Below are positions 1 to 64,000 of a stretch of 64,000 nt of DNA, one piece after another (within the stretch, counting starts at the first letter, position 1; each line of letters begins with the position of its first letter). The position numbers and the translations under genes are program-made. The notes beneath the pieces are model-generated. The model was not told where the DNA came from. It searched no databases and saw nothing but the letters and a program-made list of their open reading frames with translations. The DNA is from Paenibacillus kribbensis (GTDB lineage Bacteria > Bacillota > Bacilli > Paenibacillales > Paenibacillaceae), in contig NZ_CP020028.1 in NCBI RefSeq assembly GCF_002240415.1, positions 2,877,501 to 2,941,500 of the forward strand. Direction: 5' to 3'.

Positions 1-121
1 ATGCGAGCGCTGTAATCAGCGCCAAGTCATTAAGCTCTGTGCGATCCCAGCAGCCTCCCAGCACAAGCAGCAGCGGGATGAAAACCGCTGTTTTTATCCA
101 TGTCCTTATCCATGTCTTCAT
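1..121 (-). CDS. gerC: Ger(x)C-family germination lipoprotein, N-terminal part only
   Basis: This is the first 40 codons of a gene that runs off the left edge. The peptide opens with a basic, hydrophobic signal followed by a lipobox (V-L-G-G-C) and then W-D-R-T-E-L-N-D, the hallmark start of mature GerAC/GerBC/GerKC lipoproteins. These proteins are anchored outside the spore inner membrane and form part of the nutrient germinant receptor with GerA and GerB subunits. I chose the ATG at 121-119 because a GGAGAG ribosome site sits just upstream. An overlapping ATG at 125 is in a frame that does not give the lipoprotein. It lies 35 nt after gerA on the same strand, so the two are almost certainly one operon. 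The family is clear; the receptor subtype cannot be told. Confidence 0.85.
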   Translation of the reverse strand, partial: MKTWIRTWIKTAVFIPLLLVLGGCWDRTELNDLALITALA

Positions 122-156
122 CCATCCGACTCTCCTTTGCCAGGTGTTTGTTTCAG

Positions 157-1743
157 CTACTCGCTGTTCCCGCGGGCTGGATCAGGCTTTTGACCGGCTG
201 GCTGCCGATATTTGTCATACGTTCCCGTAAAGCGTGGGCGTGTGTTCAGCTTCCACCAGGGAGCTCTGACCAGAACATCTCTCCATTCATTCAGCTTGGG
301 AGTGCTGACTTCGGACAGATAGGGGACGCCAAATGAGCGCAAGCTGCACATATGCAGAACGATAGCGATGATCCCCATAACCACGCCGACAAGCCCCAGG
401 CTTCCGGCAAGAAAAATTAATGGAAACCGCAGCAGCCTTATGGCAATGCCGGCGATGTAACGCGGAACCATAAATGAAGAGATCCCCGTAATCGCAACCA
501 CAATAACCATGGGCGCGGATACAAGTCCTGCCTGGACAGCCGCCTGACCGATGACCAGCGCTCCGACAATGCTGACGGCAGCGCCAACCTGCTTGGGCAA
601 CCGCACGCCCGCTTCACGCAACGCTTCAAAGGTGATCTCCATCATCAATGCTTCAATTAACGCCGGAAAAGGCACCTGCTCCCGGGAACTGGCCATACTG
701 ACAAGCAAAGAGCCAGGCACCATCTCTTGATGAAAAGTAAGCACCGCCACATATACTGATGGAAGCAGGAGAGATGTCGCTATAAAGAAATAGCGCAGCC
801 ATCGAATGACGGTGGAGATCAGGGACCGCTGATAATAATCTTCATGTGACTGAATTAACGAAAAAAAAGTGACCGGGGCGACCAAGGCAAACGGCGTTCC
901 TTCTGTTAAAATCGCCACCCTCCCTTCCAGTAAACAACCGGAGACGACATCAGGCCGTTCCGTGCTGAGCAATTGCGGAAAGGGAGAATACGGGTGATCC
1001 TCAATCATTTCCTCGATATAACCGCTTTCCAGGATTCCGTCGATCCGTATACGCATGAGCCGGTTGCGCATTTCCTCCACCAGCGTCTTGTCCACAAGTC
1101 CTTCAATATAAGCCAGGACAATATTCGTTTGGGTATATTCGCCGATTCTCGCCGATTCCATTTTAAGCAGTGGGCTTTTAATAATGCGCCGGATTTGGGA
1201 AGTATTGGTGCGCAGAGTTTCGGTAAATCCCTCACGCGGCCCCCTAATCCCCACTTCTGCCGAAGGCTCTTCGACGGGGCGTTTCTCCCATTTCGTCAAT
1301 CCGAAGCCAAAGCCGGAAGTATAGTTGTCAGACAGCAGGATCGTATATCCGTTCGAAAGATATTCGATACACTTGGTAAACGTCGTGAATTCTTGCGCTT
1401 GTATTGCCGATACTTTCCGTTCAATAAGCTGCTTGATATCATCGTTATCATCGGCTACCTCCTGCATGAATGGAGCAATAACGTGTCGTTCGATCGCTTC
1501 GGAATCGGCCAATCCTTCAATATACATTAACAAGGCATTTGTCTTTCCGCCGATCAGAAAGGAACGGTAAACTACATCCGAACAATTGTCGTAAAGCAAA
1601 CGAAGACGGAGCTCATTTTGCTGCAAATCCGGATAAAGCTGCTTTGCCTGTGGAGCCTCAACGCTTTCTCGCTGAATCTGCCTTCCATTCAGTTGGATTC
1701 CGGTCGGTTTGATCAGTTTTCTGAGCATGCGGAGTTTTCTCAT
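157..1743 (-). CDS. gerA: Spore germination protein, GerA family
   Basis: A 528-residue protein of typical GerAA/GerKA length. It has a soluble N-terminal half (about residues 1-290) with the family patterns D-N-C-S-D-V, Y-I-E-G-L and E-G-T-P-F-A-L-V-A-P, then a membrane half (about 300-480) with several hydrophobic helices, including a stretch with P-F-P-A-L-I-E-A-L-M-M-E. Proteins of this family form the channel-like A subunit of germinant receptors in the spore inner membrane and start germination when nutrients bind the receptor. The adjoining gerC start on the same strand supports a gerA-gerC operon; a gerB gene would be expected beyond the left edge. The germinant cannot be read from sequence. 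Confidence 0.95.
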   Translation of the reverse strand: MRKLRMLRKLIKPTGIQLNGRQIQRESVEAPQAKQLYPDLQQNELRLRLLYDNCSDVVYRSFLIGGKTNALLMYIEGLADSEAIERHVIAPFMQEVADDNDDIKQLIERKVSAIQAQEFTTFTKCIEYLSNGYTILLSDNYTSGFGFGLTKWEKRPVEEPSAEVGIRGPREGFTETLRTNTSQIRRIIKSPLLKMESARIGEYTQTNIVLAYIEGLVDKTLVEEMRNRLMRIRIDGILESGYIEEMIEDHPYSPFPQLLSTERPDVVSGCLLEGRVAILTEGTPFALVAPVTFFSLIQSHEDYYQRSLISTVIRWLRYFFIATSLLLPSVYVAVLTFHQEMVPGSLLVSMASSREQVPFPALIEALMMEITFEALREAGVRLPKQVGAAVSIVGALVIGQAAVQAGLVSAPMVIVVAITGISSFMVPRYIAGIAIRLLRFPLIFLAGSLGLVGVVMGIIAIVLHMCSLRSFGVPYLSEVSTPKLNEWRDVLVRAPWWKLNTRPRFTGTYDKYRQPAGQKPDPARGNSE

Positions 1744-1915
1744 GGAGATGGAATCCTTTCAACCAACCTGGTTTTTTATATAAAATCACCCAAATGATTT
1801 CAGTTTATTCAGAGTGAATCGAAGAAGGACACCCGATTTTCACAAAATGCTGAAAATAAAAATACGCCCACCTTTTTTTAAGGTGAACGTCAGGTTGTCG
1901 AGAACCCCTGCCTTT

Positions 1916-2040
1916 TCAAGACATGGGTTTCACTTTTTTCTTCACTACCTCATGAATGATCAGAGGTGCATTGACCTGGTTTAGTCTTTTAATATAGCAG
2001 AAGAGACCTACGTCACGTAGATCTCTTCTAAACTTCTTGT
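1916..2040 (-). other. Possible 3' remnant of a lost gene in the gerA-czcD gap
   Basis: The 296-base gap between gerA and czcD holds no complete gene. Read on the minus strand it contains about 40 open codons directly after czcD, ending at a TGA (1916-1918). Its translation looks protein-like (it includes Y-I-K-R-L-N-Q-V-N-A-P-L-I-I-H-E-V-V). There is no start codon with a ribosome site. It may be the tail of a lost gene such as a transposase, or chance. I do not recognise the family. Confidence 0.25.
1999..2029. terminator. Hairpin downstream of czcD
   Basis: Inverted repeat AGAAGAGA-x-CTACG / CGTAG-x-TCTCTTCT: 14 paired positions with one mismatch and a 3-base loop, about 10 nt after the czcD stop. 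It lacks a clear T-run on either strand, so termination is only likely. Confidence 0.4.
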
Positions 2041-2981
2041 TAGTGATGTTCAATATGACATTGGGTTCCCGATCTATCAATCTGTATTGTAATATGCTTG
2101 ATCTCGTATTGCTCTTTCAACAACTTCTGTGCCTGTTCCATTACAACACTACTGTACATTGGATCTTGAATGATGATATGGCAACTTAGCAACGGAACAT
2201 CTGATGATAACGCCCATACATGAAGATCGTGTACTTCAACAACATGCTCAAGATCAAGCAGGGATTGCTTAATTTGATCTATGTTCATATTCAGCGGCGT
2301 ACCTTCCATCAGAATATGTACGGAGTCCCGAGTCACCCGATATGCACTGATGATCACCAAAATCGCCACCAATATACTGGCAATCGGATCAGCTAAATTC
2401 CAGCCAAAGAACATAATCAATAATGCAGCCACAATCGCCCCTACAGAGCCTAGCAAATCCCCTAGTACGTGTAGAAAAGCACTGCGAATATTGAGATTTT
2501 CAGATGTATCTCCTCTCATGAGGATAAAAGCAGCAGCTATATTGACCAGCAAGCCAATAACTGCGATGGTCAACATACCTGAAGTCATGATTCCTGGTGG
2601 GTTAGAAAGCCGTTCGAAAGCTTCCCAGAAAATATAAATCGATATCAGGGCAAGCGCTAAGCCATTAATAAAAGCGGCCAGTACTTCAAACCGTTTGTAT
2701 CCAAACGTCTTTGACTTGCTCGCTTGCCGTTGTCCCCAGGTCATCGCCAGATAGCTTAACCCCAATGCACCTGCATCACTCAACATATGTCCCGCATCAG
2801 ATAACAGTGCCAGGCTGTTAGTCAGTAATCCACCAATAAACTCAATGATCATATAACCGGCAATTAAAAAGAATGATAGCTTCAAAGCATTTTTGTTCGC
2901 TCCATGTCCATGAGAATGCCCGTGGCTATTGGAATGCCCGTGGCTATGGGAATGCCCATGTCCGTGACTTTTCTTACTCAT
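2040..2981 (-). CDS. czcD: Cation diffusion facilitator, CzcD type
   Basis: A 313-residue cation/proton antiporter that exports Zn2+ and related divalent metals across the cell membrane. The first 28 residues are a His-rich metal-binding tail of repeated H-G-H-S. They are followed by six membrane helices with the family motifs S-L-A-L-L-S-D-A-G-H-M (helix 2) and H-V-L-G-D (helix 5), which carry the transport-site His and Asp, and a cytoplasmic C-terminal domain with H-D-L-H-V-W-A-L. Length and layout match CzcD/ZitB proteins. It stands alone. A promoter with a TTGCAA -35, 17-base spacer and TATAAT -10 lies upstream, followed by an ArsR-type operator, so it is probably derepressed by excess metal. 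No arsR/czrA gene is in the window. Confidence 0.93.
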   Translation of the reverse strand: MSKKSHGHGHSHSHGHSNSHGHSHGHGANKNALKLSFFLIAGYMIIEFIGGLLTNSLALLSDAGHMLSDAGALGLSYLAMTWGQRQASKSKTFGYKRFEVLAAFINGLALALISIYIFWEAFERLSNPPGIMTSGMLTIAVIGLLVNIAAAFILMRGDTSENLNIRSAFLHVLGDLLGSVGAIVAALLIMFFGWNLADPIASILVAILVIISAYRVTRDSVHILMEGTPLNMNIDQIKQSLLDLEHVVEVHDLHVWALSSDVPLLSCHIIIQDPMYSSVVMEQAQKLLKEQYEIKHITIQIDRSGTQCHIEHH

Positions 2982-3033
2982 CTACCTACGCCTCTCTTCT
3001 ATAAGATTCTAATAATCCACTTTTTAAATCAAT

Positions 3034-3084
3034 ATATGAGCACTTGTTCATATGTATTATATGTAATCCAAATGTAATTTGCAA
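3034..3084 (-). promoter_or_regulatory. czcD promoter with ArsR/SmtB-type operator
   Basis: On the minus strand a -35 TTGCAA (3079-3084), a 17-base spacer and a perfect -10 TATAAT (3056-3061) are followed at once by the inverted repeat ATATGAGCA-ct-TGTTCATAT (3034-3053, one mismatch). Metal-sensing ArsR/SmtB repressors such as CzrA bind repeats of this form. A repressor here would cover the transcription start. Confidence 0.6.
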
Positions 3085-3166
3085 GAATAAAATGCTTTGA
3101 TATTCATACACGAACGAGCCGGAACTCCTTCTGCTCTTTTTATTATGACATATGGACATTGATACT

Positions 3167-3186
3167 AAAAAAGCCTGAGGACAGGC
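3167..3186 (-). terminator. Rho-independent terminator of the HAD phosphatase gene
   Basis: On the minus strand GCCTG-tcct-CAGGC is followed by six T, 29 nt after the stop codon of the gene at 3215. Confidence 0.75.
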
Positions 3187-3214
3187 CCCCAAGCTTCATG
3201 CAACAAATTATGCG

Positions 3215-4075
3215 TTAATTATTCGATATCAAACCATATTTTACAAAGCTTTTATACAATCCATCTTCCTCAACGCTGCCAGTAATATCATTTGCAATTT
3301 CTATCAAACCCGGCTTTGCATTGCCCATAGCAATACCTACAGCACAATATTCGAGCATCTCGGCATCGTTCATTCCGTCTCCAATGGCAATCGTCTGTTC
3401 CTGGGGCAGGCTCAAATGATTCAGCAAATCAGCAATGGCGATTGCCTTGTGGATGCCAGGGATCATCATTTCCCCGCTGTCCTTACCAAAGATCGGAACG
3501 GTACACTGGATGACCTCAAATTTCCCCTGGAATTCTTCCTTGATGCGTTCAAAGGGTACAGTACTTTCCAGAAAGCAAACCTTATTGACATCGTCTTTAT
3601 ACAAATCAGTCTCTCCATAAGTCAAACCCGCGATGAATGGATGCGGGGAACGCTCCATTTTTTCTCTGGCCACAGGATCGTTCTCAACATCCCCATAGAT
3701 CCGTCTCTCCAAATGAGGTCTTAAATTATGGCTAGCATAGAGCGCTGCATTGGATTCCAGATAAAAATCAATTCCATGTGAATTAAAGAAATCCACCATC
3801 TGCCTAACATCCTCAGGCGTAACTTTTTTATGATAAAGAATCTCATTCCCGGACTCTACATATCCCCCTCCTGCTCCAATAAGACCATCAAACCCGATAT
3901 CCCAAATGGCATCGTAGATTTCAGCTTTTGAACGACCTGTACACAGATAAAGCAGATGACCGTTCTCGCGTGCTATTTTGCAGGCTTTCTGTGCCGATTC
4001 AGGCACCATGCCGTCATCACCGACAAGTGTTCCGTCAATATCGATAAACACAATTTTTTGAGTGTCTCTATTCAT
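3215..4075 (-). CDS. Cof-type HAD-IIB phosphatase
   Basis: A 286-residue member of the haloacid dehalogenase superfamily, Cof/YbjI/YwpJ group, which dephosphorylates small sugar phosphates or cofactors in the cytoplasm. The nucleophile motif D-I-D-G-T (residues 12-16) is at the N terminus, the Lys motif is in the second half, and G-D-G-M-N-D-A-E-M binds Mg near the C terminus; the large cap lies between. I start at the ATG at 4075 because GGGAGA precedes it. The reading frame is open 30 codons further up, but that stretch covers the promoter and is not protein-like. The substrate cannot be told. It is a single gene with its own terminator. Confidence 0.88.
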   Translation of the reverse strand: MNRDTQKIVFIDIDGTLVGDDGMVPESAQKACKIARENGHLLYLCTGRSKAEIYDAIWDIGFDGLIGAGGGYVESGNEILYHKKVTPEDVRQMVDFFNSHGIDFYLESNAALYASHNLRPHLERRIYGDVENDPVAREKMERSPHPFIAGLTYGETDLYKDDVNKVCFLESTVPFERIKEEFQGKFEVIQCTVPIFGKDSGEMMIPGIHKAIAIADLLNHLSLPQEQTIAIGDGMNDAEMLEYCAVGIAMGNAKPGLIEIANDITGSVEEDGLYKSFVKYGLISNN

Positions 4076-4140
4076 TAGTATGCTGTCTCCCTTGTTTAAA
4101 CGAATGATGTTTAATGAGATGATTGTTGTTTGTCCTACAA

Positions 4141-4175
4141 TTACACTGTAATTTGTGTAACGCATTACATGTCAA
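4141..4175 (-). promoter_or_regulatory. Promoter region with two palindromes upstream of the HAD gene
   Basis: A perfect -35 TTGACA (4170-4175) is followed by GTAA-tgcg-TTAC (4157-4168) and by TTACAC-8-GTGTAA (4141-4160). The second palindrome lies where the -10 region should be, so it may be a repressor site. The regulator is unknown. Confidence 0.4.
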
Positions 4176-4232
4176 ATTTTTTTTTTTAGCTGCCGAATCG
4201 CATCATCGAGAATAAACTTATATCGTTAGAAC

Positions 4233-4256
4233 AAAAAAAGCCGCCAATATGGCGAC
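4233..4256 (-). terminator. Terminator of the DUF1349 gene
   Basis: On the minus strand CGCC-atatt-GGCG (4242-4254) is followed after a G by seven T, just after the stop of the gene at 4267. Confidence 0.7.
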
Positions 4257-4266
4257 TTCTTACATC

Positions 4267-4860
4267 CTAGAACCTGCTATCTTCAGTGGGAATCGTTAAG
4301 TTTAAATATTTAAAATGGACCCGGCAACCTGATCCCATCGGTGACTGGGCCAGTGCACCCGCTATGAACTGAGCAGAATGTTCCATTCCAAAGTAGCGGA
4401 TTAGCTTCCAATCCTCGCCATCAGGCGAATAGTAAAAAGAAATTATCCTCCCAATTTTCTTGATCCTCAAATGTGGGTTATCAACCACTACACGCTCAGA
4501 ATTACAATCATCGGAGGAGCCATTCTTGGTTACAACAGACACAATCGTAGCGTAATTGCCGTTAAATTCATAACAAAGTTTAGCCCAATTGTTCTCGTCA
4601 GCCATCAACATCAAGCACCCTGAATCATAAAGATGACGCATGTCTACCTGAAGCTGTGTCGTAAGCTGAAATGATGAATCAACCTGAAAATGTAGAAAAG
4701 GAGCGGAATCGGCTACATGTTTTCCCCCAGGATCCTTGAAAAAATCAACTTTAGCCGGTGCATCAATGATCAATCCATCTTCTTCGGTGTACTCCCAGTG
4801 CACACGTTCATTCAGCCACCTTAATTTTTCTCTCACTTTTGACTGAAACATATTACTCAT
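4267..4860 (-). CDS. DUF1349 concanavalin-like protein
   Basis: A 197-residue protein without signal peptide. It matches the DUF1349 family (beta-sandwich, also called 'regulation of enolase protein 1'-like): the N-terminal R-W-L-N-E, the central W-A-K-L-C-Y-E and the C-terminal S-P-D-G-E-D-W fit the family pattern, and the length is usual. No enzymatic role is established; the fold is that of lectins and some glycoside hydrolases. It sits next to a truncated GH30 gene and a GH43 gene, which suggests a sugar-related role, but it has its own ribosome site (GGAGGAG) and terminator. Confidence 0.75.
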   Translation of the reverse strand: MSNMFQSKVREKLRWLNERVHWEYTEEDGLIIDAPAKVDFFKDPGGKHVADSAPFLHFQVDSSFQLTTQLQVDMRHLYDSGCLMLMADENNWAKLCYEFNGNYATIVSVVTKNGSSDDCNSERVVVDNPHLRIKKIGRIISFYYSPDGEDWKLIRYFGMEHSAQFIAGALAQSPMGSGCRVHFKYLNLTIPTEDSRF

Positions 4861-4895
4861 ATGAATTACTCCTCCATTTGTATTAATTGAACCTC

Positions 4896-4947
4896 CCTAT
4901 AAATATAATGTCATTATAATTGCATAAGTTTCGCCTATAAATATAAT
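4896..4947. repeat. 14-bp direct repeat beside the GH30 break
   Basis: CCTATAAATATAAT occurs perfectly at 4896-4909 and 4934-4947. The second copy abuts the stop codon of the truncated GH30 gene. Short repeats at such a junction fit deletion by slippage or illegitimate recombination. Confidence 0.6.
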
Positions 4948-4948
4948 A

Positions 4949-5146
4949 TTAGTGCAAATGGATATAATAATAAGGAACTGAAAGAGACAACGCAAGCGAA
5001 GTCCCCCAGCCTTCAATGGTCTGATACTGCTGCGAGGGATCAGCCACGGCTGTATAAGAATTTGCGGCCGACGCTTCTGTTCCAAGGGGGCTCAGAGCCA
5101 GACTGCCGGCCATCAGCAGGGCAAACATTCGCTTGAACCAATTCAT
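4949..5146 (-). pseudogene. Truncated secreted GH30 glycanase, 65 codons
   Basis: A good ribosome site (GAGGAG) and ATG open a clear Sec signal peptide (M-N-W-F-K-R..., with a likely cut near T-E-A-S-A-A), followed by Y-Q-T-I-E-G-W-G-T-S-L-A. That is the first strand of GH30 enzymes and matches the start of the GH30 gene at 8144. After residue 53 the similarity ends abruptly in unrelated residues and a stop. GH30 enzymes need more than 400 residues with two catalytic Glu, so no active enzyme can be made. It is 28 nt downstream of the GH43 gene, so an intact ancestor would have formed a GH43-GH30 operon of secreted enzymes. Confidence 0.85.
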
Positions 5147-5174
5147 CGCGTTCACTCCTCTATGACCTGCTCCA

Positions 5175-6509
5175 TTATTCCGTGGTCTCCTTGAAAGTAG
5201 CGTCCGATTTATCGATCGCTGTAACAATCGGGTCCAAACGGAGCAGGCTATGGTAATGTCTCAAGTATCTGTCAGGATCATGGTACGATGCATACGACGT
5301 CCAGGCTGAATTAGCAAGTCCGTCTTTGCGTCGAAACGTGGCATCAGCCGTGAAGGCTTGGCTGCCATCATTTTTTTCCAGGTAGATCAGATCGTTGTTA
5401 TGGCGTAGATAATATCCTGGGAAATTGACAGCTTCAAATGAGATGGCGGAAGCATCTGCGAGGCCGGGAACAATTCGAAATTTCGAATCTTCCACAGGGC
5501 TTACGTTCTTATCGATCCGTGCCTGATAGTTGTAATGTCGGATATAATTTCCCTGCATATTGTAAGATTCCAGCTCCCGTATGTCACCCGGCTGCCCGGT
5601 TTCTTTCAACACGGTCATGTGTCGGACTAATCCGGTCAGGCCTGGAAGCTCCTTTTTCACAGTCCATGTCTGGAATCCATCAGAGGAGTCGCTGTAATAA
5701 TATTTTTGTGCAGAATAACCGTCAAAATAGATGCGCCATGTTCCGTTATCTAGCTGGACCAGCGCAGGACCTTCTACCCAAGACCCCCAGTTGGCCCAGT
5801 CTCCGGTGCCATGGAAAGTATAAGGACCGGTTAGAGAGGGCGCTGTGGCATATTCGATATATTTGGTCGACTCGTTCTTTGTAAACGCATGGTAGGTCGA
5901 CCCGGTCTTGACGATGAAAGTATCGATGTAATTTGGGGCAATGCCTGCAAGCTCGACCGGAGCCGACCAGGCCGTAGAAGGAAGGTTGCTGTTCGCTGCC
6001 GTGATAGCATACGGTCTGAAGTTTTCATAGTTGCCCGGCGATAGGGACACAATGACATTCAAACTTCCATTACTGTCCACGAACCATTCGGGGGCCCAGG
6101 TGTGAGCGATACCACTCGGCAAGGATAGTGGGATGTTGCGGACAAAATTCCAGTTTACCTTATCCGGACTTGATGCTATGCCGATCGTATTACCCGACCA
6201 ATTCGTGGTGTAGACCACATAATATAGGCCATCCGTGTGTTTTATAATGCTGGGATCGCGGATTAGGTCCTCTGGCGGGGTGTAAGCAGAGCCTTTTAGG
6301 AGGCCATAATTCGTGGCATTATAGGATTGGTAAATATACAGATTGGACTCGCTGCTATTGGTAAAAGCCGAGATTGTATAAACACTTGTTGCTGCACTCG
6401 CTGTATTTGGGCTTATAATGCCGGACAGAATCATTGCTGCAAGAAATACGATGAAAACTGACTTGCATGCTTTTAATAACCATGTGCGTTCTTTCATTAC
6501 CGTTAACAT
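5175..6509 (-). CDS. Secreted GH43 glycosidase with AbfB (CBM42) domain
   Basis: A 444-residue exported enzyme. Residues 1-39 are a Sec signal ending A-S-A-A. A five-bladed beta-propeller GH43 domain follows (about 75-300) with the general-base Asp in R-D-P-S-I-I, the pKa-setting Asp in N-Y-I-D-T-F and the acid Glu in W-V-E-G-P-A. The C-terminal 130 residues form an AbfB arabinose-binding domain with the repeated Y-I/L-R-H-Y/N pattern. Such enzymes cut arabinofuranose or galactan side chains of plant polysaccharides. The start at 6509 is set by AGGAGAGG seven bases upstream. A cre-like site lies 133 nt upstream, so glucose repression by CcpA is likely. Exact linkage specificity is not readable. 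Confidence 0.85.
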   Translation of the reverse strand: MLTVMKERTWLLKACKSVFIVFLAAMILSGIISPNTASAATSVYTISAFTNSSESNLYIYQSYNATNYGLLKGSAYTPPEDLIRDPSIIKHTDGLYYVVYTTNWSGNTIGIASSPDKVNWNFVRNIPLSLPSGIAHTWAPEWFVDSNGSLNVIVSLSPGNYENFRPYAITAANSNLPSTAWSAPVELAGIAPNYIDTFIVKTGSTYHAFTKNESTKYIEYATAPSLTGPYTFHGTGDWANWGSWVEGPALVQLDNGTWRIYFDGYSAQKYYYSDSSDGFQTWTVKKELPGLTGLVRHMTVLKETGQPGDIRELESYNMQGNYIRHYNYQARIDKNVSPVEDSKFRIVPGLADASAISFEAVNFPGYYLRHNNDLIYLEKNDGSQAFTADATFRRKDGLANSAWTSYASYHDPDRYLRHYHSLLRLDPIVTAIDKSDATFKETTE

Positions 6510-6641
6510 AGAACCCTCTCCTTTACGCTAGATGATGATGCCGTTAAACCGGCTGTTGTATTCCAACGCTTCACTTTCTGAAAGTTCTAACATGTGATCA
6601 TATGACATACCACCCCTTTCGCAGAATAGAAACTTATAATT

Positions 6642-6655
6642 TGTAAGCGTTTGCA
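6642..6655. promoter_or_regulatory. cre site (CcpA) upstream of GH43
   Basis: TGTAAGCGTTTGCA matches 13 of 14 positions of the cre consensus TGWAANCGNTNWCA. It lies in the 232-base gap between the GH30 pseudogene and the GH43 gene. Confidence 0.6.
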
Positions 6656-6741
6656 TAAATATCGTTACTGGGCTTCCACCTAGTTCGTGCTATCCAAGAT
6701 GACTGAATCAGGATCAAATCGATCATTCAACAATATTGATC

Positions 6742-8144
6742 TTACTTCAACTTCAGAGTAACTTCGTTCAGAACCACAGTTGTAATCGAATTCTCTGCCG
6801 TATCCACTTCCAGCCCGTTGTGATACACCAAAACATTCTCAAGACGCTTCATATTACTGTCGGGAGAAGTCTGGTAAACCTGCGCCTCCATAGCATCCGA
6901 GTAGGTGAAATCATTTAGCTCAATGGCCGTCTTGCTAGCCGATAGCTCATTGCGGATCACCAGCACCAGTTTCCGTCTGGCCGGATCATAGGTAGCGAGC
7001 GTTCGTCCGTCATCGGTTGGAATAATGGATGCCCCCGGTCGATGAACTTGCTGAACTGGGCCATGCCATAATATTGCTTGGTCACCTCATACTGCTCTTC
7101 TCCGGTGAAGTGGGCATGGATGAACCCCCAATTGTTATTTGCGCCTTCATCCTCTACGGCCTGCCAGTATACCCAAGCGGACGGCTGCATGATTTTCAGA
7201 TCGAGCATGATTCGTTCCGCCAGCTCCTGCACCGAGGTCATATCGTCATGACTGTGAGTCTCACTGCCGCCCGTACCGCACTCGGACATCCATAGTCGCT
7301 TACCCAGTTGCTCCGCCAGCGTCCTCAGTTCCTCCATCCGGCTTCCGTTGTAGGAATGTGTGTTGATCTGTCCGATCACGTCCAGAGTGTCCAGGTCATA
7401 GGCCTGTAGATTATGCACTGTCTCATCAATGCTGTTGTCATCCGCCGCACTGACCACCGTAGCATCCAGCCCCTTGCTCTTCAAGGAGCCTGCCACTTTG
7501 CGGATAATCTTGGCCTGCTTGTCGACCGTGAAATGACAGCCCTCCTGTATGTTTCCCTTCTTCCACCAATTCGAGGACGGTTCATTCAGCGGATCAAGTG
7601 TGCGGAACGTGATTCCCCACTGATCCCGGTAATACTTTACGACTTCGGTCAAATAATCAGCAAAAGCATCATATTGGTCCTCACGCAGATTGTTGCCGCC
7701 ATCCACTGCCCCCGTCACCGAACCGCTGTTGGTCATCCAATACGGTGGTGAATTGGAGAAGGCTTCGGCAATGTTGGCACCGCGTTTCAGCGCTCCTTGC
7801 AACACCGCACGCTGTCCGGCATCAGCCTCCCAGTCCCACTTCCCCGGTTCTGGCTGAAAGCCGGGCACATCTCCACCAGGGCGCAGCTCCTGCATATCCG
7901 AATTTTCACCGCCACCGATATTATATCGTACGATATTCAATCCAAGCCCCTTCTCCGGGTCAAATACGAGATCCATCACCTCGGCAGCCTTTGCCTGATC
8001 CTCCCATCCGCCCAGCTCATTCGCCCACCAAGCAAGCGACGTACCCCAGCCTTCAAAATGATCGTACGATTCTTCCAGCTTGATTCGCACCGGTTCGCTC
8101 ATAAATGTAATGGACCTAGTTATTTTTTTCGAAGCATGATTCAT
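6742..8144 (-). pseudogene. Intracellular GH30 glycanase with a frameshift
   Basis: The frame from 8144 encodes a GH30 enzyme without signal peptide: F-E-G-W-G-T-S-L-A-W-W near the start, acid/base Glu in D-P-L-N-E-P and nucleophile Glu in W-M-S-E-C-G-T-G-G. The E-L-G-G-W-E pattern recalls subfamily 5 endo-beta-1,6-galactanases. At a run of five C (7032-7036; five G in the gene) the frame shifts. The original frame yields 33 unrelated residues and a stop at 6957, whereas the other frame continues the beta-sandwich to the stop at 6742, with P-T-D-D-G-R-T-L-A and L-V-L-V-I-R-N-E. One extra G would restore a protein of about 467 residues. The catalytic barrel is intact, so residual activity is possible. 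The start at 8144 follows AGGAGG; it is the last gene of the ABC importer operon. A sequencing error cannot be excluded. Confidence 0.85.
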
Positions 8145-8158
8145 GCAAATTCCTCCTG

Positions 8159-9004
8159 TCACTTAATGCCACTGCTGCCTCCACTAATATTGGCTTCATA
8201 TACATAACGCTGTCCCAATAGATAGACCAGCACCATTGGAATGGTCAAGAACAACGATGCAATCATCACGAGATTCCATGGAGGCAACTGTCCACCACTT
8301 ACTGTGGTGAGGAGCTGCACACCCAGTGCAAGCGGCATTTTCTCCGGATCATTGATGTAGATGAGTGGCCCCATGAAGTTCCCCCAGTTCCACGAGAACG
8401 AGAAGATAGCGATGGCGGCCAGAATTGGATAGGTCAGTGGCATGATAATCTTCCAGTAGATCCCCGGATGTCCCATGCCGTCGATCATGGCGGCTTCATC
8501 CAGCGACCTCGGTATGCTCATTACGAACTGCCGGATCAGGAACACATTAAACGCACCGGCAAAAAAGCTCGGCACAATCAGCGGATAAAACGTGTTGATC
8601 CAGTCCAAATGACGGAAGATGATGAACTGCGGGACCATTGTTACCTCACCCGGGATCATCATTGTGCTGAGCAGCACGATGAACAGGAACCGACTGCCCT
8701 TGGCCTGTATACGTGCAAAGCCGTATGATACGACCGAAGCCGACAGCACCGAGCCGATAATGGTGAACATGGTGATCATAACCGAATTTTCCAGATAAGT
8801 GCCCAGGTTATTGTTTGTAAAGATGGTATAGAAGTTGGACCACTCGAATTCTCTCGGAACGAAGGTAAATGCCAGCTTAATCGTTGTCGCATCACTAGCC
8901 AGGGCTATGGAGATCATGTAGAGGAATGGCGAAGCGAGGAGCACGCCAACAAGAATCAGAAAAATGTAGGAGATGGCCTTCTCCGCGGTGGATGGATTAC
9001 TCAT
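8159..9004 (-). CDS. ABC sugar importer permease (MalG/AraQ type)
   Basis: A 281-residue inner-membrane permease with six helices and the EAA loop D-E-A-A-M-I-D-G-M-G that contacts the ATPase. With the partner permease it forms the channel of a CUT1 carbohydrate importer. It overlaps the upstream permease by 8 nt, which implies translational coupling, and ends 14 nt before the GH30 gene. No ATPase gene is present; CUT1 systems in Gram-positive bacteria commonly share one MsmX-type ATPase encoded elsewhere. The neighbouring GH43 and GH30 suggest arabino- or galacto-oligosaccharides as substrate. Confidence 0.92.
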   Translation of the reverse strand: MSNPSTAEKAISYIFLILVGVLLASPFLYMISIALASDATTIKLAFTFVPREFEWSNFYTIFTNNNLGTYLENSVMITMFTIIGSVLSASVVSYGFARIQAKGSRFLFIVLLSTMMIPGEVTMVPQFIIFRHLDWINTFYPLIVPSFFAGAFNVFLIRQFVMSIPRSLDEAAMIDGMGHPGIYWKIIMPLTYPILAAIAIFSFSWNWGNFMGPLIYINDPEKMPLALGVQLLTTVSGGQLPPWNLVMIASLFLTIPMVLVYLLGQRYVYEANISGGSSGIK

Positions 9005-9884
9005 TTGTTTTTCCCTCCTCGTAGTGCACCCATAACGCCGATGACCGGAAGATGAGTAGGGTTAATACCATGATCATGATGAACAGCACCCATGCAATCG
9101 CGGAAGCATAGCCCATCTTGTAGAACTGGAACGCATTCTGGAACAGGTAGGGCACGACCATCTGGCTCGCATTGTCCGGTCCCCCGGAAGTGACGATAAA
9201 TACCTGCGCGAAGGTCTGCAATGCTCCAATGATGCCGGTCACCAGGTTGAAGAAAATGACGGGCGTCAGCATCGGAAAGGTAATGTGGAAAAAAGACTGC
9301 GTGCTTTGCGCTCCGTCGATGGCAGCTGCCTCGTATAGTTCCTGAGGAATTCCCTTCATCCCGGCCAGCAGCAGCACGACACCTCCCCCGACGCCCCACA
9401 GGGACATCAGGATCAAGGCGGGCTTCACCCAGTTGGGATCAAGCAGCCAAGCTGGCCCCTGAATACCAAGTAAGGCCAGTGCTTTGTTAATCAGTCCTTT
9501 GCTCGGTGCTAGCAGGTGCACGAACAGCAGTGAGCTGGCCACTACCGGAACGACAGAAGGCAGATAGAACAGAATCCGGAAGAAGGTAATACCCTTGATC
9601 TTCTTGTTCAGGTAATAGGCAATACATAGCGAAATTGCCATGCCCAGTGGTATGGAGATCAACGCGTAAAAGAAGGTGTTGCCCACCGACTTCCAGAACA
9701 GCGGATCATCGGTCAGCAAGGTCTTGTAATTGTCCAATCCGATGAATGACGGGGACTGGAACAAATCCCAGTTGGTGAAACTCATATAAATCGAGAACAG
9801 GATCGGCCCCAGTGTCAGCCCGACGAACCCGATCAGCCAAGGCGAGATGAAGATATAGAACCATTTGCCGTCCTTTTGCTTCAC
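8997..9884 (-). CDS. ABC sugar importer permease (MalF/AraP type)
   Basis: A 295-residue permease with about six helices, the N-terminal W-L-I-G-F-V-G-L-T pattern of CUT1 permeases, and the EAA loop Y-E-A-A-A-I-D-G-A near residue 205. It pairs with the following permease. Translation starts at a GTG (9884) after GGGAGGG. It follows the binding-protein gene by 104 nt in the same operon. Confidence 0.92.
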   Translation of the reverse strand: MKQKDGKWFYIFISPWLIGFVGLTLGPILFSIYMSFTNWDLFQSPSFIGLDNYKTLLTDDPLFWKSVGNTFFYALISIPLGMAISLCIAYYLNKKIKGITFFRILFYLPSVVPVVASSLLFVHLLAPSKGLINKALALLGIQGPAWLLDPNWVKPALILMSLWGVGGGVVLLLAGMKGIPQELYEAAAIDGAQSTQSFFHITFPMLTPVIFFNLVTGIIGALQTFAQVFIVTSGGPDNASQMVVPYLFQNAFQFYKMGYASAIAWVLFIMIMVLTLLIFRSSALWVHYEEGKTNE

Positions 9885-9988
9885 GTCAAGCCCTCCCTAT
9901 TGACGAGAGAGAAAATGGAACCTGCACGGTATCCAAATTCCATTCATCCTCTCTCTTCTATGCTATTGAACTTGCCAAAGCTGTGCAG

Positions 9989-11254
9989 TTACGGGTATAG
10001 TTTCTCCATCCCACTCTGAATCTGGGTCACCGTATCGTCTAGTGACGCCTTATTGTTGAAGTAGACACTCAACTTATCATTGATCAGCTTCATCATTTCA
10101 TTCCATTTCGGATTGAAGGGCTCCGCGTAGATTTTCGATTCGCTGAAGGCTGCCATATTGATTTTTTTGCCTCCATATTCGGCATTGAGGAATTCGTCAC
10201 TCGATAGCCCCGCCTTGGTCGCTGGTGCATCCTGCCCCGCCTTAATTAATGGCATCTGGCCGTTCAGTGTCGTCAGTGCCTCAATGACCTTGAAGGCTTC
10301 TTCCTTATGCTCGGATGCATTCGTAATCGTGAAGCCGTTGAAAAATGCATTCGTCTCACCCCAGATGGAAGCGATATCCCAGTTGATGCCTTCCACTTTT
10401 GCGAGCGAGCCAATGTTCCAGAAACCGGTGGTTTCCATAGCGATCTTGCCTTGGGCAAACAGAGGGTCAGCCCCGATATTGCCCATGTCGGCAATCTCCG
10501 TTGGTGTCGGTCCGACGCCGTACTTGAAGGTAAGGTCATTCATAAACTGCAGGGCATTGCGCACAGGTTCCGTGTTAAAGGTAGGCTTACCCTCTTGGTC
10601 GAACAGAGAGCCGCCGTTCTGATAGATCAGCTGCATCCACTGCGGCCACCAACTGCCTGGATAGTACCCCCATTGAATGGTCTTGCCGTTCTCTTTGACC
10701 GTCAGCTTCTGGGCTGCATCCATTAAATCCTGCTGGGTCCAGTCCTTAGATGGATATTTCACTCCAGCCTTGTCAAATAAGTCCTTGTTGTAAAAGAGGA
10801 TCATCGCTCCCGCCCGATCCGGCATACCGTACTGCTTGCCATCATACTTCATCAAGTTCATAATATCCTCGGAATAGCGTTCCGACATATTCACATTGTT
10901 CGTCTGGATCATATCGTCCAGCGCAATAATTTGCTTTTTGGAGGCATATGCTTGATAGTTCTCAGCAATCATCATGATGTCCAGCGCTGTACCCCCAGCG
11001 ATCATGGTCTGTACCTTCTGATCGTAATCCCCGGCCACCAGATTCAGCTTCACGTTGATATCCGGGTAGGTCTGCTTCACGATATCCAGCCGCTCTTGAT
11101 AGATTTTCTTCTCATTCTCCGAACCCCAGATGGTCATCGTCAGATTTACCTTGCCGTCGGGCCCGGATGCACTGCTCCCCCCTTTACTGCAAGCCGTCAG
11201 ACCTAATACCATGGCCAGAATCAATAAGAAAATTACTTTCAAGCTTCTTTGCAA
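9989..11254 (-). CDS. ABC importer sugar-binding lipoprotein (CUT1)
   Basis: An extracellular solute-binding protein of family 1 that captures oligosaccharide for the two downstream permeases. The mature protein has M-T-I-W-G at its start and the usual hinge patterns (L-F-Y-N-K-D-L-F, F-A-Q-G-K-I-A-M). I start at the TTG at 11254, eight bases after AAGGGGG. This gives a compact lipoprotein signal, L-Q-R-S-L-K-V-I-F...L-T-A-C, with the lipobox Cys around residue 22. A longer start would put 18 odd residues before it. The length (about 421) is usual. Two LacI-type operator repeats lie 60-115 nt upstream. Confidence 0.9.
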   Translation of the reverse strand: MQRSLKVIFLLILAMVLGLTACSKGGSSASGPDGKVNLTMTIWGSENEKKIYQERLDIVKQTYPDINVKLNLVAGDYDQKVQTMIAGGTALDIMMIAENYQAYASKKQIIALDDMIQTNNVNMSERYSEDIMNLMKYDGKQYGMPDRAGAMILFYNKDLFDKAGVKYPSKDWTQQDLMDAAQKLTVKENGKTIQWGYYPGSWWPQWMQLIYQNGGSLFDQEGKPTFNTEPVRNALQFMNDLTFKYGVGPTPTEIADMGNIGADPLFAQGKIAMETTGFWNIGSLAKVEGINWDIASIWGETNAFFNGFTITNASEHKEEAFKVIEALTTLNGQMPLIKAGQDAPATKAGLSSDEFLNAEYGGKKINMAAFSESKIYAEPFNPKWNEMMKLINDKLSVYFNNKASLDDTVTQIQSGMEKLYP

Positions 11255-11312
11255 ACTAAGCGCCCCCTTAAATGTGATGAACCAAAGAAAAAATAAAATG
11301 GAACCCATTTCA

Positions 11313-11369
11313 TGAAAGGGGTTTCATTAAAGTGAGTATAAAATCCACTTCGTTAATGAAAGGGGTTCA
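11313..11369. promoter_or_regulatory. Two LacI-type operator repeats before the ABC operon
   Basis: TGAAAGGGGTTTCA (11313-11326, palindromic arms TGAAA/TTTCA) and TGAAAGGGGTTCA (11357-11369, one T shorter) flank the expected promoter of the importer. They resemble the palindrome TGAAACGGGTTTCA in front of the truncated lacI gene, so all three may be sites of one regulator. Confidence 0.55.
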
Positions 11370-11392
11370 TATTTGGTCTCATTATATTTTAC

Positions 11393-11506
11393 CTACCCAA
11401 AAAATGTGCTTGCACGCACCGGAGCCGTGTCATTCAGTACCCTGGAGACGGTAGAGACGGATACATTCGCTTCTCTTGCGATATCGTATATTGTGATCGG
11501 TGTCAT
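11393..11506 (-). pseudogene. LacI-family repressor cut to its DNA-binding head, 37 codons
   Basis: A proper gene start (AGGAAGG, then ATG) encodes M-T-P-I-T-I-Y-D-I-A-R-E-A-N-V-S-V-S-T-V, the helix-turn-helix of LacI/GalR repressors, continuing S-R-V-L-N-D-T-A-P-V. It ends after three foreign residues at a TAG. Normal family members have about 330-345 residues with a sugar-binding core and dimer interface, all lost here. The hinge helix is also missing. The stop lies in the promoter region of the ABC operon, so a deletion has probably joined the head of the gene directly to its target operon. The peptide is unlikely to repress, which would leave the operon free of its specific control. Confidence 0.88.
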
Positions 11507-11566
11507 ATGCGAAACCTTCCTTTGCATCTAATATTCCTGATTATCTTATCAGATAAAAACGCTTAG

Positions 11567-11580
11567 TGAAACGGGTTTCA
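11567..11580. promoter_or_regulatory. Palindromic operator before the truncated lacI gene
   Basis: TGAAACGGGTTTCA has perfect arms TGAAAC/GTTTCA around a 2-base centre, 61 nt upstream of the lacI start. Position and symmetry suggest former autoregulation. Confidence 0.5.
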
Positions 11581-11619
11581 TTCTTGAAGTTATCCCTAAG
11601 TCAAACTGGGCATTGTAAG

Positions 11620-11641
11620 GGCAGCCGAATGATCGGCTGCC
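11620..11641. terminator. GC-rich hairpin after the GH106-like gene
   Basis: GGCAGCCGA-atga-TCGGCTGCC, 9 bp stem, 86 nt beyond the stop codon of the gene at 11727. No T-run follows on either strand, so its role as terminator is uncertain. Confidence 0.4.
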
Positions 11642-11726
11642 TGAATCTTGCATGCTGAGCTTCTCAATTAGGCGTATTCATTCCACCGCCTTAATTTAAA
11701 ACCATAACCATTGTTTTCCCTGCTGC

Positions 11727-14336
11727 CTACTCTGCTAAATATGATTTCAATAAACGCACCGGTCCAAACAGCCCTGTCGGCTCCTGAATCATGTATTGGG
11801 ACAAGAAATCCTGCTCCTGCTTGCCGAGGTTGTTAGTGACTTCAATAATGATTTCATTCTTCCCCTTACGCAGTGCATCTCCAACTTCAACGATATAAGG
11901 TGGACAGATTTTCACTCCCAGATCTCGACCGTTGATTGTTACCTCAGCCACCTCATATACACGACCCAAGTCGATTCGGACGTCTTCGACTTCTTCTTCT
12001 AGATCGATCGACAGCTCATAACGTACTGTTCCGGAGAATCGTTCACGCCCTTCCAATCTGGAGATATCCTGAAGCGAGTCCAGAACAATTTGGGATGAAA
12101 AATGAGGATAAGCTTCAGCCGTCGAAAAGGAAATGTTCCATGGGCCGTGGATATTTGCCAGTTCGTTTACTGTTTCTCTGCCTGCTTCAACAGCCTCTTC
12201 ACTTTCAAATACCACGATCGACTCATATGGATGCAACTTGAGAGAGACAATCCTTTTTCCATTTTCCAAGGTTTGAGGAATGGACTTCAGACGGTTGTCA
12301 AAGCCATCGTAAGCGGCAATCTGCTTCCCAGTGCTTAAAGTTACCTTTGTCTCAATGATCCGGTAAGGATCTTCATTGAAGAACATGTACAGATTCCCAT
12401 CCTTCTGCTGATAGTGATAGTAACGAAGATAAGGCTGAAACTCCGATGTCCGGATATCGCTAATTCCTTCCTCCTGTAGCTGGACTGCAAAATCGCTTAA
12501 TTTTTTAATAGCTGCTCCTGCCAGAAGCAGAGGATCTACCGCTTCCCCGTACTCATTACGTACTGGCAATCCGTCCATAAAATAGACCGGGATGCCGGCA
12601 TCCGTAAGTGTCTTGACTTGCGTCAGCAGTCTTTGCGGCAAAGCTTCCGCATAGGGGATGACGAGAACCCTGAATGCTTTCCCATTGATCTTGTATTCAT
12701 TTCCCTCGGGTTCAGCTTCTACAATCAGATCGACAGGAATCACATCAAAGTCAATTTGATGCTGCATAAGCTCACGGGCAGGCTTTTGGAACAGCATATA
12801 GTCCCCAAGCCACTCCGCTTCCGCATGATAAAGCAGCCCTACAGGAGCAACATGCTCCCCTCCATTCAGCAGGTGGCTGACACGGTTGAGGTAGTTGAAC
12901 AGCTCCCTCATGAACCGATATTGCGGATTATGTCCCCTCGCATCCAAATGTGGCGGGCAATCAGGGTCCGGAAATTCCTTCGGCGAAAAAGCATGAGGAA
13001 CAAAATGGGTGACGCCCCGGACCAGCATATGATCCGTTATCCATTTCATCAGCTTAATGCCTTCCGCCCAACCATAGGCTCCGTATACTTCACACAGGGT
13101 GCGGTTGTTTTTCTTGGGATCGAGGTGCCCCAAGGATGTGCCCATTTTGGCAAGTCCATAATGGAAAAACTCGCCGTCCCATCCTTTAGCCGTCATAGAT
13201 TTGAACGTCCCTTTGTCCATACCAGGCATAATTTGATTTAACACCACATCAATACCGGACATATCTTGCTCCCAAATGGCTCTGAAGAAATGTCCGGCTC
13301 CATAGCCAAGGCGAGCATGCGCATTGTTGTCTTCGATCAGATGACCGATATATTCAACACCACGCTCGCGGCACCAGGCTGCTAATGTACCAGTAAAGGA
13401 CTCACCGTACATACGGCTGATCATATCCATATATTTATAGCGAATCGAGTGCTCGGTTCCTTGCCCCTCTACCGTGGACAGCAGCGGAAGCTGAAGCCGC
13501 TCCTCAGGTGTAAATTTTTCGAGAAGTCCTTCTTTCCAGGGGAAAACCATTTCGGCTCTGCCGATGGCCCCAAACGCGCCATGCATATTTCCAAAACGCG
13601 GCTCATCCGAGAAAAAGCCGGCGAACGTTTTTCCAAAATCATGTTTATAATGCTGGTAATGAGGTTCATACACCTCCTCAATCAATACTTTTACCGCTTC
13701 CGGATCTAGCGGGTTTAAATATCCATCCGTATGGGGTTCTCCCCCATGCACTGTCTGCAGCATAATAAATATCCGCCAATCCCCTTCCGGTATGTCCCAA
13801 TACAAAACTCCGTTTTTCTCAAAAGAGGTCACATCCTGCAGGGTTAAAGGATCTACGCTGTTCTCTCCAGTTCGACGAGCAGCAACGATCCCCAGAATTT
13901 CATCCTGAATCGGGACTGGTTTCAAATCAAGACTCATCCGATTCCCGGGGCTGCCCCATTTCACCAGAAAAGAGGAGTCCTTCAGAGGGCCCACAAAATC
14001 CAATTGATGAATTTTTAAATATTTTTTGGCATGCTGCGGATATTCAGAAACGATTTTACCGTTGGCATAACCTGTAGGAAAATGAGAGTCATCCAGAAGC
14101 CACACCTTCATGCCCCGGTTGCGAGCCTCATCCATGATGATATCCATATCCCTCCACCAAAGCTCACCAACAAAATCCGGATGTGGTCTGGACTCCACAC
14201 ACAAAGCCTGAATGCCGGCATCCTGAACTTTACCTACGGCTTCTCTGAGAATCTCTTCTTCTTCACCATGAATCCAAAACAGCGGAAAAATATAATTGTC
14301 CTGCTTATTTTCCAAGACATCAGTCAGCCTTTTCAT
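11727..14336 (-). CDS. Large glycoside hydrolase related to GH106
   Basis: An 869-residue cytoplasmic enzyme (no signal peptide). The N-terminal half is a barrel-like domain with F-W-I-H-G-E-E-E, C-V-E-S-R-P-H-P-D-F and W-L-L-D-D-S-H-F-P-T-G. The middle part has F-F-S-D-E-P-R-F, a likely catalytic Glu region. The last 130 residues form a galactose-binding-like beta-sandwich with R-V-Y-E-V-A-E-V-T-I-N-G-R-D-L-G-V and N-L-G-K-Q. This layout is that of proteins annotated as GH106 alpha-L-rhamnosidase-like or 'glycosyl hydrolase family 2, sugar-binding'. Activity on rhamnose is an inference from the family only. The divergent AraC gene at 14517 probably controls it. Confidence 0.7.
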   Translation of the reverse strand: MKRLTDVLENKQDNYIFPLFWIHGEEEEILREAVGKVQDAGIQALCVESRPHPDFVGELWWRDMDIIMDEARNRGMKVWLLDDSHFPTGYANGKIVSEYPQHAKKYLKIHQLDFVGPLKDSSFLVKWGSPGNRMSLDLKPVPIQDEILGIVAARRTGENSVDPLTLQDVTSFEKNGVLYWDIPEGDWRIFIMLQTVHGGEPHTDGYLNPLDPEAVKVLIEEVYEPHYQHYKHDFGKTFAGFFSDEPRFGNMHGAFGAIGRAEMVFPWKEGLLEKFTPEERLQLPLLSTVEGQGTEHSIRYKYMDMISRMYGESFTGTLAAWCRERGVEYIGHLIEDNNAHARLGYGAGHFFRAIWEQDMSGIDVVLNQIMPGMDKGTFKSMTAKGWDGEFFHYGLAKMGTSLGHLDPKKNNRTLCEVYGAYGWAEGIKLMKWITDHMLVRGVTHFVPHAFSPKEFPDPDCPPHLDARGHNPQYRFMRELFNYLNRVSHLLNGGEHVAPVGLLYHAEAEWLGDYMLFQKPARELMQHQIDFDVIPVDLIVEAEPEGNEYKINGKAFRVLVIPYAEALPQRLLTQVKTLTDAGIPVYFMDGLPVRNEYGEAVDPLLLAGAAIKKLSDFAVQLQEEGISDIRTSEFQPYLRYYHYQQKDGNLYMFFNEDPYRIIETKVTLSTGKQIAAYDGFDNRLKSIPQTLENGKRIVSLKLHPYESIVVFESEEAVEAGRETVNELANIHGPWNISFSTAEAYPHFSSQIVLDSLQDISRLEGRERFSGTVRYELSIDLEEEVEDVRIDLGRVYEVAEVTINGRDLGVKICPPYIVEVGDALRKGKNEIIIEVTNNLGKQEQDFLSQYMIQEPTGLFGPVRLLKSYLAE

Positions 14337-14516
14337 AACACACCCATCCCATCGATTCGTTTTATCTTCTAAATTACTGTCTGTTTATTTTTAAAGTAAT
14401 CTTGAGTTCAATTCCATGATAACAAAGGTAACCTTGACTTTAATATCTTCTCAACTTAACCATTTGACTTACTAAACTTAATCTTCTATAGTGATAGCTG
14501 CAGAGGTGAATCAAAC

Positions 14517-15560
14517 ATGTATCGTGAAGAGCTCAGGCAACGTCTTATGGAAATGTCGGAAAGCGAACTTCGGCATAAAAAGGACCCCGATAGCGGGCTT
14601 CAAATGTACGAAAAAATGAGAAAAACGACTCGTGCATCCGAAGAGCCAGTGTACATATTTGAATTCGATAATGACTCGCTTCACAGTCAACGGAATTCAA
14701 AATTCCCGGAAAATGCCTTTAACAAATTACAAATCTCCCAAATGTCGATTCGCCAGCATTCCAGATACTCCAAAATTCCCGTTCACATTCATAACTATGT
14801 GGAGATTAATTATGTTTACGCCGGTCAGTGTAAGCAGCTAATTAATGGGCAGCATATCACCCTTCATGAAGGTGATCTTTGTATGCTCGATACCAATGTG
14901 CCCCACACCATTTTAGAAACAACAGAGGAAGATATCATTATAAATTTCATTATGCTTAAGCCCTTTTTTACAACTTCTTTTTTAAGCAGGCTGGCAAGTA
15001 CAGGGATTATTTCCCAATTCATTATCAATGCAGTTTCCCAGATTCAGGACCATAACCGCTATATTATTTTTCATACCGATAACGAAATCTCTTTTAAAGA
15101 AACCATGGAGAATCTGATGTGCGAATCATTTGATCCCAACATGTACTCCAAGGAAATCATCGATTCCTATATGGTAATCATGTTTAGCAAGCTTTTGCAG
15201 ACATTCCAAGGGAATCAGGAAAAACAATACATTGAAAATCCTTCCCGCACCAATCTGATTGAAATTTTGAAGTATCTCGAAGAACATTACAAGGAAGCAA
15301 CATTAGCTGCTACAGCTAAGCATTTCAACTTCCACCCCAACTATTTGAGTGCTTATCTAAGGAAAGCCACAGGCAGAACATTTAAGGAAATGATTCAAAT
15401 CCAGCGATTAACAAGCGCGGCCATGCTTCTAACCAACACTTCATTGACGGTTAACGAAGTAGCTAATGAAGTCGGTTATAACAATCTCGGATTTTTCTAT
15501 AAAAAGTTCACTTCCTTCTTCAATCAAACACCCAGCGATTACCGTAAAAAATACAGATAG
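14517..15560 (+). CDS. AraC-family transcriptional regulator with cupin sensor domain
   Basis: A 347-residue regulator. Residues about 80-170 form a cupin sugar-sensing domain (H-I-H-N-Y-V-E-I-N-Y-V and E-G-D-L-C-M-L-D-T-N-V-P-H). The last 100 residues hold two helix-turn-helix units ending in N-L-G-F-F-Y-K-K-F and Q-T-P-S-D-Y-R-K. It is divergent from the GH106-like gene across a 180-base gap, so it most likely activates that gene in response to the matching sugar. AGAGGTG precedes the ATG. Confidence 0.9.
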   Translation: MYREELRQRLMEMSESELRHKKDPDSGLQMYEKMRKTTRASEEPVYIFEFDNDSLHSQRNSKFPENAFNKLQISQMSIRQHSRYSKIPVHIHNYVEINYVYAGQCKQLINGQHITLHEGDLCMLDTNVPHTILETTEEDIIINFIMLKPFFTTSFLSRLASTGIISQFIINAVSQIQDHNRYIIFHTDNEISFKETMENLMCESFDPNMYSKEIIDSYMVIMFSKLLQTFQGNQEKQYIENPSRTNLIEILKYLEEHYKEATLAATAKHFNFHPNYLSAYLRKATGRTFKEMIQIQRLTSAAMLLTNTSLTVNEVANEVGYNNLGFFYKKFTSFFNQTPSDYRKKYR

Positions 15561-15561
15561 C

Positions 15562-15590
15562 TGACTGGCTGGCAGCAAGCTAGCCAGTCA
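15562..15590. terminator. Hairpin between convergent araC-type and PTS genes
   Basis: TGACTGGCT-11-AGCCAGTCA, a 9 bp perfect stem, starts right after the regulator stop codon and lies 22 nt past the PTS stop on the other strand. It may serve both; T-runs are weak. Confidence 0.45.
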
Positions 15591-15612
15591 AGCCTCTGGA
15601 GACATGCTTATT

Positions 15613-17502
15613 TTATCGAATGCTGAGAACAGGATCTCCAGTTTGAACTTCCTGGTTTTCAGCAGCCTGGAGTTCAATGAGTTGATGATCAAAGCTATTG
15701 GTGACAATGATGGGTATAGTGACATCATAGTTGCTCTCCACAATCATGGCAAAATCTACTTCTGCCAATAACAGCCCCTTTTTGACCCTATCATTTTCCT
15801 TCACTTTAATATCAAACGGAGCGCCTTTTAGTTTGACCGTGTTAATTCCGATATGAATAAGCAGTTCCACACCGTCCGTGGATAAAAGCGCCAAGGCATG
15901 TTTGGAATTAGCGACTGTTACAATAGTCCCGTCGAAGGGAGCGTATACTTTGTTGTCTCTCGGAATGATCGCAAAACCTTTACCCATCGCGCCGCTAGAG
16001 AAGGCCTCATCTTTGACTTCAGAGAGCGGAATAAGCATACCTTGAACAGGATTGTAAACCGTCTTCGTATCATTAATGTGCAAATCACTTGTGCCGGAAC
16101 TCTCCTCTACAGGCTCGGCTACTTTATCTGCCGCCGGCTCTGGCTGGTTTTTGTAACCAAACAGATAAGTCAGTATGGTAGCGACCACCAAGGCTGTCGC
16201 ACTGGAGGTCAAGAAGGCGTAGAAGCTCACATCAATTCCTTTTGGATTGATAAACAGCGGAGCCGCAAACATCCCTGAGCCTCCGAACCCATACATCCTG
16301 GCTCCCATAGCTGCAGTTATACCTCCGCCCATGGCTCCCGCTATTCCCGCCATAACAAAAGGCTTTTTCATGGGCAAGGAAATACCATATATCGCTGGTT
16401 CCGTGACACCCATGGCTGCTGATAAAGCGGCAGGCCCTGCGATGCTGCGGACTTTTTTGCTTTTGGCTTTGAGAAATACACCCAATGCTGCTCCGACTTG
16501 CGCTAGAACGGTAACGTTCAAAATCGCATTTACGGGATCGTAATGCAGTGTAGTGATATTATTAATCAGAACCGGTATAAAGGCATAATGAAGTCCGAAA
16601 ATGACGATGATCTGCCAAAATCCGCCCAGAATGATGCCTGCGACCACAGGGCTAAGGTTATAGATAGCCATGGTGACCTTTGCAAGACCATCACTGAATG
16701 CAGACAGTACAGGACCCACGATCAGGAATGCCAGTATTCCCGTAATGAGAATAGTGAATAGCGGAACAAATATCATTTTGAGTGAAGCAGGTAGTTTTCG
16801 TTCAAACCACTTTTCAATTTTCGCGGCCATCCAAGCTGCAAAAATAATCGGAAATAAGGACGATGTATAATTGGCCAGAACGACGGGAATGCCCACAAAG
16901 CTTAGGCTACTCCCGGCATTATAAGCGGTAACAATGTTGGGATATACCAGTGCTGCTCCAAGTACAGCCGTAATGAAAGGATTGGCACCAAACTTTTTGC
17001 CTGCAGAAAACCCAATCAAAACCGGAAGAAAATAAAACAAGCTATCTCCAAGTGCATTGAGCAAGATGTAGGTACCGTCTGTCTGCGCAAGCCAATGTAA
17101 AGCGGTAAAAAGAGCGAGAAAGCCCTTAATAATCCCCGCTGAGGCCATGACCCCAATAATTGGTGAAATAATACCGACGATCACATCAATAAGACGATTA
17201 AACGCATTTTTTTTCTTGTCCGATCCCGCTGTGTTGGATTCTTCGGTCGTAAAATGAGCGCCCAACTGATTCATAACCTCTGAATAAACGTCTTTTACTT
17301 TGTTGCCAATGACGACCTGATATTGTCCCCCGCTGATGATCGCTGTCATCACCCCGTCCAGATTCTTAATTTTGTCCGTTTGGGCAGTGGCATTGTCTTT
17401 CAGCATAAATCTTAAACGGGTAACGCAATGCTCCAAATGATCAATATTTTCTTTACCGCCAACATACTTGATAATATCTTCGGCGAGTTTGCGATTGTCC
17501 AT
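15613..17502 (-). CDS. bglP: PTS beta-glucoside-type permease EIIBCA
   Basis: A 629-residue one-piece phosphotransferase permease. The EIIB domain (1-90) has its phosphorylation Cys in E-H-C-V-T-R-L-R-F. The EIIC membrane domain (about 105-450) has roughly ten helices and the G-V-T-E-P-A-I-Y-G motif. A linker and the EIIA domain (about 480-629) follow, with the phospho-His in L-L-I-H-I-G. The order B-C-A and the length match BglP/BglF-type beta-glucoside permeases; trehalose or sucrose relatives are less likely. No LicT-type antiterminator or phospho-glycosidase is adjacent. Two overlapping cre-like sites lie upstream. Start at 17502 follows AGGAGG. Confidence 0.85.
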   Translation of the reverse strand: MDNRKLAEDIIKYVGGKENIDHLEHCVTRLRFMLKDNATAQTDKIKNLDGVMTAIISGGQYQVVIGNKVKDVYSEVMNQLGAHFTTEESNTAGSDKKKNAFNRLIDVIVGIISPIIGVMASAGIIKGFLALFTALHWLAQTDGTYILLNALGDSLFYFLPVLIGFSAGKKFGANPFITAVLGAALVYPNIVTAYNAGSSLSFVGIPVVLANYTSSLFPIIFAAWMAAKIEKWFERKLPASLKMIFVPLFTILITGILAFLIVGPVLSAFSDGLAKVTMAIYNLSPVVAGIILGGFWQIIVIFGLHYAFIPVLINNITTLHYDPVNAILNVTVLAQVGAALGVFLKAKSKKVRSIAGPAALSAAMGVTEPAIYGISLPMKKPFVMAGIAGAMGGGITAAMGARMYGFGGSGMFAAPLFINPKGIDVSFYAFLTSSATALVVATILTYLFGYKNQPEPAADKVAEPVEESSGTSDLHINDTKTVYNPVQGMLIPLSEVKDEAFSSGAMGKGFAIIPRDNKVYAPFDGTIVTVANSKHALALLSTDGVELLIHIGINTVKLKGAPFDIKVKENDRVKKGLLLAEVDFAMIVESNYDVTIPIIVTNSFDHQLIELQAAENQEVQTGDPVLSIR

Positions 17503-17577
17503 AGTATCTCCCTCCTGAAAAAGCAGTCATCATCTAGGTGTCAACAAACGAAATATCACGTAAGCAAAAAATCATTT

Positions 17578-17603
17578 TGAAAGCGCTTAATAAAGCGGTT
17601 ACA
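17578..17603. promoter_or_regulatory. Two overlapping cre-like sites upstream of the PTS gene
   Basis: TGAAAGCGCTTAAT (17578-17591, plus strand) and TGTAACCGCTTTAT (17590-17603, minus strand) each match the first 12 positions of the cre consensus. They lie 75-100 nt before the PTS start codon, so CcpA repression by preferred sugars is likely. Confidence 0.5.
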
Positions 17604-17879
17604 TTTTATTCTTAAATGTCTGCGCTTTGCTCTTATATAACTGCAGGTAATCTCAACGGAGTAGGCCTATACCCTTCAATACCTTACAATTTAATAATAA
17701 CAAAGGAAGCTAACCTCTCCTATCATCTATTCTTAACGAAATCACTTACCAAACTTAAGAATCCAATGCGAATGTTTACAATAGCTAACGAAAAACACCT
17801 CCAAGGCATCTCCATATCTTACGACACGGTAGGTTGCTCTTGAAGGTGTTTGGATTTCCTCACCGCTTCTTTGCTCTCT
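17604..17879. other. Intergenic region with a large inverted repeat
   Basis: The 377 bases between the PTS gene and the methyltransferase hold the cre sites (separate entry), no convincing gene, and a long-loop inverted repeat: AACACCT at 17794-17800 pairs with AGGTGTT at 17844-17850, helped by CAAG/CTTG just inside. It lies just past the methyltransferase stop and may form its terminator, though no T-run follows. Confidence 0.4.
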
Positions 17880-18656
17880 CTAAGCGGTTTTCTTGATGGC
17901 GACGATACGCAATCGACTTGTGTCTACTGTCCATTGTCCTCCCTGCACCAGATGCGGCTTAACCTTTGCCTCGATGGCGCGGTAGATCAGCACTTTGTCT
18001 GTGGATGTGACGTCCGGGAAGAAATAATCGGCAAACCCGTCAAGCCAGCTGCGAAGCCCTGCATCGCCCTTGAGCGGAGTGGGCCTATCAAAGTGCTGAG
18101 CCAACGTAACGCGGAAACCAATCTGCTCCAGCAAACTGGTGTATTCACCAATGGTGGGAAAATACCACGGACTTCGGCCCTCCCACGCATAACCATGTGC
18201 CTCCAGCTCCTCTTTTATAGCAGCAGTCAGTACGGCGACATTACCGCTGCCTGCGAATTCGGCTACGAATCGTCCTTCCTCCCGAAGGGCCAGCCAGATG
18301 GAGCGGGCGACAGCCGCAGCATCCTTGATCCAGTGCAAAGCTGCATTGGAAAACACAGCGTCAAAGGGGGCATCCGTTCGGTAATGACAAGCATTTTCTA
18401 CCTGAAAATGTAGTTCAGGGTACTTCTGTCTGGCCCGTCTCACCATCTCATCAGACAGATCAATACCTGTGGGAATCGCTCCGGCGGCTGCCATCTTGGC
18501 GGTCAAATCTCCATTCCCGCAGCCTACGTCCAGGATTCGCTCTCCGCGTTGAGGCTGCAGCAAGGATAAGACACCCTCTTCTAACTTGGCGACAAAACCC
18601 AACTTATCATTATACGCTTCCGGGTTTCCGTGATGGGTAAAGGGTTCGCTACACAT
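17880..18656 (-). CDS. Class I SAM-dependent methyltransferase (Tam-like)
   Basis: A 258-residue cytosolic methyltransferase. The SAM site I-L-D-V-G-C-G-N-G-D-L-T is followed by I-D-L-S-D-E-M (acidic loop) and F-D-A-V-F-S-N-A-A-L-H-W-I (motif for UbiE/trans-aconitate methyltransferase-like enzymes). The acceptor is not readable; trans-aconitate 2-methyltransferase is the closest well-known relative by motif. I start at the ATG at 18656, preceded by AAAGGAGA; the upstream in-frame ATG at 18689 has no ribosome site. It stands alone. Confidence 0.82.
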   Translation of the reverse strand: MCSEPFTHHGNPEAYNDKLGFVAKLEEGVLSLLQPQRGERILDVGCGNGDLTAKMAAAGAIPTGIDLSDEMVRRARQKYPELHFQVENACHYRTDAPFDAVFSNAALHWIKDAAAVARSIWLALREEGRFVAEFAGSGNVAVLTAAIKEELEAHGYAWEGRSPWYFPTIGEYTSLLEQIGFRVTLAQHFDRPTPLKGDAGLRSWLDGFADYFFPDVTSTDKVLIYRAIEAKVKPHLVQGGQWTVDTSRLRIVAIKKTA

Positions 18657-19027
18657 AGACTCGATCTCCTTTTTGTAAGAGTGCTTCAAATACTTTCAAT
18701 ATAATTTTCTTCTCCCTCTGTTTTTAATCACAGATATTATATATCTATGATAACCTCGATATAAACAGACTGTCAAGAAGCTTAGCCACATATCAATACC
18801 AAGATCGATTATAAAAACATCTTTAATACAGAATAAACAGCTGCCCTCCAAACAGCTGGCACAAAGGTATGCCGGTAATTATAGTCTATCTCGCCTCTTA
18901 AGCGTTTTGTGAGCTCAAACATTCGTTTAAAAAAGCCTGAATTAATGAGCAGAGCTTGACCCCACTGAATATGTGTTGTCAGGCTCTTCATTATCCAAAA
19001 TATTCTGTTGCGTTCTCATTCACTCAT
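18657..19027. other. Intergenic region with a terminator for the YjjG-like gene
   Basis: The 371 bases hold a minus-strand hairpin AGCCTGA ... TCAGGCT (arms 18979-18985 and 18934-18940) with a long loop, followed by six T. It fits a terminator for the nucleotidase gene at 19028, although the 38-base loop is unusually large. A 60-codon frame at 18809-18991 overlaps the hairpin and is not convincing. An AT-rich palindromic patch (AGATATTATATATCT, near 18730) may belong to the methyltransferase promoter. Confidence 0.4.
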
Positions 19028-19750
19028 CTAGATTTTAGGTGCTGTAAGATTCAACACATGGCCTTCTGAAATTACAATATTCGCTAGTTCCATCAAGCTT
19101 TTTATTTCAAAAGTTGGTTGAATTCCAGATGTGTTTGCTTTCCCGGCAGGGTTGAACCAGCAGGTATCAATTCCGTAATTGTTCCCTCCCTGGATATCCG
19201 CAGTTAGCGAATCACCGACCATGAGAACCTTGCTTTTATCCGAAACGGCCAGCTTTGTAAATGCATATTCAAAAATAGCGGCTTGTGGCTTTTGGCAACC
19301 CACTTCCTCGGAAATAATCACCTCTTCAAACACATGACTCAACGGTGAAAGCTGAATTCGGGAGGTTTGCACCTCCTTGATCCCGTTCGTAATGATCGCC
19401 AACCGACAGTTGGACAGCAGCTCACATATTTCAACCGCTCCGTCAATCAAAAAGGCTCCTTCACCCAAATAACGTAAATAAGCAGCACTAAAAGCATCTG
19501 GATTGAAATCCAGCTCATGAGCAGCAAACAATCGCTTGAACCTCTCCACTCGCAGCTCCGCCGAAGTAATATGTCCTTCCTCTGCTTCCCTCCACAGCGT
19601 ACTATTGATTTCATCATAGCTGGCCTTATACTCTGTAGCCCCTTGTGGCAAGCCGAATTGGGTAAACGTATGATGTAGCGCATGACGCTCTGCCTTTTTA
19701 AAATCAAATAGTGTATCATCGACATCAAATAAAATAACTTCGTATTTCAT
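19028..19750 (-). CDS. HAD-family nucleotidase, YjjG/YfnB type
   Basis: A 240-residue cytoplasmic hydrolase of HAD subfamily IA. Motif I F-D-V-D-D-T (residues 8-13) carries the nucleophile, motif II is I-I-T-N-G, the Lys is in G-C-Q-K-P, and motif IV is M-V-G-D-S-L-T-A-D-I-Q-G. The Q-x-S-R and N-x-G-I-D-T-C-W-F-N-P pattern is typical of YjjG/YfnB 'house-cleaning' pyrimidine nucleotidases, which remove damaged nucleoside monophosphates. Start at 19750 follows GGAGG; four codons upstream are also open. Confidence 0.85.
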   Translation of the reverse strand: MKYEVILFDVDDTLFDFKKAERHALHHTFTQFGLPQGATEYKASYDEINSTLWREAEEGHITSAELRVERFKRLFAAHELDFNPDAFSAAYLRYLGEGAFLIDGAVEICELLSNCRLAIITNGIKEVQTSRIQLSPLSHVFEEVIISEEVGCQKPQAAIFEYAFTKLAVSDKSKVLMVGDSLTADIQGGNNYGIDTCWFNPAGKANTSGIQPTFEIKSLMELANIVISEGHVLNLTAPKI

Positions 19751-19829
19751 GATTACCTCCATGTCATTACCTCGCTATATTACTCACACAATATTATCCG
19801 GCTTACTGCCCTGCTGGAAGCATCAAATG

Positions 19830-19865
19830 CCGGGAGCAAACTAAAAATGCAGTTTGATCTCCCGG
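19830..19865. terminator. Long hairpin downstream of the MFS gene
   Basis: CCGGGAG-CAAACT-8-AGTTTG-at-CTCCCGG: 13 paired positions. It lies about 100 nt beyond the MFS stop and about 80 nt upstream of the nucleotidase start; no T-run, so it could also be a leader element. Confidence 0.4.
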
Positions 19866-19968
19866 TTATTATACAGAACCTGGTTGAGCCGTCAAGTCAC
19901 GGCCCATAGCAGAGCCAGAGTATTTTCATAATTACGTGCCTATCCAGCCTAGTGATGCAGTCCCCTCC

Positions 19969-21180
19969 TCAATGTTTCTTTTCAGTGAAGAAGTAAAGCA
20001 GCGATAAAAGTGGTAAAACAGTCCCAATGAGTGCTGTGAAAGACCAGCCGCTATAGGCATAAGCCCATCCTCCCAATGAAGAGCCAACAGCTCCCCCAAT
20101 AAAGAATATGGACATGAAAAGACCGTTCAGGCGACCTCTCGCCTCACTCCCCAATGAATAAATGGCACGCTGTCCAAGGACAAGATTTCCTGATACAGCC
20201 ATATCGAGCGTAATCGCAGAAATGAAAAGGATGACGAGGGCTACCATTGAATGGTCTTGAAACAAATAGATCAGCAAAAAAGAGAGCGCAGCTATGACCA
20301 TAGCTAATCCGGTCAATAAATGGGTCCAACCCTTATCCGCCAGCTTCCCGGCAATCGGCGCCGCGACTGCCCCGCCTACTCCAACTAATGCGAACAATGC
20401 GATACCTTGCTGAGACATCCCGAAATCGTGTGCCAACCGTAAAGGAGCTGTTGTCCAAAAAAGGCTGAATGCTCCGAATAAGCAGGCTTGATAAAAGGCA
20501 CGACGACGCAATACAGGTGTTTGTTTGAAAAGAACGCCCAATGAGAAAATTAATTTACCATAGTTCACCGTAGGCGAAGGCTTCCGTTCAGGAAGAGCAC
20601 GCGACAACAGAATGATCAGTAGCGTGGTAATAACGGCCGATAAGGAAAATACAGCCTGCCAGCCCCAAAGACTGGTGACTAAGCTTGCGACCGGCCGGGC
20701 AAACATAATTCCGAGCAAAAGTCCGCTCATCACGTTCCCTACCACGCGGCCACGCTGCTCTTCCGCTGCCAGATAGGTGGCATAAGGCACCAGGATTTGG
20801 GCCACCACTGAGCCCAATCCAATAAACAGCGATGCGATTAAAAACAGCGCTCCGTTCGGAGCAAACGTTGCCGTCAGCAGCGCACATACCACAACTGCCA
20901 AAGCGACAACCGCCAGACGACGATTCTCAATGATGTCGCTGAGCGGGACGATAAACAGCAGTCCTGCAACGTAACCGATTTGGGTCAAGGTGACGATTAA
21001 TCCGGCTGCTGCTGAAGAAAGCCCCATTGCGGCACCGATAGGACCCACCAGTGTTTGGGCATAATACAGGTTAGCGACGATAAGACCGCATGCGGATGCC
21101 AACAGCAGCATCATCCAACGTGAAATGCCTTTGCTCTCTTTGAATACACTCTCTTTGAATACACTTTTTTGCATGATCAT
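19969..21180 (-). CDS. MFS efflux transporter, 12 helices
   Basis: A 403-residue proton-driven exporter of the major facilitator superfamily. It has twelve hydrophobic helices, a motif-A-like loop L-S-D-I-I-E-N-R-R between helices 2 and 3, and a similar one in the second half (G-K-L-A-D-K-G). The pattern N-L-Y-Y-A-Q-T-L near helix 1 recalls YgaY/NepI-type drug or purine-nucleoside exporters; the substrate is unknown. Translation may start at the ATG at 21180 or the third codon (21174); GGAG suits both. It is divergent from a TetR regulator and three operator copies fill the gap. Confidence 0.85.
21136..21165. repeat. Perfect 15-bp tandem duplication in the MFS gene
   Basis: CTCTTTGAATACACT occurs twice head to tail and encodes V-F-K-E-S repeated in the cytoplasmic N-terminal tail. 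The insertion keeps the frame. Confidence 0.9.
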
Positions 21181-21252
21181 CCTTCTCCTCTTTTTGTTTT
21201 TTTGAATGAACGCAGGACAACTTGATTAGCATGGCTGTCATCCAAAATTTAA

Positions 21253-21372
21253 ATACTAAACGTTCAGTTCATTAATTCGATAAACAAATAATATACTGAA
21301 CGTATCGTTTTGTAAATAGGCAATTTTGTTTTCTTTTAATTCGAATGTTTAGTATACTGAACGTACCGTTTT
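21253..21372. promoter_or_regulatory. Three TetR-type operator copies between MFS and tetR
   Basis: TATACTGAACGTATCGTTTT (21292-21311) and TATACTGAACGTACCGTTTT (21353-21372) are near-identical, and TACTAAACGTTCAGTTC (21253-21269) is a related inverted copy. They cover the control regions of both divergent genes, which fits repression of the pump and autoregulation. Confidence 0.6.
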
Positions 21373-21392
21373 TATTTGAGGAGAGGATTTTT

Positions 21393-21971
21393 ATGGAGCG
21401 CAAAAGAGGACGTCCACGGAATGTTGAAACGCAAAAGTCTATACTATCCGCTTCCTATGATTTGTTGTTGGAGGGTGGTTTTGGCGCAGTTACCGTGGAA
21501 AAAATTGCGGAACACGCCGGAGTCAGCAAGGCCACGATTTATAAATGGTGGCCGAATAAGGCCGCTGTTGTCATAGATGGCTTCCTGGCTGCGGCTGCGG
21601 AAAGGCTGCCCATACCGGACACAGGCTCGGCTTTTCAAGACTTACTCATCCACGCTACCAATGTCACTCGATTTATGCTCAGCCGTGAGGGAAAAATCAT
21701 TGCGGAATTGATTGGTGAAGGCCAGTTTGATGCAGGACTGGCAGAGGCATATCAGACCCGATATATCCATCCTCGCCGACTTGAGGCCAGACAGCTTTTG
21801 GAACGGGGAGTTCGGAGTGGGGAATTAAAGGGGAATCTTGATATCGAATTAAGTATTGATCTCATATACGGACCCATTTTCTATCGCTTACTGGTTACCG
21901 GGGGGCCTTTGGACGATGCGTATATAGAACATTTAATGAACTCTGCATTTCAAGGAATTAAAGCGGAATGA
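21393..21971 (+). CDS. TetR/AcrR-family repressor
   Basis: A 192-residue repressor. The N-terminal helix-turn-helix reads V-T-V-E-K-I-A-E-H-A-G-V-S-K-A-T-I-Y-K-W-W, and the C-terminal part is a helical ligand pocket of the TetR_C (YcdC/AcrR-like) type. The ATG at 21393 is preceded by GAGGAGAGG; the 16 codons before it cover the operator and are not used. It probably represses the divergent MFS pump until a toxic ligand binds. Confidence 0.9.
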   Translation: MERKRGRPRNVETQKSILSASYDLLLEGGFGAVTVEKIAEHAGVSKATIYKWWPNKAAVVIDGFLAAAAERLPIPDTGSAFQDLLIHATNVTRFMLSREGKIIAELIGEGQFDAGLAEAYQTRYIHPRRLEARQLLERGVRSGELKGNLDIELSIDLIYGPIFYRLLVTGGPLDDAYIEHLMNSAFQGIKAE

Positions 21972-22069
21972 GCGGGAGATACGCACATCTTCATTCGCAA
22001 TGATGAATCAAAAGGATAGCAGTTCTTCCAGTCTCCTGAGAGATGCTATCCTTTAAAGTGTTTTTCAGC

Positions 22070-24439
22070 TTATTTGTTGAAGTTGATGGAAATTTCATAC
22101 ACGGGAACGATGCTGACAGAAAGGATATCGGCAATGGACTGCTCTGCCGTCTCATTCCAACCAGCCATGGTTGTATTACTGTTGACCACTGTACCTTTGC
22201 GGATCGGTGAAACGTACAGATACATGCCATGCTCCACTAAACGTTCCTCGAATTGCTTCAAACCGATTTCCCAAGCTGTATCGTTGCAAAAGTTATCATT
22301 GATCAGCTCGCCTTTGATGAAGGCATATCCAATATCACCTGTATAATGAATACACAGCAGCGCTTCCTTCAATCCTGTAAAAGCATTCCTTGCAAAGTCG
22401 AGTGTGGCTCGTTCGTTATTTATCTTGGTAAACTCATAATTGACTTCTTTTGCAGGCGCTTTCAAGCTGTACGTCTTGAATAGTCCCTCTTGGGCAATTC
22501 CGATCAGCTCTCCACCCTTTATCGATGCAAAAGAATCCTCAAAAGCCGGAAAAACACTCATGACAACCGTATGTTGGTTAGTTGACTCCAGCTTCAACTC
22601 TTCTCCGTCCTCGTACACAAGCAGATTGGCATCTGTAAATACAGCTCTTTCTCTGCCGTGCAGCTTTACTTTCCAGAAATACAAGCTTTGCTGACTTGTC
22701 ATCGTATAGATCATTATTTTGGGACCATGAATAGGTTCAAGCTGAATCAGACTAGACTCCGAACCAGCGACTTCAACAACGGTCCATTCTCCAAGCTGAT
22801 TACAGTTTCCCTTATCTACCGTCACTTTTTTGATGCCTTCCGATTGTAACGCATACGAGCCCTTCATCCCTTCCGGGATATAGAAAAAATAATATTCCTC
22901 CCCATCTACCTCCATTTTCGTAATCAGCTGTGCCGTGGCGTACTTGAGTGTTATACCGCCAAGGTCAAAATTAAACGGCAGGATGGCAAAGCTGTCTTTT
23001 CCCAGTGTTAATTCGCCTTGATGCGGAAATGTAATGGTTTCTCCCGGCAGATCAACACTGACATTAAAATCCTCCAGGTTGTGAGTATCCACATGATCCT
23101 GGAAGTTATTTAGAAATAAAAAGCCTGCTCCCTTATGCGATCGGACGGCATAACGCAACGTTTTTACGTCATAAGGGTCCATTTGGGATGTGTCTGCTGG
23201 CAACCGTGTTTTGGTGCATGAAAAAAGCTTTTGGAACGTAGATAAAAAGTAATGCTGTAGTTTGGTTCGCTTATACGATTCTCTGACCTGACCAAATTCT
23301 CCAATCATGGCGTTGAAGTCATAAGATATTTTGGGCGTAGCCAAATCGTTGGTATATGGATTCAGTTTGCCCTTTGGATTCGAACCGCCATGGTACATAT
23401 AATAACCGATCAGATTGCAGCCTTCCCCTACCTTCATCACCGTCATAGCTGGAACGCTATTATACGGAAATGCAAAACGATATTTATAGAACTGCACCAT
23501 GCCGCCACCCATCTCGCAACACGCATATGGGTAAGTTTCCGGCAGATAACAAGGCTCAAAATCATAGCTGCTCGGAATGTTGTTATTATGTTTATCCCGG
23601 AAAATGTACTCCGGTGTGGCCGGATGCTCCGTTAAATTAGCTACACGTCCTTCCTCATAATAAATCCAGGGCCAATACGCATACCCACCCCATAATGGCA
23701 GCATATCCGGTACCGGAGTCGACGCACCTCCCCAAGCTGTACAGGTGTAAATCGGCGTATCCATTCCTGCCTTCAGCGCCATCTCCTTCAGCTTTAGCAT
23801 ATGAGCGTTGCCATCCCTTCCACTGCTCACCCACATATTGTTGATGCCTACCGTCAGGCCCCACTGGGCTGAGGAATGCTGGTGTTCGTTTTCGATCTGG
23901 GTTCCAATCACAGGACCGCCGTCCTTGTACAGCAATCCTTGCACCTGCACCCCGATTTCCTGATACAGTTGGTGCACATAAGCAAGATAGCCTTCATCAT
24001 TAGAGCGTACCTCAAAGGGACGACCAAATAACCAATCCGGAAGACCGCCGTTCCGTATCTCGCCGTGGCAAAAAGGACCGATGCGTATAATGACGTATAA
24101 ACGGTGTTTGGCACACAGTTCAATGAACCGGCGCAAATCTTTGTTGCCTTCCCATTCGAACACCCCTTCGACCTCTTCATGCAGATTCCAGAAAATATAC
24201 GTCGCAATGATGTTGACACCGCCCATTTTGATCTTTACAATCTCGTCTTCCCAATACTGTTCATGGTAACGGGAAAAATGAAACTCACCGCAAATCCCAA
24301 AAAACGGCTCGTCGTCTTTCTCCATATAATAATTGGTAAAGCTAATCGACTCTCCTAAGGGATTGATTCCACCCAGAGGGATATGCCCACTGTAAATGTG
24401 CTTGTGATCATTTTCGACGATAATTCGATAATTTTTCAT
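22070..24439 (-). CDS. GH35-like beta-galactosidase
   Basis: A 789-residue enzyme without signal peptide. The N-terminal barrel has G-E-F-H-F-S-R-Y, the acid/base region G-T-Q-I-E-N-E-H and a second conserved Glu in C-C-E-M-G-G-G, matching the two-Glu plan of family 35 beta-galactosidases; C-terminal beta domains follow. It would remove terminal beta-galactose from imported oligosaccharides. The ATG at 24439 follows AGAGGTG. It is the third gene of a minus-strand operon with the cellulase-like and DUF5107-TPR genes, 24 nt after the former. Confidence 0.8.
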   Translation of the reverse strand: MKNYRIIVENDHKHIYSGHIPLGGINPLGESISFTNYYMEKDDEPFFGICGEFHFSRYHEQYWEDEIVKIKMGGVNIIATYIFWNLHEEVEGVFEWEGNKDLRRFIELCAKHRLYVIIRIGPFCHGEIRNGGLPDWLFGRPFEVRSNDEGYLAYVHQLYQEIGVQVQGLLYKDGGPVIGTQIENEHQHSSAQWGLTVGINNMWVSSGRDGNAHMLKLKEMALKAGMDTPIYTCTAWGGASTPVPDMLPLWGGYAYWPWIYYEEGRVANLTEHPATPEYIFRDKHNNNIPSSYDFEPCYLPETYPYACCEMGGGMVQFYKYRFAFPYNSVPAMTVMKVGEGCNLIGYYMYHGGSNPKGKLNPYTNDLATPKISYDFNAMIGEFGQVRESYKRTKLQHYFLSTFQKLFSCTKTRLPADTSQMDPYDVKTLRYAVRSHKGAGFLFLNNFQDHVDTHNLEDFNVSVDLPGETITFPHQGELTLGKDSFAILPFNFDLGGITLKYATAQLITKMEVDGEEYYFFYIPEGMKGSYALQSEGIKKVTVDKGNCNQLGEWTVVEVAGSESSLIQLEPIHGPKIMIYTMTSQQSLYFWKVKLHGRERAVFTDANLLVYEDGEELKLESTNQHTVVMSVFPAFEDSFASIKGGELIGIAQEGLFKTYSLKAPAKEVNYEFTKINNERATLDFARNAFTGLKEALLCIHYTGDIGYAFIKGELINDNFCNDTAWEIGLKQFEERLVEHGMYLYVSPIRKGTVVNSNTTMAGWNETAEQSIADILSVSIVPVYEISINFNK

Positions 24440-24463
24440 AAAGAGCACCTCTCCACATGAAAG

Positions 24464-25765
24464 TCAAACCTGGCGACACGATGCCGAGTCGAGAATAAAG
24501 TTGTTCCACTTTCGCTGCCATGCGATATCGTTCCAGAATGGATGATGCGGCGCGCAGTTTGAGCACAAGGTCATTCCCCAGAAGCCAAGCGACATGCCTT
24601 TGCGCAGGGCATATTCAGCAATGAACTTGCCGACAGGCCCTTCCTCAAAGCTGGCAAAAAGCGGCGTATAACCAACGTATCCTTCCCCAATGACAATAGG
24701 CATACCGGAATGACGAGTCCATTCGTAAATTTCCTCCAGTCGCAAGTCTGCCTTTTGCAGCATCGCCATTTTATGATCACTGTACCGGTCATACAAAAAC
24801 AAATCCCACTGCTCAGGATCTACCCAGTCATGCAAATAAATTAGCTTCATGCCAACCGGGTTGCCCTCCATGCGCCATTCCTGTCCTGCAGGCAATGTCC
24901 ATTCCTCAAAGGGAGGGGCATCCTCTCGCAGCAAGGATTGAGCAAAGCTGTTTGGAAAAGGAACTTTCTCATCATTCAGTCCGGCGCGATCCATTAATTC
25001 ATTCAGTACACCTTTCAAATAGAGGTGAAAATGGGCCACCTGCATATTCCGCGCTACATACGCCTTCGGATAGGCTTCGTTCAGCGTATAGCTCGCCGTT
25101 ATCAGGACATCGGGATGACGTTCTCTCAGAAAAGAAATGGCCTCCTCCACATAAGGCTGCATGGCTTTTACAAGCGCCGCAGTATCCGATGCTGCAATGC
25201 CTTGAACTGTACCAACAGCTGTCAGCTGCCCAAACTCCACCTCGTTATGCAGCTCTGCATACACGATCTGGCTTGTATAACCTTCGTCCTTGACAAAGCG
25301 AATGAGTTGATCCATGGATCGTGCAATGGCCATAAACCGGTCCTGCGGTGGAATAGCAGCCAGTTCGTCGCGCAGTGCAGGATGAGCCAGAAAGCTGGGG
25401 CTCTGCTGGTACTCCCAGGAGGACAGAATAATATAGCAGCCATGCTTTTTCGCCTGTCTGAATAGCTCCAGCAGGTGGGCATGACCGTCCAGTTCGGCCC
25501 CGCCCCGGCAATTGTACCAACGCGTGCGCTGTCCGACTGTTCCGAGATTGCCAAACTTTAACGGTCCTGGCCGTTTCCCCTCCGCTGTAAACAGCATAAA
25601 CGGCATCGCACATATACGAATGGTATTATAGCCCCGGTCTACAGCCTCCTGAAAACGAGCCGCAAGATCGTGATAAGGCTCTCCCGGCAAAGTCATCGTA
25701 TACCAGGAGAAATCCCACATGGTAATCGTTAGTTTCCGTGGCAGATTTTCCATTGGATCGCTCAT
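24464..25765 (-). CDS. Clan GH-A cellulase-like glycosidase
   Basis: A 433-residue cytoplasmic TIM-barrel protein annotated in relatives as 'sugar-binding cellulase-like'. The expected clan GH-A catalytic pair is visible: acid/base in A-E-L-H-N-E-V-E-F and nucleophile in V-I-G-E-G-Y-V-G. The start W-D-F-S-W-Y and I-R-I-C-A-M-P-F fit strands 1 and 2 of the barrel. Family number and substrate are not certain. Its ATG overlaps the stop of the DUF5107 gene (ATGA), so the two are translationally coupled. Confidence 0.75.
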   Translation of the reverse strand: MSDPMENLPRKLTITMWDFSWYTMTLPGEPYHDLAARFQEAVDRGYNTIRICAMPFMLFTAEGKRPGPLKFGNLGTVGQRTRWYNCRGGAELDGHAHLLELFRQAKKHGCYIILSSWEYQQSPSFLAHPALRDELAAIPPQDRFMAIARSMDQLIRFVKDEGYTSQIVYAELHNEVEFGQLTAVGTVQGIAASDTAALVKAMQPYVEEAISFLRERHPDVLITASYTLNEAYPKAYVARNMQVAHFHLYLKGVLNELMDRAGLNDEKVPFPNSFAQSLLREDAPPFEEWTLPAGQEWRMEGNPVGMKLIYLHDWVDPEQWDLFLYDRYSDHKMAMLQKADLRLEEIYEWTRHSGMPIVIGEGYVGYTPLFASFEEGPVGKFIAEYALRKGMSLGFWGMTLCSNCAPHHPFWNDIAWQRKWNNFILDSASCRQV

Positions 25766-28700
25766 CCGAGGGTTCCTCCTTCGTTCGTTGTCATGATAAG
25801 GTCATTTGGCTTCAAATGAATCAGCGCTCCTTGATGGTGCGGTTCCAGCTGCAATACAAATTCAAAATGATGCTCAGCTTCCTGCTGCTGCCCCAGACCC
25901 AGTAAACCCAATGCTTTCATATAATTGCAATGTATCCGGTTACGCATATTCAGGTCGTCTTCAAAAACGAGGAAATCAGGTAGAGAAACTGCAAAATAAT
26001 CAATTTTTACATCATCAAACAGATGTTTGTCTGCATAATCTATGAGTTTGTTGAAGCGACTGCGTGCTTCCTTTGTCTGACCAAGCAGCTGTCTGGCCAA
26101 GCCCTGATAGAAGATCATTTCTGGCGGCTGATCGTTATAATAGATCGCGCTGGCAGGCTCTTCAAGTCCCAGTGAAGCTACGGTGAATGACTCACGTGCT
26201 TCATTCTCTTTTCCCAGCTTCCTATAGGCGCAGCCCAAATAATAATAAATATGGTTCTCCTGCGCCCCGTGCAGCTTGCCTTCTCCCAGATTTTCCGGAT
26301 ACAGAAGCGCTTGCTTGAGCCTTTCTACAGCCTGATCGAACTTGCCTGTTTGCAGGTCAATCTTGGCCAGCTCCACCATGGCCAGCACATATTGGCTGGT
26401 CACCTTCCCCTCCCCGCCCTCCCAGGGATGGAATATCCGCTGCTTCAATAGTAATGATGCTGTTTCATATTGCCCCAGTGTATTATGAAGCGTTACATAC
26501 TCCAGATAAAGATCGTCACGCCGTGTGACTACGTCCAGATGTGCTGCGAGCATGTTCAGTCTTGCCTCCGGTTGCACGCTGACTTTCTTGTATAACTGAT
26601 CAAGCTCATACAGGATGCGGGCATCGGTGCGATTACAGTCAAATGCCTTTTCCAGCGCTTGTCGTGCCTTCTCCGGCTGACCTAATTTATTAAAATACCC
26701 TAAAGCAAGATTCCGGTGAACCACGGAAAAGGTAGAATCAGTCGTCCGTGATGCTTCCCAGGCAGCGATTGCATCGGTGTACCGTTTTTTGTCATACAGC
26801 CAATTTCCCAAATAATAGCGGGCTCGCGCATCATCTTGGTTCATACGAATGGCAAACTCCAATGCATCAAGCTCAAGCAAGCTGTTCGGAAAACAATAGT
26901 CGGGTGGTGTGGCGGCGGCCAAGACGAGAGCTCTGTTCGAATCCTGCGACCGCCCCAACTGCGCGCAGCAGTAGGCTTGCACATAATGCACCATAGGATA
27001 ATTTCGTGCCTGTGCTGGAGCATCCTCCAGCACATCAACTGCTTCCTCATACAAACCTGCTGCTGCATAATCCGCTGCTACCGCCATATAATTATGTGCA
27101 TCGCTGCGCATCAGTTTGAATAGCTCGGCGGTCACTTCCGTTGCAACGGCTGCTCGCCCCAGTGCTTGAAGTGACAGTATCATTTCATGATAAGCGGTGA
27201 AATCGGTCATATCCAGTTGAAGTGTTTCTTCGCAAAAGCGTAAGGCCGCATCATGTTGATCAAGTTTCCGCAGCAGTGCCGCTTTCAGATTGCGCACCTT
27301 GTAGTTGCGGGAATTGCGAATAAGCGACCGCTCCGTCAGCTCAAGAGCTTCTTCATAGTCGCCTTTTTCGCATGCAATTTGAGCAAGTAGGAAGTAGCCC
27401 GCGTCTTGCCAGGCCGCCGACCAAACCGATTTGTAAAAAGCGGAGTATGCTTCCTCAAGTCGCCCCTGATGCTTGAGTGACAAGCCAAGTTGATAGAAAA
27501 CCTCTCCGTCATAAGGGTTCGAATTCCGTGTTGTTAAGCGTATCATCGCCTGACGAAAGTGCTTTTCGCTTTCGCTATATAGTCCCCGGCGTAGAAGCAA
27601 TGTACCGTAGGCGATATGAATTCGGCTGTCCTCGCTGTCCCTATTCAGTCCTTCTGTATAATAGGCTTCCGGTTCAAAGGTGGCATGCCGGTATTGCTCC
27701 AGATGCTGGCCAGCCAGGTACAATTCTTCATTTGTTTTTATTTGGGCGGGCTCAGGCAACGGTGATGCCGCATCCGGCAATGGCTCTACTTTCGGTTTCT
27801 GCGGCTGGTAGCTGATCAGCAATCGTCCATTCTCATCTCTAACCGTTAATTGAAGTTCATGATCCTCGTCCTCCGCTGCAATCGTTACTTGCTTGGCAAA
27901 GGTGTGCTCCGGGGCCAAATGAACCAATTCTTGAAGATAAACCCTACGCGGGCTGCAAAGTTCGACAAGTACGTTTGGAAACGGCGAAGTCACATAGACC
28001 AAAACTTCTGCCAGTTCTGCGGTCCGGTCAATTTCGAGATTTACGGCTGCATGAATTGAAGCGTTTTTCACGACACCGATATTTTTGTAGGGCATAAAAT
28101 ATTGGCTGAATGACTTTTCCTCATAGGGATGAAGCCAAGAAAAATCAGGTTGGTTGTCTGTATAGACTCCGGTCATCAACTCAATATACGGCCCGTCTTC
28201 ATCTGTCAGATTGCGATCCCACGCCTTGCCAAATTCACCCTTGCCCCACGTCCACTGTTTTTTGCCCGGTGAGATATGATGGTTCGCTACATGCAGCAGT
28301 CCTGCCTGCAGTGCATGGTCATATCCGCCTACAAAATTGTAGTCCGATTTATAGGCCATGTACGAGGTGGGGACCGGTATATTTTTATATCTGGAGATGT
28401 CTACACCCTCGGAATAGTCCATTTTGTAATAGATGCCAGTAGCTATTGGAAAACGAGACACATCCCGCTTCCCGTGATCCAACACGGCAGTAACATCTGG
28501 AGGAAACACGGATTGAGTATGCTCATTTACCGCTACAGCCGGATTGGCCCACCACAAGAATGTTTGCGGCTCCGGGGTAGGGTTATACAATTGAACCTTG
28601 ATCTCGATGTAAGCCCTGTTCGGGTGCAACATAAAGCCAGCAGCCATTTTTGTGCCATACATTCGGTCAATCTCGCTGACCCATGCTGTTGCGCTCCCAT

Positions 28701-29133
28701 CCTCATTTTCCGTCAGCTTATAATTAACAGGACCGAAGGTGTTCGGACGATGATGCTGTGGCCAGTTGAACTCGATGCCTCCCGAAATCCAGGGTCCAGC
28801 CAGGCCAACGAGTGCAGGCTTAATGACCTGATTGTAATAAACAAAATCGTAATTATTCGTTTTGTCAAGAGCCCGGTAAATCCGTCCCCCGAGCTCAGGC
28901 ATGATCTGGATTTGTACATATTCATTCTCCAGAAAGACCATTCTGTAGTCACGTAACTGCTTCTCATTATTAATTTTGTCAATCACTGGATGCGGATACA
29001 CACGCCCCGAGCTGCCTTGATACACCCGTTTCTCCAGAAACATAGGGTTCTTGTCAGGCTCACCAACTCCATATGTCGGAATTTGGACGGTCTCTTCCCA
29101 TATTTTCACCTTGGAGACGGAGATGTTCAACAC
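25762..29133 (-). CDS. DUF5107 and tetratricopeptide-repeat protein
   Basis: A protein of about 1123 residues. Residues 1 to about 370 match DUF5107, a mutarotase-like beta-sandwich (L-G-G-R-I-Y-R-A-L, G-G-I-E-F-N-W-P-Q-H-H-R-P). The rest, from about residue 480, is a long array of TPR helices (for example Y-L-G-C-A-Y-R-K-L-G-K). Such proteins occur beside glycoside hydrolases in soil bacteria. The fold and His/Glu-rich pocket suggest sugar binding or hydrolysis, while the TPRs suggest a partner protein. No signal peptide. The start codon is a GTG at 29133 or a TTG at 29130 after GAGGAG; I prefer the GTG. The function is open. Confidence 0.75.
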   Translation of the reverse strand: MLNISVSKVKIWEETVQIPTYGVGEPDKNPMFLEKRVYQGSSGRVYPHPVIDKINNEKQLRDYRMVFLENEYVQIQIMPELGGRIYRALDKTNNYDFVYYNQVIKPALVGLAGPWISGGIEFNWPQHHRPNTFGPVNYKLTENEDGSATAWVSEIDRMYGTKMAAGFMLHPNRAYIEIKVQLYNPTPEPQTFLWWANPAVAVNEHTQSVFPPDVTAVLDHGKRDVSRFPIATGIYYKMDYSEGVDISRYKNIPVPTSYMAYKSDYNFVGGYDHALQAGLLHVANHHISPGKKQWTWGKGEFGKAWDRNLTDEDGPYIELMTGVYTDNQPDFSWLHPYEEKSFSQYFMPYKNIGVVKNASIHAAVNLEIDRTAELAEVLVYVTSPFPNVLVELCSPRRVYLQELVHLAPEHTFAKQVTIAAEDEDHELQLTVRDENGRLLISYQPQKPKVEPLPDAASPLPEPAQIKTNEELYLAGQHLEQYRHATFEPEAYYTEGLNRDSEDSRIHIAYGTLLLRRGLYSESEKHFRQAMIRLTTRNSNPYDGEVFYQLGLSLKHQGRLEEAYSAFYKSVWSAAWQDAGYFLLAQIACEKGDYEEALELTERSLIRNSRNYKVRNLKAALLRKLDQHDAALRFCEETLQLDMTDFTAYHEMILSLQALGRAAVATEVTAELFKLMRSDAHNYMAVAADYAAAGLYEEAVDVLEDAPAQARNYPMVHYVQAYCCAQLGRSQDSNRALVLAAATPPDYCFPNSLLELDALEFAIRMNQDDARARYYLGNWLYDKKRYTDAIAAWEASRTTDSTFSVVHRNLALGYFNKLGQPEKARQALEKAFDCNRTDARILYELDQLYKKVSVQPEARLNMLAAHLDVVTRRDDLYLEYVTLHNTLGQYETASLLLKQRIFHPWEGGEGKVTSQYVLAMVELAKIDLQTGKFDQAVERLKQALLYPENLGEGKLHGAQENHIYYYLGCAYRKLGKENEARESFTVASLGLEEPASAIYYNDQPPEMIFYQGLARQLLGQTKEARSRFNKLIDYADKHLFDDVKIDYFAVSLPDFLVFEDDLNMRNRIHCNYMKALGLLGLGQQQEAEHHFEFVLQLEPHHQGALIHLKPNDLIMTTNEGGTLG

Positions 29134-29276
29134 GATCACTCCTCAACTCATGTAATGGCTTTCATGAATAAAAGTTTACAAGAGCATAAGCAGTTGCACA
29201 ATTAACGATCTCCTGTTTATGATGGACTATACACTTATTTTTTTATGAAAAGGTTATAGAAGAAAGGCAGATCACG

Positions 29277-30158
29277 ATGGATAAAAAAGACGCAGGATTT
29301 GAACGGGAGAAGCTGTATGTGCTCCCCGCTTATATTGTGGATGAATTAAAATCGCATGCACTTACGAGGGACGGGCATATTACAGACATTGGCTATTTCC
29401 CACAGGCCCGCCATCATTTTCGTGAAAGACCTCAAGGCTGCAATTCTCATATTTTCATCTACTGCGCCAGCGGCAGAGGGTGGATTCAGATGCGAGATCA
29501 AGGCGTCATATCTATGACTGAGCAAAGTTTTGCCTATATCCCCATGGATGTGCCGCATGCGTACGGAGCAGATGAAAATGATCCTTGGACCATATATTGG
29601 TTTCACTTGAGAGGGGAACAGATTGGAGAATTTATAGCTCTGCTGGAGCCATTCAAACCTTGTATATCTCTGCTGCCCGGAGACGAGGCAAAGCTGCTGG
29701 AGTTATTTCATCAATGCTATGACCTGCTCGTGGACAAACCCTATTCTGTCATCCATCAGGTACAGGTCTCTCAAAGCATCCGTTACCTGCTGAGTTTTGT
29801 TGCGTCCGTAGCCGTCCGCAAGCAGGACAGCAAAACTCAGAGATATATCGACAAAGCGACCCGCTATATGAGTGAACATCTGGAATCCACGATCACTGTA
29901 GAAGAGCTTAGCCGGCACATCCAGATATCGAAGCAGCATTTGAACTTTATATTCAAGCAATCTACCAGCTACTCACCGATTGATTATTTCCTGCGTATGA
30001 AAATGCAGCGTGCGGGGCAACTGTTGGACCTGACAAGTGACTCTATTAAAGAAATCGCCGCAGCACTTGGCTTTCAAGATCCCTATTATTTTTCAAGATT
30101 GTTCAAAAAAATAATAGGCTGTTCTCCTACCAGCTACCGCAACCAGTTGAAGGGGTAA
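29277..30158 (+). CDS. AraC-family transcriptional regulator
   Basis: A 293-residue regulator with an N-terminal AraC-type arabinose-binding-like cupin (P-M-D-V-P-H-A-Y and the W-T-I-Y-W-F-H-L pattern, about residues 30-160). Its C-terminal pair of helix-turn-helices (about 195-290) ends in D-P-Y-Y-F-S-R-L-F-K-K-I-I-G-C-S-P-T. It is divergent from the DUF5107/GH operon across 143 bases and most likely activates it when the cognate sugar is present. Confidence 0.9.
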   Translation: MDKKDAGFEREKLYVLPAYIVDELKSHALTRDGHITDIGYFPQARHHFRERPQGCNSHIFIYCASGRGWIQMRDQGVISMTEQSFAYIPMDVPHAYGADENDPWTIYWFHLRGEQIGEFIALLEPFKPCISLLPGDEAKLLELFHQCYDLLVDKPYSVIHQVQVSQSIRYLLSFVASVAVRKQDSKTQRYIDKATRYMSEHLESTITVEELSRHIQISKQHLNFIFKQSTSYSPIDYFLRMKMQRAGQLLDLTSDSIKEIAAALGFQDPYYFSRLFKKIIGCSPTSYRNQLKG

Positions 30159-30273
30159 ATTCCTAACGCGTTAAACTGTTTACTGGGCTGCTGGCAATAA
30201 AGGCCCCAATCTGTTAATAAATTCTCTCCCCCTCTTCAAATAAAGACCGGAATTACAATGCAGAGACGAAAGG

Positions 30274-30322
30274 AAAACCGAAAGCATGGTCCCGCTCTAT
30301 GGAATCCATGCTTTCGGTTTTA
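30274..30322. terminator. Strong terminator after the araC-type gene
   Basis: AAACCGAAAGCATGG ... CCATGCTTTCGGTTT, a 15 bp perfect stem with a 16-base loop and T/A-rich ends on both sides. It can stop transcription from both directions. Confidence 0.75.
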
Positions 30323-30330
30323 TGTGAACA

Positions 30331-30432
30331 CTATTCTGTTTTCGGCTTACGTTTAATGCCATCAATACCAGATGGCTCTGCAATCGACGCAATTTTCTCC
30401 GTGTATCTCTCCCAAACTCCTAAGGTGTTATT
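30331..30432 (-). other. Orphan 3' coding tail before the terminator
   Basis: On the minus strand 33 open codons end at a TAG (30331-30333) just before the strong terminator. The translation (V-W-E-R-Y-T-E-K-I-A-S-I-A-E-P, then I-D-G-I-K-R-K-P-K) looks like the charged C terminus of a real protein. There is no start signal and a stop lies just upstream, within the end of the YczE-like gene. It could be what remains of a last gene of the cellobiose operon, or chance. Confidence 0.3.
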
Positions 30433-31058
30433 TTATTTCTCGATTTTTTTTGCAGCGGTATAAATAAAATCTTTTCAAGTAGCAAAGTTCCCGGCCCAGT
30501 TAAAGCAAAGGCAATAACGGTTCCGATGCCGACGATTCCCCCGAAAAAGAATCCGGTGCTTAAAAAGATAGCATCTACGCCTATTCTGCCGATATCATAC
30601 CTTAATCCAAATTTTGACTCTGTATATCGCAAAACAGCGTCTATAGCATACATGCCATTGCCAAATTTCATCAACAACACATAAGTGATGGAGTAACAAA
30701 AGTTAGCCAGGATGACGATCACTATTTTAATGAATAGAGATAAATCTGACAGCTCCATATGCGCAATAAACGGATGAATCCAATTAATGAATGGTCCGAC
30801 AAAAAAGGAATAAATCATCGACGAAAAACCTATAGATTTACGATTTAATAAAAGACCTGCAGCAAGAAGTACCATATTTACGAAAAAGCTTGTCAGACCT
30901 ACGCTCATTCCAGTACTTTTGTGCAATCCGTCCAATAAAACGGTTAATGTATCAGACCCTATATTGCACTCGATAAATAAATTAACGGCTAGAGCGGTAA
31001 GCACCATGGCAACGACCAAAATCATGAATCGTCCGCCAAATTTCAGATAAATAGGCAT
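30420..31058 (-). CDS. YczE/YitT-like integral membrane protein
   Basis: A 212-residue protein with five or six hydrophobic helices and the pattern G-S-D-T-L-T-V-L-L-D-G-L near the first loop, which is typical of the YczE/YyaS/YitT membrane family. The function is unknown; some members are linked to lipopeptide production or transport. It starts 10 nt after the GH1 gene, so it belongs to the cellobiose-type PTS operon. Confidence 0.75.
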   Translation of the reverse strand: MPIYLKFGGRFMILVVAMVLTALAVNLFIECNIGSDTLTVLLDGLHKSTGMSVGLTSFFVNMVLLAAGLLLNRKSIGFSSMIYSFFVGPFINWIHPFIAHMELSDLSLFIKIVIVILANFCYSITYVLLMKFGNGMYAIDAVLRYTESKFGLRYDIGRIGVDAIFLSTGFFFGGIVGIGTVIAFALTGPGTLLLEKILFIPLQKKSRNKITP

Positions 31059-31068
31059 TTACAAAACC

Positions 31069-32526
<1,458 letters not shown>

Positions 32527-32541
32527 TTATTTATTGATTAT

Positions 32542-32889
32542 TTATTTATTGGCCATTTCCAGTTGGATCAATCTCTGATTCAAACTCTCGAAAATATCAA
32601 TTAGCCGCTTGGCAATATTAATTTCACTATAGACCGTCATGAGCGTGTCTTGCGCATGGGCAAATAAAACGGAGTACTCTCCTTTTGCTCCTTCCGTTTC
32701 TTTTTGGATACAATTCGTTTGCACGCGATGAGCGATGACAATTTCCGCGTTGGCTAATTTCATTTTCTCCTTAGCGCTGTCAAAGTCGCTGTTTTCAATA
32801 TCCTTTAGGGCATCCGTACAATGTTTTCTTGCTTCCCCTGCGTGCAAAATGATTTGCATCGCATCTTGAGCTACTTGTTCCAAAGTCAT
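32542..32889 (-). CDS. PTS lactose/cellobiose-type EIIA
   Basis: A 115-residue, mostly helical phosphocarrier that passes phosphate from HPr to the EIIB subunit. The active His lies in V-L-F-A-H-A-Q-D-T-L-M; the usual motif is A-H-A-Q-D-H, so one nearby His is Thr here. It lies between the EIIC and GH1 genes with its own AAGGAG site. Confidence 0.9.
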   Translation of the reverse strand: MTLEQVAQDAMQIILHAGEARKHCTDALKDIENSDFDSAKEKMKLANAEIVIAHRVQTNCIQKETEGAKGEYSVLFAHAQDTLMTVYSEINIAKRLIDIFESLNQRLIQLEMANK

Positions 32890-32935
32890 AATAAAAATCT
32901 CCTTTATAGAGGTTGTTCAAAAAGCCATGAATAGA

Positions 32936-34165
32936 TTAATTGGTTTGTGGCAATTCTTTTTCAAGCTCTTGTTTCTCGTAGGTTTTGAAAAATGGATACC
33001 AAATCATCGTGGCTACCGCGACAACGATTAGCATCAGGATAATGCCTGTAATGGTTCCCGTTGTAATCCACGTCGAAATTGGAAAAGGAACGTACCACAT
33101 ATCGAAAACCACTTTCGGGATAGGACCAAAGTGAATGACTTTGGTTCCGATCCAAACGATCAACGGTAAAATTAAACCATTGATCCACATCGGTAGCATC
33201 ATAATGGGATTCCATACGATTGACCCAAACACTAAAGGCTCGTTGATATTAAAGATGGAAGGTACAAGACTTGCGCGTCCCAGTGCTTTTAGCTTGGTGC
33301 TTTTAGAAAGCAGATGCATAATGGCCAGCGGCAACGTACAGGCCACACCGCCTACCCACAAGTATGCCGAATAAATCGTTTCGGCCGTTACGATATTGTG
33401 CGCCCCCGCGGTAGCGTTTGCCATAATGGCCGCCAGAAAAATCGGCTTGGTGACAGGGGTCAAAATCCAACTGGAAATCCCCATGGAATACAAGAAACAG
33501 CTGATAAACAGAATTAACATGAATCCCCAAGGTGTCTCTACCACGTTGGCCAACGGCATAAAAATATTTAAAATGATGTTGTATATATCAATATGAACGA
33601 GATCGACCAACACCCAGGCCAGAACGATAGTCACCCCAATGGGAAGCATGGAATCAAACCAGGATCTGACAAAGTCCGGGATGACGGAATCTTCTTTGAA
33701 AAAGGAAAATTTTCCGAACAGCCCCATGATATAACCGGTAATCATAGCGGCGATGATGGCAACGAACATGCCTCCGGTGCCCAAAGAACTATGAGTAAAA
33801 CCAACCGTACCATCCTTTACGACTTGAGGAGTTACGATGATCAAAAAAGTAACCAGGCTTGTACATCCGGCAATAAAACGCTGTTTTCTTAACTTCTTCT
33901 TTTCCATCAAATTAAACGGAATCAGGAAAGAAACCAACAGAGAAAGCATGCCCATCGTCCATCCGAACGGAACCCAAAAATCAGGGTAGTTTTTGATATG
34001 ATACACATCTCCAGGTATAGTCAGAAGACAAAATACCGATCCTAAAAGAATAAAAGGCAACAATTGCATGACAGAATCCTTAAGTGTGATGACCCATACA
34101 TTGTTATTGACTTTATTCATCTTGGGAGAGAAGTCGTTTTTCAGCCATTCTATTAATTTGTTCAT
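32936..34165 (-). CDS. PTS cellobiose-type EIIC permease
   Basis: A 409-residue membrane subunit that binds and moves the disaccharide. It has about ten helices and the family patterns L-L-P-F-I-L-L-G-S and N-I-N-E-P-L-V-F-G, the latter marking the sugar site of CelB/LicC proteins. The length is usual. It follows EIIB by 14 nt in the operon. Confidence 0.92.
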   Translation of the reverse strand: MNKLIEWLKNDFSPKMNKVNNNVWVITLKDSVMQLLPFILLGSVFCLLTIPGDVYHIKNYPDFWVPFGWTMGMLSLLVSFLIPFNLMEKKKLRKQRFIAGCTSLVTFLIIVTPQVVKDGTVGFTHSSLGTGGMFVAIIAAMITGYIMGLFGKFSFFKEDSVIPDFVRSWFDSMLPIGVTIVLAWVLVDLVHIDIYNIILNIFMPLANVVETPWGFMLILFISCFLYSMGISSWILTPVTKPIFLAAIMANATAGAHNIVTAETIYSAYLWVGGVACTLPLAIMHLLSKSTKLKALGRASLVPSIFNINEPLVFGSIVWNPIMMLPMWINGLILPLIVWIGTKVIHFGPIPKVVFDMWYVPFPISTWITTGTITGIILMLIVVAVATMIWYPFFKTYEKQELEKELPQTN

Positions 34166-34179
34166 TTTGGTTATCCCCT

Positions 34180-34506
34180 TTAACTGTTCAACTCACGCAG
34201 CAGATCATCTAAAGCGGCTTCCCCATCTAAAGTGGAATAATAAGAAGGCTTCATTAAGAGCACTTTGACATGGACATCTTTGGTAAGCTCTTCGATTTCA
34301 TCAACGATATAAGCCAAGTGGGGACCGACCAGCAAAGCATCGATATCATGGATATAATTCTCAATTTCCGCTTCACCTCTGGCTTTGATATCCATATTCA
34401 AGTTTCTCTTTTTAGCGGCCTTGCGAATATTGGCAGCCATAAAACCGGAACTTGCCCCGGACCCACAAACTAACAATACTTTTAACATTTTGCTTGAATT
34501 TTCCAT
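34180..34506 (-). CDS. PTS cellobiose-type EIIB
   Basis: A 108-residue cytoplasmic subunit that phosphorylates the incoming sugar. The phospho-Cys is Cys14 in L-L-V-C-G-S-G-A-S-S-G. It is the first gene of the operon; the ATG at 34506 follows AGGAGG. A palindromic cre-like site lies about 180 nt upstream. Confidence 0.92.
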   Translation of the reverse strand: MENSSKMLKVLLVCGSGASSGFMAANIRKAAKKRNLNMDIKARGEAEIENYIHDIDALLVGPHLAYIVDEIEELTKDVHVKVLLMKPSYYSTLDGEAALDDLLRELNS

Positions 34507-34527
34507 GGTAATCCTCCTTGCTTTTTT

Positions 34528-34672
34528 TGTGACTGTACATCGATAGAAGTTTTTCTTTAGATTAAAGAAAGAATAAGTTTTCAGCGGAGCTGAAGCTTTC
34601 TTTAATCGCAGGAAAAATTTCCGCTAAACGTGGTCTGTCTTCTGTGACTGTACATCGATAGAAGTTTTTCTT
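34528..34672. repeat. 30-bp direct repeat in the cel/licR control region
   Basis: A perfect 30-base direct repeat lies at 34528-34557 and 34643-34672; each copy starts TGTGACTGTACATCGATAGA. The 85 bases between include an AAGAAAG-rich stretch and the partly self-complementary AGCGGAGCTGAAGCTTTC. The unit is too long and exact for a simple operator pair; a duplicated leader or a remnant of a small mobile element is possible. Confidence 0.85.
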
Positions 34673-34684
34673 ATAATTCTGAAA

Positions 34685-34698
34685 TGATAGCGCTATCT
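34685..34698. promoter_or_regulatory. Palindromic cre-like site before the cel operon
   Basis: TGATAGCGCTATCT contains the perfect 12-base palindrome GATAGCGCTATC and matches 12 of 14 cre positions. It lies between the divergent cel operon and licR-type gene. Confidence 0.5.
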
Positions 34699-34791
34699 TT
34701 GTTACAACCAAACTATATTACAAATCTTAAAACAGGCTCAAATAAAAAACTGCACCCCTATGGTGCAACATTTTAAAGCGAGGGATCCTAA

Positions 34792-36699
34792 ATGAAAACG
34801 CAGTATATTGATCTAATTCAATACTTAACCGAAAACAGAAATGATTGGATTTCATCGAAAAGCCTGGCGGATAAATGCAACGTGTCCAAACGCACCATCA
34901 AATCTTATATAAGTGAGATCAATGCTATTCACAACGGGTTGATCCTATCGTCGAATAAAGGTTATAAGGTCAATACCGATCAAGTAAACAGGTTTCTAAC
35001 GAGTGAACAAAAAGCAATCCCGCAAACCCAATCCGAAAGAATGGCTTATATTCTGAAAAAACTGGTGCAAACCAATGAGCCCATTTATATTTACGATTTA
35101 AGCGACGCTCTGTTTATCAGCGAGTCAACGCTTAGACTTGATCTGAAGCTGATCAAAGAAAAGCTTGCCAAAAATAACTTGGAATTACAGTTGAGCAAGG
35201 ATCATATTCGGTTGCAAGGAAGAGAAAAAGATAAGCGCAAGCTAATGAGCAGTATTTTGTACGAAGAGGCCAACGGAAGTTTTATTGATATCGATAAAAT
35301 CAAAGGATTTTATAAAGAGCTAAATATCGATTACATTCGGGAAGTCGTCGTTGAAACCTTTTCTGCCCATCATTTTTTTACCAATGATTATTATTTAACC
35401 AATGTGATTATCCACATCACCATTGCATTGGACAGAATGAAACATGATTTTCAGTTTTTAAATAAGACCGTGAATTATAACGTCGACAACACCGCATATT
35501 TAATCGCCAAAGAAATCGCCTTTAAATTAGAATCGTATTTTCATGTAACCTATCCGGAAGAAGAAATCACCGATTTGGCGATCTTAATTTCGTGTAATGC
35601 GACCAATGTGAACTTTACGCAAATTGAAGTAAGCGATCTGGAAAATATCGCAGGGAGAGACTGTATTAATCTGGTTAGTGAAATAGCCATTGACTTGGAT
35701 AAATATTACTATATCAGTATTGCCGATTCTGATTTTATTACGCGTTTTACACTGCATGTAAAAAACCTTTTGATGAGATTAAAAAATCATCACTCAACGA
35801 AAAATCCATTAACGCATACGATAAAAAGAGAATGCCCGCTCATTTATGATTGCGCTGTTCATGCTTCACATGTGATTAAAGAAAAAACCGGTTATATCAT
35901 TAGTGATGATGAAATTGCTTATTTAGCTTTTCACCTAGGGTATGCCATCGAAATGCAACGGCAATCGAACGTAAAAATTTCGTGTACGGTACTGTTTCCG
36001 CTTTACTACAATATGAATGTGCAAATCATCAATAAATTACAGCAGTATTTTGGCGATGATATGTCGATACATTCGATTGTAACCGATGAGAGCGATTTGA
36101 ATTATGTAACAAGTGATTTTATTATTTCTTCTGCCCAATTGCATAAGATTCCGGAAGTCCCCTATGTCGTGATTACCCCATTTTTTATAGAAAGTGATCG
36201 GGAAAAAGTATCGAACAAAATATTTGAATTAAAAGAGCAAAAAAAGAAAAATCAATTTAAGATCCATTTAAAATCTTTCTTAGACGAAAGACATTTTTAC
36301 AACTCCACAGCATTGTCCGAGAAAGAAGATGTTTTACGTTTTATCTGTCAAATTATGAATCGGGATGGTTATACGGACGAAGATTTTTGGGGCAAAATCA
36401 TGGAACGGGAAGCCATGTCCTCTACTGCTTTCGGACACGTTGCCATCCCTCATGCGATAAAAATGGAATCTCACAAAACAGGCATGTTCATTTATTTGAA
36501 TCCGAATGGGATCAAATGGGATTCTTCGACCGTGAAAATTGTATTGTTACTCACCGTCAGCGGAGAGGATCGAAAAATATTCCGCGACGTATTCGATGCA
36601 TTGGCCACCATATTAACAGACGATAAAAATGTGAATCTATTGTCTTCTGCTCATAACTTCGACGATTTTATAAATAAATTAATCACTTGCTGGGAATAA
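34792..36699 (+). CDS. licR: BglG/LicR-type PRD transcriptional activator
   Basis: A 635-residue regulator with the usual LicR layout. Helix-turn-helix domains cover about residues 1-130 (W-I-S-S-K-S-L-A-D-K-C-N-V-S-K-R-T). PRD1 and PRD2 follow (about 165-390), with His residues that PTS proteins phosphorylate. An EIIB-like domain with Cys in I-S-C-T-V-L-F-P comes next, then a C-terminal EIIA domain with its active His554 in A-I-P-H-A. It is divergent from the cel-like PTS operon and should activate it when cellobiose-type sugars are transported. The symbol is given for similarity of architecture and context. Confidence 0.85.
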   Translation: MKTQYIDLIQYLTENRNDWISSKSLADKCNVSKRTIKSYISEINAIHNGLILSSNKGYKVNTDQVNRFLTSEQKAIPQTQSERMAYILKKLVQTNEPIYIYDLSDALFISESTLRLDLKLIKEKLAKNNLELQLSKDHIRLQGREKDKRKLMSSILYEEANGSFIDIDKIKGFYKELNIDYIREVVVETFSAHHFFTNDYYLTNVIIHITIALDRMKHDFQFLNKTVNYNVDNTAYLIAKEIAFKLESYFHVTYPEEEITDLAILISCNATNVNFTQIEVSDLENIAGRDCINLVSEIAIDLDKYYYISIADSDFITRFTLHVKNLLMRLKNHHSTKNPLTHTIKRECPLIYDCAVHASHVIKEKTGYIISDDEIAYLAFHLGYAIEMQRQSNVKISCTVLFPLYYNMNVQIINKLQQYFGDDMSIHSIVTDESDLNYVTSDFIISSAQLHKIPEVPYVVITPFFIESDREKVSNKIFELKEQKKKNQFKIHLKSFLDERHFYNSTALSEKEDVLRFICQIMNRDGYTDEDFWGKIMEREAMSSTAFGHVAIPHAIKMESHKTGMFIYLNPNGIKWDSSTVKIVLLLTVSGEDRKIFRDVFDALATILTDDKNVNLLSSAHNFDDFINKLITCWE

Positions 36700-36731
36700 A
36701 ACAATCTATTTGCCGCTGTGATGCTTTATAA

Positions 36732-36798
36732 AAAGAAACCCTTCTTTTGGTAATATAGAAGTGTCGAGCAACCATTACCAGAAAGAAGGGTTTCTTTG
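36732..36798. repeat. Inverted repeat downstream of licR, terminator-like
   Basis: AAAGAAACCCTTCTT (36732-36746) and AAGAAGGGTTTCTTT (36784-36798) pair perfectly, and TGGTAAT/ATTACCA extends the stem inside. The plus side continues T-rich. It can end licR transcription, but a stem of more than 20 bp resembles joined ends of an insertion element. Confidence 0.65.
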
Positions 36799-37217
36799 TT
36801 TATCCACAGATGCTGTAAATAATAGAACTTAACTCAATAAGGATTTCTCAAATTCGTCGATAAAGTCCTTCTTATTCAATTTAACGCGAAAGGCAGTAAT
36901 TGAGCCGATCTTCGAAACCATATAATGTTTTATCCAATTGATAACCTATCATTAGCCCTCACTAATGCTTCCTTTGGATTACCACAACGAATACAATTAG
37001 AAAAAAGTACAACAAGTTGGCCGTTTTACTTTATGTATTTTATGACCGAAAATTTTGTACACAATTCCCTATTAAATTCACTGTCCAGTATAGTTAATGG
37101 AACCTATGAAAACATTCAATGCATCTTTTTCTTCATTACAAGATTCATCTCCTGGATTGTTATTTCACTGATCGTAAGTTCATTGCTGGTAAGTTCATGA
37201 ATAGTGAGCTTGTTTAT
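36799..37217. other. Intergenic region with a 28-codon orphan frame
   Basis: No full gene is supported in this 419-base stretch. On the minus strand 36835-36921 reads M-V-S-K-I-G-S-I-T-A-F-R-V-K-L-N-K-K-D-F and ends E-F-E-K-S-Y; it looks protein-like but has no ribosome site. A 91-codon plus-strand frame (36925-37200) has poor composition and no start signal. Near 37175-37200 the decamer GTAAGTTCAT occurs twice. Confidence 0.35.
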
Positions 37218-38864
37218 TCATTGATACACGAACTGCTCACATACTTGGGTTATACATTCCTTCAAATAATGCACGATCTCCGGTACATGCTCCGGTTGGG
37301 TATGAGGCGAAATGACAAAAAATTTACTGACATAGAGCGGAATTTGCCGGCCTTCAACGGTCTTGACCAGCAGATGTTTCTTTGTATCCCCAAAGAACAT
37401 CCGATCGCGATGTTTGCCCAATTTCTCAAACAGCCTTTCATTCAATTGATTGTTCCGCTCGATAACCCCCCAAGAGCTGCTTCCGCCTATTTCTTCGGCA
37501 AACCGCGGCCCATCTGGTGGATAAATGCGGATCAGTGTTGATATTCCCGGGTTATCCGGGTTGGCAATATCGGCCTCCGGAATTTCTGCAACAAGCCGTT
37601 CACGAAATTGCAAATTCACCTCCAGAAATTGGGCGAGAAGACGCTGATAGCCCTCTACCCCAAAGGCCAACAGCGAACTGTACATGCTAATGGAGCTGGC
37701 CATGCGAGAACACTCCAACGTATATCCGGTGTGATACTCCCCGTAGCCGCGATGCCCGACATAAGGAGTTTCGTCCGCATCAAGCTCCAGAAGGCCAAGA
37801 TCCGCTGCATTTTTGAGCAGAAACAGGCTTGAGACATAAGGTGTTTGTCCAAGTTTTTGAAAATCGAAGCACATGGAGTCTGCCAATGAAAGATGTCTCA
37901 TCTTCTCCTGAATAGAAGTCAGCATCCCGATGACGCCCGGGCTGAATTGCTGCGTGTTCTTTTCCAGGTCGTAATCGTTGAAGACGGCAAAAAAACCGCC
38001 CAGAGCCGAATCTGCATGAATGTGCGGGCATGGCAACCCGAATTGCTTCGAAAATTCCTCCGCAACGGTACGGATTTGGAGGACATTGTCAATACCCATG
38101 GCATCTGTTGTCCCAGTTGTTGCCACTATATACACAGGCACGCCTCCGCCTACAGCGACCGCCGCTAATTTACATCTCAAATCAGCCACATCCATAGAAC
38201 TGTCGGATAAAGCTTTTACTTTGATGAGGTGATCACTGCCGATCCCGGACGCTTCCATCGACTTGAACAGGCTGTAATGGGCCAATTCCGAGCAAAAGGC
38301 ATACAAGTTGTCCGGAACCCCGTGCTTTAACGCATTCGGGTCATATTTGGCAATGGCAATCCGCAATCCGGAAAATATGGCGCCCTGACCTCCCCAGGTG
38401 GTATAGCCCCCGCTTGTCCCGGCATCATAGCCTACCAGCTTGGACATCATCGCCATTACTCTGACCTCGGCCTCGGCACCGGCAGGCCCGTAAACATCCC
38501 AAAGATTGTTGCCGTTCACCAGCATCGCGGATAACATGCCCAATATTCCGGGAATGGAGGCCATTGGCAGTATATTCGTAAAAAAATACTTTGTATGGTA
38601 AGGATGTCCGTGCAGCAACTGCAATAGCTCTGCGTTTACCTCCTTCATAGGAGCACCTTCATAGGGAATCTGACTTTGTGCAACCAATTGACCGTAAAAA
38701 TCCCCATCCCGCCGTTTCTCTCCTTTGAGATTGACAGCTTCGGGGTTCTTCAACTCATCTACGCCGCTAATCATTTGCTCGATCAGTTCCATGATCCGTT
38801 TTCGTTGTAACAAACTTCCGTCCTCGCTTGGGAACCAATCTCTAACATCCGATTTACTGTGCAT
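37218..38864 (-). CDS. PLP-dependent group II decarboxylase
   Basis: A 548-residue pyridoxal-phosphate enzyme of the glutamate/tyrosine/aromatic-amino-acid decarboxylase superfamily. The cofactor Lys is in F-D-F-Q-K-L-G-Q, the PLP-contacting Asp in H-I-H-A-D-S-A-L-G-G, and the H-Y-S motif is present (E-L-A-H-Y-S). Length fits. The amino acid used is not readable, and no antiporter or partner enzyme is adjacent, so this is not a standard acid-resistance pair. Start at the ATG at 38864 after GGGGAGAGG; 23 further codons upstream are open but precede the ribosome site. Confidence 0.82.
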   Translation of the reverse strand: MHSKSDVRDWFPSEDGSLLQRKRIMELIEQMISGVDELKNPEAVNLKGEKRRDGDFYGQLVAQSQIPYEGAPMKEVNAELLQLLHGHPYHTKYFFTNILPMASIPGILGMLSAMLVNGNNLWDVYGPAGAEAEVRVMAMMSKLVGYDAGTSGGYTTWGGQGAIFSGLRIAIAKYDPNALKHGVPDNLYAFCSELAHYSLFKSMEASGIGSDHLIKVKALSDSSMDVADLRCKLAAVAVGGGVPVYIVATTGTTDAMGIDNVLQIRTVAEEFSKQFGLPCPHIHADSALGGFFAVFNDYDLEKNTQQFSPGVIGMLTSIQEKMRHLSLADSMCFDFQKLGQTPYVSSLFLLKNAADLGLLELDADETPYVGHRGYGEYHTGYTLECSRMASSISMYSSLLAFGVEGYQRLLAQFLEVNLQFRERLVAEIPEADIANPDNPGISTLIRIYPPDGPRFAEEIGGSSSWGVIERNNQLNERLFEKLGKHRDRMFFGDTKKHLLVKTVEGRQIPLYVSKFFVISPHTQPEHVPEIVHYLKECITQVCEQFVYQ

Positions 38865-39182
38865 TCTGAATCCTCTCCCCATTGTTCTGATTGTGTAGAA
38901 TCCTCTTTGAATCTTGGAGTTCAAGAAACCCATGTTTGCAGAAGTATAGATAGCGAAGCAGCTTACATAGAGGATTTTATTACCTTACATTTCTAAATTA
39001 TACAATAAAATAATAGAGATGAATAGGTATTAATTCCATCATATGTAATAATTAATAACTGCAAAGCTCACGAGTTTTGCATTCTAAAAGCCGCTGTAAC
39101 AATAATCGTTACAACGGCTGCAAAAAAAATGCTCCTTAATTTAAGAAGCATTTTTTTGAATGATATGTTCTGTGATTTCTTG
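38865..39182. other. Intergenic region with two hairpins
   Basis: The 318 bases hold the AT-rich promoter region of the decarboxylase and two hairpins: AGCCGcTGTAAC / GTTACAaCGGCT (39089-39119), and the csoR terminator listed separately. No gene is seen. Confidence 0.6.
39123..39157 (-). terminator. Terminator of the cstR-type gene
   Basis: AAAAAAATGCT ... AGCATTTTTTT, 11 bp stem with an AT-rich loop, 26 nt after the stop at 39183; T-runs on both strands make it bidirectional. Confidence 0.75.
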
Positions 39183-39449
39183 TTATCTACTCTTCACAAG
39201 AAGTTGAATCGCTTCTTTAACCAGCTTATCCGTATCTCCTCCAGCCTTTTGCTCTTCCATAATGCAGTGTTGCAGATTTTCGGCTACAATTTGCGCAATT
39301 GCTTTATCTGATGCATTACGTACGGCTGACAATTGGCTGACAACATCCTTGCACGATTTTCCTTCATCCATTAAGCGAAGTACCCCACGGACTTGGCCCT
39401 CAATTCTTCTCAAGCGCGTTTTCAGTTCATCAGTGTAATTATATTCCAT
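39183..39449 (-). CDS. cstR: CsoR-family repressor of the persulfide-sensing CstR type
   Basis: An 88-residue all-helical repressor of the CsoR/RcnR (DUF156) family. It has two conserved Cys (Cys33 in G-K-S-C-K-D-V, Cys62 in L-Q-H-C-I). The His that copper-sensing CsoR carries four residues before the second Cys is Asn58 here. That pattern, and neighbours encoding TusA-rhodanese and DsrE proteins, point to CstR, which senses persulfides through a di-/trisulfide bond between the two Cys. The ATG at 39449 is better spaced from AGGGAG than the GTG two codons upstream. It is the last gene of the sulfur cluster and has its own operator-like site. Confidence 0.8.
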   Translation of the reverse strand: MEYNYTDELKTRLRRIEGQVRGVLRLMDEGKSCKDVVSQLSAVRNASDKAIAQIVAENLQHCIMEEQKAGGDTDKLVKEAIQLLVKSR

Positions 39450-39479
39450 GAGCACTGCACTCCCTTTTTGATTTACGTA

Positions 39480-39498
39480 TATACATGTATAGGTATAT
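39480..39498. promoter_or_regulatory. CstR-like operator before cstR
   Basis: On the minus strand ATACCTATACATGTAT resembles ATACCCCTATATGTAT of the palindrome upstream of the TusA-rhodanese gene (13 of 16 positions identical), with the same GTATAT flank. Probably the autoregulatory site. Confidence 0.45.
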
Positions 39499-39526
39499 TA
39501 TAAATCAAAAAAATAAATAGGACACC

Positions 39527-40027
39527 CTATATAAATAAATTAACCTTCCCTTGCGAAGCCTCGCCCAAATAGGCGGCAACTCCGGCATATTCCAAACCGT
39601 CGACTAGCTCCTCTTGCTGCAACCCCAACAGATCCATTGTCATGGTACAGGCTATGAGCTTAACCCCTTGCTCTTGCGCCAGCTCAATAAGCTGTGGAAG
39701 AGAGAGCGCATTGTGCTTTTTCATGACATGCTTGATCATCTGCGGGCCGAGCCCTGCAAAGTTCATTTTGGACAGTGCAAGCTTTTGCGGACCGCGCGGC
39801 ATCATCCAGCCGAAGGCTTTTTCAAGTATTCCTTTATTCGTTCTCACCAGCTCATCTTTACGCAGCATGTTTAATCCCCAAAACGTAAAAAAGATAGTTA
39901 CTTCATGGTCGTATGCTGCCGCTCCATTCGCAATAATGAATGCAGCAATCGCTTTATCCAGGTCCCCGCTGAATAATACGATTGTTGTTTTGGGATGAGT
40001 AAGTCCCTGTTCCGCGGTTGAAGTCAT
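39527..40027 (-). CDS. DsrE/DsrF-like sulfur-carrier protein
   Basis: A 166-residue cytosolic protein of the DsrE/F family (peroxiredoxin-like DUF). T-T-I-V-L-F-S-G-D-L-D-K opens the Rossmann-like fold and L-I-A-C-T-M-T-M-D-L-L-G carries the conserved Cys that can hold sulfane sulfur. It overlaps the TusA-rhodanese stop (ATGA) and so is made in step with it. Such proteins shuttle or store reactive sulfur. The ATG at 40027 is preceded by GGGGAG. Confidence 0.85.
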   Translation of the reverse strand: MTSTAEQGLTHPKTTIVLFSGDLDKAIAAFIIANGAAAYDHEVTIFFTFWGLNMLRKDELVRTNKGILEKAFGWMMPRGPQKLALSKMNFAGLGPQMIKHVMKKHNALSLPQLIELAQEQGVKLIACTMTMDLLGLQQEELVDGLEYAGVAAYLGEASQGKVNLFI

Positions 40028-40611
40028 ATGGACTCGCTCCCCTTCGTCTCTCCTGTCCATTCGGATATGCCTAAAAGGACGGATTTGACGTTTGTGGCGC
40101 CACTCTTCACCAATAACTGGCAAGCCATTTCACTGCGTGTTCCAGCGTGGCAAATCACTGCAATCTCTTCATTCAGCTTTAGCTCACCCAGTCTGTTCTC
40201 CAGTTCACCCAGAGGGATGGACTTCGATCCAGGGATATGCTTTAACGCAAATTCTGCAGGCTCCCGAACATCCAGCAGTAACAGGTTCCCCTTTTCAGCC
40301 AATTTTGTCTGCAGCTCTTCATGGCTTATGGTTGAAGGTAATAGGGGTTCGGCCTTCGCTTCAGCAGGCTCCCCTTTACGCAAAAAATGATGCATGACAT
40401 TTCCGTTTTGAAAAGTACCGATAAAATGATGCCCGGTGCTTTGTGCCCAGCTCTGAAAATCCGCTAATGAACCCTTGTCAGTCGCTTGCACCTCCATAAC
40501 CTGCCCTGCTTTGAGCTCCTTCATCACTTTTTTGGTTTTGACAATCGGCATAGGACAAGCCAGCCCTTTGCAATCAAGAATATAATCTGCCTGGATGTTA
40601 TTGGATGACAT
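40024..40611 (-). CDS. TusA-rhodanese fusion protein
   Basis: A 195-residue two-domain sulfur transferase. Residues 1-75 are a TusA/SirA domain with C-K-G-L-A-C-P-M-P-I (Cys19 is the carrier). Residues 95-190 are a rhodanese domain with active Cys154 in the loop V-I-C-H-A-G-T-R-S. It resembles part of CstA, which handles persulfides under CstR control in Staphylococcus. The start at 40611 follows GGAGG; the 18 codons upstream cover the operator. It is the first gene of the operon and has a perfect palindrome over its promoter. Confidence 0.88.
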   Translation of the reverse strand: MSSNNIQADYILDCKGLACPMPIVKTKKVMKELKAGQVMEVQATDKGSLADFQSWAQSTGHHFIGTFQNGNVMHHFLRKGEPAEAKAEPLLPSTISHEELQTKLAEKGNLLLLDVREPAEFALKHIPGSKSIPLGELENRLGELKLNEEIAVICHAGTRSEMACQLLVKSGATNVKSVLLGISEWTGETKGSESI

Positions 40612-40658
40612 AATATATACCTCCGCATATTTTTTGGAAGGGTAACGGTTTAATTTAT

Positions 40659-40682
40659 TATACATATACCCCTATATGTATA
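40659..40682. promoter_or_regulatory. CstR-like operator with C4/G4 centre
   Basis: TATACATATA-cccc-TATATGTATA: perfect 10-base arms around CCCC. Sites of CsoR/CstR repressors are pseudo-palindromes with a G/C-tract centre. It overlaps the likely promoter of the sulfur operon. Confidence 0.6.
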
Positions 40683-40744
40683 TAAGATATCGAAGCCTGC
40701 TCTCATTGTCAACCTGTTTGATGATTTGAACTCACAAACAAAAG

Positions 40745-40768
40745 AAAAAAGCCACGCAAAGGCGTGAC
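40745..40768 (-). terminator. Terminator of the tetR-type gene
   Basis: On the minus strand GTCACGC-cttt-GCGTGGC is followed by six T, 22 nt beyond the stop at 40790. Confidence 0.8.
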
Positions 40769-40789
40769 TTTTGTAACATAAACAAAATA

Positions 40790-41317
40790 CTATTCGTCTA
40801 TTTCCATCAGTTCCGGCAAATCCAGTGACATCGAGATATTGCAGAGCATACCTCTGGCAAGAAAGAGCATTGTTCTTTCCAATGCATGCTCAATACCCAC
40901 TTGACGAAAAGCAGCATAAACAGTCGTATGAACATCACGAAATCCCTGCTGCATCACGCTCACAACCACATCCTCCCCGATGGTCTGCGCCTGCATTTGC
41001 AAAAGGATTTCATTGCGATAATCTGTCATAATTTGCGAATAAGCTGCGATCAGCTCCTGCTCTAGCTGTTCAGATGGGGACGAATGAATGACCTGTTGAA
41101 AAGATTCCAGGATGCGTGCAAAGGAAACCTTCAGGGCTGCGACAAGCAATGCTTCCTTGGTAGCAAAAAAACGGAAAACATACGGCTGGGAAATGTTGGC
41201 CCGTTCTGCCACTTTGGCAGTTGTGGCTCGATAATAGCCCATCTCTGCAAACACTTCAATAGCGGCTGATATAATTTCATTTTGGCGATTTATTGACGTT
41301 GACGTAGCTTTAGCCAT
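40790..41317 (-). CDS. TetR/AcrR-family repressor
   Basis: A 175-residue repressor with an N-terminal helix-turn-helix (T-T-A-K-V-A-E-R-A-N-I-S-Q-P-Y-V-F-R-F-F) and a short ligand-binding part. It stands alone. The palindrome TGATTAATCA, 40 nt upstream, may be its own operator. No obvious target gene sits next to it; the sulfur operon behind its stop has its own regulator. Confidence 0.88.
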   Translation of the reverse strand: MAKATSTSINRQNEIISAAIEVFAEMGYYRATTAKVAERANISQPYVFRFFATKEALLVAALKVSFARILESFQQVIHSSPSEQLEQELIAAYSQIMTDYRNEILLQMQAQTIGEDVVVSVMQQGFRDVHTTVYAAFRQVGIEHALERTMLFLARGMLCNISMSLDLPELMEIDE

Positions 41318-41356
41318 GACTTTTTCATCCTTTTGTTTATCATAGATTCAGTTAAG

Positions 41357-41366
41357 TGATTAATCA
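41357..41366. promoter_or_regulatory. Palindrome upstream of the tetR-type gene
   Basis: TGATTAATCA, perfect 10-base palindrome with partly symmetric flanks (AAG / ATTACT), near the expected promoter; possible autoregulatory site. Confidence 0.35.
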
Positions 41367-41428
41367 ATTACTAAATCTAATATAAATGACACTGTACGAA
41401 AATGCAATGGCAATCGCTCAGAAAAATA

Positions 41429-41461
41429 AGTCGTCTCCGTAATGGTTTTACGGAAGCGACT
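41429..41461 (-). terminator. Terminator of the YjgB-like gene
   Basis: AGTCG-x2-TCCGTAA ... TTACGGA-x-GCGACT hairpin; on the minus strand it is followed by TATTTTT. It starts 20 nt beyond the stop at 41481. Confidence 0.7.
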
Positions 41462-41480
41462 CTTTTGTTGTGGATCAAGA

Positions 41481-42263
41481 TTATGGAGTCATGGAGTTAA
41501 AATACAATCTCACATAGTTGATTTTTTGCGTTTTGGTTTGATAGGAAAATACTAAATACTGATCAAGTCCGGAAGCGTCTTTGATCGTATAACTGGCTTC
41601 TGCTGTATTGGGTACACTTCTGGAAGTGTCGTTCGTTTCGGTCGGCGTACCCAATTCCTTAATGACTTGGCTGATAACCAGCTTTCTGTAAGAGGGATCA
41701 GATGATGTAATCTCTGTAACTTTATCGCTTCCGTCCAGTACGATATCCGTATGATGCTTGGTGTAGCTCCGCGTATGGCCAGTAGAGCCTGACTCGGATT
41801 TTCCCCACAGCTCGAACAAAAGATCGCTGCCAGTTCCCAAACCAAGACCTTTGGGCAAGTTCGGAAGTGTCCCCTGCTTGGCTGCACTGAGTATGGTTGC
41901 TGGGTAGTGTGCGTTTTTAGATGGCGCTGCACTACTGGCAGGTGACTGATGGGGCGAGGATGAACCTTGCCCAGACACCTTTCTGGTATCCTTGGAATCT
42001 GCTGGACCCTGACTTTGCTGGATTGTGTCCGAACCTTGCTTGTTCGTATCTGCATTTTTACGATTGTCGTCCGTATGCTGAACCGTGGAATCGGTAGACG
42101 GTGCAACTGCTGCTCCTTCCGTAATTGGAGCAGTTGATTTTGCTTCTCCGCTATTGCCGCATCCGGTGATGGCAGCGAAACTTATAGCCATCAAAGCAGT
42201 AGCTGTGACTAGCTTATAGGGCAGCTTTTTTGGTTCATGTGGTTGATGTAAATGTTTTATCAT
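41481..42263 (-). CDS. YjgB-like (DUF4309) lipoprotein
   Basis: A 260-residue exported protein. The signal ends in a lipobox I-T-G-C-G, followed by an 85-residue low-complexity linker rich in Ser, Thr, Asp and Gln. The C-terminal part (about 115-260, starting Y-P-A-T-I-L-S-A-A-K-Q-G) matches the DUF4309/YjgB domain; its last residues Y-V-R-L-Y-F are typical. Function unknown; surface-anchored. I use the ATG at 42263 because the residues after it give a normal signal (I-K-H-L-H-Q-P, basic part, then hydrophobic). Confidence 0.75.
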   Translation of the reverse strand: MIKHLHQPHEPKKLPYKLVTATALMAISFAAITGCGNSGEAKSTAPITEGAAVAPSTDSTVQHTDDNRKNADTNKQGSDTIQQSQGPADSKDTRKVSGQGSSSPHQSPASSAAPSKNAHYPATILSAAKQGTLPNLPKGLGLGTGSDLLFELWGKSESGSTGHTRSYTKHHTDIVLDGSDKVTEITSSDPSYRKLVISQVIKELGTPTETNDTSRSVPNTAEASYTIKDASGLDQYLVFSYQTKTQKINYVRLYFNSMTP

Positions 42264-42503
42264 GAGATCACTCTTTCCTTGTTTCAATGAGGTACAAACC
42301 AAGTGTAACTAAACCGCATTTCCAGAATACCTCTACTTGTTTCCAACTTGTAAACAATGATATTGAAGATCATCCAACATACACGATTTGCGATAGTACG
42401 ATCCTAGCTGTTGTTTAGAAAAGGGAGAGCGAGATATGGTTTTTGCTTTTATATTCACAACAATGCCGTGCCAGGGGACAGTCTGACATTTGGGATATAG
42501 AAA

Positions 42504-42536
42504 AACCCGCAAAACGAATAAGATCGTATGCGGGTT
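42504..42536 (-). terminator. Terminator of the aminopeptidase gene
   Basis: AACCCGC ... GCGGGTT stem; on the minus strand it is followed by TTTCT, 25 nt beyond the stop at 42562. Confidence 0.75.
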
Positions 42537-42561
42537 ATTTGAATGGATATTGAAATAAAAG

Positions 42562-43794
42562 CTAAATGGCCCAATTTCCTTTGCGAAACACAGCTTCTTT
42601 ACTTCCGTCCTGCAGCTCGCCATCAATATCCAGTTCGGCTGAACCGATCATAAAATCTACATGAGTCAGGCTGACATTGGCACCGTTCTTCAGCAATTCC
42701 TCTCGACTCATTTGTGTTCCTTTTTCCATATTAAAGGGATACGCACTGCCCAGAGCCAAGTGACAGGAGGCATTTTCGTCAATGCCTGTATTGTAAAAAA
42801 TACGATTGAGATTGGAAATCGGTGAATCGTGCGGAACCAGCGCAACTTCACCCAAATAGCTGGCCCCTTCATCCGTAGCGAGCAAATGAGTCAGATGCTG
42901 CTCGCCAGATTCCGCTGTATACTCGGTAACTTTGCCGTCCTTAAAGGTAAATGTAATCCGATCTACCAGCTGTCCGTTCAAATTTAGCGGCATGGTGCTG
43001 GTGACATAACCGTTCACACCAGTACGCTTAGGCATCGTGAACACTTCTTCTGTTGGCATATTCGCCACAAAATAATTTCCGCGTTCGTTTTCACCACCAC
43101 CACTGCGCCAGATATGTCCGTCGGCCAGTTCAATTTTCAAATCTGTTCCGGGTGCGCGGTAGTGCAGGCTTTTATACTTTTTATGATTCAGCTTGTTTTG
43201 CAGCTGTTCGAGGTTTTTCAAATGCTCCTGCCAATTCTGAACGGGATCTGAGCCGTCTACACGGTTCATTCGGAAAATCGTATCCCACATGACACGGATG
43301 CGATCCTCTTCTGCCACATCGGCAAATACTTTATCGGCCCAAGCCTTCGTTGGCGCTTTAATCAGACACCAGCTAATTTTATGATTCCTGGTATATTGGG
43401 AAAAGCCCTCTCTCGCCGTGACCGCCGCCTTCGTTGCACGCGAAACCTTTTGCGGATCAATACCTTGATACAGATCGGGATTCGGTACCTTAATGGTTAG
43501 CGTCGCTCCACCCTCTTCGGCGAGTTTTTCCATCATTTCCGCTTTCCAGACCGGGTAATAGTCAAAGCAGGCATCGTCACCATGCTCAAAACGACTGCGC
43601 GTAATTTGATCGTCCTCAAACTCTACCTGCACGTATTTGGCCCCTGCCTCATAGGCTTTGCTGACAATCAAACGCGTGAAATCAATGGTTTCCAGCGGGG
43701 CTGTAACCAAAAAGACCTGCCCGGGCTGAATATTGACCCCTACCCTCACGACAAGCTCTGCATATTGCTCCAGCAATGTTTCAAATGTACTCAT
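42562..43794 (-). CDS. M29-family aminopeptidase (AmpS/PepS type)
   Basis: A 410-residue cytoplasmic metallo-aminopeptidase, the same length as B. subtilis AmpS. The N-terminal Y-A-E-L-V-V-R-V-G-V-N-I-Q-P-G-Q is the family start. Metal ligands lie in the C-terminal half: N-M-P-T-E-E-V-F-T, H-L-A-L-G-S-A-Y and L-T-H-V-D-F-M-I-G. It trims N-terminal residues from peptides. The ATG at 43794 is preceded by AGGAGCGTGGGAG; another in-frame ATG at 43839 overlaps the acyl-CoA ligase stop but gives 15 residues unlike the family. Confidence 0.9.
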   Translation of the reverse strand: MSTFETLLEQYAELVVRVGVNIQPGQVFLVTAPLETIDFTRLIVSKAYEAGAKYVQVEFEDDQITRSRFEHGDDACFDYYPVWKAEMMEKLAEEGGATLTIKVPNPDLYQGIDPQKVSRATKAAVTAREGFSQYTRNHKISWCLIKAPTKAWADKVFADVAEEDRIRVMWDTIFRMNRVDGSDPVQNWQEHLKNLEQLQNKLNHKKYKSLHYRAPGTDLKIELADGHIWRSGGGENERGNYFVANMPTEEVFTMPKRTGVNGYVTSTMPLNLNGQLVDRITFTFKDGKVTEYTAESGEQHLTHLLATDEGASYLGEVALVPHDSPISNLNRIFYNTGIDENASCHLALGSAYPFNMEKGTQMSREELLKNGANVSLTHVDFMIGSAELDIDGELQDGSKEAVFRKGNWAI

Positions 43795-43838
43795 GCTCCC
43801 ACGCTCCTGTTCCGTTTTCACGTATTTAAGCTTTATCA

Positions 43839-45428
43839 TTACAGTACGGCTTGCTTCTCCAATTCACGCAGCGCCACTCTTCGAATTTTGCCCGAGCTGG
43901 TTTTGGGAAGTTCCTGAATGAACTCTATTTTTCGTGGATACTTATAGGGTGCAGTCCATGCTTTAACATGCTGCTGCAGCTCCTTTGCCAGCTCTGGTGA
44001 TCCTTCTACTCCGGCTTTAAGTACAATGTAGGCCTTTACGACATGTCCGCGTATTGAGTCAGGGCTTGCTACGGCAGCACATTCCTGCACGGAATCATGC
44101 TTCATAAGCGCTTCCTCTACTTCAAAAGGACCAATAGTATAACCGGAGCTGATAATGATATCATCACCGCGTCCTTCAAACCAGAAGTATCCATCCTCGT
44201 CTTTGCGAGCCCGATCTCCTGTCACAAAATATTCACCATGGATACTCATTGCTTTGCGTTCCGGATCAAGGTAATACGTATGGAATAATGCCGGAAGATC
44301 AGCACGTACTGCAATATCACCGACTTGACCCGCCGCCAGCGGGATGCCATCCTCGTCTACGACCTCAACAAGTCCCGGCGCAATGGATTTGCCCATCGAA
44401 CCTGTACGCAGAGGTACGTCCTTCAAGTTGCCAATAATTAATGTGCTCTCCGTCTGCCCATAACCGTCACGAATCGTAATGTTGAACTGCTCCTGAAACT
44501 TGTTAATAACCTCCTGATTGAGAGGTTCTCCCGCGGAAACTGCGCTGCGCAATTGGGACAGATTGTACTGATCCAAGCCATCCGTTTTGGCCATAATCCG
44601 ATATTCCGTGGGCGTACAGCATAATACCTGAATCCCATACTCCTGCAGGAGCTGTAAATAGCGCCCCGGACGAAACGGACCATTGTATATAAATCCGGTC
44701 GCTCCATTCCCCAGTACGGATAAAAACGGACTCCAAATCCATTTTTGCCATCCCGGTGCTGCTGTAGCCCATACTACATCTGAAGCTTGGATATCCAGCC
44801 ATGGGGATGTTATTCGCAGATGAGCATACCCCCAGCCATGGCTATGTACGACACCTTTAGGATTCCCTGTAGTACCCGAGGTATAGGCCAGAATCGCCAT
44901 GTCGTCCCGATGTGTCTTCACAGCTTCAAAAGTATCGTCCTGCCCGTCCATCAGTTCATCCAGAACAAGCCAGCCGGGTGTAGATTCCGTGCTGTCACCG
45001 GAAACCATGATCCGATAATCCAGGGCAGGCATATCATCAATTATTTTGTCTACTTCCCCGGTTACTCCGGTCCAGGCAATGACCCCTCGTGCTTGTGAAT
45101 GGCGAAGACGATACGCAATATCCTTTGCCCGCAGCATTTCCGAAGAAGGAATAACGGCAAGTCCCAGCTTCAAGCACGCCAGGTAAATCACATACGCAAT
45201 AATACGCCGTGGTACTACGACCAGAACTCTGTCTCCTTTGTTAAATCCCAGACTTGTGAGTCCACCAGCCAGTCGATTGGCCTTTTTCAACAGCTCTCCG
45301 TAGGTGATCTCCTCGTATTCTCCAGTTTCGCTCAACCACTTGAGTGCTGTTTTATCAGCATCATGGTGTTCCATTTCCGAGGTCATATTGTAATATTCAG
45401 GCGCAAGCCATTGTTGCTGATCTGTCAA
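43839..45428 (-). CDS. mbcS: Acyl-CoA ligase, MbcS type
   Basis: A 529-residue AMP-forming ligase that activates branched or short/medium-chain acids to CoA esters. The P-loop motif Y-T-S-G-T-T-G-N-P-K-G, the A5 motif D-G-Y-G-Q-T-E-S, the hinge G-R-G-D-D-I-I and the catalytic Lys in S-S-G-K-I-R-R are all present. The length equals MbcS of B. subtilis. Branched-chain acyl-CoA serves as primer for anteiso/iso membrane lipids. Translation starts at a TTG (45428) after AAGGGGA. The downstream aminopeptidase is 44 nt away on the same transcript. Confidence 0.85.
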   Translation of the reverse strand: MTDQQQWLAPEYYNMTSEMEHHDADKTALKWLSETGEYEEITYGELLKKANRLAGGLTSLGFNKGDRVLVVVPRRIIAYVIYLACLKLGLAVIPSSEMLRAKDIAYRLRHSQARGVIAWTGVTGEVDKIIDDMPALDYRIMVSGDSTESTPGWLVLDELMDGQDDTFEAVKTHRDDMAILAYTSGTTGNPKGVVHSHGWGYAHLRITSPWLDIQASDVVWATAAPGWQKWIWSPFLSVLGNGATGFIYNGPFRPGRYLQLLQEYGIQVLCCTPTEYRIMAKTDGLDQYNLSQLRSAVSAGEPLNQEVINKFQEQFNITIRDGYGQTESTLIIGNLKDVPLRTGSMGKSIAPGLVEVVDEDGIPLAAGQVGDIAVRADLPALFHTYYLDPERKAMSIHGEYFVTGDRARKDEDGYFWFEGRGDDIIISSGYTIGPFEVEEALMKHDSVQECAAVASPDSIRGHVVKAYIVLKAGVEGSPELAKELQQHVKAWTAPYKYPRKIEFIQELPKTSSGKIRRVALRELEKQAVL

Positions 45429-45556
45429 TTGTATCTTCCCCTTTATACATAAGATGAGAACTATGATCTAATCGTAGTATAGCACGTCTTAGTACCAGGT
45501 TCTAATACCAGAATCAATTTTTTATCAAAAAGATAAAGTCTCTAGAAGCGAACGAT

Positions 45557-45587
45557 AAAAAAAGAGCCTCGTTTCAGACTCTTTTTC
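45557..45587. terminator. Terminator of the alkC-type gene
   Basis: AAAAAGAG ... CTCTTTTT with a 13-base loop, 8 nt beyond the stop at 45595; seven T follow on the minus strand. Confidence 0.7.
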
Positions 45588-45594
45588 TTACCTG

Positions 45595-46707
45595 CTATTG
45601 AGCATACAACTGAAGCTCCACTACTGTAGATGCGACTTCCTGTCCGTTCACAAGCAGTACAATACGGTGTGCGCCCGGGTAATGGCGACGGGTCGTCAGA
45701 TCTGCAAAACGGTGCGTCCGCATACCTGTAAGACGGGTTCCTCCGGGAACGGTTTTGTCGGAAAGCAAAAATAATTTACGCGAGACTTGTCCTCTCGCCT
45801 TCACAAAGTCGATGCCGTATTCGATGCGGACCCGTACCGGGTCACCTTGCCGAAGTTGAAGCGCATAGCTCAACTCGCAGCTATCACCGAGCTTTAACAC
45901 GGCCGGATCGGCGGTAAAAGATGCTTCCGTAACTAACGGTGATCCGTTCGTTTCTTCGGCATAACCGAACAGTGTCATCACCTCGGGGCTGGACTTACGG
46001 ATTAAAGTCCGGCAGCCATGACGCACAATCCAGTCCGTATCAGGATGTGTGCCTTTCCACCTCCTAGCCGTCGCGATAACCGTATCGGGGTGATCCTTTG
46101 CGATATCGTTCAGATTGTTGGCTACACTTTTACGTACATACAGTGACGGATCGGATTTCAACAATTCCAGCACGGCCAATACCGGTGCAGGCTCGCGTTT
46201 AAACATGGGCAGTGCCTGCCCCCACGGCAGCCGTGGACGACAGCCTTCGCTGGCAAGACGGCGGACGTGCTCGCTTTGGTGTCCTGCCCAGGCTGTCATC
46301 TGGCGCATCATCCGTTCCGGTTCACGCAACAGGAAGGATCTCACGGCAAATTCCGCAGATGACTTCTGTGTGAAGCGCTCCAATGCCTCCATGGAAAGTG
46401 TCCAATGCTCCTCCCCCTGTCCATACACCTCCACAAAGTCAGGGAAGAATAAGTACGGAAAACCGCTGCAATGCTCGTCTATGTCAAAAAGGACAGCCAA
46501 GGCTTCTTCATAACGACTTGGCAAGAACGTTCCCAATGCTAGTGAAATCTGTCGCATCCGGGCTTTTAGCTCCAGCTCATTCCACGTCCCGTCCATAACT
46601 TGAAGGATAAATCCGTTGGTATCAAACGAGCTATAAGCAGTTTGTACTCTTTCACCGAAAAGGCGAAGAAAATCCTCTGTGTATATATTTTTTAAAGGCT
46701 CAGCCAT
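45595..46707 (-). CDS. DNA alkylation repair protein, AlkC/AlkD HEAT-like family
   Basis: A 370-residue protein. Residues 1 to about 245 form HEAT-like helical repeats (V-R-R-L-A-S-E-G-C-R-P-R-L-P-W, V-R-K-S-V-A-N-N-L-N-D). The last 110 residues are a beta-rich Ig-like domain (L-R-Q-G-D-P-V-R-V-R-I-E-Y). That combination is known from AlkC glycosylases, which remove 3-methyladenine and similar lesions from DNA; AlkD lacks the Ig part. Single gene with its own terminator. Confidence 0.8.
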   Translation of the reverse strand: MAEPLKNIYTEDFLRLFGERVQTAYSSFDTNGFILQVMDGTWNELELKARMRQISLALGTFLPSRYEEALAVLFDIDEHCSGFPYLFFPDFVEVYGQGEEHWTLSMEALERFTQKSSAEFAVRSFLLREPERMMRQMTAWAGHQSEHVRRLASEGCRPRLPWGQALPMFKREPAPVLAVLELLKSDPSLYVRKSVANNLNDIAKDHPDTVIATARRWKGTHPDTDWIVRHGCRTLIRKSSPEVMTLFGYAEETNGSPLVTEASFTADPAVLKLGDSCELSYALQLRQGDPVRVRIEYGIDFVKARGQVSRKLFLLSDKTVPGGTRLTGMRTHRFADLTTRRHYPGAHRIVLLVNGQEVASTVVELQLYAQ

Positions 46708-46780
46708 CTCGTATCTCCTTTTACACTCGAATGTAACGATAGATTTATACCTTCGTCTATGATAACCATAAACAGCGCTC

Positions 46781-46800
46781 CAGCACCAGCACCAGCACCA
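46781..46800. repeat. CAGCAC hexamer repeat
   Basis: Just over three tandem CAGCAC units in the gap before the AlkC-type gene start; no gene or signal attached. Confidence 0.8.
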
Positions 46801-46836
46801 AAATAATCAGCCTTAACATGGTGAAGCCAGACATAC

Positions 46837-46870
46837 TAAAAATGCCAGGCCCTGTGATGAGGACCTGACA
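46837..46870 (-). terminator. Terminator after the NRPS-MFS operon
   Basis: On the minus strand TGTCAGG ... CCTGGCA (one mismatch) followed by TTTTTAG, 16 nt beyond the MFS stop codon. Confidence 0.6.
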
Positions 46871-46885
46871 CTTTGCATGCGTAGC

Positions 46886-48139
46886 TTATGAATTGTGGGA
46901 AGGGGCTACTCCTCCAATCTCCCCTGATGGAATCTCAAACTGGCGAATATCCTTGACCAGGAACATAACCAATCCGCACAATGCAGTAATCAGTCCGCTG
47001 AAAAATAGGACCTCACTCAAAGCAAACCGTAAAGTTAACGCCCCTCCAATCAAGGCCCCTAATGGCAGAGCCGCGCTCGATAAGGTGTTTAGAAAGGCTG
47101 TAACACGTCCCAGCAACGGCAGCGATGTAATAATTTGAATCAAAGACGTTTGCAGTACATTGATGATGCCTGTAAAAACGCCTAATAACAGAGCTGCCAG
47201 CAGCTTCATCCACATCTCCGGCACGATGGAAAACACATAGATTGCCAGCCCCATAGCCACCCAGGAAACCGCAATGGTAATGCCGTTCTTTTTCAATACA
47301 CTGACTAGAAAGGAACCGATAAAAATACCGATAAAATAGGCTACATAGAGCAAGCTGTAATAGATCGGTGAGCCATAGGATACAGCGATGGAAGGCATGG
47401 CAATTACCAAGATCGCCATCGAAAAGTTCGTTAGAGCAAAGAACGGAAGCATAATTCTCAGGAAGGTGTGCCGTTTTACAAAAAGATACCCTTCTTTCAG
47501 CTCCTTCAGATAGTACCCCAGCTTCAGTGAACCCCTCCCGTTCGCGTCTTCCACCGCAGGAGCATCGATTTGCTTGTTGAGCCTGACGTACACAAAGCCT
47601 GACAGAAACAGTATCGCACTGGCTAGAAAAAACGTATTTTTCATCCCCATTGCGATGATGAGCGAGGCTCCAGCCAGATATCCGGCGATATTAATAACCT
47701 GATCCGTCGACGAAATCATGGAATTCGCCCGGACAATCAAATCCGGCGAGCCTACCAGTTGCGGCAGCATTTTACTGTTGGCCGGATAAAACAGTGTGGA
47801 GAAGCAGGATGCAATAAACACAATAACAAGGATAGCGACCAGATTAACCATCCCATCCTGAATGAGAAACGGGACGGTCAAAATAAGCACAGCCTGCGTA
47901 AACAAGGCGATGCTGGCCAACAAAGGCGGTGAATAACGGTCCACTAAAGGACCCACGAGAAAGCTGAAAATCGACGCCGCAGATACGGCTGTATACGTAA
48001 AGCTGGTCATCGCCACCGATTGCGTTGATTGCTGTACAAAATACAGCAGGACGATGGAATAAATGCTGTCCGCGATATTGGCAGAAGTACGGGAAGCAAA
48101 GAAACGGATAAAACGACTATCCTTAAACAATTGATTCAC
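46886..48139 (-). CDS. MFS exporter of the NRPS operon
   Basis: A 417-residue major facilitator with twelve helices. It belongs to the EntS/MFS_3-like exporter group: N-terminal F-I-R-F-F-A-S-R-T, G-P-L-V-D-R-Y at the first loop and Y-P-A-N-S-K-M-L-P in the middle. Members export enterobactin-like and peptide products. It starts at a GTG 12 nt after the last NRPS gene, and its ribosome site GGAG overlaps that gene's stop, so it is made together with the synthetases and most likely exports the peptide. Confidence 0.85.
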   Translation of the reverse strand: MNQLFKDSRFIRFFASRTSANIADSIYSIVLLYFVQQSTQSVAMTSFTYTAVSAASIFSFLVGPLVDRYSPPLLASIALFTQAVLILTVPFLIQDGMVNLVAILVIVFIASCFSTLFYPANSKMLPQLVGSPDLIVRANSMISSTDQVINIAGYLAGASLIIAMGMKNTFFLASAILFLSGFVYVRLNKQIDAPAVEDANGRGSLKLGYYLKELKEGYLFVKRHTFLRIMLPFFALTNFSMAILVIAMPSIAVSYGSPIYYSLLYVAYFIGIFIGSFLVSVLKKNGITIAVSWVAMGLAIYVFSIVPEMWMKLLAALLLGVFTGIINVLQTSLIQIITSLPLLGRVTAFLNTLSSAALPLGALIGGALTLRFALSEVLFFSGLITALCGLVMFLVKDIRQFEIPSGEIGGVAPSHNS

Positions 48140-48151
48140 ATCTTCATCTCC

Positions 48152-51100
48152 TTACTGCGAAATGGTCAAAGCGTTTAAAAGCTTGTCACTAGCAGCCTGG
48201 AAGATTTGATGGATATACTGTCGGTCCTCTTCATACGGAAGGATCAGAGAAATCTCCAGAACTTTGCCGACATGCTGTATCTCGAAAAAAATGGCTTTAT
48301 TGACGCTCAATTTTTCTCCATCTGCATCCATTTGGTCAAAAAGTGCCGAGTCTTCTCTGCTCTCCCCCAAATAATTGAAAACAACAGGCAATTGTTCAAG
48401 CCCCTTTTTCAAGATACGGCTGGAATCGGGATAAGCCTCCTCCATATCTGCGTTGATCATTAGATTAAAAAAGTTCAAATGATGGCGTGTAGCCGAGTCC
48501 AATTGTGCAAGGATGCCTTTTTCACGAGCTGCGATGTCGTCTTCCTGAAGTACAATGGGAATATGATCAATACATTCGCCCACCGTTCCAAAATAGTTCT
48601 GATCACCATACTGTCTTCCGTAATTTGTCATCCATAGCGGAACCTCGGAAATATGAAAATAGGCGCTGAAAAATTGGTAAGCCATCTGTAGTGAAAGACT
48701 CCACATGCTCGCAGATTGCCCCGGCTCCGGAGTGTGGCTCACATCCAATCTCCAATGATACTTGGTAGATACGGCATGGTTACGATTTTGTGTTAGGGCC
48801 TGAATAAGATCGTTATTTTCGCCAAACACCTGAAGCCTGAATTGCTTGTTCATTTGCTGATCACTGATGCCTTGAGGGCCTTGACGGATATGCTCCACAT
48901 AATCCCGATAATGATTGGCTTCTATTTGCTGTGGTGCCTGCTGGGGATGGTGATATTCATCAAGAAGCTGTCTCCGCAAAATCCCACCGCTTGTAGCATC
49001 AAAAATAATATGTGAGCATGGCAGCAGAAGCAGTTGCTCCCGCAAGTTTAAGCGAATCAGGACAATACGATATTGTAAAGCATGTGTCTGCTCATACGGT
49101 TCCTCATAAAACTTGGGCACCATGTAAGAAAGGAGCCTCTGCTGTATATATACCGGATACTCAGAAAGATCCACCATAGGCAAGCTGATATGCTCTGGTG
49201 CAGGTTTAAGCCCCCAGGTCCACGTTTCATCTGACTTCATAATGACACTTCGCAGCAACTCATGACGATGAATTAGTCGTAGAATAGCGGCGGTCAATCG
49301 TGGGATGTTCAAATAGCTGTCCAACCGGATAGACATGCCTGACCCGACAGGATGCTGCAAATGATAGAGCTGTACAGGAGCAAGCGGGTATTGTCCAATC
49401 GTGTCCGGAGCCAGTATATGGGTACTCCATTCCGTATTTAAGCCAGCAATATTGTCCGCCCATTCTTCGGCCTGATGTTGGATGAGGGCTTCTTGTTCAG
49501 GGTTTGTCAGCTCGGAGTCATCTGTCACGGGAACTCCGCATACCCGATGGGGCTCGTCTATGCCCCATGGAATAATATAATGGGGATACAGCTCGGGGTG
49601 TATGCGGGATTGAATAAATTCTGTAATGTCCTGAACCTGCTCTGCATGGAAAGGCTCTAGTTGCAGGAACAGATAGTCTTGTTGAGCACTGGATACGGTT
49701 CGAAGCAAGGCATGAGTACCAAAGGCTTCTCCGATAATCCGCCCGGCCTCCCGAGGGTCGGCTATAAGTTTGCTTGTTTCCTCTACTCCCGCTTCCCCGC
49801 GTTGCAAAAGATCGTACAAGCTGCGAATCGTCTGATATTGAAGCAATTGATGTATATCCAACGGGATGTTCAATTCCTGTGCTTTGGATACCAGCTGGAT
49901 GGCTTTTAAAGAGTGCCCGCCAAGCTCGAAAAAGCTGTCGTCAATACCGATCCTTTCGACTCCAAGCACCGCTTGCCACAGGTTCGCCAGTTGCTGTTCC
50001 ACTTCATTTCTGGGGGCCGTGTACTCTAGCTGGGAACTATTGATCGCTTCCGGCTTAGGAAGCGCTTGCTGATCAATCTTTCCATTCGTGTTCAAAGGAA
50101 GCGACGGCAGAAATACATATTGGGCAGGAATCATATAGTCTGGCAATTGACCCGCCAAATGGGCTTTCATCTCACTTATAGTCAAAACTGCATCGGTTGC
50201 AATGTAAGCACAGAGTGTTTTTTGACCATCATTCGCAGCTCTTACGGCAACATGTACTCCATAAATAGCATCATGTCTCATAAGCCTGGTTTCTATTTCC
50301 CCAGGCTCGATTCGATAGCCGCGGATTTTAACCTGTTGGTCGATTCGTCCAAGATACTGCAGATTACCGTCTGGCAGCCATCTGCCCAGATCACCTGTCC
50401 GGTACATCTTTTCACCGGGAATGAACGGATTAGGGACAAACTTTTCCCGAGTCAGCTCATCTCTGTTCAGATATCCGCGCGCCAGACCATCACCACCCAC
50501 ACAAATTTCGCCTTGAGTCCCGATAGGCAGCAATCTGTTTGAAGAATCCAGTATATAGGCAGTGGAATTTCCGATTGGCCGCCCGATCGGAATGTTGCTA
50601 TACTCCTTTTCAATCGGAAAACAGCATGAGAATGTGGTATTCTCTGTCGGACCATAGCCATTAATGATCGTCAAGCCAGGACATTTCTTTCTAACGTTAG
50701 CGATGATTGCAGGTGAAAGCACATCTCCCCCTACTAGCAGGTATTTGAGAGGGGAAAATAGTTCGGGCTTTTGCTGAGCAAGTTGATTGAACAATGGCGA
50801 TGTCAGCCACATCGTCGTAATGTGATTTTGCTCGAGAGCAGTACCCAGCTTCACCGCATTTAAAATGATGGATTCCGGCACGATATACAAACGCAGACCA
50901 TTGAGCAAAGCTCCCCAAATTTCAAAGGTACAGGCATCAAATACTAAAGCTCCGGTCATTAGAATGCGGTCGTTCTCTGCGAATTGTACGTAATTTGTAT
51001 TTTTGACCAGTCGTATGACATTTCGATGCTCAATCATGACTCCCTTAGGACGACCCGTGGAGCCGGAGGTGTACATCACATACGCCAAATCATCTGCTGT

Positions 51101-52918
51101 TGCCGATCGATTGGAACTGGCGAAGACGTCGGTATCATAAGAGCCGATATCGCCCAAATCCAGCACAATACCGGAAAATTCGAATCCAGTTGTTTGGCTT
51201 CCCCTGCCTGATAATGTAAGTAAAATATCGCTGTGGCTATCCTGAAGCATAAATGTAATCCGGTCTTGCGGATAGGCAGGATCTATCGGCAAATAAGCTG
51301 CTCCAGCTTTTAAAATACCTAGTACCCCAATAATCATTTCGGGTGATCGTTCGGTCAGGATAGCCACAATGGTATCTGGCTGAACGCTCAGCTTCCGCAG
51401 CTTGGAGGCCAACTGATTAGCCTTTGTATTTAATTCCCTGTAGGTCAGCTCTCGATCTTCAAATACAATTGCCACCGCTTCCGGTGTCTTTTCTGCCTGT
51501 TCCTCAAAACAGTGATGGATTGTATGCTCAGCAGGGTACAAGGTCCGGGTATCATTAAAATCGAACAAGAGCCACTGTTTCTCCTCTGTCGTCACAAAAT
51601 CCAGGTCCTTAACGGATATATCCGGGTTAAGAAGGACCTGCTCCATGGCTTGGCTGAGATGACTGGCGATAAGCTGGATCATGTTTGAGTCATAGGTTAG
51701 CTCGTTATAGCTAAATCTGATTTCAAGCTTGCATCCAGGCACGACAACAACGTTCAAATCGTAGTTCGTTTGCTCGATTTCCTCCACTTCCGAGATGCGA
51801 ATCGTTTTTGATTCTTCCTCAAGGCTCATGAGATCTTCGGAAATTGGATAATTTTCAAATGCGACAATATGACCAATCAGATTTTGCTTTAATGAGGTGT
51901 GAGACTGGATATCAGCTAGTGACAGATAGGAATACCGATTGGACTCCATCATGGAATCCTGCACAGACGCCAGTAAATCCGAAAACCGTTGTTCCGGGGA
52001 GCTGATGATTCGTACCGGGATCGTATTGATGAACAAACCAACCATATTTTCTATCCCAGGTACTTCATCCGGTCTGCCAGATACAACTGAACCCAGAATG
52101 ACATCGTTACTGTTATTGTATGCTTGTAGTAAAATACCCCACAGGGTTTGAAACACGGTGCTAACGGTGACACGGTACTGCTTGGCAATATGCTCCAAGC
52201 CTTGGGTCAGGCGTTCTTCCCATATGCTTGTAAATTGTTTTGCCCTATAGGAGGAATCGAACGACCGCATATAGCCGGGAACGACGGTTTCATTTTCAAC
52301 ATGAAGCAAATATCGTTGCCAGTATGCGGCCGCTTCCTCTTTGTTTTGTCTCTCCAGCCACTGGATAAAGCTGCTGAATGGAAAAACTGGCCCCAGCTTT
52401 AAAGACGTATTGTCCCGAAGAGAACTGTAGATGTCGAAAAAATCCTGGGCTACTGTACCCATACACCAGCCATCCATCACAATGTGAGGAAAGCTCCAAA
52501 TAAGCTTGGAGTCTTCCTTTGTCCATTGAATTAAAGCCAGTCGAATCGGAACCTCTTTTTCTAGATCAAAGCCTGTTTGTCGATCGTTTTTTAGAAAAGA
52601 TTCCAGAAGAGATTTTTTTTCTTCGTCCGGCTGTCCGCTCCAATTTTCAATATGGATGGGAGTGGCCTCCCGTTGTTCCAGAACGACCTGAAGAGGCCGT
52701 TCGGTTTCCTTATACATAAAGACAGTGCGGAAAATATCGTATCGGTCGACCAACTTTTGCAAGCTTTGCTGTATTAGGCTGGCGTCCAAAATGTCTTGAA
52801 TGGTGATAACGGTCTGTTCAAAATAAGCCTCCGACTTTTGATCCAATATGGAATGAAACAGCATGCCCTCTTGCATTGGCGAAAGCGGATAGAGGTCTTT
52901 AATTTTCACCTGAGCCAA
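48152..52918 (-). CDS. NRPS, C-A(Val-like)-T plus terminal condensation-like domain
   Basis: A 1588-residue terminal synthetase. The C domain (1-450) has F-P-H-I-V-M-D-G-W, where the first His of the usual HHxxxDG is Pro but the catalytic second His stays. The A domain (455-955) is complete, with Y-T-S-G-S-T-G-R-P-K-G, Y-R-T-G-D-L and N-G-K-I-D. Specificity residues read D-A-F-W-L-G-G-T-F, a valine code. The T domain has Ser1003 (L-G-G-H-S). From 1060 on there is no thioesterase but a condensation/epimerase-type domain with S-H-I-I-F-D-A (1302-1308) and F-N-Y-L-G. The N terminus (L-S-P-M-Q-E-G-M-L-F-H) is an acceptor docking end. The start codon is TTG after AGGAGAGG. Confidence 0.9.
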   Translation of the reverse strand: MAQVKIKDLYPLSPMQEGMLFHSILDQKSEAYFEQTVITIQDILDASLIQQSLQKLVDRYDIFRTVFMYKETERPLQVVLEQREATPIHIENWSGQPDEEKKSLLESFLKNDRQTGFDLEKEVPIRLALIQWTKEDSKLIWSFPHIVMDGWCMGTVAQDFFDIYSSLRDNTSLKLGPVFPFSSFIQWLERQNKEEAAAYWQRYLLHVENETVVPGYMRSFDSSYRAKQFTSIWEERLTQGLEHIAKQYRVTVSTVFQTLWGILLQAYNNSNDVILGSVVSGRPDEVPGIENMVGLFINTIPVRIISSPEQRFSDLLASVQDSMMESNRYSYLSLADIQSHTSLKQNLIGHIVAFENYPISEDLMSLEEESKTIRISEVEEIEQTNYDLNVVVVPGCKLEIRFSYNELTYDSNMIQLIASHLSQAMEQVLLNPDISVKDLDFVTTEEKQWLLFDFNDTRTLYPAEHTIHHCFEEQAEKTPEAVAIVFEDRELTYRELNTKANQLASKLRKLSVQPDTIVAILTERSPEMIIGVLGILKAGAAYLPIDPAYPQDRITFMLQDSHSDILLTLSGRGSQTTGFEFSGIVLDLGDIGSYDTDVFASSNRSATADDLAYVMYTSGSTGRPKGVMIEHRNVIRLVKNTNYVQFAENDRILMTGALVFDACTFEIWGALLNGLRLYIVPESIILNAVKLGTALEQNHITTMWLTSPLFNQLAQQKPELFSPLKYLLVGGDVLSPAIIANVRKKCPGLTIINGYGPTENTTFSCCFPIEKEYSNIPIGRPIGNSTAYILDSSNRLLPIGTQGEICVGGDGLARGYLNRDELTREKFVPNPFIPGEKMYRTGDLGRWLPDGNLQYLGRIDQQVKIRGYRIEPGEIETRLMRHDAIYGVHVAVRAANDGQKTLCAYIATDAVLTISEMKAHLAGQLPDYMIPAQYVFLPSLPLNTNGKIDQQALPKPEAINSSQLEYTAPRNEVEQQLANLWQAVLGVERIGIDDSFFELGGHSLKAIQLVSKAQELNIPLDIHQLLQYQTIRSLYDLLQRGEAGVEETSKLIADPREAGRIIGEAFGTHALLRTVSSAQQDYLFLQLEPFHAEQVQDITEFIQSRIHPELYPHYIIPWGIDEPHRVCGVPVTDDSELTNPEQEALIQHQAEEWADNIAGLNTEWSTHILAPDTIGQYPLAPVQLYHLQHPVGSGMSIRLDSYLNIPRLTAAILRLIHRHELLRSVIMKSDETWTWGLKPAPEHISLPMVDLSEYPVYIQQRLLSYMVPKFYEEPYEQTHALQYRIVLIRLNLREQLLLLPCSHIIFDATSGGILRRQLLDEYHHPQQAPQQIEANHYRDYVEHIRQGPQGISDQQMNKQFRLQVFGENNDLIQALTQNRNHAVSTKYHWRLDVSHTPEPGQSASMWSLSLQMAYQFFSAYFHISEVPLWMTNYGRQYGDQNYFGTVGECIDHIPIVLQEDDIAAREKGILAQLDSATRHHLNFFNLMINADMEEAYPDSSRILKKGLEQLPVVFNYLGESREDSALFDQMDADGEKLSVNKAIFFEIQHVGKVLEISLILPYEEDRQYIHQIFQAASDKLLNALTISQ

Positions 52919-52973
52919 AATTCACCTCTCCTTTACCGTGCGAATGTTTAATTTCATGTTGGTTTGTTCATCT

Positions 52974-55900
52974 TTATTTGAGATTGTTCAACAGCTTGTC
53001 GGCCAAACGACTTGCCATATGTTCAAACTCTCCGATGGATAATTGCCCATATGTGAAATCAGTCGGACTTTGCTCGGTTGTTTCCTTTGCGCAGCAATGG
53101 CGAATGAGCCCCAGCAAATGCTTTTTATATCCTGTAGTCAACCGCTCCACCGTAGATGGTTCATATTCACGCCCGCTATAGTCAAATACAAGACGAAATT
53201 TTCCATCCATTACCATGCCGTTGATATCAAAGGTAAATGTTCTTTCGGCATGGGGACTCACTTCAGCACCGACCAACGAAGAAAGCGTTGAAGTTCGCAA
53301 AAGTGCATCTGCTCCAGCCTTCCCATCAAGTTGTCCCAAGTAGTTAAAGCTGATTTCCGGGACCTTGGCTGAAAAAAGTGTATTCGTACCCTGCTGGTTC
53401 CTTGGGGACAAATAGCGTAAAATCCCGTATCCTACACCCTTGTTGGGCAGCCGCCGCAGCTTGTCTTTAACCAGCTTGATCTGATGGGCCAAGTCTTCCG
53501 GCTTGCTTACGTCCATCACAAACGGATACTCGGACGTAAACCAGCCGACTGTGCGGGAAACATCTATGTCTTTGATGAACTCCTCCCTGCCGTGCCCTTC
53601 CAAATAAACCGCAATTTCAGCATGCCCGCTCCATTCATGAAAAGCTAACCCTAGCGCCGTCAGTAAAATATCATTAATTTCGGTATTGTAGGCATGGTGC
53701 ACGTGTTTCAACAGGTTTTCGGTTTCTGCCTGGGTGAGTGTCACTTCGGATTGGCATGCGTCACGAATGAGGCTAACCGAAACCTCATGATCTTTTGGCA
53801 GAGGGTGTATCTCACGAGCTTCTACCGCATTCCAGTAGTTTATTTCCTGACGCGCCTGTGCGCTTTGCGCGTACTCGGACAAACGCGCTGCCCATTCCTT
53901 GTAGGAATCGGTCTTGGCGGGGAGCTGTAGCTTTTCTCCGTTAGCTAACTGTTGGTAGGTTGTTTCCAGGTCTTCCAGCAGGATTCTCCACGACACACCG
54001 TCTACGACAAGATGATGAATGATGATTAATAAATGATCGGCTTCCTGTAGCCGGAATAAAGCCAAACGCACAAGCGGGCCGTTGCGCAAATCAAAACGGC
54101 TTTGTAACGCGTCAGCAAGCTGCGCGATTTCTTCCTCAGGCTGGTCAGCATGTAATAAATCGTAGCTTTTCAATGTAAAGTGTTCACCTTCGGCTATGGC
54201 TTTGTTAAAGGCGACAGGTTCTTTTTCACGCTCATCAAAGGTCATGCGCAAGGCATCATGGTGCATGGTCAGCTTATCCATGGCGATTCTCAGCCAGGCT
54301 TCGTTCCATCTTTCGGCGTTCTGGAGCATGACAGCCTGATTATAATGATGACGTTCTGTTCGATGATGCTCAAAAAATTCCCATTGGATCGGTGTCAGCT
54401 CCACTACACCTTGAACTTCCCCCTGCGGGATGGTCCGGGTTACTTCTTTGATATAAGGAGCGATCAAATCAATCTGCGGATGACGGAACAAATCCTTCAT
54501 ATCCATTTTGAGACCCTTCGCATTCAACCGGACCATAATTTGTAGTGCTTTGATCGAATCCCCGCCAAGCTCGAAAAAGTTGTTGCGCAGGCCAATCGGC
54601 TTAACGCCAATGACTTCCTCCCAGATGGAAGCGAGTGTCTGCTCCAGCTCGCTCTGCGGCGCTTCATACTCGACGTCGGTCAACGCAAAATCTTCGGGTT
54701 CTGGAAGCGCACGTCGATCAATTTTACCGTTATGGGTCAAAGGCAATTGATCCATAACGATCATATGCGCAGGCACCATATAGCTTGGCAACTGCTTGGC
54801 AAGCTCTGTCCGCAGGAAGGATTTGTCGGTTGTACCTGCTACGTAGGCGCACAAATACTTTTGTCCGGTCTTATCCGTTCTATCCGTGACCACCGCTTGG
54901 CGTACCTCATCCAATTGGAGTAAGGCCGACTCAATTTCACCAAGCTCGATCCGGTAGCCACGGATTTTTACCTGAAAGTCAACCCGGCCTAGAAAATCAA
55001 TGTTGCCATCTGGCAGCCAGCGGGCCAGATCTCCGGTGCGGTACAGACGCTCTCCGTTCACAAAAGGATTCGGTACAAATTTCTCCGCCGTCAGGTCAGG
55101 ACGGTTCAAATAACCGCGGGCCACAGAAGCACCGCCCAAGCACAACTCCCCGGCTACACCGATAGGGAGCGGCCGCAAAGCCTCATCCACAATATATACT
55201 TTATGATTTGGCAGTGCTTTTCCAATCGGGACGATACCTGATGGAGGCAGATGTTCAGCTGTTTCTTCATAAAAGCTGGAATCAATAGCCGCTTCAGTTA
55301 CACCGTAGGTATTTATGATGCGCATCGTATCGCCGAAGCGATTCAAAAGCGTCCGATAGTTCTCAACGCCAAAGCTGTCCGCGCCTGTAGTAAGCAGCTT
55401 CATGGCACTGACATCTGTACCGTGTTCATATACGTAGTCCATAAACAGTGTCAACAAGGCTGGCGGAACTTCAAACGTCGTAATTTCGTGCTGTTCGAGA
55501 ACCTGGGCCAAAGCTGGAGGATCGTTGCGCACATCCTGCGGGCAAATGACCATGGTGCCTCCGTTCAAGAATGTCTTGGCCAGATCACCGGCAAAGACAT
55601 CGAACGACATACTGGCAATCTGAAGGAGCTTGACTGGAAACTCTTTTAACTGGTGAGCTTCTCTATAGCCCCACGCCGTATTTACGTAATGGCGATGCTC
55701 GATCATCACCCCTTTGGCGTTGCCCGTCGTTCCCGATGTGTAAATGACGTAGGCCAAAGCCTCAGGATCATGAATAGGCGTGTAGATGGGCGCTTGTTGA
55801 TGGGAATGCTCCGCTTGTGAAGCTTGTTGAAATAACGCTGGCAAGTCCAGCACTTCACCAGCAAAATCCACATCGGTCAATAGTTGAGTCAAAGAAGACT

Positions 55901-57617
55901 GCGTGAGCATAATCGTAGCCATGCTGTCCTGAAGCATGTAAGCAATTCTCTCTTTCGGGTAGGTCGGATCGACAGGTACGTAGGCAGCTCCCGCCTTCAT
56001 AATCCCTATCACAGCGATAATCATGTCTGCTGAACGCTCAAGCATCACGGCGACGAGATGTTCGCGCTTGACCCCACGGTTCTGTAGTGCTTGAGCAAGC
56101 AGATTGGCCTTCTCATTCAACTCATGATAGGTCAGTGCAGTATCTTCGTAGATGACAGCGGTCTGTTCCGGGATACGTTCTGCCTGCGCCTCAAATATTC
56201 CATGAAACGTTCCGGCAGGATAGTCAGCAATCGGTCCGCTCCATACATTAGTTAGCTCTGCCTCTTCTGTAGCGGTCAGCAGACGAATGTCCCGCAGCAG
56301 GAGCTCTGGTATACGTGCAATCTGAACGAGTGTATGCTCCAAATGTCCGGCTAACCGTGTCATCGCTTCATCGCTGTAGACATAGTTGTTGTAGGACAGC
56401 ATAAAGCTCAGCGCTTTTCCGTCCTCCACTTCGATGTTGAAGTGGTAAGGCGTTTCTTCGGACAGCTGGGCGTCCTCCACGACGAATCCAAGCCGTTCCT
56501 TCAGATCAGGCCGGCCAACCATATCCTCCAGCCGGTAATTTTCAAACACAACAAAATGATTCATGAGTTGCTGCTTGAGCGCTGACTGGGACTGTATTTC
56601 AGCGAGTGAAAAATAGTCATATGCCCGTGATTGAACCGCGCTGCGCTGCACTTCACGAAGCAGACCTGAGAATGGCTGATCTGCATTCAACTTGATCCGT
56701 ACCGGTATGGTGTTAATGAAAAGTCCCAACATCTGTTCCACACCTTCAAGTTCCGGCGGTCGACCGGAAACAACGGTGCCGAAGACGACGTCTTCACTTT
56801 GATTGTATCCTCCAAGCACCACTCCCCATGCAGCCAGAAACAGACTGCTAAGGGTTGTTCCGTTGCGTTCAGCCACCGCCCGCAATTGACGGGTTGTTTC
56901 ATCCGTGAGTGTTATTTTATGCTCATGCAGCAAGTACCCGGTATCTGCCTGGAGCGGATCGGCTACAGGCAGAGTTGGCAGCACGGATGGCTGATCATAG
57001 CCGTTCAGGATGGACCGCCAGTATTCCCTCGCCGCCTCCTTATCCTGCTTATCCAGCCAGCGGGCATAGCCAGTATAGGGCTGCGGTGTTGGCAGTTGTA
57101 CGGTCTTACCCGCTTTCAGTGCTTCATAAGCCGTGAACAGCTCGTCCATCACGATGCCGAGGCACCAACCGTCCATAATAATATGATGAAAGCTTAAAAG
57201 CAGCGTATATGCATTCGTTTGAGTTTGAAGCACAGCCAGACGAATGAGCAAATCCTTGCTCAGATCGTAACGATGGTTCCGGTCTGCGTCTACGTAGCTG
57301 CGAATGGCTTCAGCTTGCTCTGCCTCGGGAATATTCATCAAATTTTCGTAACGAAGCGTTGGATTTCGCTCCTTAAACACGATGAGCCGCGAGCGGGAGG
57401 CACTTTTATGATAAATATTCGAACGAAGCGTTTCGTGACGCTGTACCAGGGTCTGAAAGCTCTTTTGCAGAGCCTCCAGGTTCAGTTCACCCCGGATGGT
57501 CATTCGTACTTGCTCATAGTACGCCTGTGATTCCGGCTCCATCACCGTATGAAAGAGCATCCCCTCCTGCAAAGGCGTTAAATTGGCCACTTTTTCGATT
57601 TCAAGCCTTTTACTCAT
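52974..57617 (-). CDS. NRPS, C-A(Orn/Dab-like)-T-E
   Basis: A 1547-residue one-module synthetase. The C domain (1-450) has intact F-H-H-I-I-M-D-G. The A domain (455-985) has specificity residues D-V-G-E-L-T-T-I-D; D-V-G-E...I-D is the pattern of ornithine and 2,4-diaminobutyrate domains, so a short basic residue is expected. The T domain has Ser1021 in L-G-G-D-S. The E domain (1070-1510) has H-H-L-V-V-D-G-V-S-W (from 1201), E-G-H-G-R-E and F-N-Y-L-G-Q intact, so the residue becomes D-configured. The C-terminal tail (P-T-D-F-T-Y-G-Q-L-S-I-G-E-F) is a donor docking end, matched by acceptor ends in the next protein. It lies 55 nt before the terminal synthetase gene. Confidence 0.92.
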   Translation of the reverse strand: MSKRLEIEKVANLTPLQEGMLFHTVMEPESQAYYEQVRMTIRGELNLEALQKSFQTLVQRHETLRSNIYHKSASRSRLIVFKERNPTLRYENLMNIPEAEQAEAIRSYVDADRNHRYDLSKDLLIRLAVLQTQTNAYTLLLSFHHIIMDGWCLGIVMDELFTAYEALKAGKTVQLPTPQPYTGYARWLDKQDKEAAREYWRSILNGYDQPSVLPTLPVADPLQADTGYLLHEHKITLTDETTRQLRAVAERNGTTLSSLFLAAWGVVLGGYNQSEDVVFGTVVSGRPPELEGVEQMLGLFINTIPVRIKLNADQPFSGLLREVQRSAVQSRAYDYFSLAEIQSQSALKQQLMNHFVVFENYRLEDMVGRPDLKERLGFVVEDAQLSEETPYHFNIEVEDGKALSFMLSYNNYVYSDEAMTRLAGHLEHTLVQIARIPELLLRDIRLLTATEEAELTNVWSGPIADYPAGTFHGIFEAQAERIPEQTAVIYEDTALTYHELNEKANLLAQALQNRGVKREHLVAVMLERSADMIIAVIGIMKAGAAYVPVDPTYPKERIAYMLQDSMATIMLTQSSLTQLLTDVDFAGEVLDLPALFQQASQAEHSHQQAPIYTPIHDPEALAYVIYTSGTTGNAKGVMIEHRHYVNTAWGYREAHQLKEFPVKLLQIASMSFDVFAGDLAKTFLNGGTMVICPQDVRNDPPALAQVLEQHEITTFEVPPALLTLFMDYVYEHGTDVSAMKLLTTGADSFGVENYRTLLNRFGDTMRIINTYGVTEAAIDSSFYEETAEHLPPSGIVPIGKALPNHKVYIVDEALRPLPIGVAGELCLGGASVARGYLNRPDLTAEKFVPNPFVNGERLYRTGDLARWLPDGNIDFLGRVDFQVKIRGYRIELGEIESALLQLDEVRQAVVTDRTDKTGQKYLCAYVAGTTDKSFLRTELAKQLPSYMVPAHMIVMDQLPLTHNGKIDRRALPEPEDFALTDVEYEAPQSELEQTLASIWEEVIGVKPIGLRNNFFELGGDSIKALQIMVRLNAKGLKMDMKDLFRHPQIDLIAPYIKEVTRTIPQGEVQGVVELTPIQWEFFEHHRTERHHYNQAVMLQNAERWNEAWLRIAMDKLTMHHDALRMTFDEREKEPVAFNKAIAEGEHFTLKSYDLLHADQPEEEIAQLADALQSRFDLRNGPLVRLALFRLQEADHLLIIIHHLVVDGVSWRILLEDLETTYQQLANGEKLQLPAKTDSYKEWAARLSEYAQSAQARQEINYWNAVEAREIHPLPKDHEVSVSLIRDACQSEVTLTQAETENLLKHVHHAYNTEINDILLTALGLAFHEWSGHAEIAVYLEGHGREEFIKDIDVSRTVGWFTSEYPFVMDVSKPEDLAHQIKLVKDKLRRLPNKGVGYGILRYLSPRNQQGTNTLFSAKVPEISFNYLGQLDGKAGADALLRTSTLSSLVGAEVSPHAERTFTFDINGMVMDGKFRLVFDYSGREYEPSTVERLTTGYKKHLLGLIRHCCAKETTEQSPTDFTYGQLSIGEFEHMASRLADKLLNNLK

Positions 57618-57641
57618 CGGATTTCCCCCTCGGGCGAATAA

Positions 57642-60600
57642 TTATAGGCTTTCATAAAAATGCTTCATCTCTTCGAACTCTTCCAGATCCAGATCATCTG
57701 CCCCTACGTCTGTTGGTGTCAGTTCCTGACCGGATTGATCCAGACAATGACGGATGGCATTCAACAGGTGAGTTTCGAAGCGAGAGAAAAGTTGTTTGAC
57801 CGTGCGCTCTTCATATGCATTTCTGTCATAGGATATACGGATACTTAATTTTCCGTCTTCCAAGCGGCTATCCATATAAAGAGCATAAGATGAACAATTA
57901 ACCGCATCCTTGCTACCTGCTCCAACTTCAGCTTGCAGCGGCGATGTTGAAAAATAAACCGATTCCGGGTGTAGGGCGTCTATATAACGGAACCCCATTT
58001 CCGGATGACGAGAACGTTGGGAATTCGTTGGATTGCTGAATTCGGTCAAATATTTTAATACACCGTAGCCTAGCCCATGGTTGGGAACCTGTCGAATGGT
58101 CTCCTTCACACGCTTGAGCAACCGCGCTATATCATCCGCAGATTTGATATCCAGTACAACTGGATACACGGACGTAAACTGCCCTACCGTTCTGGAGATA
58201 TCCAGCGAATTTGTTTCACCCGGCTCTCGGCCAGGGTTCTCCACGTAGAGTGCAATCCGTTCTTGTCCTGACCATTCGGACACTGTTTGACCCAGCACGG
58301 ACAGCAGTACTTCCTCCGGCACGGTATTGTAGGCATGGTTGACCTGTGTCATCAGATGCTGGGTTTCGTCTGTTGATAATTGCAGGTGGAGCTGATGTGT
58401 TTGTCTCTCCGCTCCAGAATCCGCAATGACTTCATGGTCTTTGGGAAACGTCCCCCACTCGGACAACTCGATCTTGTTCCAATAGTCCTGCTCCTTGAGC
58501 AGCTCTTTGCTATTTGCATAATGCTCAAGATGCTCTGCCCACGTTTGGTAAGCGTTCGTTTTGTCCGGTAAGACAATCATTTCCCCGTTCAAAGCCTGTC
58601 CGTAGCCTGTTGCAAGGTCCTCCAGCAGAATGCTCCACGATACTTGGTCAGCTACCAGCGGGTCTACGGCAAGGAAAAGATGGTCCCCGCTATCCAGATG
58701 GAAAAGCCCTGCCCGAACCCGAGGCCCTTCAAACAATCGCAGGCTGCTTTGCATCCGTTGGCATTCGGCTTCCAATTGGCTGCGTGCTTCGCTTTCTATT
58801 CCCGTCAGCGACAACACCTCCAGGGTAAAAAGCTCCTCATGCAGTCCTTTGTGAGCTTGCATAACCGACCCGTCAGCCTGTCGTAATAAGCCAAGGCGCA
58901 GAGCATCGTGGTGCTCTACGATTTTCTTCAATGCAGCACGCAATGGCTGCTCGTCAAAGCCCGACTTTGCCAACAGCAGTACCGACATTGCGGCAGGAAG
59001 GGCCTCGGATGCTGGATGCCGTTCGAACCCATCGATTAGATGTCGTTGTATCGGTGTCAGTGGTGCCTCTCCATCTATCTGGCCTTGCTCTATCGGGCGG
59101 GATAGTGTTTCTGTATAGCCGCTCAGAATTTCAATGGACGGATGCTCCAGTACGTGTCGGATATCCAGTGAATATCCGTGAAGACGCATGCGTGCAATGA
59201 CCTGAACTGCTTTGATGGAATCGCCTCCGAGCAGGAAGAAGTTATCCTGAATGCCCACCTGATCACGTCCCAAAATATCTTGCCATACGGCGGCCAAAGC
59301 TTCTTCCACATCATTTCGCGGTGCTACATAGGCCACATCCGGTCGGAATAGCTTTTCAGGCTCCGGCAATGCTTTTCGGTCGGTTTTTCCGTTCGGTGTC
59401 AACGGTATCCGATCCAGAAACACGAAGTAAGACGGAACCGAGTAATACGGAAGCAACTTGGCGGCATGTTCATGAATGACCGTTAAGCTCGGTGTTTCTT
59501 CTGTATTCAGTACAAGGTAGGCACACAAGGCGGATTCTTGCTCTTTGTTTTGATTTACAGTGACGACTGCCTCTTGAATTGCAGAATGGCTCATCAAAGC
59601 ATTTTCAACCTCACCCAGCTCGATCCGGAATCCGCGTACTTTCACCTGATGGTCGATTCGGCCGATAAACTCCAGATTTCCGTCTGCTTTCCAGCGAGCG
59701 AGGTCACCCGTTCTGTACATTTGTGTTCCTGTTGAAAATGGATTATTCACAAATTTTTCCGCCGTCAACTCCTCGCGGTTCCAATAGCCACGGGCCAGCC
59801 CTTCCCCTGCAATACATAGCTCGCCCGGTATGCCGATTGGCTGCAATCTGTCCTGCGCATCCATGACATAAATGTGCGTATTCGCAATGGGGCGTCCAAT
59901 GTCAATCTGTTTGGCATGGGTAAGCTCCTGTACTGCCGACCAAACCGTCGTTTCCGTTGGCCCATACATGTTATAAATGCGGGGACCGTTCAAATTCTGC
60001 AATGCCTCCAGCAGCCTGGACGGGAGCGCTTCTCCCCCAACCATAATTTCCTGTACACCTTGCAGCGCACGGGAGCCTTCCTCATGATTCAGCAGCATGT
60101 GCAGCCGGGATGGCGTCATTTGCAGCATGTCAATATGATGTGCAGTAATCAGCTCGCCAAGTGTCTGAGGATCGACCTGATGATGGCGGTCGCCTAGCAC
60201 GACGGTCATTCCGCCCAGCAGCGGCAGAATCGTTTCCAAAACGAAAATATCGAACGAAATGGTAGTGAGCGATAACATCGTTTTGTTCGCTGCAAAGTCG
60301 ATCACTTCACGCATTCCTGTAATAAAATTCAGCACCGAGCGATGCTGGAGCATAACTCCTTTCGGATTTCCGGTTGAGCCAGAAGTATAGATGACGTAAG
60401 CCAGATGCTCCGGCTGAGCATTGGCTTCCAGATTGGTCCTTTCCCCTTGATATACTTCCTCATCTTCGATAAACAGCGTGTTGTCGCTGTAATGGTGTTC
60501 TCCTACCAGCTCGCGACTGGTCAGGAGTACGGCAGCCTCACTGTCACTCAGCATATATTCAATACGGGCTGACGGATATTCAGGGTCGATAGGCACATAA

Positions 60601-63600
60601 GCGCCACCCGCTTTTAGCACGGCGAGCAGACCGATAATCATTTCCGCCGAACGCTTCACCATCAGACCGACTAGCTTATCGGGTCCTACACCATGCGCTT
60701 GAAGTACCCGTGCCAGTGAGTTCGCGCGTTCGTTCAACTCTCGGTAGGCCAGACGCTGCTTTCCGAACACCAATGCTATATGATCCGGCGTCTGTAAGAC
60801 TTGCTTTTCAAACTGCCCGTGGAGTGTCTCATGGTATGGGAAAGGTACGACAGTATCATTAAATCCCGTTAGCAGCAATTGCTTCTCTTCATCAGATACG
60901 ATCGTAATATCGGCCAACCGCACCCCGGCATCCTGCGTCACCGTTTCCAAAATTCGCACATAATGCTCGGCCAGCCGCCGGATGGTCTCCGGTTTAAACA
61001 GCTTTGTGCCATACTCCAAAGTGAAGGACAAACGTTCTTTCTCCTCGGTCACATGCAATGAAAAATCTACCTTGGATATGCCCGCGTTGAATTCTTCCGG
61101 TTTAAAACGAATGCCTCCTGTTTCCAAAACATCTGTGCCGACATTTTGCAAACTGAATATCGTATCGAATATCGGGTTTCGACTTACGTCGCGTACCAGT
61201 TCCAGCTTGTCTACAAGCTCATCGAACGGGTATTCCTGATGCTCCAGTGCCAGCAGCAAGTTTTGCTTAACCTCCTGCAAAAAGGACTGGAACGTTAAAG
61301 AAGCTTGCGGCTGATTGCGAAGAACCAGCGTATTGACGAACATGCCAATCATCGTTTGCGTATCCACATGCCGTCTTCCGGCAACAGGTGTACCCACGAT
61401 AATGTCCTCTTGGCCGGAATATTTGCCCAACAGGACATTATAAGCCGTCAAAAGTACCATAAAGATGGTAGATTCGGTATCCTGGGCCAATTTGTAAAGT
61501 CTGCTCGTAAGTTTGGATTCCAGGGTGATGGTCAAGCTGTCGCCTTCAAAACTTTGTGCTTGCGGGCGTGAAAAGTCCGTAGGCATATTCAGTACAGGAA
61601 GCTCGCCATTCAAGGTCTGAAGCCAATATGATTCATGCACTTGCCATGCGTCATCCATGATCTGCTGCTTCTGCCAAGCAACAAAGTCTTTGTAATGAAG
61701 CTGAACGTTCGCAAGCTGTCTACCCTGATACCGTTGAATGATTTCATCCAGCAGCACGGCCATGGAGAAACCATCGGACACGATGTGGTGCATATCCACT
61801 AGCAGATTGAAGCCACCTTCGATAAATTCGTACAGTTCGGCGCGGAATAAAGGAGCTGTTCCCAGATGAAAAGGCTGAACAAACAAGGTCCGAGCCTGTT
61901 TTGCTTCTTCCTTGGAAATACGGGTATACGGGATGTCGAATGGAATCGTGTCCCGAATTTTTTGTACCACTTCCCCGTCCTCCAGATCGAAATACGTCCG
62001 AAAGGATTCATGACGCAAAATAACTTCCCTAACGGCTTCAATGAAGCGGGAAACCTCCAGATCTCCCTCTATAAAAAGCTGACCGGGTACATGATAGGCC
62101 GTCCCACCTCCCAGCTGATCCAGCACATACATTCTCTTTTGGGAAGAAGATACCGGATAGAAGGCTTGCGATTTCACAGATACAATCGGTTCATAGGTCT
62201 TCTTTGTTCCACTCGCAATATATGTAGCCAGATCACCAATCGTTTGCAGTTCAAAAATGTGGCTGAGTGGAATGTGTACACCTAATTCCTTGTTGACTCT
62301 CGACAGAATGACCGTCGCTTTTAGTGAATCACCGCCCAATTGAAAAAAGTTATCGTCATCGCTGATATCCGTTACATTCAGAACGTCCATCCAAATGTTC
62401 ACGAGTTGATCTTCTACGTCGTGGTTCTCAGAAACGGCGTCTGTTTTAATGAATACGCTTGCTTGTCCCTGCTCTGGCAAAGCCTGTAGATCAGGCTGAC
62501 CATCCGGCAGAAGAGGAATATGGTCCATAGGAATCCAAAAACGGGGCTGCGTATAATCTGGAAGAATTTCGATTACAGCCTTTTTTAGTGCTCCTTCTTC
62601 CCAAGGCTTCGATGCGTTTGCGACCACATAGGCGGCTATATATGAGACTTTTCCAGCTTCGTCCGTTTGTGGTGTAATGACGCAGGACTCCAATTGGAAA
62701 ACTTGCAGCAGGTGTTTCTCCAGCTGCTCCAGGTTAACCTGATGTCCGCGAATGTGGATGCTCCGATTCAAATTTCCAATATGCCGCAGCTTGCCATCGT
62801 TTTCCACGTAAACCCATTCCCGGGTCGTTCCCAACAAACCTGCTGCTGAGGCTTGATACACCTCCCCTGCTGTCCCAACTGGTGCCAAATGCTTGTAGGC
62901 ATCAAGGACGCAAAGATAGTTTCCGTTGGCATCGGTATTTGCTGCCCATGCTGCTCGAAGCTGTTCATTCTCCGGCGCACGGAGTAAAGACAGCGCGGAA
63001 ACGCAAGCCCCTTCTTCCTCTACAATGGAATGCAGCAGATTCAGGAAATATCCTGACCATGCTTCGATCATGTTTTGCTGAAAAAGATCCGAATTGTAGT
63101 CGAAATCAAGACGCAATTGCTTCTGCGCCTCTGTCACGTTCAAAAACAACTCGTATTTGCTGAATGACACCTCATTCTCAACGAGTTCTGCTTCCAGTCC
63201 ATGGAATTGAAAACGCGGAATCGGTCGATCCATATTGAATACAGCGTTAATGACAGGCAAATGCCTCAGCCCCAACTGAGCGAGTCCGGCAAAGCTGTAC
63301 TTTTGAAAGCTGTCCAGTTCATTCATACGCTTTTTGACCGTTTGGACATGCTCCGTAAAAGTAGCATCAGGACGCACTTCGCTGATCATCGGAAGCAAGT
63401 TGACACAGTTGCCGATCAAAGAGAAGGCGTCCATATGGGATTGTCCTGCGGTGGGAACACCCACCGTTACTTCCTGCTGCCCTGTCAGGCGATGCAGAAA
63501 AATCTGAAAGGCGGATAGCAGCGTTACAAAAAGGCTGCTGCCTAGCTTTATGCTGGCGGATCTCAATTGTTTAACGAGCGCCGCTTCGAGCATTACAGCA

Positions 63601-64000
63601 TGCCTGCTTCCTCTGGAAGACGGAATCTGTATTCCCCTCACCGGAGATGGCAGTTGGAGGACAGGCTGCTGCTTTTCTAGCATTACCGACCAAAAAGCAA
63701 GGGCCTCTTCTTTCCCGGTCTTCAATTGATCCTGCTGCCAAACCACGTAATTCCGAAAAGGTATTGGTTCTGGAAGGCTGTAGTCAGCTTGTCGGACAAG
63801 CGCAGAATAGATCTGCTCCAGTTCCTGAATGAATACACCAATCGACCAGCCATCCGCGATAAAATGATGAAACGTAAAGACACTCAGATGCTCTTCATCC
63901 GATATTTTCAGCAAATGAATCCGGAATAACGGCTCGCCTGGCGTCATGGCAAATGGGGTTTCGCTATCCTTGATCATCCATGCCCGGATATGCTGTTCCT
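57642..64000 (-). CDS. NRPS, partial: C, vestigial A, T, C-A(Gly-like)-T, degenerate E
   Basis: The 3' end of a synthetase gene open to the right edge; residues are counted from the Met at 63977. A C domain with H-H-F-I-A-D-G-W (1-335) is cut by the edge. Residues 335-505 are only the C-terminal rim of an A domain: remnants of motifs A6 (G-T-A-G-E-V), A8 (I-H-I-R-G-H-Q) and A10 (D-G-Q-P-D), with A1-A5 and A7 absent and the A10 Lys lost. A normal T domain follows (Ser551), then a complete C (600-1030; H-H-I-V-S-D-G), an A domain with code D-I-L-Q-M-G-M-V-W (glycine-like) and a T domain (Ser1587). The last domain has an epimerase frame, but H-H-x3-D-G reads D-P-L-V-A-D-Q and E-G-H-G-R-E reads E-N-P-G-R-E. 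A donor docking tail ends the protein. Confidence 0.9.
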   Translation of the reverse strand, partial: EQHIRAWMIKDSETPFAMTPGEPLFRIHLLKISDEEHLSVFTFHHFIADGWSIGVFIQELEQIYSALVRQADYSLPEPIPFRNYVVWQQDQLKTGKEEALAFWSVMLEKQQPVLQLPSPVRGIQIPSSRGSRHAVMLEAALVKQLRSASIKLGSSLFVTLLSAFQIFLHRLTGQQEVTVGVPTAGQSHMDAFSLIGNCVNLLPMISEVRPDATFTEHVQTVKKRMNELDSFQKYSFAGLAQLGLRHLPVINAVFNMDRPIPRFQFHGLEAELVENEVSFSKYELFLNVTEAQKQLRLDFDYNSDLFQQNMIEAWSGYFLNLLHSIVEEEGACVSALSLLRAPENEQLRAAWAANTDANGNYLCVLDAYKHLAPVGTAGEVYQASAAGLLGTTREWVYVENDGKLRHIGNLNRSIHIRGHQVNLEQLEKHLLQVFQLESCVITPQTDEAGKVSYIAAYVVANASKPWEEGALKKAVIEILPDYTQPRFWIPMDHIPLLPDGQPDLQALPEQGQASVFIKTDAVSENHDVEDQLVNIWMDVLNVTDISDDDNFFQLGGDSLKATVILSRVNKELGVHIPLSHIFELQTIGDLATYIASGTKKTYEPIVSVKSQAFYPVSSSQKRMYVLDQLGGGTAYHVPGQLFIEGDLEVSRFIEAVREVILRHESFRTYFDLEDGEVVQKIRDTIPFDIPYTRISKEEAKQARTLFVQPFHLGTAPLFRAELYEFIEGGFNLLVDMHHIVSDGFSMAVLLDEIIQRYQGRQLANVQLHYKDFVAWQKQQIMDDAWQVHESYWLQTLNGELPVLNMPTDFSRPQAQSFEGDSLTITLESKLTSRLYKLAQDTESTIFMVLLTAYNVLLGKYSGQEDIIVGTPVAGRRHVDTQTMIGMFVNTLVLRNQPQASLTFQSFLQEVKQNLLLALEHQEYPFDELVDKLELVRDVSRNPIFDTIFSLQNVGTDVLETGGIRFKPEEFNAGISKVDFSLHVTEEKERLSFTLEYGTKLFKPETIRRLAEHYVRILETVTQDAGVRLADITIVSDEEKQLLLTGFNDTVVPFPYHETLHGQFEKQVLQTPDHIALVFGKQRLAYRELNERANSLARVLQAHGVGPDKLVGLMVKRSAEMIIGLLAVLKAGGAYVPIDPEYPSARIEYMLSDSEAAVLLTSRELVGEHHYSDNTLFIEDEEVYQGERTNLEANAQPEHLAYVIYTSGSTGNPKGVMLQHRSVLNFITGMREVIDFAANKTMLSLTTISFDIFVLETILPLLGGMTVVLGDRHHQVDPQTLGELITAHHIDMLQMTPSRLHMLLNHEEGSRALQGVQEIMVGGEALPSRLLEALQNLNGPRIYNMYGPTETTVWSAVQELTHAKQIDIGRPIANTHIYVMDAQDRLQPIGIPGELCIAGEGLARGYWNREELTAEKFVNNPFSTGTQMYRTGDLARWKADGNLEFIGRIDHQVKVRGFRIELGEVENALMSHSAIQEAVVTVNQNKEQESALCAYLVLNTEETPSLTVIHEHAAKLLPYYSVPSYFVFLDRIPLTPNGKTDRKALPEPEKLFRPDVAYVAPRNDVEEALAAVWQDILGRDQVGIQDNFFLLGGDSIKAVQVIARMRLHGYSLDIRHVLEHPSIEILSGYTETLSRPIEQGQIDGEAPLTPIQRHLIDGFERHPASEALPAAMSVLLLAKSGFDEQPLRAALKKIVEHHDALRLGLLRQADGSVMQAHKGLHEELFTLEVLSLTGIESEARSQLEAECQRMQSSLRLFEGPRVRAGLFHLDSGDHLFLAVDPLVADQVSWSILLEDLATGYGQALNGEMIVLPDKTNAYQTWAEHLEHYANSKELLKEQDYWNKIELSEWGTFPKDHEVIADSGAERQTHQLHLQLSTDETQHLMTQVNHAYNTVPEEVLLSVLGQTVSEWSGQERIALYVENPGREPGETNSLDISRTVGQFTSVYPVVLDIKSADDIARLLKRVKETIRQVPNHGLGYGVLKYLTEFSNPTNSQRSRHPEMGFRYIDALHPESVYFSTSPLQAEVGAGSKDAVNCSSYALYMDSRLEDGKLSIRISYDRNAYEERTVKQLFSRFETHLLNAIRHCLDQSGQELTPTDVGADDLDLEEFEEMKHFYESL

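Follow-up and report, generated by a model that had tools for sequence, protein, structure and literature searches.

A condensation domain (C1) and a carrier domain (T1) follow an aminotransferase in a 4224-aa synthetase, and between them lies deltaA, a remnant of an adenylation (A) domain. This C1-deltaA-T1 unit is very probably an acyl-relay (pass-through) module in an iturin-type beta-amino-lipopeptide loading line, and as such would add no amino acid. We favor this reading because of the module's position after the aminotransferase in a loading line of the iturin type. In this analysis it is based on architecture, positional homology, conservation, selection, a fold prediction, and the count of modules against product residues in a relative.

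The loading gene and its cluster

The window, meaning the whole stretch of 64,000 nucleotides that was analyzed, is G000:C1:2877501-2941500 from a 5.78-Mb single-contig genome. The deltaA-bearing gene is on the minus strand and runs off the right window edge (G000:C1:2935142-2947816); beyond the edge lies its N-terminal half, which comprises FAAL-ACP-KS-ACP-AMT (AMT, aminotransferase) and the start of C1. Pfam and home-made profiles were used to assign the domains and gave the order FAAL-ACP-KS-ACP-aminotransferase-C1-deltaA-T1-C2-A-T-E. In the list below, residue numbers refer to the 4224-aa protein.

57642..64000 in the window, continuing to window-equivalent position 70316, minus strand: loading/first-module synthetase gene, a 4224-aa open frame
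Residues 1-552: FAAL
Residues 583-656: first ACP
Residues about 675-1180: KS with its C-terminal parts
Residues about 1302-1377: second ACP
Residues 1561-1990: class III aminotransferase (AMT)
62967..64271 (62967..64000 in the window), minus strand: C1, after the aminotransferase, residues 2016-2450
62463..62975, minus strand: deltaA, residues 2448-2618, putative C-A linker helix plus A6-A10 remnant, non-catalytic
62199..62423, minus strand: T1 carrier domain, residues 2632-2706, with LGGDS at 62325-62339
60882..62165, minus strand: C2, condensation domain of the first amino-acid module, residues 2718-3145
59358..60851, minus strand: intact A domain, residues 3156-3653, pocket DILQMGMVW
59094..59315, minus strand: T2 carrier domain, residues 3668-3741
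57732..59069, minus strand: epimerization-type (E) domain, residues 3750-4195
52974..57617, minus strand: second synthetase gene, C-A-T-E, 1547 aa, pocket DVGETGTID
48152..52918, minus strand: third synthetase gene, 1588 aa, C-A-T with a divergent C-like terminal domain, pocket DAFWLGGTF
46886..48139, minus strand: MFS transporter adjoining the cluster

The first-pass annotation, made from the window alone, had described a module consisting of C, an A remnant, and T, and 171 residues do lie between C1 and a T1 with LGGDS in an open frame. The C domain that it called full length is whole in the genome, but its first ~90 residues are beyond the window edge. C1 carries the active-site motif HHFIADG at 63849-63869 (minus strand). 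In the epimerization-type domain, DPLVADQ occupies 58644-58664 where HHxxxDG is expected, and the domain is probably inactive; DPLxAD is also present in the relatives G420, G421, and G455 and in P. lutrae. The first module is Gly-like, so epimerization there would be pointless anyway.

By the general specificity code, we take the pockets of the first, second, and third synthetase genes to be Gly-like, basic, and Val-like, respectively. The three A domains of the 48152-64000 cluster suggest that its product is an unnamed beta-amino lipotripeptide (Gly-basic-Val by this code). G420 and G421 share the cluster layout, but there genes two and three are fused and the third pockets are slightly different. 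No thioesterase match was obtained in the third synthetase gene. Its terminal C-like domain (48545-49351), in which HIIFDATS replaces HHxxxDG, resembles by eye the end of the PhnE-like protein of P. lutrae and may be a release or ring-closing domain. Three genes downstream of the third synthetase gene, at 43839-45428, an MbcS-type acyl-CoA ligase is encoded (825 bits, just below the NCBIfam cut-off of 850), which might supply branched acyl precursors.

ItuA, MycA, and BmyA (iturin, mycosubtilin, and bacillomycin) have the same FAAL-ACP-KS-ACP-AMT-C1-T1-C2-A-T order as the window gene, with a malonyl transferase gene upstream and a C1-T1 pair that activates no amino acid. In the window gene, FAAL-ACP-KS-ACP-AMT is in cis, no cis AT was matched in the 4224-aa loading line, and C and T come straight after AMT with no working A domain between them. 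Its upstream neighbor encodes an acyltransferase (Acyl_transf_1, 118 bits). Window C1 is the counterpart of the iturin-type first C domain (315 bits, versus 145 for the second). The two types differ in that C1 and T1 of ItuA adjoin without any A sequence. C1 is separated from T1 by 179 aa in the window gene versus 32 in the ItuA-type gene of G314, and a Bacillus/Paenibacillus bare clade (17 loci) passes from C1 to T1 in 26-32 aa, where the window gene has its 171-aa A remnant. The window cluster is also distinct from the iturin type in having only three A domains, in three genes. In the iturin literature available to us in part, the C1-to-PCP1 step is described as a beta-amino fatty acid being passed to the first PCP. 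The available parts of two papers give iturin-type lines an acyl ligase, trans malonyl loading, and an aminotransferase step (PMC3039948, PMC3870968).

What is left of the adenylation domain

Motifs of A domains are referred to here by their general names, A1 to A10. Nearly all of the C1-T1 gap consists of 171 residues that represent the last third of an A domain (A6-A10), as the first-pass annotation had proposed. A home-made A profile, seeded with the cluster's three intact A domains and one from an iturin-type gene, aligned to deltaA only at positions 400-507 of 508, with 53 bits; the intact A domain of the same gene scored 845 bits and, unlike deltaA, is itself a profile seed. TSGSTG (A3), Y[KR]TGD, and NG[KR]x[DN] are all present in the neighboring A domain and all absent from deltaA; the loss of the A10 Lys was thus correctly read. 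Motifs A1-A5 and A7 had been reported missing: A1-A5 are absent and the A7 Asp is lost, but the A7 slot survives in shortened form. In comparison with the C-terminal A parts of PheA of GrsA (1AMU), LgrA, and Txo2, deltaA is without the A1-A5 core, the A7 Asp, the A8 Lys, and the A10 Lys. The earlier view that the module is unable to activate an amino acid agrees with this loss of the core motifs needed.

When the window deltaA was searched alone against Pfam, nothing was found at E 0.01; the only match was to AMP-binding_C at E 0.08, below its cut-off. AMP-binding_C did match 11 of 24 aligned deltaA members, and a profile built from 24 deltaA sequences found solved NRPS adenylation domains, LgrA among them, with E down to 6e-67. 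Fold prediction gives deltaA the barrel and lid of the C-terminal part of an NRPS A domain, and the fold match suggests that its first helix corresponds to the A-domain start (the C-A linker).

Among 40 remnants, the A6 Gly (40), A7 Thr (36), A8 Gly (37), A8 Glu (38), and A10 Gly (38) are kept, and the A7 Asp (2), A8 Lys (1), and A10 Lys (4) are rare. Judged by these alignments, the catalytic residues went and the fold-bearing ones stayed. deltaA is under purifying selection, far from neutral, yet it is less constrained than the enzymes. When the gene was compared with those of G420, G455, and G421, dN/dS was 0.24, 0.20, and 0.28 for deltaA; 0.20, 0.18, and 0.16 for C1; 0.23, 0.21, and 0.36 for T1; 0.21, 0.16, and 0.14 for C2; and 0.08, 0.06, and 0.06 for AMT. 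Two further pairs gave 0.16 and 0.18 for deltaA with dS >1.3, and in the last four pairs deltaA has reached saturation in dS. The divergence of deltaA outpaces that of C1, C2, and AMT; in G412, identity in this comparison is 43% for deltaA, 50% for C1, and 56% for C2.

Distribution and order of events

deltaA was found in 9 of 75 genomes of the genus (E <= 1e-22, own included), at about 45-100% identity. The closest copies are those of G420 (95%), G455 (93%), and G421 (91%), followed by G457, G456, and G454 (72%), by G453, which has two (69% and 57%), and by G412 (45%). In G457, G456, G454, and for one G453 copy, the deltaA gene is without cis FAAL, KS, and most or all of AMT, and the G454 copy is also broken up into three frames; persistence of the gene in these genomes is therefore no proof of function. 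In the G456 region (L056), the gene begins with the second ACP, no longer has most of AMT in frame, and goes on with C1-deltaA-T1-C2.

A single-sequence scan of GTDB contigs found no relative, but an AMT-C1-T1 alignment scan of named GTDB contigs found 244, and the 80 best of these were retained. Among named matches to the AMT region, the best are from P. terrae (92-93%). Loci were sorted by the C1-to-T1 distance taken from domain maps, which was possible for 76 of these best 80. Left unsorted were L123 and L131, with T1 in another frame, and the P. terrae records L089 and L092, in which a FAAL-KS-AMT gene of 92-93% identity stops just past the aminotransferase; it lies at another place than the gene that carries C1-deltaA-T1-C2 in such genomes. 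The 76 sorted loci comprise 36 with a remnant, 22 with nothing between C1 and T1, 5 with a shorter piece, 5 with a long decayed A domain, and 8 with an intact one. By distance, 22 are at 6-36 aa, 5 at 102-112, 36 at 160-200, 3 at 427-448, and 10 at 488-537. Eight of the last ten have A domains that score 341-542 bits and look intact; the other two (Clostridium frigidicarnis and Brevibacillus laterosporus) score 144-146 bits and by eye miss the core motifs. Among the 36 loci of remnant length, four gave no profile match (L113, L133, and L094) or hardly any (L090, 15 bits), and their linkers are A-derived by length and alignment only. The short class is mixed: by eye, Brevibacillus fortis/formosus and Bacillus chungangensis keep the A6 barrel part and P. 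pabuli keeps the lid part.

Active sites persist whatever the state of the A domain, with C1 HHxxxD in 73 of the 76 sorted loci and T1 GxxS in all 76, which accords with the earlier remark that the module is retained with its C and T active sites. The C1 exceptions are one NHLVADG and two Chitinophaga loci (L130 and L139) with H[TS]IIADG, where the second His is gone beside a long decayed A domain without core motifs.

A quick AMT + C1 tree was built from 80 rows (the 76 loci and four close genomes, own included), with a warning of long branches. On this tree the five states need 11 changes, versus 35.4 with shuffled labels; the bare state alone takes 5 and the remnant 7. Remnants of the Clostridia (L104 and L133) and of the P. 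helianthi group (L113, L119, and L122) lie away from the rest. A careful tree was restricted to 39 chosen rows and rooted on six intact-A rows (a root that was chosen, not inferred); it omits most long or scattered rows, including the isolated bare loci L088, L121, L124, L126, and L135. The first split among the remaining rows (100/99) has remnant rows in both of its branches. The nine rows of the bare iturin-type group (100/100) are nested, together with eight remnant rows, within a group of 17 (100/99). Because of this nesting among remnant rows, the bare iturin-type C-T would most simply derive from a remnant-bearing ancestor. Bare forms seem to have arisen elsewhere too.

A further tree of A6-A10 pieces covered 37 remnants, 10 A domains located at the relay position, and 36 other pieces drawn at random. 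All but one of the 37 remnants, together with one piece labeled 'later', cluster in a single set (99) that is separate from the intact A pieces and has no clear sister of full length. With the deltaA profile, ordinary A domains from these loci reach up to 134.5 bits, versus up to 116 for full-length A domains at the relay position. The piece tree suggests one old truncation behind the deltaA remnants, a reading that is weakened by long branches and by the 7 changes on the AMT-C1 tree.

The proposed acyl relay and its alternatives

The nearest relative of the window gene with a characterized product type (paenilipoheptin) is a P. lutrae gene of the PhnC type. As in the window, it has the same deltaA and an E domain with DPxxxD (DPLAAD) and is followed by a one-module gene. 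The pockets are DVWHFSLVD in the deltaA gene, DVCETGTIE in the one-module gene, and DAWAFAGVA, DVFWLGGTF, DAWTFAAVA, DASTLAGVA, and DAKDIGVVD in a 7052-aa frame. By general pocket codes, we take them to specify Ser, basic, Trp, Val, Phe, Tyr, and Glu. The available part of the study of the paenilipoheptin A cluster predicts the same residue order, describes a Ser E domain with DPxxxD that is thought nonfunctional, and gives the product as seven residues plus a beta-amino fatty acid (PMC11959601), with which a total synthesis, as far as its accessible text goes, agrees (PMC11959586). With seven A modules in P. lutrae and seven residues in paenilipoheptin A, the C-deltaA-T module of P. lutrae thus seems to add none; P. 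lutrae is not the studied producer, and the link runs through its cluster and general pocket codes rather than through PhnC of the sequenced producers. The window cluster itself was ruled out as a paenilipoheptin maker by its three A domains with other pockets. Paenilipoheptin begins with Ser and has five more modules in PhnE, whereas in the window cluster the first module is Gly-like and the third gene encodes a single module; the series of seven A modules Ser-Lys/Dab-Trp-Val/Ala-Phe-Tyr-Glu is present in P. lutrae and not in the window.

Of the modes of use listed in the first-pass annotation, the passing on of an upstream acyl chain is the one we favor, the module following an aminotransferase that the window edge had hidden. 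A-less modules occur in other systems, and the T1 and C1 active-site motifs would also suit a module that adds a residue, its T1 receiving an amino acid in trans from a stand-alone A domain. However, only 4 of the 34 AMP-binding matches in the genome are frames of single-enzyme size, namely an acetate-CoA ligase, a DHB-AMP ligase, the MbcS-type acyl-CoA ligase, and a 490-aa ligase ~2.6 Mb away. No stand-alone amino-acid-activating A gene was found in or beside the cluster, where the MbcS-type ligase is the only one nearby. This result, taken with the P. lutrae/paenilipoheptin A arithmetic, led us to reject trans loading of this kind, which we regard as very improbable.

Skipping of the module, with C1 and T1 idle and C2 taking the beta-amino acyl chain direct from the second ACP, is slightly easier to entertain, though still improbable: the module needs to supply no amino acid, and a deltaA lineage without a cis AMT exists. 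It is hard to square with the near-universal C1 and T1 motifs of the sorted loci, found with any A state, and with dN/dS for C1 and T1 well below 1 in the three close pairs. That the remnant reflects an assembly error, a frameshift, or a recent A-domain deletion in this strain is scarcely credible. We found nothing in support of such an origin and rejected it, since relatives carry the same remnant: it is present in nine genus genomes, its length recurs in 36 of the 76 sorted loci, and 36 of 37 remnants group in one well supported set apart from intact A pieces. A full-length module in every relative, which the annotation had named as the sign of a recent deletion or error, is not what the genus contains.

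In the acyl relay that we prefer, FAAL and KS, with a trans malonyl transferase, would assemble a beta-keto acyl chain that is bound to the second ACP and that the aminotransferase would convert to a beta-amino acyl thioester. C1 would then move this chain onto the T1 thiol and C2 would join it to the first amino acid (Gly-like). We infer that C1 itself carries out the acyl transfer in this gene. deltaA would be the leftover of an old A domain whose adenylate-forming subdomains are gone and whose C-A linker, small barrel, and lid were kept, giving a folded, non-catalytic spacer that probably maintains the geometry of C-A-T and carries T1 to C1. In the Bacillus iturin line, the stump would later have been lost completely. 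The docking role is our inference, and the bare iturin-type lines, which do without deltaA, count against it as a general need.

The relay chemistry is already known, and the deltaA case is a variant of that step. No description of a conserved A stump or of an erosion series was found in the literature searched, as far as its available text goes and with older iturin-synthetase papers outside its scope. On truncated adenylation domains, a single paper was found, about a poly-ornithine synthetase, and the work found on vestigial, degenerate, or inactive ones concerned, among the matches listed, ubiquitin-type E1 enzymes or diseases linked to them. Because the window remnant falls below the Pfam cut-off, modules of this sort may be mistaken for broken or trans-loaded ones in genome mining. 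The accessible parts of the iturin synthetase literature give no origin for the bare C-PCP pair, and possible intermediates live in sequenced genomes. Two questions thereby become open to experiment: whether chain transfer from one carrier thiol to another is carried out by a C domain, and which A-domain parts carrier shuttling needs when no amino acid is activated. It is possible, although we lean against it, that deltaA is a working part rather than a relic, a long-kept mobile arm that docks T1 at the acceptor site of C1, with C1 acting as a thioester-to-thioester acyltransferase. If this were true, the loci would form a natural series that leads from intact A through dead full-length A and barrel plus lid to a single piece and a bare linker, which would show how assembly lines turn an amino-acid module into a relay.
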